A stretch of DNA of 33,124 nt from Desulfobacterales bacterium (lineage in GTDB: Bacteria; Desulfobacterota; Desulfobacteria; Desulfobacterales; JAHEIW01). Shown here piece after piece: positions 1 to 33,124 of the stretch. Numbering within the stretch: the first letter of the stretch is position 1; each line of letters starts with the position of its first letter. The stretch lies in NCBI GenBank assembly GCA_030066985.1, contig JASJAN010000073.1:1-33124 (forward strand), read 5' to 3'. The translations under genes were made by a program, and so were the position numbers. The notes below the pieces were generated by a model that saw only the letters and a list, made by a program, of their open reading frames with translations, searched no databases and had not been told where the DNA came from.

Positions 1-21
1 CCCCCCTTCCCCACACCTCAA

Positions 22-516
22 TCAATCGAATTTTGGGCTTTGATTCTTGTGACCCAACCACTTAGGCAGATCATCATTTATATCAATAACCCGCATACCA
101 TAAAAAATATGGCACGTTGGTTTAAATTTCGTTGGCACTTTTGATACACCCCCAAAACTAAAAAGTGATGGAAACGCAAGCCACATTTTACGTCCTTCAT
201 CGGCAATAAGGGTGCCACACAAAGCACAACTGACTTTGCAAGGAAGAATTCTCTCGTGTTTGTTGAGTTCATTGTTATAAAAGTTTAGATGATCAATTCC
301 TTGTGTAATTCTGACATCATGTTTATGAAATATAGCTGCCCATTGCATAGGAGCCCCATGCAATTTTTGACATGCCAGGCAATGACATATTTTTGCATCT
401 ACAGGTTCTGAGCATACTTCGTATTGTACCGCATTACAGTAACAACTTGCCCGGTATTTGGCTTTAAAACTAACGTCTGATATCGACGCATAATCTGATC
501 CAAATTCTTTTTTCAT
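22..516 (-). CDS. GFA / CENP-V family zinc-binding protein
   Basis: The 164-residue product has the cysteine pattern of the GFA (glutathione-dependent formaldehyde-activating enzyme-like) fold. A CxC pair lies at residues 25 and 27, a CxCxxC cluster at 44, 46 and 49 (context KICHCLACQ), and a late CxxC at 97 and 100 (CALCGT). In the family these bind two zinc ions, one structural and one near a possible thiol-adduct site. The substrate is not known for most members, so formaldehyde-glutathione activity should not be assumed. The start at 516 is chosen because AGGTGG lies about 7 nt upstream; an in-frame start at 537 has no such site. No signal peptide, so cytoplasmic. It is a monocistronic minus-strand gene diverging from the cytochrome unit that begins at 805. 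Confidence 0.85.
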   Translation of the reverse strand: MKKEFGSDYASISDVSFKAKYRASCYCNAVQYEVCSEPVDAKICHCLACQKLHGAPMQWAAIFHKHDVRITQGIDHLNFYNNELNKHERILPCKVSCALCGTLIADEGRKMWLAFPSLFSFGGVSKVPTKFKPTCHIFYGMRVIDINDDLPKWLGHKNQSPKFD

Positions 517-804
517 TGAATCACCACCTAATTTCACATTTTATTGAAACATTTATACATCAAGAGATGTTCAAATATCAAATTAAACGAGACTATTTCA
601 GCAATAGCACGCTGAGTTTTTGGAAAATGTTGCATAACAGGCGCTTTGACGTTATACACTCTTTTAGTCTGTGAGACCTATTTAGAGTTTGGAGAAAACT
701 TGCTAATGCAAGCCTAACAAATTTCCCTTAAAAGAGATAAAACCAAGCATTGAATGTTAGTTATCATGGATAGATCGAAATTGACTTCAATATAGGAGGA
801 GCAG
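517..804. other. Divergent intergenic region before the cytochrome unit
   Basis: This AT-rich gap separates the GFA gene from the selenocytochrome gene and must hold promoters for both. I see no close match to a sigma70 or sigma54 consensus. The only clear signal is the strong ribosome binding site AGGAGG at about 795-800, serving the ATG at 805. Short frames on either strand here have no ribosome binding site or recognisable protein features. Confidence 0.4.
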
Positions 805-2961
805 ATGTTGATCCGGAGCGCACCTTCTCGTATTTTAGTTTTCATGACTTTTTTTACGCTTTGTATCTCTTTCACATTAGGCCTGACCGATTTATCGGCC
901 CAATCCAGTTGTGTGTCCTGCCACACGCAAGAAAATCTGCTGAAAAAAAACCTTGCGCCGAAAGTAGAAAAGAAGTCGGCCTTAACCTCTGGGGCTGGCT
1001 GAGGCGGATCCGTGGCTCCGTTGGAGCCTCAAAAAAAGGTTCTGGTGGCAACTGAATTTTTAGACAGTGAACATGGCGAGATCGAATGCGAAACCTGCCA
1101 TGGCGGCAATGCCGATGCGCAAGATAAAGGCCTTGCACACGGAGGTATGGTACCGAGTCCCTCCTTAAGCGATCCGGAAGGCACCTGCGGTGAGTGCCAT
1201 GAAGAAATTGCCGCTTCGGCTAAAAATTCGCTGCATGTCACTTTGGGGCCCTTTGCAACCATTCTGGAGAGTCGTACTGACCAGGACAAATACAAGACCA
1301 TCGACATGGGCCGTGAGCGCCATTGCAGCCAATGCCACACCAGCTGCGGCGGCTGTCATGTCAGCCGGCCGGCATCGGTGGGCAAGGGATTTGTCAACGG
1401 CCACCTGTTCAAGGCCCGTTCGGACCTGATTAATCAATGCACGGCTTGTCACGGCAGCCGGATTGGCAATGAATACCTTGGCAAAAGGGGCCAGGGTGAC
1501 ATTCACGCCATCAAGGGCAACATGGTTTGTATTGACTGCCACAAAGCCGAAGAGATGCATGCGGCTGCTCCTGAAGACTTGAAAGGCCGTTATCATCTAA
1601 AAGAGGCCGCCAAATGTACAGATTGTCACAAGGATTTGCAGCGCGGCCAAATACGGAACCACAATATCCATATCGGCAAGGTGCAGTGCCAAGTCTGCCA
1701 CTCTCAAACCTACACCAATTGCTACAGTTGCCACACGGGCACTGACACGAAGGGGCTGCCCTATTATATCAACCAAAAAGACATCGAAAGCATAAAAATC
1801 GGCCTGGCTTATGAAGCGGATGTCCCGGCAGCGGACTTCAATTTTATGCTGGTACGGCACATTCCCATAGACCCAGAGCTTTTTGCCTATTATGAAAAGA
1901 ACGTCTTTGCAAAATTCGACGAGGTTCCCACCTGGAAAAGGGCCTCACCGCATAACATTCAACGCAAAACCTGGCAAGCAGCCACTTGCAATCACTGCCA
2001 CGGAAACCGGGATTTATTCCTGTCCGATAAAGACCTGCTGGATTATGAGATCAAGGCCAACCAAAAAGTTGTCGTATCCGATATAAGGATACCGGCCAAA
2101 GTCGCGAGAAGCGCAAAACTTGAGATCGACACCTCCGGTGTTAAAACCGACCGGGTAGTGGATGCCCGGTGGCTCAAAGACAACATTGGCAAAGAAAATA
2201 TGGTCATCCTGGACGCCCGTACCGAAGATGCTTACAAAAAGGGACATATAAAAGGTGCCGTGCTGCTCGACCCGATGAAAAGCGGCAAACTGCGCTGGCC
2301 CTGGGAGACCGACACACCCCAACAGCTGCTCGAACCGGAAGAAATCGCCACAGTGTTCGGTGCAAAAGGCATCGCGGTGGAAGATCATATCGTGGTGTAC
2401 GACAATGATGCTTGGAAAGCTGCTTTTCTGCTTTCCGTGTTGGATTACTGCGGAGCCAAAAACATATCGTTTCTGGAGGGCGGCATCGATACCTGGCGGC
2501 GAAACGGCTATTCTATGAGTACCGAAACACCGGTTATCGAGCCCAAAACATTTGAGGTTGACCTGCGGCCGCAATTTATCGTGGACAATCAATTCGTGCG
2601 AAAAAATCTAAACAGTTTGGATGTGATGATTTTAGACATCCGTACCCTCGATCAGTCTAAAAAGCTGACGAAGCATGCCCGCGCACTGAGCTACGGCAGC
2701 ATTCCCGGATCCGTTAAATTCCCGGTTTACGGTCTTTACATGGACCATGCCCAGCTGAAATCACCGCAAGAACTGCTGTGGATCCTCCAACAGCGCGGCA
2801 TCACGCCGGATAAAACGGTGGTAATCACTTGCAACACCGGTGCCTGGGCCGGTGCCGGATTCTTTATGTTACGGTATTTGGGATATCCCGATGTTCGAGT
2901 GCACGATGCGGCTTGGGTTGGTTGGGAAGAATTTGTTCGCTACCCGGGTTGCGGATACTAA
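805..2961 (+). CDS. Selenocysteine-containing undecahaem cytochrome c with tandem rhodanese domains
   Basis: Read through the in-frame TGA at 1000-1002, this gene gives a 718-residue periplasmic protein with Sec at residue 66 (context SGAG-U-GGS). Residues 1-32 form a Sec-type signal peptide. Eleven CxxCH haem sites start at residues 36, 95, 128, 174, 181, 212, 242, 271, 295, 306 and 395. Two rhodanese domains follow (about 449-572 and 595-715). The first has Asp (VVYD, about 533) at the catalytic position; the second keeps Cys676 (ITCNTGAW). The part after the TGA has ten haem sites but no export signal, so it makes sense only fused to the part before it. AGGAGG precedes the ATG. A tetrahaem cytochrome follows 83 nt downstream. 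The likely role is periplasmic electron transfer coupled to a sulfur or selenium species; the substrate is unknown. The main alternative is a nonsense mutation with restart at the GTG at 1012. Confidence 0.8.
1000..1031 (+). promoter_or_regulatory. Candidate bacterial SECIS element following TGA 1000-1002
   Basis: After the TGA there are 11 nt, then GGCTCC (1014-1019), loop GTT (1020-1022) and GGAGCC (1023-1028), a perfect 6-bp hairpin. The apical loop begins with G followed by U, and 17 nt separate the UGA from the loop. As I recall, this fits the general bacterial SECIS pattern read by SelB, and the 11-nt offset matches the distance in E. coli fdhF. An alternative pairing, TGAGGC (1000-1005) with GCCTCA (1026-1031), would place the UGA at the base of a longer stem. 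Confidence 0.72.
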
Positions 2962-3044
2962 TCGCCCAAGCAACGTAGATGAAACTGAAATGTCGTAGAA
3001 TTTTAGTTTGTAGGGTCAGCAACATGACTTCTGGGAGGTAAGGC

Positions 3045-3530
3045 ATGTTAAAATCGATAATGACCGTTATTGTGATTTTCATCTTATTGATCGCCGGCGA
3101 TCTGGCGGCTGTTGCCGAAAAAGCAGAAGTGACAATGGATGCTATTTTCGTGCCGGTGGGCAGGCTTGCGCTTGCGCCGCCGGTCGGTGTTACACCCAAA
3201 CGGTCGGCGGTGGCTTTCCCGCACTCACAGCATTTCGGTTACACCTGCAAAACCTGCCATCACAAGTGGGATGGAAATTCCCAGGTGCAGAGCTGTACCG
3301 CATCGAAATGCCATGATCAGCTATCCTCAATGGGGAAATCCAAAAGGACCAGGGCGAATAAACGGGAAGCGATTCGCTACTATAAATATGCATTCCACCA
3401 ACAATGTATCGGCTGCCACAGAGAGATAAAAAACCATAATAAAAAACTGGAACGGTCAAGAAAAAAGATCACGCAACCACTGCAGTGGCCTGGACCAACC
3501 TCATGTGTTGGTTGTCATCCGAGAGAATAA
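3045..3530 (+). CDS. Class III (c3-type) tetrahaem cytochrome c
   Basis: The 161-residue protein has an N-terminal signal peptide (hydrophobic residues 6-23) and four haem-binding sites: CKTCH at 68-72, the longer CTASKCH at 84-90, CIGCH at 121-125 and CVGCH at 154-158. One CX4CH among CX2CH sites, together with an upstream FPHSQH that can supply distal histidines, is typical of class III cytochromes c of sulfate and metal reducers. It is presumably a soluble periplasmic electron carrier. The ribosome binding site GGGAGGT lies just upstream of the ATG. It sits 83 nt after the selenocytochrome gene on the same strand and is followed by a terminator, so the two are probably cotranscribed and may exchange electrons. 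The direction of flow cannot be read from sequence. Confidence 0.88.
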   Translation: MLKSIMTVIVIFILLIAGDLAAVAEKAEVTMDAIFVPVGRLALAPPVGVTPKRSAVAFPHSQHFGYTCKTCHHKWDGNSQVQSCTASKCHDQLSSMGKSKRTRANKREAIRYYKYAFHQQCIGCHREIKNHNKKLERSRKKITQPLQWPGPTSCVGCHPRE

Positions 3531-3590
3531 AAATTCCACTTTTCGTTTCGAGTTTTTCAGGTCCGGCCTTTCAGCATCATTTAGTTATAG

Positions 3591-3623
3591 AAGCGGTTCC
3601 AGCAGCTTTCTGGAACCGCTTTT
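3591..3623 (+). terminator. Rho-independent terminator of the cytochrome unit
   Basis: The 10-bp perfect stem AAGCGGTTCC (3591-3600) / GGAACCGCTT (3612-3621) has an 11-nt loop and ends in a short T run. It lies 60 nt after the tetrahaem cytochrome stop and 35 nt before the 3' end of the convergent thioredoxin-like gene, so it may serve both directions. Confidence 0.85.
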
Positions 3624-3657
3624 ATACTTGAATTCAACCGGGGATAGCTAAACGTTT

Positions 3658-4158
3658 TTAATTTTGGTTTTGGGTGAGGTCTTTGAGGTATTTCGGAACC
3701 GGACGGTTAGCGCTCGTCAGCGCTTCTACCATGCGGGATGCGACGCCGCTGAGAGTCCAAATTCGATCTTTGCGTGGAATGATGTCGCGACCCTCCGCAT
3801 CGAGAAACCTTATGACCTGGTAGTTCCAGGCCGGTTCGTTGAAGCGTTTGAGGAGTATTTCATCCATGCCGCCATTGCGGTTGTTGTAAACGAGAACCGG
3901 ATAGAATTCATTTTCAATGGCCTCGACAAGAGAGGGATGGGTCAGAACTTCCTGGCCAAATTTTCGCACGCCTGAACATCCCGGGACCTCCTGGAAAAGG
4001 ACGAGGACCGGTATTCCGGTCTCAGCGCTGTTTTTTAAAGCAGCATCAAGATCACGCCCCCATTGAACGTCACCGACTTCGACAGGATTTTCTATTGTTT
4101 GACCGCTAAACGCTGTCAAGACAATTGTAAATGTCATCACAATGGTAAGCACTTTCAT
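3658..4158 (-). CDS. Periplasmic thioredoxin-fold protein with incomplete active site
   Basis: The 166-residue product begins with a signal peptide (residues 1-19). A thioredoxin-like domain follows: strand PVLVLFQE, then the active-site loop VPGCSGVRKFG, and an EPAWNYQVIRFLD segment carrying the proline expected opposite the active site. Related proteins, as I recall them, have a CxxC here. This one keeps Cys61 but has Val64 (codon GTG) in place of the second Cys, so it could form mixed disulfides but not an internal one. It may be a monothiol redox or binding protein. AAAGGAAAA lies upstream of the ATG, somewhat distant. It converges on the cytochrome unit, which suggests but does not prove a periplasmic redox role related to it. 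Confidence 0.75.
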   Translation of the reverse strand: MKVLTIVMTFTIVLTAFSGQTIENPVEVGDVQWGRDLDAALKNSAETGIPVLVLFQEVPGCSGVRKFGQEVLTHPSLVEAIENEFYPVLVYNNRNGGMDEILLKRFNEPAWNYQVIRFLDAEGRDIIPRKDRIWTLSGVASRMVEALTSANRPVPKYLKDLTQNQN

Positions 4159-4297
4159 TTTGTTGTTTTCCTTTCAGTGCGTTTCAAAATTTACCATATG
4201 CACTTATTGGTCTTTTGTCGAACACACCAGGGTCGCAGAAAGCTGAATAGGTTATCCGAAGCATCCCTTAAACATGTCATCTAAATAAGATTATTGC

Positions 4298-4449
4298 GCG
4301 AATATGCAGCCAGGACTGTGCATAAACTCGCTTAATTCTTGCTTAAACCAGCTTTTATTTTATGAACCACTTGAATTCATGTTTAATTTTTTAGATCCAA
4401 CCCTGGGCACCAAATTTTAAGGCACTTAGATTACTCTAAGTGCCTTTTT
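4298..4449 (+). ncRNA. Intergenic element copy A: candidate small RNA ending in a terminator
   Basis: Copy A aligns collinearly with copy B at 10164-10317. Shared blocks are GCGAATATGCA-CCAG-ACTG at 4298-4318 (19 of 21 identical), AGCTTTTATTTTAT at 4350-4363, GGCACC at 4406-4411 and a terminal hairpin from 4419. Offsets from the first block are 52, 108 and 121 nt, against 51, 107 and 123 nt in copy B. The hairpin has a 12-bp perfect stem (4419-4430 / 4435-4446), loop TTAC and a T run on the plus strand. The left neighbour reads away and the right neighbour is the 3' end of a minus-strand pseudogene, so no protein gene on the plus strand explains the terminator. It could be a small RNA or a dispersed repeat; I see no clear promoter. 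Confidence 0.5.
4419..4449 (+). terminator. Intrinsic terminator at the end of element A
   Basis: A 12-bp perfect stem, AAGGCACTTAGA / TCTAAGTGCCTT, closes a TTAC loop and is followed by TTTTT. On the minus strand the hairpin lies about 140 nt beyond the HDOD pseudogene but is followed by a poor T run, so the plus strand is the better orientation. Confidence 0.8.
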
Positions 4450-4589
4450 GGTTAACTCGATTATACCGCTGGAGATCGTCAGCGGAATATACAATTTTCT
4501 CGCCTGCTTTAATTCACAGTTGAGGCATCAACCCCATGTCCGATCCCAACCCTATCCAACAAGGCAGGCGACTACTCGATAAATTTGTT

Positions 4590-5469
4590 TCAATCAAAGG
4601 TCAGGGTATCAGACAATTTTTTCATCCAATTGCGGGTCTTTGCTGCAAATACGTTATATTGCTCAGAATCAATACCCAATCGTTCGAGCACTGAAGAATC
4701 CGGCTGGTTAAGCAGATCATCATCTGACTGACTGTCACCAGTCGTATGACTCAATAAGTTAGCTATATAAACAATTTCAAGGGGCAGATTCGAACTTTCT
4801 AAACCTACTGGGTAGTGGTGCCACCGAACTGCGTCAATAATATAATCTGGAAATGACCATTTGCTTAAAATTAACGCCCCAATTTCAGCATGATCCGTTT
4901 TGAGGACCTCTTTTTCGGCGATAGCAAACGGCACACCTTTTGCACCAAGGCTATCGATTTTGGACTGCTCCGCTTTTACAAATTTTCCCAGGACCAATTT
5001 CCCCAGATCATGTAACAAAGCCGGCGTGAAACAATCTTCGGTTTTATCCAATTTCCTGTTTTTCGCCAAAGCCTCCGCGGTAGTTGAAGACCGCAATCGA
5101 ATGAAGCCAAAGTTCTCCAGGGGACAGCCCGTAGCCTTCAACTGCGGTCGCCATTATTTTATTGGTAGAGGCTGCGACTGCAATTTTTGAAAACCGCTTG
5201 ACCCCCAATAACATAATGGCCTGTTTTAAAGCGGTTACTTTTGCAGGTAGGCCAAAAAAGGCAGAATTAGCCAATCAGAGAACATTCGCGGCAAGCCCCG
5301 GATCTTGACGCATAATTCTTTCGATTTCATCGATCGAAACATTCTTTTCACTGAGAAGAGCCCTAAGCTTAATTCCCGCTTTAGGCATGCTGGGAAATGC
5401 CGACACTGTCTCAAGGATCTTATTTGGTATATCGCTAATCGTCTGTGTATTTTCTGCTGAAATGGCCAT
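4590..5469 (-). pseudogene. Broken HDOD-domain protein gene (nonsense codon plus frameshift)
   Basis: An HDOD signalling protein of about 290 residues is spread over two frames. The N-terminal part (start ATG at 5469, AAAAAGG upstream) reads to ...RQDPGLAANVL and meets TGA at 5277-5275. The same frame resumes LANSAFFGLPAKV...GYGLSPGELWLHSIAV. Near 5085-5095 one extra base shifts the frame, and the rest continues as TAEALAKNRKL...FTPALLHDLGKLVLGKFVK to the stop at 4590. HDOD proteins usually have VLRLANSA at the TGA, so a CGA (Arg) to TGA change is the simple explanation. HDOD proteins are regulatory, HD-domain-like and generally non-catalytic. Two independent lesions argue for a real pseudogene, but sequencing error cannot be excluded. 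Confidence 0.85.
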
Positions 5470-5636
5470 ATCAGCCTTTTTCTATCGGTGACCAAAAGGG
5501 TGTTATCGAACCCGGATACAGTAATCCGTATATTTTTAGTATAACAGATTATTGGGCAATTTCAATTTAGAGTGGCGTATAAAAAAGGGTTTATTCATTG
5601 CTCTGCCGTCCAGCAGCTTTACAACAACAGATGCGG

Positions 5637-5675
5637 TCAGGGCCTGATTAGTGACTGTCGCTAATCAAGCCCTGA
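5637..5675. repeat. Long imperfect inverted repeat (hairpin) without T run
   Basis: TCAGGGC at 5637-5643 plus TGATTAG at 5645-5651 pair with CTAATCA (5661-5667) and GCCCTGA (5669-5675), giving 14 pairs, one C-A mismatch and a 9-nt loop. No T run follows on either strand, so it is not a standard terminator. It lies between the HDOD pseudogene start and the MetE-like gene. The rest of the 320-nt gap (5470-5790) shows nothing clear beyond a weak TTGATT/TAATGT pair at 5702-5730. Confidence 0.6.
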
Positions 5676-5790
5676 TCCCCAATAATAAGGCCTTAAAGAG
5701 GTTGATTTTATGATTATTTTAAAGTAATGTCAAATAGTTACATAGACATATCCCCATATGAAAAAACAGCATAAAAATGGAAATGCTCTC

Positions 5791-6819
5791 ATGGATAACA
5801 TAATCCCCGGCAACCTTCTAACGACTGCCATGGCGGTCATGCCACACACAGATGTGTCTCGGGCGCTTGAGATGGCCCTGACGCTTGACGTACCGTTCTG
5901 GCCTCAGCTGCCCAACTATAGTTACTACGAAGACATGTACGTACAGGCTGCAGAGCATTTCCCCGGCATCATTTTAGACATTGACAAACGCACACTGCGC
6001 TTCTCAATGGATAAATTCACCGAAGAGCTGGAAACGACTTTGTTGCAATTTGATGATCCGACCATGTTTGATATCAGCGAGACCTATTCGGCGGTGTATC
6101 ATCGTTTTTTAGCATTGGATCTGGCCGATCGGCCTGCCATCCGCGGGCAACTGGAGGGGCCCATCAGTTTCGGTTTTAATGTCCTGGATCAGGACGAGCG
6201 CCCGATTCTCTTTGATGATACCGTAAGGCCGTTTATGCTGGATTTTATGGCGCGCCGGCTAAATGTTCAGTTGGCGCGGCTCAAAGAACTCAATGACAAT
6301 GCATTTATGTTTGTTGACGAACCGGGGCTGCAATTTCTGTTTTCTGCCATGGCTGGATACGGTGATCAAAAAGCAAAAGGCGACCTCGATCAATTTTTCG
6401 CACAAGTCGAAAGACCACGCGGCATCCATCTGTGCGGTAATCCTGATTGGGATTTCTTGTTGAACCTGGACATGGATGTACTTTCGCTGGATGTCTACAC
6501 GAACGCGGAAATCTTTTCGTCTTACGCAGGCTCCATCGGCAATTTTTTTGATCGGGGTGGTGTCATTGTCTGGGGCATTGTACCGACAGGGTTCGAAGAT
6601 TTTGAAAAAGAAGAAACACCCTCTATGATCCAGCGTCTCGAAGATGTCTGGAAAATATTGTGGTCCAAAGGCATCGATAGGGAGCAAATGATTAGCAGAA
6701 GCATGATCTCACCGGCAACATGCTGTCTGGTCAATCCGGATAAAGAACGCACAGTAGAACGTGCTTTTTCGTCCGTAATGCAAGTATCTGATCGCTTACG
6801 TGAAAAATACGAGCGCTAA
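5791..6819 (+). CDS. UROD/MetE-like methyltransferase-fold protein
   Basis: The 342-residue protein belongs to the UROD/MetE-like superfamily, related to the C-terminal catalytic half of cobalamin-independent methionine synthase. The N-terminus has a family-like start (TTAMAVMPHTDVSRALEMAL). The zinc or thiol-activating site is visible as IHLCG (His213, Cys215) and a late Cys pair in SPATCCLVNP (311-312); VDEPG near residue 178 matches the acidic segment before it. It lacks the N-terminal half of MetE, so it resembles short 'core MetE' proteins that may take methyl groups from a corrinoid protein; this is inference. The start at 5791 is preferred for GGA 9 nt upstream; the ATG at 5758 adds 11 residues without a site. 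It converges with the L,D-transpeptidase gene at 6871. Confidence 0.8.
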   Translation: MDNIIPGNLLTTAMAVMPHTDVSRALEMALTLDVPFWPQLPNYSYYEDMYVQAAEHFPGIILDIDKRTLRFSMDKFTEELETTLLQFDDPTMFDISETYSAVYHRFLALDLADRPAIRGQLEGPISFGFNVLDQDERPILFDDTVRPFMLDFMARRLNVQLARLKELNDNAFMFVDEPGLQFLFSAMAGYGDQKAKGDLDQFFAQVERPRGIHLCGNPDWDFLLNLDMDVLSLDVYTNAEIFSSYAGSIGNFFDRGGVIVWGIVPTGFEDFEKEETPSMIQRLEDVWKILWSKGIDREQMISRSMISPATCCLVNPDKERTVERAFSSVMQVSDRLREKYER

Positions 6820-6870
6820 GTATGGATTGATTTGAAGGGGGCGTTGGGATCACGGAACCTAATTGAAATT

Positions 6871-7899
6871 CTATGGTCTTATCTCAATAATCGTACCATT
6901 TGGCACCAGCCTGTATATTTCCTGCATCTCTTCGTCTGTAACGGCAATACACCCTTTGGTCCAGTCAAACTTTGCATGCGATTCACCAACCCACGAAAGA
7001 CCATTTTTGATGCCATGGATCATGATATCCCCCCCCGGAGAAACACCCAGCTCTTTTGCGCGCTTTTTATCTTTCTCGTTTGGGTAGGATATATGAAGAG
7101 ACAGGTGATATTCGCTGTTGCTGTTTCTTGAATCGATGGTGTAGATTCCTTCCGGTGTTTTGTTATCGCCCTGCATCACTTTCGGACCAACCGGATTTCC
7201 CCCCAGGGCTATTTTATAAGTTTTGATCACATCGCCCTTTGAAAACAGCGTCAATTGTCGCTCTTTCTTTTCTACCAAGACCTTATCCGCCGGATCCGTC
7301 CGGAGCAGGAAAATCTTATGTTGGAGCGTTTCATTATTTTGTTCGAGCGTTTCAATATTTTCTTGCAGTGAGACAATCTCACTGTCTTTGGTTTTTAGCT
7401 CTCGGCGAGAAGCTTCGATCTGCGTCTGCTGCGCAGCAATTATTTTATCCTTGTTAATGACATTATGGATTTTAAATATCATCATTTGACTGTCCCGCCG
7501 GTATTTACTATCCGGATACTCCTTTACGATTTTCTGAAAACATTCGAGAGACTTTTGATAGTCTTTTTGTTCGTTTTTGGGATGGGCATAAATAATACCC
7601 ATCTCGAAGAGGACTCTGTCCGTTACCGCAGGATGTTTTTCAATAATTTGCTCGTATTTGCTCAGAGAGGCCTGGTATTTTCCCTGGTCGAAATAATCAG
7701 TTGCTTCCCTGGAGAGCGCTCTGGCCTGGTGTCCCCGACTGCATCCGGACACAAGAATTGATGTTATCGTAATGCAGAGCAAGCAAAGGTGAAGATACTT
7801 GCCTATTCCTCGCAGCAATTTATCTGTAACTGTCTCTGTACTTGTTAGTAAGGTGCTCGATAATCGCAAAACCTGTCCTTTGTCCAGAAATATCCGCAA
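6871..7899 (-). CDS. Lipoprotein L,D-transpeptidase with TPR-like and coiled-coil regions
   Basis: The protein has a lipobox (ILVSGC, Cys53), a TPR-like helical region (about 60-150), a coiled coil (about 155-200) and a C-terminal YkuD catalytic domain. The domain shows IMIHGIKNGL (His295) and DWTKGCIAV with catalytic Cys317. YkuD enzymes cross-link peptidoglycan through meso-diaminopimelate or attach lipoproteins to it. The N-terminal region before the lipobox is unusually long and the ATG at 7899 has no ribosome binding site; a TTG start near residue 28-29 would give a normal lipoprotein signal, so the true start is uncertain. It lies just beyond the terminator of a Braun-lipoprotein-like gene, with a second YkuD protein further upstream, which suggests a shared envelope-tethering role. 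Confidence 0.87.
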   Translation of the reverse strand: MRIFLDKGQVLRLSSTLLTSTETVTDKLLRGIGKYLHLCLLCITITSILVSGCSRGHQARALSREATDYFDQGKYQASLSKYEQIIEKHPAVTDRVLFEMGIIYAHPKNEQKDYQKSLECFQKIVKEYPDSKYRRDSQMMIFKIHNVINKDKIIAAQQTQIEASRRELKTKDSEIVSLQENIETLEQNNETLQHKIFLLRTDPADKVLVEKKERQLTLFSKGDVIKTYKIALGGNPVGPKVMQGDNKTPEGIYTIDSRNSNSEYHLSLHISYPNEKDKKRAKELGVSPGGDIMIHGIKNGLSWVGESHAKFDWTKGCIAVTDEEMQEIYRLVPNGTIIEIRP

Positions 7900-7926
7900 T
7901 ACGCATAAGCTGAACGGTGGAAATAG

Positions 7927-7963
7927 AAGGAAGTGGCGTGCTCAAACACCGCCACTTCCTTTT
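7927..7963 (-). terminator. Terminator of the Lpp-like gene
   Basis: A 12-bp perfect stem AAGGAAGTGGCG (7927-7938) / CGCCACTTCCTT (7950-7961) encloses an 11-nt loop. It starts 4 nt past the stop of the Lpp-like gene and ends before the L,D-transpeptidase start. The T run is modest on the minus strand and slightly better on the plus. It probably makes the lipoprotein transcript monocistronic, with some read-through possible. Confidence 0.75.
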
Positions 7964-7966
7964 GAT

Positions 7967-8311
7967 TTACTTCTTCATCGATTTCTGAAAAGCAGCTTCA
8001 GCCTGTTTCGCTTTTTCCTCTGCGATTCTCGCCTGTTCCTCTGCGATTCTCTCCTTTTCAGCTGCGATTCTCTCTCTTTCCTCTGCTCTCCTTTCAGCTT
8101 CCTCAGCGCGCTCCACTGCTTCATTGGCTTTCTGCACAGCCTCATCGGCTGCTGCCTTGGCAGCTTCGGCATCCTGGGCCGCCTGATCGGCTTTCGCGCC
8201 AATCGCCTTTTCCCGTGCCTGCACCTCCTCGAGATCACTTTTTGTTGCGCAACCCCCTATAGCAATAGCGAGAGCAAGCATTATTGAGATCACTAATAGA
8301 CTTTTTTTCAT
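7967..8311 (-). CDS. Braun-lipoprotein-like alanine-zipper lipoprotein
   Basis: The 114-residue product has a lipoprotein signal with lipobox AIGGC (Cys21). A long, uninterrupted Ala/Glu/Lys/Arg-rich helix follows, with Ala recurring in heptad-like fashion, like the alanine-zipper region of Lpp. The C-terminus is ...FQKSMKK; in E. coli Lpp the C-terminal Lys side chain is the group joined to peptidoglycan by L,D-transpeptidases. It is therefore probably a major outer-membrane lipoprotein tethered to the wall. The start at 8311 is set by a near-perfect AGGAGGTGA site; an in-frame start at 8395 adds a hydrophilic leader that would disrupt the signal peptide. Flanking YkuD enzymes at 6871 and 8535 are the expected partners. 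The strong ribosome binding site and own terminator suggest high expression. Confidence 0.85.
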   Translation of the reverse strand: MKKSLLVISIMLALAIAIGGCATKSDLEEVQAREKAIGAKADQAAQDAEAAKAAADEAVQKANEAVERAEEAERRAEERERIAAEKERIAEEQARIAEEKAKQAEAAFQKSMKK

Positions 8312-8419
8312 AATGTCGTCACCTCCTTTCAGTTCAGTTCGCTTTGTCATAAGAGCGACTGTAGTGTTCCAGTTTACTTCAGAAAAATGTTTCACATTGG
8401 TTACTTACCTGATTCAAAT

Positions 8420-8448
8420 ATGGTATCTCTTTTGGCGGTAAAGTACAA
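8420..8448 (-). promoter_or_regulatory. Possible sigma70 promoter of the Lpp-like gene
   Basis: On the minus strand TTGTAC (8448-8443) and TACCAT (8425-8420) are separated by 17 nt, with four of six consensus bases each. It lies about 110 nt upstream of the Lpp-like start. This is the best match in the gap, but it is weak. Confidence 0.35.
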
Positions 8449-8534
8449 CTATTGCCTGATTTCTCAATGCAGGATCACCTCAGGCGCTGCATAGAGATAT
8501 ATCAATAATTTAAGCGGCTTGAAAGCACAATGGG

Positions 8535-9896
8535 CTAACCCCTATTGGTCGGTTCAACCAATATAGAGTCTATTTCCAAATCAATTTTCAAACGTTTTGC
8601 TGCGTTTTTCGCTTCGCTCCTGTTTTTAAAAGGCCCAGCAAGAACACGGTGGCGACCGCTCGTTGACAACACCCTTGCCGGTATTGGTGGACCCTGGTGG
8701 TTAATAATTGCCGCAAGCCTTAAAGCGTCAACCTCGTCGCGCAAAGTAGCCGCCAGAACATACCACGCGTCCGGTTTGAGTTCCGGTATTTCCGGTTTGC
8801 CATACAATTTATTTGGACGCCTTAGATTTAAGGTTTCCGAATATCTCTTTTGCCTTCCATTCCGGATATCAAATAGGGGAACCGGAAATCCGCGGGCCTC
8901 GCCCATTACTTGCCCAACCCTTTTCCAGTCAAAGGCGTGTCCTGTCCTCTTTTCAATATTTCTCAATTGTGCATATGCCCTCTTCATCTCAGCGGTGCCT
9001 GATCCTTCAAAAGGCTTATGCGCTTCCAGGTAAATGATGCCATCACGCTGGCCGACCAGATACGGCTGATGAACAATGCGTACAGGTGTTTTTACCGGCG
9101 TGTTTTTGAAAAGTCTTTTTATGTCTTCCGGATAGAGTCTTATGCAGCCATATGTTGCCCTGAGACCGATACTGGCCGGTTTATTCGTACCGTGGACCAA
9201 ATAGCCTGACTTGCTTAGATAGAGCGCGTGTTCTCCCAATGGATTCAGTGGTCCCGGTGGTATCTTCGCGGGCAGCGGATCTCCCTTTTTGCGATGATCT
9301 CTGGCAATCACAGCCGGTACATACCAGGTCGGCCGGTACTTCTTGCGCGTTATAACCATTTTGCCCATGGGCGTAGGCTGCTCTGTGGTTCCGATACCGA
9401 CCGGATAGGTCGACACGGCCAATAGTTGTCCATCTTTTCTAAAATAAAAGAGCCTCATAGCCGCCAGGTTGACCACGATACCTTCTCTACGGGCGTCTGG
9501 CAGAATAAAACTCAGCGGCAACAGGATGCGCCCGCCGGCCTCAGGCACCCATGTGTCTACCCCCGGATTCGCAGCACTGACGGTATTGATTCCCAAGCTG
9601 AAGTGCCTGGCAATATCCGGCAACGTATCCCCTCTTTCAACTCTGACGGCCGCCAGCCGGCCAATGACGTCATCTTCTTTTGTAACGAAGAAATCATTTC
9701 GTTCGATCTTATCCTCTGAGTGGATATGAAGCGGCACTGATTTAACGGCTTCTTGCATTTCAGCACATCCATGGAAAGATAAGATAAATATCGAAAGAAT
9801 GATGAGATGAAGCCTGTTGGACAAAGTTGACAGCTCACTAATTCGGCATGGGGGTTTATAGACTATCTTTTTTAATGAAGAAATATTGAAAACCAT
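8535..9896 (-). CDS. L,D-transpeptidase lipoprotein with LysM and C-terminal SPOR domain
   Basis: The 453-residue protein contains a lipobox (FHGC, Cys44), a LysM-type peptidoglycan-binding motif (about 83-128: VERGDTLPDIARHFSLGINTV...), a YkuD domain with GYLVHGTNKP (His235) and ATYGCIRL (catalytic Cys251), and a C-terminal SPOR-like domain (about 375-447). The LysM-YkuD core is that of the ErfK/YbiS group, whose members attach Lpp to peptidoglycan. SPOR domains bind denuded glycan strands, often at division sites, so this enzyme may be septally directed. The ATG at 9896 lacks a clear ribosome binding site; a TTG at 9824 would put the lipobox Cys at residue 20 and looks more natural. Its gene lies upstream of the Lpp-like gene on the same strand. 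Confidence 0.87.
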   Translation of the reverse strand: MVFNISSLKKIVYKPPCRISELSTLSNRLHLIILSIFILSFHGCAEMQEAVKSVPLHIHSEDKIERNDFFVTKEDDVIGRLAAVRVERGDTLPDIARHFSLGINTVSAANPGVDTWVPEAGGRILLPLSFILPDARREGIVVNLAAMRLFYFRKDGQLLAVSTYPVGIGTTEQPTPMGKMVITRKKYRPTWYVPAVIARDHRKKGDPLPAKIPPGPLNPLGEHALYLSKSGYLVHGTNKPASIGLRATYGCIRLYPEDIKRLFKNTPVKTPVRIVHQPYLVGQRDGIIYLEAHKPFEGSGTAEMKRAYAQLRNIEKRTGHAFDWKRVGQVMGEARGFPVPLFDIRNGRQKRYSETLNLRRPNKLYGKPEIPELKPDAWYVLAATLRDEVDALRLAAIINHQGPPIPARVLSTSGRHRVLAGPFKNRSEAKNAAKRLKIDLEIDSILVEPTNRG

Positions 9897-10040
9897 CTCT
9901 CAGCAAAACCGGATCGTATTGACGCGCAAGGCCCGATTCCATCGCAAGATCAACAGCGCGCTATTTATTAAACCATATCAAGTATCGCTGAAATATTCAA
10001 ATAAATGCAACCTATTTTGAGATATTTCAGGAAGCCGAAA

Positions 10041-10063
10041 CTTAATAACTTTTTGATAATTTT
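10041..10063. repeat. AT-rich 23-nt motif, copy 1
   Basis: CTTAATAAC followed by TTTTTGATAATTTT recurs at 12002-12024 with a single A/T difference. Both copies are intergenic, and copy 1 lies about 100 nt before element B. Function unknown. Confidence 0.4.
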
Positions 10064-10163
10064 AAGAAAGTGACACTTATAAAGTTGAATTGACTTGGAA
10101 CTTGCACTTAGGGGGCAGAATATAGGTATCTTACAAAATCCAAGATTAATATAAACCTGATAA

Positions 10164-10317
10164 GCGAATATGCAACCAGAACTGCACAAAAGCCGGCTTA
10201 ATGTCGTTTAAGCTAGCTTTTATTTTATTAACTAATTGATTTAATTTATAATTTATCAATTTTGGCCTTTGGCACCTGCAAAATTGAAAGGCGTAACCCT
10301 TCGGTTACGCCTTTTTA
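10164..10317 (+). ncRNA. Intergenic element copy B: candidate small RNA ending in a terminator
   Basis: Copy B shares its block order and spacing with copy A (4298-4449): GCGAATATGCA-CCAG-ACTG at 10164-10184, AGCTTTTATTTTAT at 10215-10228, GGCACC at 10271-10276 and a terminal hairpin from 10287. The hairpin stem sequence differs almost completely from that of copy A while pairing stays perfect, so structure rather than sequence is kept there. The neighbours are minus-strand genes: the transpeptidase reads away on the left and the acidic protein gene ends on the right. No plus-strand protein gene leads into the terminator. Confidence 0.5.
10287..10317 (+). terminator. Intrinsic terminator at the end of element B
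   Basis: A 12-bp perfect stem AAAGGCGTAACC / GGTTACGCCTTT (10287-10298 / 10303-10314) with a CTTC loop is followed by T's. On the minus strand it lies 80 nt beyond the acidic protein gene and is followed by CAATTTT, so it may act in both directions. Confidence 0.8.
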
Positions 10318-10393
10318 ATTGGTCGCGTGTTGGCCAGCTTATCAAAACGCCGAGCAAAATTTTTAAAAAGAACATCAGTCCTTAGATTTGAGG

Positions 10394-11395
10394 TTATCCC
10401 TCGGCTTTTTTCTCAAGCTCATCCAATTTTCCGGGTTCGGTAACAGCAATGTCGACCAGGGCTTTGGGGATGGAGCTCTGCTCGCACATAACCCTGATTT
10501 CTTTTTCTTGATCACTGAATTCCATGATCTCGCGGATGGCCTCGATATGATCCAGCATCTCATCCGGCGAAATATCATCCAGCGAAGGCCCTTCGGCCGC
10601 CGCTTTTTTCTTGGCAGCCTCCTCTTCCGCCAATCTTTGCTTTTCTTTTAACTCTTCTTCCATTGCCTTTTTGGCACCATCGATGGCATCTTGGTCGACT
10701 TGGGCCATCTCGAGAATCAGTTCCTCGGCAACGTCATTCTCAAAAAGATGCTTGACCCGATCGACATCGGACTTGCCCTCTACCGCCTCTAGCAGCGTTG
10801 CGACCCTTGCCCTCTCGGCGCGTTCCTTTTCCACCTCGGCATTTACCTGTGCCAGCTTCTCATCGGTGATATCCAGTGCGCTGGTGATCACTTCAGGAGA
10901 CAGTTCCTCCTCAATAAAGTATCTGATGCCTTCATCGTCCGGCAGGCTTTTGGCCTTGCGAATCATCAGATCAAGTTTTGTCTGCTCAACAATCGCTACC
11001 ACATCCTCTCTACGCGCGGAATTCTTGAGTCCGGGCCAGGTCTTTGCAATTTCGTCGATGAGGTTTGTCGTCGCAGCATAAGGATTAGCAACGTCTTCTA
11101 ACGTGAGCGCCTCGATCGCAGTGTTGAAATCCTGCATCAGGGGCCGGCCGACTTTGCTGGCTTCATTCATAGCCCATCGCAATTGAAGCATATTGCCCCC
11201 ATGGCGCGATACATTGTAACCCGCATTGTCGAGTTCGCCCGCAATCCGTTGAATCGATGCTTCAAGGCTTTCCCCCGAGAGGTCCTGCTCCTCCAGCCCA
11301 AGGATATTTTCTTCAATAGACAACCAGAGAGGTTTTTTTTCTGTTGCTTCTTCTGTTGTTTCCTCTGTTACTTCTTCTGTTACTTCTTCTGTCAT
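10394..11395 (-). CDS. Acidic coiled-coil protein of unknown function
   Basis: I do not recognise this 333-residue protein. It has no signal peptide or membrane segment. The first 20 residues are a four-residue tandem repeat (TEEV TEEV TEET TEEA), encoded by a 12-bp DNA repeat at about 11340-11397. The middle is helical with conserved-looking polar segments (DLMIRKAKSLPDDEGIRYF), and residues about 195-275 form a highly charged coiled coil (KEKQRLAEEEAAKKKAAAEG). It is strongly acidic and probably cytoplasmic. AAGGAGATT precedes the ATG at good distance, which supports expression. It sits between element B downstream and the YbiI-like gene upstream on the same strand (144-nt gap). The slippage-prone repeat may vary in length between strains. 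Confidence 0.75.
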   Translation of the reverse strand: MTEEVTEEVTEETTEEATEKKPLWLSIEENILGLEEQDLSGESLEASIQRIAGELDNAGYNVSRHGGNMLQLRWAMNEASKVGRPLMQDFNTAIEALTLEDVANPYAATTNLIDEIAKTWPGLKNSARREDVVAIVEQTKLDLMIRKAKSLPDDEGIRYFIEEELSPEVITSALDITDEKLAQVNAEVEKERAERARVATLLEAVEGKSDVDRVKHLFENDVAEELILEMAQVDQDAIDGAKKAMEEELKEKQRLAEEEAAKKKAAAEGPSLDDISPDEMLDHIEAIREIMEFSDQEKEIRVMCEQSSIPKALVDIAVTEPGKLDELEKKAEG

Positions 11396-11539
11396 TTTCC
11401 AATCTCCTTTTTAAATTATTTAGCCGATCAATATATGCCGACCGAATCCCTTCTAAACAATGGAATCGGTTCCATTTTCGCTGTATGGTTGTCTGCAAAG
11501 ATTTCGTTTATATACAATTATGGCATCAAAATCAATGGA

Positions 11540-11806
11540 TTACTTTAACTGGCTATCTTTGCTGCCGCGCCGATTGAACCCCGTGGATGTGGTCTGATCT
11601 TTTTCGCGCTCTGACTGGCAGTCGACGCATAAGCGGACGCCGGGGATGGCCTTGCGACGCGCTTCGGGTATAACAGAATCGCATAGCTCACACCGGGTTG
11701 CGCTCTGGCCATTGGGCAAACGACTCCTGGCCAGCTTTACGGCGTCTTTTACACTGGCATCAATTTGCTCCTGCACACCCCCATCACGGGTCCATCCACC
11801 GGCCAT
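11540..11806 (-). CDS. DksA/TraR-type C4 zinc-finger protein, YbiI-like
   Basis: The 88-residue protein closely follows E. coli YbiI along its length. It opens AGGWTRDGGVQEQID, carries the four-Cys zinc finger CELCDSVIPEARRKAIPGVRLCVDC, and ends GFNRRGSKDSQLK, where YbiI ends in nearly the same way. The family is related to DksA/TraR, which act at the secondary channel of RNA polymerase; the role of YbiI itself is not established to my knowledge. Two adjacent ATG codons occur; the second (11806) is chosen because AGGAG is 6 nt from it and only 3 nt from the first. It is cytoplasmic and appears monocistronic. Confidence 0.92.
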   Translation of the reverse strand: MAGGWTRDGGVQEQIDASVKDAVKLARSRLPNGQSATRCELCDSVIPEARRKAIPGVRLCVDCQSEREKDQTTSTGFNRRGSKDSQLK

Positions 11807-12217
11807 CATAAGCTCCTGCTAAAAAATAGTCCGTATAGGTTATTTTCAGGCTCATCCATATGAAAAACTGCGCCAGTTTGCAAGAGTTGAATTGGCTAAA
11901 TGGCGGGCGTCAGATCATATTCCGAGCTTGTGACATTGATATGCCGTGCGGCATCCATAGACTCGCAAAAGTGTGTGGCCGTGTCCTACGCCGGGCTAAA
12001 TCTTAATAACATTTTGATAATTTTTATTATTTTTAAGCCACAGTTTCAGCTCCAGCATCACAAGCAATCATACGGACACGGAATCTGCACCAACAATATG
12101 GACAATTCAACCCTAAAAATCCTAATGAAAAGGGACTAAACTGTTCTAAGAAGCGTTTAACCTTAGGTTTTTAAAATAGCTGTCAGGACACAAGATCTGA
12201 TGCTTTACTTGATGCGA
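11807..12217. other. Non-coding gap with AT-rich motif copy 2
   Basis: No convincing gene is visible on either strand. The 23-nt motif at 12002-12024 matches 10041-10063 except at one base. A small perfect hairpin ATGCCG-TG-CGGCAT lies near 11941. Short frames here have no ribosome binding site and no recognisable features. Confidence 0.5.
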
Positions 12218-12420
12218 ATGAAATTTGCCAGACGCGACTTTATTAAAGGCGTGGCTGCAGCAGGGCATCTGGACCGGTTCAGAATATGCCGACAACATCA
12301 AGCTCATTAATTTGCCGGTTTTGAAAACCCATGCGGGAACCGGTATCACAGGGGCTTTAAAGCATGCATAGGGTATTTTTTCTATGGCGGACGGCAGTAA
12401 GGACGACGGCGCTGGCATCA
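12218..12420 (+). pseudogene. Relic of a Tat-exported DUF362-family gene
   Basis: An ATG at 12218 opens MKFARRDFIKGVAAAG, a clear twin-arginine signal. The frame then departs from it. In another frame the same strand reads IKLINLPVLKTHAGTGITGALKHA, the signature of the DUF362 (iron-sulfur-associated) family, then a TAG where Tyr is expected, then GIFSMADGS. The signal is thus joined directly to an internal part of the domain, implying a large internal deletion, a frameshift and a nonsense codon. Beyond about 12420 no homology is recognisable. A minus-strand frame over the same bases (12146-12586) has no supporting features. Confidence 0.75.
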
Positions 12421-12564
12421 GTGGCAGTCGTAGCGATTCCAGTTGTTTTATACAAGCCACACGCCTATAAAAAAAGAGCCCAGTGATCTCTGGCATCTTA
12501 TGTCTGATTCCCCCACCACAGACACATCCCTGATGATTCGCATCAAATCTAACCCAATTGATTA

Positions 12565-12617
12565 TTGACAAACATTTTTGGTGCATTACTACATTGTAAA
12601 CAGGCAGTAATTTACTG
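12565..12617 (+). promoter_or_regulatory. Possible promoter and palindromic operator before the 12706 gene
   Basis: TTGACA (12565-12570) and TACATT (12590-12595) are separated by a long 19-nt spacer. Ten bases further on, CAGTAA-T-TTACTG (12605-12617) is a perfect palindrome around one base, of the size bound by a dimeric repressor. It lies about 90 nt upstream of the gene start. The palindrome is certain; its role is inference. Confidence 0.35.
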
Positions 12618-12705
12618 TCATTGCTTGAAATCCTGATTTAAACCTTTCATTAGCAAACTTCCAATTCGGTAGTCAAAATGATGTCACATAAGGAGATGAT
12701 GAACC

Positions 12706-13953
12706 ATGAATACCATACTGACTGAACTCAAAGGCGTTAAGGTTCGAAGTCGAGGCGGGGTCATCACCAACTTCAACAAAGAAAAGGCAGTTGGTTCAAT
12801 GGTCATGGCGGGATTGCCGAGTGAGCTGGCAATCGAGACAGCATCAAAGGCGACTCAAATGTTGGCCACCCGTGAAAATGAGATCGGAGAATTTCAAATC
12901 AAATCAAATGATCTGATTAATCTATTTTGGATGCTCAACAAAGATTCAGATATTTTCGGTGCCGTTCGACTGATTGATTCATTGGGTTTAATCGAAAAAG
13001 TCGCATTGCCCATCCATAGCAGAATCGTCGTTAAAGGAGAAAATGTCGAATTCGAGCTATATGAAGACATCAGCAACGATACCTTTAATGAGCCCGGTGT
13101 CATCGCCACCCGCTACCAATTCATTGACGGAAAAAGAACTAAAACGCTTACCATGGCCTTAAAGCGGATCGCACGAGATCTGCAACAGCTGGGAGACGCC
13201 TTGCTGACCGTTGAAGCGGCGTTTGATAAAGAACCGGTTGATGATGAGAAGCTGGCCGCACATCGATTTAAAACAGCTGTGGAAGCCAGAAGCCTCATCG
13301 TCCGTCATGGTAAACTCACTGTATTTGAAAACAGCAAGGCGAAAACGACTTTTTTTATCAATGACAGAGGGTTTTACATCGAGTATCCGGGATTGGGGCC
13401 ATCCGGACCTGATTTTCTGGCCATTCCTGTAACCCCTTCCACTGTACCGCCAATTTTTGCAAGTACGGAAACCCGTGACAAGGAAGATGTCACCGTTTTT
13501 ATGGAAGAGAATGTCTTTGGCCCGGGTCCAATGGAGCACTGGTATTCGCCGCTCGCAAACGCATTTGCCTTTTTGAATCCTTTTTGGGATTATCTGGAGG
13601 ACTTGGATGATTTTTGCGATGAAGTCATCGATGATATCGATTCAGATGAATGTATAGAAGAGCTGCGAGTCCACAGTCATGGTAACAGCAGTCTGATCAG
13701 AATGGGAGGCGATAACATTACCTTAAGTGATTTTGATGCCGCTGGTAATCCGAAACCGGGAAACGTCAAAGACTGGCTGGACAAGCTAAAACCCAAAATG
13801 TGCAACCCCAGTGAAATTATTTTTGATGCCTGCGGTCAAGGCAGGGGTGATATGCTGCGGTATATGTCAAATTATCTGGGTCCCAATGTTACCGTGAGCG
13901 GATTCAGCGGATTGGGCAACCCGGTCACGGGTGGCGACTTGCATTTTACCTGA
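12706..13953 (+). CDS. Uncharacterised protein: possible ATP-cone-like N-terminus and caspase-like His/Cys C-terminus
   Basis: This 415-residue protein matches no family I know end to end. Residues 10-55 (VKVRSRGGVITNFNKEKAV... LAIETASKATQML) resemble an ATP-cone, the small nucleotide-binding module of ribonucleotide reductases and NrdR. The middle (about 105-310) is unrecognised and ends in a very acidic stretch (DYLEDLDDFCDEVIDDIDSD). The C-terminus has RVHSHGNSSLIRMGG (His323, His325) and IIFDACGQGRGDML (Cys376), the order and spacing of the catalytic dyad in clan CD (caspase/clostripain-like, DUF4347-like) domains. There is no signal peptide. AAGGAG precedes the ATG. It stands alone on the plus strand between a decayed region and a minus-strand operon. 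Confidence is high that it is a gene, moderate for the C-terminal fold and low for the N-terminal one. Confidence 0.8.
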   Translation: MNTILTELKGVKVRSRGGVITNFNKEKAVGSMVMAGLPSELAIETASKATQMLATRENEIGEFQIKSNDLINLFWMLNKDSDIFGAVRLIDSLGLIEKVALPIHSRIVVKGENVEFELYEDISNDTFNEPGVIATRYQFIDGKRTKTLTMALKRIARDLQQLGDALLTVEAAFDKEPVDDEKLAAHRFKTAVEARSLIVRHGKLTVFENSKAKTTFFINDRGFYIEYPGLGPSGPDFLAIPVTPSTVPPIFASTETRDKEDVTVFMEENVFGPGPMEHWYSPLANAFAFLNPFWDYLEDLDDFCDEVIDDIDSDECIEELRVHSHGNSSLIRMGGDNITLSDFDAAGNPKPGNVKDWLDKLKPKMCNPSEIIFDACGQGRGDMLRYMSNYLGPNVTVSGFSGLGNPVTGGDLHFT

Positions 13954-14324
13954 TGCGATATCGCGGCAATAGCTGCATAGACCACAGAAGTTAAGGTTTC
14001 CAGATGCGTCAACACAAAAAAATGTTGGCGCAATTACGATCGACTTCTAAAGGTGCGGAATTTTCCGCTGTGGGGCAGCCAAACTTTTCTATGGCCTACC
14101 GCACATAAAACTCCATGCTGAAAGGGGCTTCACAGTAACCCTGTTATTTGGCTTGCAAGGTTACCGCCTGACACCTTTCTTTTTGCGTTTCCTTTTCCAG
14201 CAGGGGCAGTTCATCTAACGGTGTGAGCTGCCCCTTTCCTATTTGGTTGTGAATTTGAAATGGAGGGACAAGGGGAGAAATAGCATCGAAGGCTGCGCCC
14301 AACTCGCAGGCCGAAAAAAATTCG
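13954..14324. other. Intergenic region with one stable hairpin
   Basis: This 371-nt gap separates two converging genes. AGGGGCAGTTCA (14202-14213) and TGAGCTGCCCCT (14224-14235) can pair over 12 bp (one G-U) and are followed by TTCC on the plus strand, a weak terminator candidate for the gene ending at 13953, though 250 nt away. A perfect GCGATATCGC palindrome lies at 13955-13964. A minus-strand frame crossing this gap into the methyltransferase gene is not supported. Confidence 0.4.
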
Positions 14325-15383
14325 TTACGGATCGGAATCAGACTCATCGGGAAACGGCACAAATCGGCATTCGATGTACGCTTTTTTTTGGGATGTTTCG
14401 TCACCCAGAATCGGATGCAGCGCCATATCGGGCGAATATTCGCTGGCGGGCACCTGACGCCCCAGGGCCTCGGCCATTGCCCGCACGTGGTGGGGACCGG
14501 CCCCGCAGCAGATACCGATATAGTTGATGCCCATCTCACGGACCCGCACCGCAAAATCAGCCATCTCGTACCGTGTGAGCACAAATGGGTCCAGTGCCAC
14601 CGGAAAGGCAATTTGTCCGTCAGACAACTGCAAATCAAAAAAGCTGGGGCTTTTATTGTCAGTACGATAGGGCACCGGCAGCGCGGCCACATGCCCGCTG
14701 ACAGCTTGCCGGATGTCTTCTAAAATCGGCAGCATGGTCTGCGGGCCTCGGCCGCAATTTAGGCCCACCACATCGGCACCGTTTTCCTCAAGAATTCGGC
14801 AAGCCTTGGCCCAGCTGTAACCATCACAGCTTTGAGCGGTGGCGGGTGTAAACGTGACCACGGCCGCAAGACCGGCTGCTTTAATCACCTCCAGGGCAAT
14901 CAAGGCTTCACCCAGGTGGCTGAAGGTTTCAGCAACAATAAAATCAACACCTCCCTGTATTGCCCATTGCACCTGTTCGCTGAAAATGGCCCTGATTTTT
15001 CTTTCTGATGCTTCCGTGTGGCTGCTGTCATATTCCCATGTATTGCAGATGTTTCCCGCCGTTAGGCCTTTGTGGGTGTCAGCCACCTTTTTGGCCAGCT
15101 CAACCGCCTTTATATTTAAAGTTTCGAGCTGATCTTCCAATCCGACTGATTTCATTTTTGAGCGGTGGCCATAGTACGTAAAGGCGACCACGACATCACT
15201 ACCCATTCGCATGAACTCCGTATGGAGGTCCCGCACCGCATTTGGAAATTTTAAAACAGCTTCCGGCACAAAGGGCCCAGCCTTGAGATACCCTCTTCTT
15301 TCGAGTTCAAAAAGGTAGCCTTCAGCAACCAGGACAACATCATTTTCCAGTTTATCCAATAGATCGGTCTTTGGAGATGTCAT
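14325..15383 (-). CDS. Homocysteine S-methyltransferase family (BHMT-type) protein
   Basis: The 352-residue protein is a single Pfam S-methyl_trans/BHMT-type barrel. The three zinc-binding cysteines are visible: GLNCGRGP (Cys210) and GICCGAGP (Cys292, Cys293). The segment DVVVAFTYYGHRSKM corresponds to the family's early barrel strands. Members move a methyl group from betaine, S-methylmethionine or a related donor to homocysteine; the donor cannot be read here. The ATG at 15383 is chosen for AAGGAA about 7 nt upstream; an upstream in-frame TTG at 15422 has no site. It is 150 nt downstream of the selenoprotein redoxin gene on the same strand. With the MetE-like protein at 5791 it suggests more than one methionine or methyl route in this organism. 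Confidence 0.87.
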   Translation of the reverse strand: MTSPKTDLLDKLENDVVLVAEGYLFELERRGYLKAGPFVPEAVLKFPNAVRDLHTEFMRMGSDVVVAFTYYGHRSKMKSVGLEDQLETLNIKAVELAKKVADTHKGLTAGNICNTWEYDSSHTEASERKIRAIFSEQVQWAIQGGVDFIVAETFSHLGEALIALEVIKAAGLAAVVTFTPATAQSCDGYSWAKACRILEENGADVVGLNCGRGPQTMLPILEDIRQAVSGHVAALPVPYRTDNKSPSFFDLQLSDGQIAFPVALDPFVLTRYEMADFAVRVREMGINYIGICCGAGPHHVRAMAEALGRQVPASEYSPDMALHPILGDETSQKKAYIECRFVPFPDESDSDP

Positions 15384-15533
15384 GCGCAATTCCTTGAAAT
15401 GAAATTTACTCACCACTTTCAAACAGCGGAGATCTCATGATAACAGGAGGTGACCTGCAACAAACGGGTGTTACGTTATTGTATATTTATTCTACTACGA
15501 CCGCAACTGAGTTTTTATATTTTGGAAATGGGA

Positions 15534-16163
15534 TTAGATGCGATTTTTTTGCAGCCGCAATTTTTCGATCAAAGCAATGGCCGGATCAACATCGATGTGA
15601 AAATTATTAAAGACCACTTTACCCGACGGATCGATTATGACAGTCCAGGGTGTGCCCCCGGAACGGTAGTCGCGCATGATCTTCGGAATCTGGTGGGGTT
15701 CTTGTTCTCCTCCGGCATGTGCCATGGGGATCTGCAAATCATATTTTATCTGATTTTTGTGCAGTTTTTCTTCGGTATTAATACTGTGACCTTCAAATAC
15801 GGTTTGGATGCCCACAAAAACGACATCATCTGTTTTTTTGAAAGCTTCGGTAAGCTGCTTGAGCGTTGGAAACCCAACCCTTTGGCAACCCGGTCACCAA
15901 TCCTGCCAAAAATAAAGATAGACAACCTTTCCGCGGTAATCCGCCAGACGAATTGGATCGATATTTTGGCCATTGCCGTCAATCCAGGTGGATAGATTCC
16001 AGGCCGGTGCGATTTGGCCTTGTATGCCGTATTGGTTGTCTGCCGATGCGGTCGACATGTTAAAAGGCGTCTGTGAATTAACAAAAGCAAAGCTGATATA
16101 AAACAGGATAGCCATGATCATCAAAAGCGTGTATCTGAATGCAAAGTGTATCTTGAGCTTCAT
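15534..16163 (-). CDS. Selenocysteine-containing TlpA/redoxin-like thioredoxin-fold protein (UPGC)
   Basis: Reading through the TGA at 15896-15894 gives a 209-residue exported or membrane-anchored redoxin. Residues 1-29 form a signal or anchor helix. The thioredoxin fold follows: GQIAPAWNLS, LADYRGKVVYLYFWQDW, active site U90-P-G-C93, and GGTPWTVIIDPSGKVV with the expected cis-proline. The TGA falls exactly where the catalytic Cys of W-C-P-G-C occurs, and the frame stays open for 119 codons after it with full redoxin homology. A GUUU-loop hairpin follows the UGA. The start at 16163 has AAAGG 8 nt upstream; an in-frame GTG at 16172 overlaps that site. It begins 15 nt after the end of the broken DinB-like gene. 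A TGC to TGA mutation is the alternative but would hit the one residue where Sec is expected. Confidence 0.82.
15862..15896 (-). promoter_or_regulatory. Candidate bacterial SECIS element of the redoxin gene
   Basis: On the minus strand, 15 nt after the UGA, GTTGG (15878-15874), loop GTTT (15873-15870) and CCAAC (15869-15865) form a 5-bp hairpin. Beyond one G-G mismatch, two more pairs extend it. The loop opens with G-U and lies 20 nt past the UGA. The same GUU loop start and similar spacing occur in the cytochrome SECIS at 1000-1031. Confidence 0.65.
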
Positions 16164-16178
16164 TGGGGTCACCTTTCT

Positions 16179-16655
16179 TTAACCGACAGCGGCCCTCATA
16201 CTGGCAAAGTGCTCGCTTCCGGAATGAATAATGATGTTTGCAATAAATTGCTGGGCGCTGATTGTGCCTCCGGCTAAAGCCAGTGAGGCGGTGCGATCTA
16301 AATCCGCGTCATCCAGGCCGATAATGTATTGGGCAACAGATGACCCATTTTACCGTAAAATGCCCAACACTTCCTCTTTGGTACAATCCGCGTGTTTTTG
16401 CGAGTGTTGCGCGTTACCCTGGTCGATCATCTCCTGGGTGAGCTCCGGCAATGACTGACCCTCTACTATCATTTTGGCTAGCTTAATGGCGCTGTAATGA
16501 CCGACCGCAATATGTCGCGCCACCACACCCACCGGCCAATGTTCGCCTGGACAGATGGTTGCCCAATTATTATCAAAACAGCTTTCAATAAATGTAATGA
16601 CGTCGGAATTGAAATCCGCGAAACGCTCGTCCAAGTCTTTTGCGCGTTGACTCAT
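16179..16655 (-). pseudogene. DinB-like protein gene interrupted by an in-frame TAA
   Basis: From the ATG at 16655 (AAAGGAG upstream) the frame reads a DinB/YfiT-like four-helix protein: CPGEHWPVGVVARHIAVGHY... MIDQGNAQHSQKHADCTKEEVLGILR, then TAA at 16352-16350. The same frame continues NGSSVAQYIIGLDDADLDRTASLALAGGTISAQQFIANIII...FASMRAAVG to a stop at 16179. Related proteins, as I recall them, have Gln at the stop position, so CAA to TAA is the simplest cause. Without the stop it would be 158 residues, the usual size. The family includes DinB-type metal-dependent thiol transferases. A truncated 101-residue product could still be made but would lack the last helices. It leads an apparent operon with the redoxin. 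Confidence 0.8.
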
Positions 16656-17152
16656 TCTGGTTCTCCTTTGCTAGCGTCATCATCCAAAATGCTTGCAACA
16701 ACACCTACACCATAAGGCCTTCTTTTGGGTCGTCAATCAACAAATCCGCTTACACCACCAAGAACCACTTGAGCCGGACTCTAGTAAATGAATCCCTTTT
16801 AAGCGGCTAAATACAAGATAGATGGTGAAGGCCAGCAAATTCATTATATACTTATTTATAATAATTTCAGTATGATGCGTGTGTTTTCCTGCACACATTG
16901 TTGCACAAAAACATAATTTTCGCCTGTTGTTACTAATGCAAAATTGTCTCAATATGCTTAGGTTATCACCATAAACCCGCATCAATTGGGCAACCACAAA
17001 AGCTTTTTGATGTCGTGAAGAGCAAGGCTTAGTTTTTGCAGAGATTATCGATAAGCCGATATTGCGTTAAAGCCTCTCTCAACCGCGCATTCAACGGATG
17101 ATTGTCGGCCGCAGGCCACCGTTCCCAAACCTTCAATTCTACGAGTGGAAAA
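16656..17152. other. Divergent intergenic region, no gene seen
   Basis: This AT-rich gap lies between the divergent DinB-like and 17153 genes. No frame on either strand has a convincing ribosome binding site with protein-like composition. A 10-bp perfect palindrome TTATCGATAA is at 17045-17054, about 100 nt before the 17153 start. No clear promoter match. Confidence 0.45.
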
Positions 17153-17593
17153 ATGAACTTGAAACATCTCATCACCGCTGCCTTTAGTGTCATGTTGATA
17201 GCTGGAACGGGACTATTGGGATTTGATCAGATAAAGGCCGAGTCATTGGCACCGCCCGCTAACCGACAGCCTGAAAGCACATCACAAAATAATCAGACAC
17301 CGCTTTCAATTTCGAGAGGGGCGCTCCTAGTACTGCTGGCGGTGGGCGTCATGGGGGTTCTGATGGTGCGCCGCAAAAAGAACGCCCCAAACAGAGCGGC
17401 TCAGCATCAGATGTCGCAAAAGCCGCCCGAGGATCGTGATCAGGTGTTTATTGATCTGAACAAGCAGTATTTAAATCTGCAGTACAAGATGATGCAGCAT
17501 CAGTTTTCGGGCGATCCACCGCCAGATGGTCTGCTGGAAGAAATTTCCGATATGAAGCGCAAGATTCGCTTGATTTCCAGGGCTCTGAAATAA
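17153..17593 (+). CDS. Small membrane protein of unknown function
   Basis: I do not recognise this 146-residue protein. It starts with a signal peptide or first membrane helix (NLKHLITAAFSVMLIAGTGLLG). A polar Pro/Gln/Ser-rich spacer follows, then a second hydrophobic segment (ALLVLLAVGVMGVLMV) immediately followed by RRKK, and a cytoplasmic C-terminal helix rich in Gln and Met (DLNKQYLNLQYKMMQHQ...). The topology is probably a short periplasmic loop with the C-terminus inside. The start at 17153 is chosen because GAGTGG is nearby and it yields a clean signal; an upstream ATG at 17102 adds 17 polar residues. It ends beside the heptamer inverted repeat at 17599 and converges with the DUF294 gene. 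Confidence 0.6.
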   Translation: MNLKHLITAAFSVMLIAGTGLLGFDQIKAESLAPPANRQPESTSQNNQTPLSISRGALLVLLAVGVMGVLMVRRKKNAPNRAAQHQMSQKPPEDRDQVFIDLNKQYLNLQYKMMQHQFSGDPPPDGLLEEISDMKRKIRLISRALK

Positions 17594-17799
17594 AAAAAGG
17601 TGTCAGGTTTCAGGTGTCAGGCCTCTGGCTGCTCACTTCTAACTTCCGACCTCTTGTCCATACTTTACGGAACACGTCGTCCGTCTTCGGCCCGGGTTGT
17701 TGATGCTTTAATGATTTGCTTGAAGTTGGCAGCTGGCTACAAGTTAGCACCATAGGCCAGCAATGAAAAGCTGACACCTGAACACTGAAACCTGAAACC
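17592..17799 (-). repeat. Heptamer inverted repeat A, probable terminator of the DUF294 gene
   Basis: Left arm GGTGTCA-GGTTTCA-GGTGTCA from 17599 and right arm CTGACAC-CTGAACA-CTGAAAC-CTGAAAC to 17799 are degenerate heptamer runs facing each other across about 150 bp. Read on the minus strand the structure ends in CTGACACC followed by seven T's (17598-17592), so it can act as a terminator for the DUF294 gene. Related elements are at 23618 and 28257. Confidence 0.7.
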
Positions 17800-17814
17800 A
17801 CAAAGAACAGGAGA

Positions 17815-20145
17815 TTAGGTCATGCCGGTAAAATCAAAGCTGAGCTTGCCCTGAAATTTTTCAACGCGCTTGAAGATTTCTTTCAGCATGGTCTGTTCGA
17901 TGCGTGAGAGCTTTTTGGGGTTGATATAATTGTTGGGAGCAACGTTTTCCTCGACCATAGCTTTTACTTGGCGCACCAGGCGCTGCTGCATCATATAGCT
18001 GTATGCCGTTTCCAGCTCATTGTGTTCCTCGGGGCTAATCTTTTCAATAGCCAGCAATTGATTTAAGCGCTCATGGGTATTGGTCTGCTCAATTTGGTTG
18101 TTGAGGGCATAGATTCTGGCGTAATCAACAATCGGCTGCATAGCTGCTTTAATGTCAAAGGCATCCCGGTGCTCGCCTTCCGATTCTACCACAAAGTTAC
18201 GAAAAAAGCCGATCGGTGGTGTGAAATACATGGCATTCTCCGCCATATGACGAAAAAACCCGGGCCATCCTGCCAGTTCTTTAAACAGGTATTGCCGCAA
18301 ATCGGTGATTAGCCCTTCCTCTCCATATCCAGCCCTGAAATCAAAGAAAATACTGGCCTGCAGCAAGGCTTCCGGCTCGGCTGTATGAATCCAGCGCCGG
18401 AAATAGCTTTTCCAGACCGACAGTGGCTGACACCAATTTGCATTTTTGGCCATGATGCCGCCTTTGCAAAGGGCATAGCCAGCTTCATCCAGCCAGTTGC
18501 AAACCCGCTCGCTGAATTTTAAAAAATATTGGGTCACCTTTTTAAGCGAATCGGAGGGCACATCTTCAAATATGATGGCGTTGTCCTGATCGGTTTTCAG
18601 CGTCTGCTCCATGCGGCCTTCACTGCCCAAAATCATAAAGACAAAGTTAACCGGCGGCGGTCCGAACTCCTCGAGGGCAAATCCGATAATCTTTTTCAGA
18701 ATGGTGTCCGAAACCGTTGTTAAAAGACCGGTGACATTGCGAGCTTTTGAGCCGGTATTGATCAGGGTTTCAATCAAACGCGGGACCTGTTTGCGAACTT
18801 GCACAATCTGGTTGATAAACTTGGCCTGAATAATCTCTCGGATGATAAATAAAGGCGACTGCCCCTGAGCTCTTAGCAAATCCCGATTGGTTATGACCCC
18901 AATAACCTTGTCGGTATTTTCGGTCACCGCCAAATGTTTGATATTTTTTTGCATCATTTCCATCAAGGCTTCAAACAAAAGGGCTTTTTTGGGAATCATG
19001 CTCAAGGGTGACGACATAATATCAGAAACCGGCTTTAAGATGTCATAGCCGGTAGCCGTTACTTTTTTTCTTAAATCATTATCTGTCACAACACCGACAA
19101 ATTTTCCTTTGGGTTCGCGAACGAAAATGGAGCTGGTATTGTGTTCGCTCATTACCGCCGCTGCTGCCTGAATGGGCATATTTTGATCGCAAAAAACCAG
19201 ATCTTTGTTGAAGATGCTTTCCACCGGCCGGTTAAAAAACTCGGTGGTCTGCTCGCTCGGCCCGCGATTGTGCGCGATAATTTCGGCGTAGGAGCGATCC
19301 AACATCCTTTTGCCGAAAGTGTCTGTAAAAAAATCTGAAAAAGCGCCGTGTTTTTGGCAAGCTTCTAAAAACAACTCTTTCGGCAATATATAGAAATACG
19401 AATCCTCGCTAACCCGCAGGGTTCGGATGGCGAGGCCATCATTGACCAGCATGGAAATACCGCCATACATATCGCCCTCACCGAGCATTCCGCGCAGGGT
19501 TTTTTCATCATTTTCTTCAAAATAACGCTCCGCCGCCCCTTTTTGAATGATATACAAATAATCGATTTTGGAACGCCCCTGGGCAAACAGAATGGTGTCC
19601 TTTGGATAATTGATAATAGAGATCGCTGCGGCCATTTTTTCCAAATCCTCCTGGGGAAGAAACGAAAAAGGTGCCAGCTCATGCAGAAAATGAAGGACCT
19701 GGCCGGCAGCAACCACCGAAGCATAAGATTTGTTCATCATGCGCTTGCGAAACTTCTCGGCAAAAAACTCGTAAAAATCCGAATGCTGGGTGGCAATATC
19801 CAGAAAAATGCTCTCCGGTAAAATGTAGACCGTCGCATCCTCAACCACCTTGACCGAGCGCACCGATATACCGGCATTCATCAATATCGAAATACCCCCG
19901 AAAACTTCTCCCGGTTTGATGATGCCGCTCATTTCCTTTTCGCCCCGGGATTCGTAAAAAAGTTCCAGAATTCCCTCCCTGACGATATAGATGCTCTCCA
20001 ATTTCGTGCGACCCTGCATGGACAGGTTGTGACCGCTGTCGTAGTTCTCAATGCGAATGGATTCAGCAATCCGCTTGCATTCAGCTGGCGGCAGTTCTGA
20101 AAACGGAGCCTGCTTCGATAGGAATGTAAGTATCGATTGTGACAT
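17815..20145 (-). CDS. Tandem cNMP-fold / CBS / DUF294 nucleotidyltransferase-like protein
   Basis: The 776-residue cytoplasmic protein has, in order: two cyclic-nucleotide-binding-fold domains (about 5-140 and 150-285), a CBS pair (about 305-428), a DUF294 putative nucleotidyltransferase domain (GSEGR at 507-511 followed by TDQDNA with Asp519 and Asp521) and its C-terminal companion domain (about 620-745). Relatives are PII-uridylyltransferase-like proteins often encoded beside acetate symporters and DnaQ-type exonucleases, as here. The family usually has one cNMP domain; here there are two, and both have GGI where classical pockets have G-E, so cAMP binding is doubtful. The start at 20145 is fixed by AGGAG; an upstream ATG at 20172 lacks a site. 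It diverges from the CrbS-like kinase unit. Confidence 0.88.
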   Translation of the reverse strand: MSQSILTFLSKQAPFSELPPAECKRIAESIRIENYDSGHNLSMQGRTKLESIYIVREGILELFYESRGEKEMSGIIKPGEVFGGISILMNAGISVRSVKVVEDATVYILPESIFLDIATQHSDFYEFFAEKFRKRMMNKSYASVVAAGQVLHFLHELAPFSFLPQEDLEKMAAAISIINYPKDTILFAQGRSKIDYLYIIQKGAAERYFEENDEKTLRGMLGEGDMYGGISMLVNDGLAIRTLRVSEDSYFYILPKELFLEACQKHGAFSDFFTDTFGKRMLDRSYAEIIAHNRGPSEQTTEFFNRPVESIFNKDLVFCDQNMPIQAAAAVMSEHNTSSIFVREPKGKFVGVVTDNDLRKKVTATGYDILKPVSDIMSSPLSMIPKKALLFEALMEMMQKNIKHLAVTENTDKVIGVITNRDLLRAQGQSPLFIIREIIQAKFINQIVQVRKQVPRLIETLINTGSKARNVTGLLTTVSDTILKKIIGFALEEFGPPPVNFVFMILGSEGRMEQTLKTDQDNAIIFEDVPSDSLKKVTQYFLKFSERVCNWLDEAGYALCKGGIMAKNANWCQPLSVWKSYFRRWIHTAEPEALLQASIFFDFRAGYGEEGLITDLRQYLFKELAGWPGFFRHMAENAMYFTPPIGFFRNFVVESEGEHRDAFDIKAAMQPIVDYARIYALNNQIEQTNTHERLNQLLAIEKISPEEHNELETAYSYMMQQRLVRQVKAMVEENVAPNNYINPKKLSRIEQTMLKEIFKRVEKFQGKLSFDFTGMT

Positions 20146-20289
20146 AGGTTCTCCTAATTCATGTGCTCGCATTGTTGCTCATAGAGGCCCAATAGGCAAA
20201 CATGGTTTCTACCGTAGCACAACTTGCGCCAGGTGCCAATTCGAATTGCACTTTGTCAAAAGCAGTGACACCGTGGCCGCAAGACGCAT

Positions 20290-20318
20290 TTGACACTGCA
20301 ATTCAATTAATTTATAGT
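20290..20318 (+). promoter_or_regulatory. Near-consensus sigma70 promoter of the kinase unit
   Basis: TTGACA (20290-20295, perfect) and TATAGT (20313-20318, five of six) are separated by exactly 17 nt, placing the transcript start near 20325 and a leader of about 50 nt before the ATG at 20377. Just downstream, GGCATGCC (20319-20326) is an 8-bp palindrome overlapping the likely start site. Confidence 0.75.
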
Positions 20319-20376
20319 GGCATGCCATACCATAAAAGGGCATTTCCTTTCAGTGTGGGCAAACAGATGGTGACCA

Positions 20377-20610
20377 ATGACCCCCAAAGCCAGAAAAAAT
20401 AAACGCTTAGTCGGTTTATTCTTGTTGGGTATGGTTTTGTTCAATTACCCGCTGCTGTCGTTGTTTAGCCTCAAAACCAGTCTGTTGGGTATGCCCCTGC
20501 TAATTTTGTATATCTTCACCGCCTGGTTGTTCTTAATTCTGCTGGCATCACTGGCGGCCAAAACCCGCGGTCAACCCCCATCAAAATCCGATCAGCAAAC
20601 TGGGTCATAA
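20377..20610 (+). CDS. Small two-helix membrane protein paired with the SLC5-kinase
   Basis: The 77-residue product has a basic N-terminus (MTPKARKNKR) and two hydrophobic helices (LVGLFLLGMVLFNYPLLSLF and LLILYIFTAWLFLILLASLA), with both ends probably cytoplasmic. GGTG lies just upstream of the ATG. It ends 3 nt before the SLC5-histidine kinase start, so translation is probably coupled. Small proteins of this shape precede SLC5-type kinases in other proteobacteria, as I recall, and it may be an accessory subunit; this is inference. No catalytic residues are visible. Confidence 0.8.
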   Translation: MTPKARKNKRLVGLFLLGMVLFNYPLLSLFSLKTSLLGMPLLILYIFTAWLFLILLASLAAKTRGQPPSKSDQQTGS

Positions 20611-20613
20611 CAG

Positions 20614-23391
20614 ATGTTAGAGACCGGGGTCATACTATTCGTATCATTCGGCTACATGGGCCTGCTTTTTGGCATCGCCCATTACGGTGACAAACGCGCC
20701 GATGCCGGGCGCAGCATCATCAGCAATCCTTATATCTATGCCCTTTCCTTGGCCGTATATTGCACGGCCTGGACCTTCTACGGTAGTGTCGGGCTGGCCG
20801 TCGGCAGCGGCCTGGGCTTTTTAACCATTTACATCGGCCCAACCCTGATGGCATTGCTGGGCTGGTCAATCTGGCAAAAAATCATCCGCATCAGCAAGAT
20901 TCACCGCATCACCTCCATCGCCGATTTCATTGCCTCCCGCTATGGTAAAAGCACCACGCTGGGTGGACTGGCCACCAATATTGCCGTCATCGGTGTGATC
21001 CCCTATATTGCGCTGCAGCTGAAAGCCATTTCAACCGGATTTTTGCTGATCACGCAATATCCTGACATATCGGCCCCATTCAGCTTTTCCGACGTTCCGG
21101 TCATGTTCGACCCTGCATTTTATATCGCTTTGCTGCTAGCTGTCTTTGCCATCTTGTTCGGCACCCGCCATCTGGATGCCACCGAACGACACGAGGGCCT
21201 GGTTGCCGCCATCGCCTTTGAATCAATTGTAAAGCTGGCGGCATTTCTAACCGTAGGTATATTTGTGACTTATTTTATCCATAATGGATTTGGCGACCTT
21301 TTTCAAAAGGCCGCAGTTTATCCCGATCCCCAAAATACCCTTGGCGCAAAACCGGGCAGCGGCAGCGCGCTCCTTTTTGATAAATACTTGACGATCAAAG
21401 GCCAGAGTTTCAGCTACACAGACTGGAGCATTTATTTGCTGATTTCAATGCTGGCCATTGTTTTTTTACCCCGTCAATTCCAAATTGCCGTTGTTGAAAA
21501 CGTCAATGAAGAGCACCTCAATAAAGCGATCTGGCTTTTTCCGCTTTACCTGCTGGCCATCAATATTTTTGTCTTACCGGTGGCCTTCAGCGGCATCCTG
21601 CGTTTTCCGGACGGCAACGCCGATGCCGACTTTTTTGCGCTGACGCTTCCGATGGCCGAACGCCAGCAGCTAATTGCCATGTTTGTTTATCTTGGCGGCA
21701 TGTCGGCTGCAACCGGCATGGTCATCGTTGAGACCATTGCCCTGAGCACAATGATCTGCAATGACCTGGTCATGCCCGTGCTACTGCGATTGCCCATAGA
21801 GGAGATGGGGCTGCGCCAGGATTACAGTGGTCTGCTGCTGACGATCCGCAGGTGCAGTATTGTACTGGTTTTGTTGCTCGGCTACGCCTATTTCCGCACG
21901 ATTGGCGAATTTTATGCCCTGGTCTCCATGGGGCTGGTGTCTTTTGTAGCGGTTGCTCAGTTTGCACCAGCCCTGTTGGGTGGTATTTTTTGGAAAGGCG
22001 GGACCCGCACCGGTGCCATTTGCGGTCTGCTGGCCGGATTTGCGGTGTGGACCTACACCCTTTTCCTGCCGTCACTGGTACCTGCCGGCATCATCTCCGA
22101 TGTGTTTGTGACCCGGGGGCCTATGGGCATCGAGCTGCTCAAACCCTTTGAATTATTCGGATTGCAGGGCTTCAACCAAATTTCTCACGCGGTTTTCTGG
22201 AGCCTGCTGGTTAACACCGGTGCATATATCGGTGCATCCATTTTCAGCCGTCCCCGCACCATCGAGCACACCCAGGCCGCTTTGTTTGTTGATGTTTTCA
22301 GATATTCTGAGGAAGCAGGCGAGTCCCATTTCTGGCGCGGAACCGCCAGCCTACCGGATCTTAGATCTCTGCTAGTGCGCTTTTTGGGCCGCCGGCGCAC
22401 CGATGAAGCCCTTGCCGACTATGCCGACAAACGCAAACTCAGCTGGAACTATCTCGTGACCGCCGACGCCAATCTGGTCAGCTATGCTGAAAGATTGCTG
22501 GCCGGTGCCATCGGTTCGGCATCCGCCCGTGTTATGGTCGCATCGGTTGTCAAAGAAGAATCCCTGGGCATCGAAGAAGTATTGAATATTCTCGATGAAA
22601 CCCAGCAGGTGATTGCTTACAGCCGGGAGCTTGAGAAAGCCACCGCCGAACTTCAGGAAGCCAATCGCCGTCTCAAAGATCTGGATCGTCTTAAGGATGA
22701 ATTTATCTCGACCGTCACTCATGAACTGCGCACTCCGTTAACATCGGTCCGCTCGCTGGCTGAAATCCTGCACACCAATCCGGACATTGCGGTAGATCAA
22801 CACAAAAACTTTACCGGTATCATTATTAAAGAAAGCGAGCGCTTGACCCGTCTGATTAACCAGGTGCTGGATTATGAAAAAATTGAATCCGCTCAGATGG
22901 ACTGGGTCATCATTGCCACCGACATTAAAGAGGTTATCGAGGACGCGGTTGCCAGCACTCGGCAACTGGTTGAAGATAAAAACATCCGTATCGACTATGA
23001 ACTCATCGACAACCCGCCGCTCATATCCGGTGATCGTGATCGTTTGGTTCAGGTCATGGTGAACCTGATCTCTAATGCCGTCAAATTTTGCGATTCCGAT
23101 CGCGGCAAAATAATCATCCGCCTGACTGCCAATGCAGAACAGGTGCAGGTCGATGTCGAAGACAACGGCATTGGCATCAGGGCCAGGGATCAAAATAAAA
23201 TTTTTGAGAAATTCCAACAGGTCAAAGACCCGTCCAGAGGTCGGCCTTACGGCACCGGTATAGGACTGACCATCAGTAAACGCATCATTGATTTTCACCA
23301 CGGGCAAATATGGGTTAAAAGCAAACCCGGCATTGGGTCGACTTTTTCATTTTCTCTGCCCACGCATCGTGAAACCGCCCTCACCTCCTAG
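20614..23391 (+). CDS. CrbS-like SLC5 transporter-histidine kinase hybrid
   Basis: The 925-residue protein joins a sodium:solute symporter (SLC5/SSS) domain of about 13 helices (1-560), a linker fitting the STAC domain (about 565-660), a short coiled coil and a histidine kinase. The H box is TVTHELRTPL with His703, the N box is NLISNAVKF (Asn821), and DNGIG (850) and GTGIGL complete the ATP site. There is no receiver domain. In CrbS-type proteins this arrangement senses short-chain acids or the transport state and controls acetyl-CoA synthetase genes through a LuxR-type regulator; no such regulator lies in this window, but a single-domain receiver is encoded at 25865. The stop codon TAG at 23389-23391 lies exactly at the edge of a MITE-like repeat, so the last residues may have been altered by insertion. 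Confidence 0.9.
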   Translation: MLETGVILFVSFGYMGLLFGIAHYGDKRADAGRSIISNPYIYALSLAVYCTAWTFYGSVGLAVGSGLGFLTIYIGPTLMALLGWSIWQKIIRISKIHRITSIADFIASRYGKSTTLGGLATNIAVIGVIPYIALQLKAISTGFLLITQYPDISAPFSFSDVPVMFDPAFYIALLLAVFAILFGTRHLDATERHEGLVAAIAFESIVKLAAFLTVGIFVTYFIHNGFGDLFQKAAVYPDPQNTLGAKPGSGSALLFDKYLTIKGQSFSYTDWSIYLLISMLAIVFLPRQFQIAVVENVNEEHLNKAIWLFPLYLLAINIFVLPVAFSGILRFPDGNADADFFALTLPMAERQQLIAMFVYLGGMSAATGMVIVETIALSTMICNDLVMPVLLRLPIEEMGLRQDYSGLLLTIRRCSIVLVLLLGYAYFRTIGEFYALVSMGLVSFVAVAQFAPALLGGIFWKGGTRTGAICGLLAGFAVWTYTLFLPSLVPAGIISDVFVTRGPMGIELLKPFELFGLQGFNQISHAVFWSLLVNTGAYIGASIFSRPRTIEHTQAALFVDVFRYSEEAGESHFWRGTASLPDLRSLLVRFLGRRRTDEALADYADKRKLSWNYLVTADANLVSYAERLLAGAIGSASARVMVASVVKEESLGIEEVLNILDETQQVIAYSRELEKATAELQEANRRLKDLDRLKDEFISTVTHELRTPLTSVRSLAEILHTNPDIAVDQHKNFTGIIIKESERLTRLINQVLDYEKIESAQMDWVIIATDIKEVIEDAVASTRQLVEDKNIRIDYELIDNPPLISGDRDRLVQVMVNLISNAVKFCDSDRGKIIIRLTANAEQVQVDVEDNGIGIRARDQNKIFEKFQQVKDPSRGRPYGTGIGLTISKRIIDFHHGQIWVKSKPGIGSTFSFSLPTHRETALTS

Positions 23392-23588
23392 AAGCGATCT
23401 TAAAAATGCATCTAGCGCTCAGTGGCTGTGTTACGAACCGATTCAAAATGCTCGAATACTAACGTGTATGCGCCACTTTTGAATCGGTTCACGCCTTGTT
23501 TTGTTGAACACCTTAAATTTCTTAGATCAGATGTGAAATCCCGCATTCATGCGGGGAGCGCGATCTACTATTTTTAAGATCGCTTCTA
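23389..23588. mobile_element. MITE-like element with 18-bp perfect terminal inverted repeats
   Basis: AGAAGCGATCTTAAAAAT (23390-23407) is exactly inverted at 23570-23587, with a further inner pair GCGCTC / GAGCGC (23415-23420 / 23556-23561). Inside lie a 14-bp perfect inverted repeat, GAACCGATTCAAAA (23435-23448) with 23477-23490, and a CCCGCAT-TC-ATGCGGG hairpin (23540-23555). TA dinucleotides flank both ends (23389-23390, 23587-23588), as left by IS630/Tc1-mariner insertion. No gene fits within its 200 bp, so it would be non-autonomous. It could instead be a structured RNA at the 3' end of the kinase transcript. Confidence 0.6.
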
Positions 23589-23617
23589 TCAGTAGTTCCC
23601 AGTGGTATCAGGCAAAT

Positions 23618-23723
23618 GGTTCTGGGTTCAGAGGTTCAAAGGTTTACGGCTTCGCTCAACTGATCTCCGATGTTTACCTTATGTACCCAACCTCTGAACC
23701 TTTGAACCCTAAACCTTTAAACC
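23618..23723. repeat. Heptamer-like inverted repeat B between convergent genes
   Basis: GGGTTCAGAGGTTCAAAGGTT (from 23624) faces AACCTCTGAACCTTTGAACCC (23689-23709). The arms pair along 21 bp with two mismatches, followed by degenerate CCTAAA and CCTTTAAA units. It ends just before the stop of the exonuclease-sensor gene at 23725 and probably helps terminate it. No strong T run follows. Confidence 0.65.
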
Positions 23724-23724
23724 T

Positions 23725-25884
23725 TTAGAATTTCTGCCTGGCATAGAACGTTTTCTGAGAAGCCGCCAGAGCCTGGCTGAGGGTAAAAATTTTCTGCTGC
23801 GACAGCAGTGGTAAAAATTTAAGAAACATTTCACCGGTCGCCACGGCATCACCCATGGCGGTATGTCGAGCCAAAATCCGGACACCCAGCCGTTTGGCAA
23901 TGGCTTCCAAATTATGATCTTCATGGGATGGATGGACAACAGCCGACAGCAATAACGTATCCAGCACCGGATTGACAAATTTCACCCCAGTTAACTCCTC
24001 CTTTAATTGTAAAAAGCGCATATCAAAGGCGGCATTATGTGCCACTAAAATGGTGTCTTTTGCGAAATCATAAAACATCGGCAGCACTTCATCGATGGTC
24101 GGCATTCCCTCCAGCATCTCGGGGTGAATGCCGTGTATCCTTACCGAAGTCCAGGGCACCGATCGTTTGGGATCCACCAATTGCTCGAAGCGCTCGTTTT
24201 GCAGCAAGCGGCCATTAACGATGCGAACGGCACCAACGGAGATGATCTCGTCGCCCTCAGTGGGGTTCAAACCGGTGGTTTCCAGATCGAACACCGTATA
24301 AGACAGTTTAGACAAATTGCGGTTCTGCAGCTCCGGTTGTTCCTCCACCTGCAAAAACATATCAAAATTATAGAACTCGGGACGGCTTTCCGGCAGGATC
24401 ATCAATGAGCGTGATCGCTCGGGTTTGATGAGGTAAACGACCGGTAGAAAAAAGCGCACATAAGCGGTATCCTTTAAGCTCTTGGATGCATATAAGCCGA
24501 TTTCACCGTTGTGATGATCAATCACTTCTCTGAGGGTTAGCGAGAAGCCCTCTTTTTCAAAAGACAGTGGCTGGGTTTCCCAGGCTTTTAGTAGATCTGC
24601 TTTTAGCGGGTGCCCTGACCAGAGCAGATCCAAACCCACAAAACGCTGCAACTGGATCAAGCGGCAACTCATTTCACTCACCCCGGTCGCTTTTTGGATC
24701 TGTTGAATGACAAACAAAAGGGCCAGCAAAAAAGAGGATTGGTCGACATGGACGTAATGCTCGCTGGCAATATCATCTGTTCGCAAATCAGCACCTAGAC
24801 TCTGACGACACCTGGCCCTCAATACGTCTAACAGATCTTGCACTGCAATCCGCTCCAGCGGCCATTGATTGAACATGGGGTGAGAAGACAGGGTGGGATC
24901 GCGTTCCAAAAGGTCACCGATATTTAGTGACTCTTTGTGAATAATCTTTTTAAGTGTCTCAAGACGATTGGCATCCATATCCGGGTAATCCAGGATGGTT
25001 TCAATCGCCGAACGGATACCGGCAAATGAAGCCCGGATGCCGCGGGTAAACGATTGCAGTGTGAGATTCAGATAATTTTGGGATTCAAGCTGCTGGGTAA
25101 TATCAGACAAGATCAAGATCAAGCCCGAGTAATGCCGGCGAAAGTCTAAAACCGGAACCGCTTCAGCGCGCAGCAATGTATTTTCAGCACCTTGAGTAAC
25201 AAAGTAGGAAACCACATCTGCGTCGTCATTTTCTAATTTCGTAATAATTTGATCGATGGTGTGACGGATTAAATTTTCGTCAAAAATCTCGAAAACGGAG
25301 CGCCCCAGGCCAACAAATCTTAGGCCGGTTTCATGGCTGTCATCACCCATACCCGACAGCAGTTGTTTGGCGCGGTTATTGTACAGCAAAATTTGGCCCT
25401 CCGGATTGCAGACGATCACCCCTTCGGGCAACTCCGACATTATGGCCGCCAGGATATTTTTCTCTTCTTCCGATTGGGCCCGGGCCGTATTGACGCGTTT
25501 TTCAATATCATTTAGCAGGGATTCATAGTGGGTCGCCCCTTCGTTTAAACGCTCGCAGAGCTGCTGAATCTCGGCGGCACCGGCAATATCAAACCGGTGA
25601 GAAGGATTGGTTGGATTCACCAGAGTTATTTGTTCGGTAATTTTGCGCAAAGGCCGGATGTATTTGCGCAAGATGCTGTCTAAAAGAAGTGCGCCGGACA
25701 GCAGCAACAAAACTGCCAGGATCAGAAGAGGCCCGAAATGCGCCTTGATAAGGTCCGCCAAAAAGCCTAACGCTTCCGGGGAAAGTTGGGTTTTAAACCA
25801 GACGGCAAAACCAATGCATATGATCAGCCAAGCGGCAACAGATAGCGCAATCGCCTGCCAGAATTTATGTCCCCGTCTTTTCAT
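23725..25884 (-). CDS. Membrane sensor (HAMP-PAS, degenerate kinase) fused to a DEDDh 3'-5' exonuclease
   Basis: The 719-residue protein has two membrane helices (about 10-30 and 52-71), a HAMP-like linker (75-130), a PAS domain (145-265), a kinase-like helical region (275-480) and a C-terminal DnaQ-type exonuclease domain (527-700). All five exonuclease residues are present: Asp533 and Glu535 (VFDLETTG), Asp621 (HNAAFDMRF), His674 and Asp679 (ARHTAMGD). The kinase part lacks a phospho-accepting His at the H-box position (SFTRGIRASFAGI) and has no clear ATP-binding boxes, so it is probably a signalling scaffold. The start overlaps the receiver gene by 20 bp, which implies translational coupling. 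The substrate is unknown; it could act on RNA, DNA or a small nucleotide. Confidence 0.88.
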   Translation of the reverse strand: MKRRGHKFWQAIALSVAAWLIICIGFAVWFKTQLSPEALGFLADLIKAHFGPLLILAVLLLLSGALLLDSILRKYIRPLRKITEQITLVNPTNPSHRFDIAGAAEIQQLCERLNEGATHYESLLNDIEKRVNTARAQSEEEKNILAAIMSELPEGVIVCNPEGQILLYNNRAKQLLSGMGDDSHETGLRFVGLGRSVFEIFDENLIRHTIDQIITKLENDDADVVSYFVTQGAENTLLRAEAVPVLDFRRHYSGLILILSDITQQLESQNYLNLTLQSFTRGIRASFAGIRSAIETILDYPDMDANRLETLKKIIHKESLNIGDLLERDPTLSSHPMFNQWPLERIAVQDLLDVLRARCRQSLGADLRTDDIASEHYVHVDQSSFLLALLFVIQQIQKATGVSEMSCRLIQLQRFVGLDLLWSGHPLKADLLKAWETQPLSFEKEGFSLTLREVIDHHNGEIGLYASKSLKDTAYVRFFLPVVYLIKPERSRSLMILPESRPEFYNFDMFLQVEEQPELQNRNLSKLSYTVFDLETTGLNPTEGDEIISVGAVRIVNGRLLQNERFEQLVDPKRSVPWTSVRIHGIHPEMLEGMPTIDEVLPMFYDFAKDTILVAHNAAFDMRFLQLKEELTGVKFVNPVLDTLLLSAVVHPSHEDHNLEAIAKRLGVRILARHTAMGDAVATGEMFLKFLPLLSQQKIFTLSQALAASQKTFYARQKF

Positions 25885-26254
25885 GCGTATTTTCTAGAAG
25901 CTCTTTAACCTTGGCAACGACTTCTGCATTCGAAAACGGTTTGATAATGTAGGCGTCCGCCCCGAGCGCCATACCTTTGGCAATTTCAACCTCGCGGCCC
26001 TTGGCTGTTAGAAAAATGATTTTAACATTTCTAAAATCAGGATTCAATCGCACGATTTCGCAGACTTCATACCCATCAATTCCGGGAAGCATGATGTCCA
26101 AAAGGATGAGGTCCGGCTTGTATTTTAAAATAATATCAAGCGCATCCTCACCGTTTTTGGCAACGATGACATTGTAGCCCTGCTGCTCCATCAAAAACTG
26201 GATCGGAACAACAATACTGGGCTCATCATCTACGATGAGTATTTCTTTGGGCAT
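25865..26254 (-). CDS. Single-domain response regulator (CheY-like receiver)
   Basis: The 129-residue protein is one receiver domain. The acidic pair is at residues 9-10 (VDDEP), the phosphoacceptor is Asp53 (LILLDIMLPGIDGYEV), the Thr switch is in IIFLTAKG and the conserved Lys is in YIIKPFS. No output domain is present. It lies 12 nt downstream of the propionyl-CoA synthetase gene and overlaps the exonuclease-sensor gene by 20 bp, so the three form an operon. The partner kinase may be the SLC5-kinase at 20614, since the sensor beside it lacks a phospho-His. AGTGG precedes the ATG. Confidence 0.92.
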   Translation of the reverse strand: MPKEILIVDDEPSIVVPIQFLMEQQGYNVIVAKNGEDALDIILKYKPDLILLDIMLPGIDGYEVCEIVRLNPDFRNVKIIFLTAKGREVEIAKGMALGADAYIIKPFSNAEVVAKVKELLENTHEKTGT

Positions 26255-26266
26255 AGTGATACCACT

Positions 26267-28174
26267 TTATTCTTTTCTGGCTTTGGCGTAGCCGATACCA
26301 GTCAGCGCTTCCTCCATTTCATCCAGAATAGTCGGATCATCGATGGTTGCCGGCACGTTGTAAGGTGTATTATCGGCAATTTTTTGGATCGTGCCGCGCA
26401 AAATTTTGCCGGAGCGCGTTTTGGGCAGGCGCTTGACCACCGTGGCGGTCTTAAAAGAAGCCACCGGCCCGATGCGATCGCGCACCATCTGGATGACTTC
26501 AGCGATTATCTCGTTCGAATCACGCTCAACACCGGCATTCAGCACCATAAATCCAACGGGCACCTGTCCCTTGAGTTTGTCTTCAACCCCTAATACCGCA
26601 CATTCGGCCACATCCGGGTGATCGGCCAGGACTTCTTCCATAGCACCGGTGGAAAGCCGGTGACCGGCAACGTTGATAATGTCATCGGTGCGGCTCATCA
26701 CAAAAACATAGCCTTCATCATCAATATAACCGGCATCTGCGGTTTTGTAATAGCCGGGGAATTCCTCCATGTAAGCCGCCAAAAAGCCATCATCGTTATT
26801 CCACAGTGTCGGCAGAGTGCCCGGCGGCATGGGCAATTTGGCCACTAGCGCTCCGATTTCACCGCTGGCAACCGGCTGGGTGTTTTCATCAACCACCTGC
26901 AGGTTCCAGCCCGGAGCCGCTTTGGTGGGCGAGCCTTCCTTGACCGGAAAATGATGCAGTCCCAGACAATTCCCAGCGATGGCCCAGCCGGTTTCCGTCT
27001 GCCACCAGTGATCGATGACCGGAACATTCAGGCTGTTTTCAGCCCATTTAAGCGTATCGGGGTCCGTGCGTTCACCGGCCAGAAAAAGCGCCTTAAAATT
27101 GGACAAATCATAATTTTTCATCAGCTCCGCTTTGGGATCTTCGCGTTTAATGGCGCGAAATGCCGTCGGCGCTGTAAACATGACCTTGACATTGTGTTCG
27201 GAAATCACGCGCCAGAAAACACCGGCATCCGGTGTGCCCACCGGTTTGCCTTCAAATAAAATGGTGGTGCATCCTTTCAGCAAAGGGCCGTAAACGATAT
27301 AGGAATGGCCCACGACCCAACCCACATCCGAGGCCGCCCAATAGACATCGCCGGCTTGCACATTATAAACGGCACCCATCGTCCATTTAAGGGCCACCAT
27401 GTGACCGCCGTTATCGCGCACCACGCCTTTGGGCACACCCGTGGTTCCGGATGTATACAGGATGTACAATGGATCGGTGGCCGCCACCGGCACACAATCA
27501 TGCGGTTGGGCTTTTGACATGACAGCATCCCAATCCAGATCACGCCCTTCTTGCATCGAAGCGGTTTCCATGGGTCGCTGCTTGACAATGCAATACTCCG
27601 GCTTAGCGTCAGCCATGTCAATGGCCTCATCCAGCAGCGGTTTGTAGGCAATGATGCGTTTGACCTCTATACCGCAGGAAGCGGACACAATGACCTTGGG
27701 CTTGGCATCATTGATGCGCACCGCCAGTTCTTTGGCGGCAAATCCACCAAACACCACCGAGTGCACCGCACCCAGACGGGCGCTGGCCAGCATAGCAATA
27801 ACAGCTTCCGGAATCATCGGCATGTAAATCAGGACCCGATCGCCCTTGCTCAAACCCTGGGCAGCCAGGGCGCCGGCAAAACGGGCCACCTCGTCACGCA
27901 GATCGTTGTAGGTGTATTTTTTGATGGTATCGGTAACCGGCGAATCGTAAATCATCGCGTTTTGATCACCCCGGCCGTTGTCAATGTGATAATCCAGGGC
28001 GTTGTAGCAGGTGTTCATCTCCCCGCCACTAAACCAGCGATAAAACGGTTTGTTAGAATCATCCAATACCTTTTCCCATTTTTTATACCAGTGGCAGTCT
28101 TCAGCTGCCGCCCCCCAGAAACCGTTTGGGTCTTCCATGGATTGGCTATGGGCAACTTCATAAGGATTTGCCAT
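26267..28174 (-). CDS. prpE: Propionyl-CoA synthetase (PrpE/ACSS3-type AMP-forming acyl-CoA synthetase)
   Basis: The 635-residue enzyme activates a short-chain acid, most likely propionate, to its CoA thioester via an acyl-adenylate. Visible motifs are the P-loop YTSGTTGVPKG, the PrpE-like RDNGGHMVALKWTM after it, WWQTETG, RTDDIINVAGHRLS and the C-terminal catalytic Lys in PKTRSGKILRGT; the ending TIDDPTILDEMEEAL is also PrpE-like. Acetate may be a secondary substrate. An excellent site (AAAGGAGG) precedes the ATG. It is the first gene of an operon with a receiver and an exonuclease-sensor. The catalytic Lys is the residue acetylated in related enzymes, so post-translational control is possible. 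Long antisense frames over this gene are compositional shadows. Confidence 0.9.
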   Translation of the reverse strand: MANPYEVAHSQSMEDPNGFWGAAAEDCHWYKKWEKVLDDSNKPFYRWFSGGEMNTCYNALDYHIDNGRGDQNAMIYDSPVTDTIKKYTYNDLRDEVARFAGALAAQGLSKGDRVLIYMPMIPEAVIAMLASARLGAVHSVVFGGFAAKELAVRINDAKPKVIVSASCGIEVKRIIAYKPLLDEAIDMADAKPEYCIVKQRPMETASMQEGRDLDWDAVMSKAQPHDCVPVAATDPLYILYTSGTTGVPKGVVRDNGGHMVALKWTMGAVYNVQAGDVYWAASDVGWVVGHSYIVYGPLLKGCTTILFEGKPVGTPDAGVFWRVISEHNVKVMFTAPTAFRAIKREDPKAELMKNYDLSNFKALFLAGERTDPDTLKWAENSLNVPVIDHWWQTETGWAIAGNCLGLHHFPVKEGSPTKAAPGWNLQVVDENTQPVASGEIGALVAKLPMPPGTLPTLWNNDDGFLAAYMEEFPGYYKTADAGYIDDEGYVFVMSRTDDIINVAGHRLSTGAMEEVLADHPDVAECAVLGVEDKLKGQVPVGFMVLNAGVERDSNEIIAEVIQMVRDRIGPVASFKTATVVKRLPKTRSGKILRGTIQKIADNTPYNVPATIDDPTILDEMEEALTGIGYAKARKE

Positions 28175-28256
28175 GATGTGCCTCCTTTGGCCGGATCGTG
28201 TTCAATTTTATGGCAGTTAAAGTGGTTGCTCCTGTCGTTGGATAACCTCGACGTTA

Positions 28257-28335
28257 GGCGTCAGATCTTGGGTTTCAGACCAGCGCTGCACTCACCTTAT
28301 CTGAAACCTGACACCTGACACCTGACACCTTTTTT
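28257..28335. repeat. Heptamer inverted repeat C with T run on the plus strand
   Basis: GGCGTCAGATCTTGGGTTTCAGA (from 28257, shown in its two halves GGCGTCA and GGTTTCAGA) faces TCTGAAACC-TGACACC-TGACACC-TGACACC (28300-28329), followed by six T's. The end CTGACACC-T6 matches element A in opposite orientation. It lies between the prpE start and the end of the TPR lipoprotein gene. The plus-strand T run serves no visible gene. Confidence 0.65.
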
Positions 28336-28415
28336 AAACCCAACACCTGAATGTTGTATCACGCTTTTCAAGTGTGGAAATGATTCTGTTGAACCCCCCT
28401 TTTTGCAATGCCGGT

Positions 28416-28913
28416 TCACGAGGTGCTGTTTGAGGTTTGCACCTTTTGCTTTAAAAATTCCAGATGCCGGCGGATACCTTTATCCGTATTCGGCTCGTTG
28501 CTAAACATACGCTTTATAAAACCCGGCGGATCATCGATCTCCGGATCCAGCTCCAGCCCTTTTTCGTAATCGGCGATGGCTTTTTCATATTGCCCCATGC
28601 GGCTGTATATGGATCCCCGATTCACATAGGCATTGGCCATGGTCGGTTCGATTTCAATGGCCCTGTTGTAATCCGGCAGCGCTTCTTCAAAGCGTTCCAG
28701 GGTACTGAGTGTGTTGGCCCTTCCCAAGAAGCCGTCGGCCTTGTTTGGATCAATATCAATGGCGCGGTTGAAGGCTTCAAGTGCGTTATCCGTCCTGTTT
28801 CGATTGAGGGCGGAAATACCATCCAGGATCGCATCCTGATAATCTGAAACGCCCAGGCCGCAACCGCTCACCAGGAGCAATGAAATGGTTAGTATAAATA
28901 CGGGACGATACAT
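28416..28913 (-). CDS. TPR-repeat lipoprotein
   Basis: From the ATG at 28913 the 165-residue product has a compact lipoprotein signal with lipobox LVSGC (Cys18). Three tetratricopeptide repeats follow (NALEAFNRAIDIDPNKAD, EALPDYNRAIEIEPTMAN, KAIADYEKGLELDPEI) with the usual spacing of 34 residues. No catalytic motif is seen; it is probably a protein-binding scaffold at the inner or outer membrane. Neither the ATG nor an upstream in-frame TTG at 28946 has a good ribosome binding site; the ATG is preferred because the signal peptide is then of normal length. It lies between the symporter and propionyl-CoA synthetase genes on the same strand, separated from both by hairpins, so it may be independently expressed. 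Confidence 0.82.
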   Translation of the reverse strand: MYRPVFILTISLLLVSGCGLGVSDYQDAILDGISALNRNRTDNALEAFNRAIDIDPNKADGFLGRANTLSTLERFEEALPDYNRAIEIEPTMANAYVNRGSIYSRMGQYEKAIADYEKGLELDPEIDDPPGFIKRMFSNEPNTDKGIRRHLEFLKQKVQTSNSTS

Positions 28914-28989
28914 AGTTTGCGGGTACTGATAGCCTTTAGCAAGCAATCATCCCTGCCCCCTTTGATTTTAATTCGCTGATGGAGGGATT

Positions 28990-29019
28990 GGACGGGGAGG
29001 CGGTCACGCCTCCCCGTCC
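28990..29019 (-). terminator. Strong GC-rich hairpin after the symporter gene
   Basis: GGACGGGGAGGCG (28990-29002) pairs perfectly with CGCCTCCCCGTCC (29007-29019) over 13 bp with a 4-nt loop, about 37 nt past the symporter stop. No T run follows on the minus strand, so it may act as a 3' stabilising or factor-assisted terminator. Confidence 0.6.
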
Positions 29020-29056
29020 TTCTGATATCCACTTAATCCAATTTAACGTCTATGGG

Positions 29057-31075
29057 TCAGACGCCGGATTGTCCGCGGGAGGTGCCCTCAGTAACAGCAG
29101 GCTCATCTTCGTAAATATCGTGCTTCAAGGCCTCAAAGTCGGTGGTAATGTTGGTCGACATTTGCAGCTTGTAGGCCAGGAACCACATCATACCGACACC
29201 CGCGATCCACCAGATAATCTGCCAGATCCAGATAGATGGCATACCATTGGGCCAGGTTGACGGATCCATGGGATCACCGAAGATGGTGTTGCCGATCACG
29301 CAGAACGGACCGATGGCAAACAGGAACCAGATGATGGTGATCGCCCAGCCCCATTTGATCAACGGTTTCTTTTCTTCGGGCAAACCCGCATGCGCTGAGA
29401 CAAATTTATGCCATTCGATGCGGAATGTATCCTCGGCTTCCTTGGGCTGCGTAAACAGGCTGATAAGGATGGCCACCGGCAGGTTGAACAAAATACCCCA
29501 GCCAGCAGCGTAAATTGTCAGCGGGTTATAGCCCCAGGGCAGCCCCAGGTCGAACCGGAAGGTTAGAAAGACCGCAATCATACCGCAGATCAGCCCCGTA
29601 ACCACGCCCTGACGGGTGAGGAATCTCCAGTAGCAGACCGAAATCAGGGCCGGGTACATCATAAACCCGTAGGAGGTCGCAAATGCACCCAACATCACGA
29701 TGGCCCCGGGCACAAGGCTTGCAAAAATCAGCGCCGAGCCCACAACGATCAGAACGGTAATACGGCCCCAGTAGGTTTGCTGCGTTTCGGTCATGTCCTT
29801 TTTAATAAAGCGTTTGACGATGTCACGAGTCAGCATACCAGAAGCGGTCGACATATAGGCCGCGCCGGTGGATTGCATGGCCGCCAGAGCACAGATGGCC
29901 AGCAGGCCCACGGCAAACGGTGCGGTGTCTTTCAGCAGATGGATTAAATACGGCACCAGGTTGGCCTGTTTGCCGCCTACCAGGTTGGCAAGGGGCAGGA
30001 TGGTTGAATCCATCCCCTCCGGCCTGTATAATGAAAGGACCCAGCCGCCCATGGCTTGCATGGTGGTGAAAATGAACAGGGCAAAGCCGATCCCCAGGGT
30101 CGAAGCCCATACTTGCTGCAGCGGGAAAGGTTTGGGGTTTTTGTTGGCAAACGCCCACATCGAAAAGGCCGGTGACGCATGAATACCCATCAACGCAAAC
30201 ATGTAGGTTAAAATCATGAAACCGGTCCAGGTGCCGCCCACAGCTGTCGCCTGGGAGGGCACGAACTGGATGACGCCCGGCACCGCCACCAGGTGGGAAT
30301 ACCCATCCGGTGTCAGTTTGATGATGGATTTCTTGTTGGCCAGAAAGACTTTGACCGCCTCCGGATCAGCCCAGGCGGGCACCGCCGTTCCGCCGCTGTG
30401 GATCCAGGCCACGACATCGCCGAACTTGGAGGTCAGCGAATCCCAACCACCGGCATAATTGACGGCAATAACGCCGATGCCAAGAATACCGCCCCAGAGC
30501 AGAATGCATTGGGCCGTATCCACGTAAGCCACCGAGCGCAAACCGCCCAGGGCCACGTACAAGAGCACGACGATGGCCAACAGCCACATGCCCACATTAA
30601 CCGAAAACAAGCCATCGGTTAAAATGTTAAACAGCACGCCCGAGGCCCGCAGCTGAATTCCCAGGTAGGGAATACTGAAAAACAGCGCCACGATCACTGT
30701 TAGAACACGCATGGCCTCTGAGTTAAAATAACCATGGAACATCTCCCCCGGGGTCACATATCCATAGCGTTTGCCGATCAGCCACTGGCGTTTCAAAAAG
30801 AGCACGCCCGTGAACGGAATGGTTAACACATAAAATGATGCATACCCGTAGGGTAGCCCATCCCGCCACATCAGAGCCGGGTGGCCGACAAAGGTCCAAC
30901 CGCTGAAGGAGGTCGCTGTGGCTGCCAGTACGAATACCCAGATGTTGAGCTGGCGTCCGGCAATAAAGTAGTCGGTTCCCTTCTTGGCAATCAGGTAGCC
31001 ACGGACTCCGATGGTAATGCAGTATCCCCAGTAAAGGAGAACAAAAAAGAACAGCCAGTAAATATGAGTAGCCAT
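29057..31075 (-). CDS. actP: Sodium:solute symporter, ActP-like (acetate/short-chain acid uptake)
   Basis: The 672-residue integral membrane protein is an SSS-family symporter. It has about 13 core helices, the GTDYFIAGRQLN segment after helix 1, the SFSGWTFVGHPALMWRDG region and GGLRSVAYVDTAQ typical of the family. The last 130 residues add two further helices (IIWFLFAIGPFCVIG and IWQIIWWIAGVGMMWFLAY) that may stand in for the separate small DUF4212-type subunit of related symporters, which is absent here. Substrate assignment to acetate or propionate rests on the neighbours (acetyl-CoA and propionyl-CoA synthetases, SLC5-kinase, DUF294 protein), not on visible binding residues. AAAGGAG precedes the ATG. 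A promoter candidate lies about 95 nt upstream. The symbol is provisional. Confidence 0.85.
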   Translation of the reverse strand: MATHIYWLFFFVLLYWGYCITIGVRGYLIAKKGTDYFIAGRQLNIWVFVLAATATSFSGWTFVGHPALMWRDGLPYGYASFYVLTIPFTGVLFLKRQWLIGKRYGYVTPGEMFHGYFNSEAMRVLTVIVALFFSIPYLGIQLRASGVLFNILTDGLFSVNVGMWLLAIVVLLYVALGGLRSVAYVDTAQCILLWGGILGIGVIAVNYAGGWDSLTSKFGDVVAWIHSGGTAVPAWADPEAVKVFLANKKSIIKLTPDGYSHLVAVPGVIQFVPSQATAVGGTWTGFMILTYMFALMGIHASPAFSMWAFANKNPKPFPLQQVWASTLGIGFALFIFTTMQAMGGWVLSLYRPEGMDSTILPLANLVGGKQANLVPYLIHLLKDTAPFAVGLLAICALAAMQSTGAAYMSTASGMLTRDIVKRFIKKDMTETQQTYWGRITVLIVVGSALIFASLVPGAIVMLGAFATSYGFMMYPALISVCYWRFLTRQGVVTGLICGMIAVFLTFRFDLGLPWGYNPLTIYAAGWGILFNLPVAILISLFTQPKEAEDTFRIEWHKFVSAHAGLPEEKKPLIKWGWAITIIWFLFAIGPFCVIGNTIFGDPMDPSTWPNGMPSIWIWQIIWWIAGVGMMWFLAYKLQMSTNITTDFEALKHDIYEDEPAVTEGTSRGQSGV

Positions 31076-31144
31076 GTTCTTCTCCTTTCACAGATTAGTA
31101 GACAAATTACGATTCATATCCGTAATCAACGTTTGCGGGCCGGC

Positions 31145-31156
31145 ATCACCTCCTTT
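31145..31156 (-). promoter_or_regulatory. Orphan full-length Shine-Dalgarno sequence in the symporter leader
   Basis: AAAGGAGGTGAT on the minus strand is complementary to the whole 3' end of 16S rRNA, yet its only close ATG is too near (2 nt from AGGAGG) and opens a six-residue frame, MPARKR. The symporter's own site is some 60 nt further on. It may be a leader peptide or a ribosome standby site. Confidence 0.4.
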
Positions 31157-31167
31157 GCTTTGTGCGT

Positions 31168-31195
31168 TTAATAGATAATCTGATCGCATTGTCAA
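31168..31195 (-). promoter_or_regulatory. Sigma70-type promoter of the symporter gene
   Basis: On the minus strand TTGACA (31195-31190, perfect) is followed after 16 nt by TATTAA (31173-31168). The transcript would start near 31160 and carry a leader of about 85 nt. An imperfect inverted repeat at 31206-31250 (TCTGCAG / CTGCAGA with inner GCAC / GTGC) lies immediately upstream, where an activator could bind. Confidence 0.6.
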
Positions 31196-31404
31196 TCCCC
31201 AAATGTCTGCAGAGCACTGTCGCGTCCATAGTAGCGTGCATCCCTGCAGAAGGCCTGTCATTTTTTTACCGTTGGTGGATACCTTTGACAGTTCATTCGG
31301 ATCTCCTCTTGCCTGTCTTTTCAGATTCTGGTTCAGTTGCGCCTGTGTTCGTATTAGGCAAAACAGCGATCAGGCGTTTCTAACCCGAACAGGTCAAAAC
31401 CCTA

Positions 31405-33123
31405 TCATTTAGCCATATCTTTGATCTCTTCAACGATCTCAGGATTGGCCAAAGTGGTCACATCGCCAACATCCTTGTCGTTTGAAATCGCACCCAGTAC
31501 CCGCCGCATGATCTTACCCGAACGGGTTTTGGGCATATCGGTGACAATCCAGACCTTGCGCGGCTTGGCGATTTTTCCGATTTCCTTGCAGACGGCATCA
31601 GAAATTTTCTGGGCCAGATCATCAGAGGCTTCCAGGCCGGGTTTGAGCGCAATATACAGATCCGGCTCTTTGCCCTTAATTTCATGGGCCACCGGTACGA
31701 CAGCCGCCTCGGCCACTTCATCAACCACCAGCGCGGCGGATTCAATTTCTTTGGTACCCAGGCGGTGGCCGGAAACGTTGATCACGTCGTCAATGCGGCC
31801 CAGGATGCGATAATAGCCGTCTGGGGCTTCCACAGCCGCATCACCGGTCATGTAAGGCCAGTCGCGCCAATCTTTGCTTTGAGGATCTTTGCAATAGCGC
31901 GCGTAATACGTATCAACAAAACGATCGCGGTCGCCCCAAATGGTCTGGAATCCGCCGGGCCAGGGATTTTGAATACAAATGTTACCTGCCTTACCGGCGC
32001 CCGGCGGGATGACATTGCCCTCATCATCGTAGATAATCGGATGAATTCCCGGCATACCAGGTCCGGCGCTACCCGGCTTCATGGGGGTAATGGCCGGAAT
32101 GGTGCTGCACAAAAATCCACCGGTCTCCGTCTGCCACCAGGTGTCCACGATGGCCGCTTCGCCTTTGCCGACGACTTCGTAGTACCACTTCCAGACTTCG
32201 GGCTCGATGGGCTCACCGACGGTGGTCATATGTTTAAAATGATAATTGTACTTGGCGGGCTCATCGGGGCCGATTTTGCGCAAGGCCCGGATGGCGGTTG
32301 GGGCGGTATGGAAGATGTTGACATCCAGATTCTGGGCGATGCGCCAGGGCCGCCCTGGATCCGGATAGTTGGGGACCCCTTCGAAAACCACCGTGGATGC
32401 ACACAACGATAAGGGACCGTAGACGATGTAGGAGTGACCGGTGATCCAGCCAATATCGGCCATGCACCAGTAAACATCTTCCGGATGGATGTCCTGCACA
32501 TATTTGGAAGTGCCGGCAACATAGGCCAAGTAACCGCCGGTACCGTGCTGACAGCCTTTGGGTTTGCCGGTGGTCCCGCTGGTATACATCAGAAACAGTG
32601 GCGCTTCGGCCGGCATGGGAACCGGGTCGACGCGTTCACCGTAATAATCTTTTAACAGGTCGTTGACAAAATAATCGCGCCCTTCGACCATTGGCGTGTC
32701 ACTGGAGGCTTTGCCCGGATAGCGCTGCCAGATGAGCACCTTGTCCACCTTCTGGCCGTCTTTTTCCGCCAGTTCAACCGCAATATCGGCATTTTGCTTG
32801 TGGTTGAGCAGGTTGCCGGCGCGGTAATACGCATCCGCTGTAATCAACACATTGCTGCCCGAATCGACAATCCGGTCGGCACAGGCCCGGCCGCTAAACC
32901 CGCCAAAAACCTCGGAATGAATGACACCCAACCGCGCACAGGCCAGCATGGTAATCGGCAACTCGGCGATCATGGGCATGTGCAGCGTGACCCGGTCGCC
33001 GGCCTTTAACCCTGCAAAATCCCGCAGCAGGGCCGCAAATTCATTCACCCGTACGTACAGTTCCTGGTAGGTGACGTGTTCGACTTTTTCTTGCTCGGGT
33101 TCCGGCACATAATGAATCGCAGT
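31405..33123 (-). CDS. acs: Acetyl-CoA synthetase (AMP-forming), 5' end beyond the window
   Basis: At least 572 residues of an acetyl-CoA synthetase are present; the frame stays open to the window edge (TAIHYVPEPEQEK...) and about 80 N-terminal residues are missing relative to the usual 650. Motifs include LYMYTSGTTG-type P-loop (LFLMYTSGTTGKPKG), DTWWQTETGG, YMTGDAA, RIDDVINVSGHRLGT and the C-terminal PKTRSGKIMRR with the catalytic and regulatory Lys. WWQTETG with the surrounding context is typical of Acs rather than PrpE. It converts acetate, ATP and CoA to acetyl-CoA and AMP. It is upstream of the symporter gene on the same strand with a 329-nt gap holding a separate promoter, so the two are probably coregulated but not strictly one transcript. 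Confidence 0.93.
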   Translation of the reverse strand, partial: TAIHYVPEPEQEKVEHVTYQELYVRVNEFAALLRDFAGLKAGDRVTLHMPMIAELPITMLACARLGVIHSEVFGGFSGRACADRIVDSGSNVLITADAYYRAGNLLNHKQNADIAVELAEKDGQKVDKVLIWQRYPGKASSDTPMVEGRDYFVNDLLKDYYGERVDPVPMPAEAPLFLMYTSGTTGKPKGCQHGTGGYLAYVAGTSKYVQDIHPEDVYWCMADIGWITGHSYIVYGPLSLCASTVVFEGVPNYPDPGRPWRIAQNLDVNIFHTAPTAIRALRKIGPDEPAKYNYHFKHMTTVGEPIEPEVWKWYYEVVGKGEAAIVDTWWQTETGGFLCSTIPAITPMKPGSAGPGMPGIHPIIYDDEGNVIPPGAGKAGNICIQNPWPGGFQTIWGDRDRFVDTYYARYCKDPQSKDWRDWPYMTGDAAVEAPDGYYRILGRIDDVINVSGHRLGTKEIESAALVVDEVAEAAVVPVAHEIKGKEPDLYIALKPGLEASDDLAQKISDAVCKEIGKIAKPRKVWIVTDMPKTRSGKIMRRVLGAISNDKDVGDVTTLANPEIVEEIKDMAK

Positions 33124-33124
33124 C

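Follow-up and report, generated by a model that had tools for sequence, protein, structure and literature searches.

The window, meaning the whole stretch of 33,124 nucleotides that was analysed from a Desulfobacterales bacterium, carries at positions 805 to 2961 of its forward strand a gene with an in-frame TGA. With this TGA read as selenocysteine (U), the gene encodes 718 residues with a lone U at residue 66. The features of the locus are the following:

794 to 799, + strand: Shine-Dalgarno-like AGGAGG ahead of the ATG at 805 (direct reading, rated good)
805 to 2961, + strand: the whole predicted gene of a Sec undecahaem cytochrome-tandem rhodanese
805 to 999, + strand: N-terminal part with a signal peptide (by eye) and the haem-1 motif CVSCH (910 to 924)
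1000 to 1002, + strand: UGA, predicted to encode Sec66 in the motif GAGUGGS (GxGUGG in the family), from homologue alignment
1014 to 1028, + strand: SECIS-type hairpin of 6 bp with a GUU apical loop and a UGA-loop spacing of 17 nt
1087 to 2001, + strand: haems 2 to 11, ten CxxCH motifs (motif reading)
2164 to 2502, + strand: rhodanese domain 1, with Asp in place of the catalytic Cys
2569 to 2931 (borders approximate), + strand: rhodanese domain 2, with the catalytic Cys676 at 2830 to 2832
3045 to 3530, + strand: tetrahaem protein resembling cytochrome c3, 83 nt further downstream (best match to cytochrome c3 chains of the PDB at E 4.8e-12)

The original prediction had described two open frames in one register that are split only by the TGA, with a signal peptide and the first CxxCH before it and ten CxxCH and two rhodanese domains after it. 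The common register and the motif counts were confirmed: one CxxCH lies 5' of Sec66 (residues 36-40) and ten lie 3' of it, and these 11 motifs place the protein among the multihaem cytochromes c, which are recognised by several CxxCH. The haem-1 motif was invariant in three alignments of relatives. As for the signal peptide, the N-terminus is indeed hydrophobic and its reading as an apparent export signal is a judgement by eye. Both rhodanese stretches were recovered by PF00581 (105.2 bits, cut-off 22.2). The first shows Asp at the place of the catalytic Cys (VVYDND) and the second keeps Cys676 (CNTGAWAG), the arrangement expected of a tandem rhodanese with its catalytic Cys in the second domain; since the Cys is found only there, only the C-terminal domain looks active, as had been proposed. 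In a full-length structural model (pLDDT 77.1), the matches listed fall on the rhodanese part, and residues 444-711 aligned with PDB 1uar (Z 27.8, rmsd 2.8, 258 aligned), confirming the tandem rhodanese. A model of the cytochrome part on its own (pLDDT 88.1) had no PDB Foldseek match at E 0.001, which is not evidence of a new fold; compared with 44 chains it gave one VIA row (Z 2.3), and with the viral library nothing at E 0.001.

Because the UGA truncates the gene, such a cytochrome is easily lost from annotation. In the window, the mechanical list of open reading frames starts the gene at GTG 1012, whereby the signal peptide, haem 1 and Sec are lost. The nearest relative (locus L018) is also a fusion, with 65% identity over residues 151-717, on a contig that begins 3' of the Sec position.

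We examined the conservation of the UGA in two sets of relatives, which overlap by at least 11 sequences. Within a phylum sample of 395 genomes, a protein search at E 1e-20 matched 84 genomes, many of them through the rhodanese half alone, and a profile of the cytochrome half matched 48 genomes at E 1e-40 (54 match rows). The Sec position is spanned by 52 of the 54 rows, and 51 of these 52 contain an in-frame TGA, the place of which was checked in the fetched loci only. Among 30 fetched loci from this genome search, the aligned column held Sec in 28 and Tyr in one and was missing in one, corresponding to UGA in 28 of the 29 loci that reach it. In a named collection, 280 of 298 pattern matches were confirmed as relatives; in the best 80 of these 280, the position was UGA in 74, Tyr in five from one clade and truncated in one. 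The motif reads GEGUGG in 56 of the 74 named loci with UGA. Cys was seen at this position in none of the loci read, that is, the best 80 of the 280 named relatives and the fetched genome-search loci. Sec cytochromes occur in Desulfobacterota and in Chloroflexota bins, where the members from Chloroflexota (six loci), Spirochaetes (one) and Acidimicrobiaceae (one) are metagenome bins that may include misbinned contigs.

The five Tyr genes (L111, L120, L123, L124 and L127) come from Desulfocapsa/Desulfobulbaceae and one further bin. In a tree that includes 11 genome-search loci and omits L104 and L070, they join the window protein with a support of 85/90 on long branches. These genes also have no such hairpin (best −2.2 kcal/mol) and thereby form a natural control. 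The original prediction had proposed to ask of homologues whether position 66 is UGA or Cys: the UGA was kept in 74 of 80 named loci, Cys did not appear in the loci read, and 5 of 80 had Tyr, an unrelated residue, and no hairpin, which we read as a secondary loss of Sec in one clade. As the clade retains the rhodanese fusion without Sec, and G339, the one Tyr-clade genome searched, has selB, Sec is not a requirement for every member.

The hairpin described in the original prediction, a perfect stem of 6 bp with a GUU loop starting 11 nt after the TGA, was found as stated (GGCUCC-GUU-GGAGCC). Published limits for bacterial SECIS elements, given in PMC13188914, are a loop of 3-9 nt, a stem of 4-16 bp, G in the first two loop positions, a spacing of 16-37 nt and −7.5 kcal/mol. 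The window hairpin, with −9.1 kcal/mol, lies within all of them and so passed the bSECIS check that had been suggested for the region after the TGA. With stems coded without interruptions, the limits hold for 69 of 89 distinct Sec sequences, while among 1480 control positions of these genes 32 comply; the other 20 Sec sequences fall outside the strict limits as coded, mostly by energy or an interrupted stem. Taken by itself, the window hairpin does not stand out in folding from its shuffled versions (z −0.1 to −1.6 for three lengths), and an Rfam scan of 700-3300 returned a single match far below its gathering score. One sequence is therefore no proof; the comparative evidence provides it.

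For this comparison, we used a gapless alignment of 74 sequences (592 cells). In total, 92.1% of the cells were paired and 72 cells showed double changes, and 0 of 500 shuffles reached as high a value for either measure, whereas only 33-49% were paired when the pairing partners were slid by 1-3 columns. Two of five covariation measures were weaker: the count of pairs with double changes was reached by 19 of 500 shuffles and that of further pair types by 18 of 500. The 74 rows were picked by a protein motif in which the 3' residue has to be Glu or Ala, and this choice possibly biases the alignment toward pairing. Left out were 15 of the 89 distinct Sec sequences: five with a hairpin shifted by inserted codons (L102, L105, L118, L119, L125) and ten from divergent subfamilies (L035-L040, L043-L046). 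L028 and L070 were left out as too short. On the tree, the pairs 15-29, 16-28, 17-27 and 18-26 need at least 2, 2, 3 and 1 changes of Watson-Crick state, respectively, and these few changes imply a modest number of independent compensations. As the U-A/G-C swap at pair 18-26 is a single change, sequence counts overstate the events.

Codon choice points in the same direction. Within the hairpin, Leu is UUG in 71/71 cases (15.4% elsewhere in the same genes), Pro at the loop is CCG in 71/71 (32.8%), Glu is GAG in 68/68 (44.5%) and Ala is GCU in 59/68 (14.8%), all of these being counts of related sequences. The peptides APLEP (GCU CCG UUG GAG CC) and EPLAP (GAG CCG UUG GCU CC) are mirror images that form the same stem, a swap in which the protein sequence is dictated by the RNA hairpin.

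The host genome (5.07 Mb in 81 contigs, 97.8% complete) contains selB (376.4 bits), selA (614.1), selD (355.8) and tRNA-Sec (75.2), all above curated cut-offs; hence the four components that were to be sought in the same genome are present. Its selD (C48:37903-38817, locus L048) itself holds an in-frame TGA and is therefore probably a selenoprotein as well. Across the phylum sample, selB was above cut-off in 45 of the 48 cytochrome genomes versus 353 of all 395, so that its co-occurrence with the cytochrome is uninformative. Of the three cytochrome genomes without selB above cut-off, two had no match at E 1e-40 and one a match below the cut-off; incomplete bins may explain them.

Together, the conserved UGA, the covarying hairpin, the constraint on synonymous codons, the loss of the hairpin along with the UGA and the presence of selA, selB, selD and tRNA-Sec leave us nearly certain, on comparative grounds, that UGA 1000-1002 encodes selenocysteine (Sec66), in support of the original prediction. 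Decoding as Trp or by generic read-through was rejected in view of the one UGA before the gene end, at GxGUGG, in the aligned loci, the covarying hairpin and the Sec machinery, and a sequencing error or pseudogene was rejected in view of the conservation over many genomes. That there is no read-through at all, with either such an artefact or a short haem-1 peptide gene followed by a separate gene from GTG 1012, is hardly credible: this GTG is preceded by GAGG 7 nt upstream and mechanical calling begins there, but its product would lack a signal peptide to allow haem attachment, and the UGA with its motif recurs in 74 of 80 named loci together with the covarying hairpin.

Next, we compared the protein with known systems. 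Multihaem cytochromes with Sec, of unsettled function, are already known, chiefly through ExtKL. The prediction of ExtKL as a Sec cytochrome dates from 2007 (PMC1914089), and PMC5877670 and PMC6148476 discuss it as a Sec protein; the remark in the original prediction on Sec in multihaem cytochromes of Geobacter-type bacteria was right and refers to ExtKL. PDB structures named MccSep (9wt8, 9wt9) include a U325A mutant, and a fetched ExtKL protein matches MccSep at E 2.6e-153, on which basis we equate the two; the literature search found no paper on MccSep. ExtKL/MccSep (NF040886) resembles the window protein in being a multihaem cytochrome c with one Sec from an in-frame UGA, and its gene cluster also encodes the rhodanese-like ExtH (PMC5877670, PMC6148476). 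However, ExtKL has five haems and its Sec lies C-terminal of them in PDGUPTPNR (7/8 loci read), whereas the window protein has 11 haems, the Sec in GAGUGGS between haems 1 and 2 and the rhodanese in the same chain. NF040886 gave no match to the window protein at E 0.01, and ExtKL had no match in the window's own genome at E 1e-30. Membership in ExtKL was rejected by motif, Sec position and haem count. The 21 ExtKL genomes among 198 searched include none of the 48 cytochrome genomes among 395 searched, a comparison confounded by ancestry from which nothing is drawn. In one genome (G027, C12:96118-98740), two adjacent genes of the ExtKL family are without an in-frame TGA, and a third copy on contig C9 has one.

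Other likenesses are weaker. ExtN, a cytochrome of the ext cluster with 10 haems according to PMC5877670, resembles haems 2-11 of the window protein at residues 83-409 (NF040967), with 41.8 bits against a cut-off of 200, and the match ends short of the segment with haem 1 and Sec. The tandem thiosulfate/3-mercaptopyruvate sulfurtransferases (PDB 1uar, 1urh, 1e0c) resemble residues 444-711; unlike them, the window rhodanese is fused to a predicted Sec cytochrome behind an apparent export signal. The best profile match among solved structures was PDB 1sp3 ('cytochrome c, putative'; 30.4 bits, covering a part of the haem region), which we take to be a Shewanella member of the octahaem tetrathionate reductase family; the model of this family, TIGR04315, gave 18.1 bits with a cut-off of 375. 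No model of NCBIfam 20.0 was above its cut-off. A catalogue from 2026 with 119 families of prokaryotic selenoproteins (PMC13188914) lists, in the part covered here, ExtKL, a CXXCH porin family and a TIGR04315 member annotated in GenBank as a selenoprotein, and that part has no entry that fits the window protein. Nor is the protein described in the accessible text of PMC11976967, PMC10553843, PMC8318568, PMC2702500, PMC13047784, PMC12998232 and PMC12545173, and the literature search recognised no report of a Sec undecahaem cytochrome by title, most subscription papers being beyond its reach. The suggestion that Sec cytochrome and tandem rhodanese together may be new fits the literature search, the catalogue and NCBIfam. 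Judging from the sequence, we rate the window protein as a Sec multihaem cytochrome, a known kind, but of a different family, with another Sec site and another partner.

We recorded the position of rhodanese genes in the 80 named loci. A rhodanese was fused in 6; in 59 it followed on the same strand at no more than 1500 nt and in 3 it lay upstream, which makes it fused or adjacent in 68/80. It was present only at a distance in 2, absent despite sufficient room in 8, and in 2 there was no room. Two fusion orders were found: the tandem rhodanese follows the cytochrome in the window, in L018 and in the five Tyr genes, and the Sec cytochrome comes after two single rhodaneses in L114, from one Dehalococcoidales bin (Chloroflexota). 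L114 groups with the other Chloroflexota row, L126, at 100/100, and fusion requires at least two changes on the tree. Both the separate fusions and the adjacent position in most loci speak for a joint function of the Sec cytochrome and the rhodanese. Among 50 neighbour rhodaneses in two clusters, 21 have a YCKxGGR loop and 21 did not fit the loop pattern. Variants with thirteen haems (L063, L064, L086) have either no rhodanese (L063) or a distant one (L064, L086), and the C-terminus of L063 is a hydrophobic stretch.

Sequence comparison thus establishes a widespread family of predicted selenoproteins, undecahaem cytochromes c with Sec in a GxGUGG loop between haems 1 and 2 and a paired rhodanese, which as a rule either follows as the next gene or is fused to the cytochrome. 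That this family exists as described and that Sec and rhodanese act jointly on sulfur or selenium species is, in our assessment, fairly probable. Genomic linkage favours sulfur among sulfur, selenium and metal chemistries, and we tentatively take sulfane sulfur as the substrate, at somewhat below an even chance. We propose a periplasmic module in which sulfane sulfur would pass from a rhodanese persulfide to Sec, with electrons exchanged via the haems. The rhodanese Cys (Cys676 in the window) would take up sulfane sulfur as a persulfide, with thiosulfate, polysulfide or a low-molecular persulfide as the source. Selenocysteine is a stronger and largely ionised nucleophile, and the selenolate on its flexible glycine-rich loop would take over the sulfur to form a Se-S adduct. 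Electrons would then arrive through the haem chain, to which the neighbouring tetrahaem cytochrome c3-like protein (3045-3530) may supply them as an electron partner, and hydrosulfide would be released; under sulfide-rich conditions the flow could run in reverse, the direction of the electrons being a guess. In full, the proposal, more tentative again, is a class of selenium-dependent persulfide/polysulfide oxidoreductases in the periplasm of anaerobic sediment bacteria, in which rhodanese-bound sulfane sulfur passes to Sec and is reduced or formed by a multihaem wire, with Sec replaced in one clade by Tyr and never by Cys in the loci examined. If true, selenium would connect the chemistry of persulfides with haem electron wires in anaerobes that cycle sulfur, and the frequent rhodanese pairing makes this hypothesis directly testable.

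Three other functions were weighed against a persulfide/polysulfide oxidoreductase. The first, a chalcogen-oxyanion reductase, would be a periplasmic counterpart of the Geobacter ext cluster that reduces selenite or tellurite, with the rhodanese binding reduced selenium and Sec being catalytic or delivering selenium. A Sec cytochrome, multihaem cytochromes and a rhodanese-like protein likewise occur together in the ext cluster, which reduces selenite and tellurite less well when its porin ExtI is lost (PMC5877670). ExtN is moreover the nearest NCBIfam profile of the cytochrome part, far below its cut-off, with ExtM at 22.7 of 800 bits; for the rhodanese part, 3-mercaptopyruvate sulfurtransferase (94.3 of 250 bits) is followed by ExtH (30.7 of 200). 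We nevertheless regard this function as unlikely: the Sec site is unlike that of ExtKL, which was not found in the window's genome, and among the one-domain rhodaneses scanned (two neighbours and L114) ExtH appeared weakly in one, the best matches being of MoeB, PspE, GlpE or similar type and all below cut-off. In addition, no Rieske or cytochrome b genes were recognised among the 16 neighbour clusters whose sequences were read, of 40 listed, and the lone outer-membrane-like cluster (DUF3373, five loci) had no NCBIfam match in the copy scanned.

Alternatively, Sec could be structural or tuning, for instance as the axial ligand of a haem without distal His in a plain electron-transfer cytochrome, with the rhodanese serving haem-protein protection or repair. 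In 63 sequences with 11 haem motifs, the invariant His outside the motifs number nine (eight in 63/63, the ninth in 62/63 with one gap) and a tenth, His173, occurs in 57/63. With nine to ten such His for 11 CxxCH, one or two haems may lack a distal His and may have another ligand or an open site. The replacement of Sec by Tyr, another possible haem ligand, but never by Cys in the loci read would suit this role too. The glycines flanking Sec (GxGUGG), however, suggest a mobile group, and a ligand role leaves the frequent rhodanese pairing unexplained; we consider it improbable. Far less likely still is a role of Sec at the cell surface in binding or reducing a metal or organometal (Hg, As), with the rhodanese as the source of sulfide: several listed prokaryotic selenoproteins do have mercury or arsenic links (PMC13188914), but the 16 neighbour clusters read contained no recognisable gene for metal resistance.

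The surroundings of the cytochrome genes offered further observations. In the window, next to the predicted Sec gene, the reverse strand encodes at 3658-4158 a protein related to the thioredoxin-like (seleno)proteins of the VPGUxxT family, but shortened and with Cys (EVPGCSGV); it scored 207.9 bits with the model NF041383 (cut-off 275), over 137 of its 287 positions. All five loci of the Tyr clade share a gene just upstream, of which the only copy scanned (L111) is DUF3373. Directly upstream of the Sec cytochrome, 10 loci have a small protein, and the one copy scanned (L081:7628-7978) belongs to Nitro_FeMo-Co (NifX-like). Genes resembling molybdenum formate dehydrogenase, together with a maturation protein, were recognised by eye near the cytochrome in L064, L071, L080, L103 and L125, and the formate dehydrogenase is a possible electron donor. 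At L051:4010-7359, Pfam domains indicate two regulatory proteins near the cytochrome, a sensor kinase whose Tll0287-like domain contains CLTCH and a response regulator of sigma-54 type; by clustering, similar regulators occur in 27 loci and similar kinases in 14.
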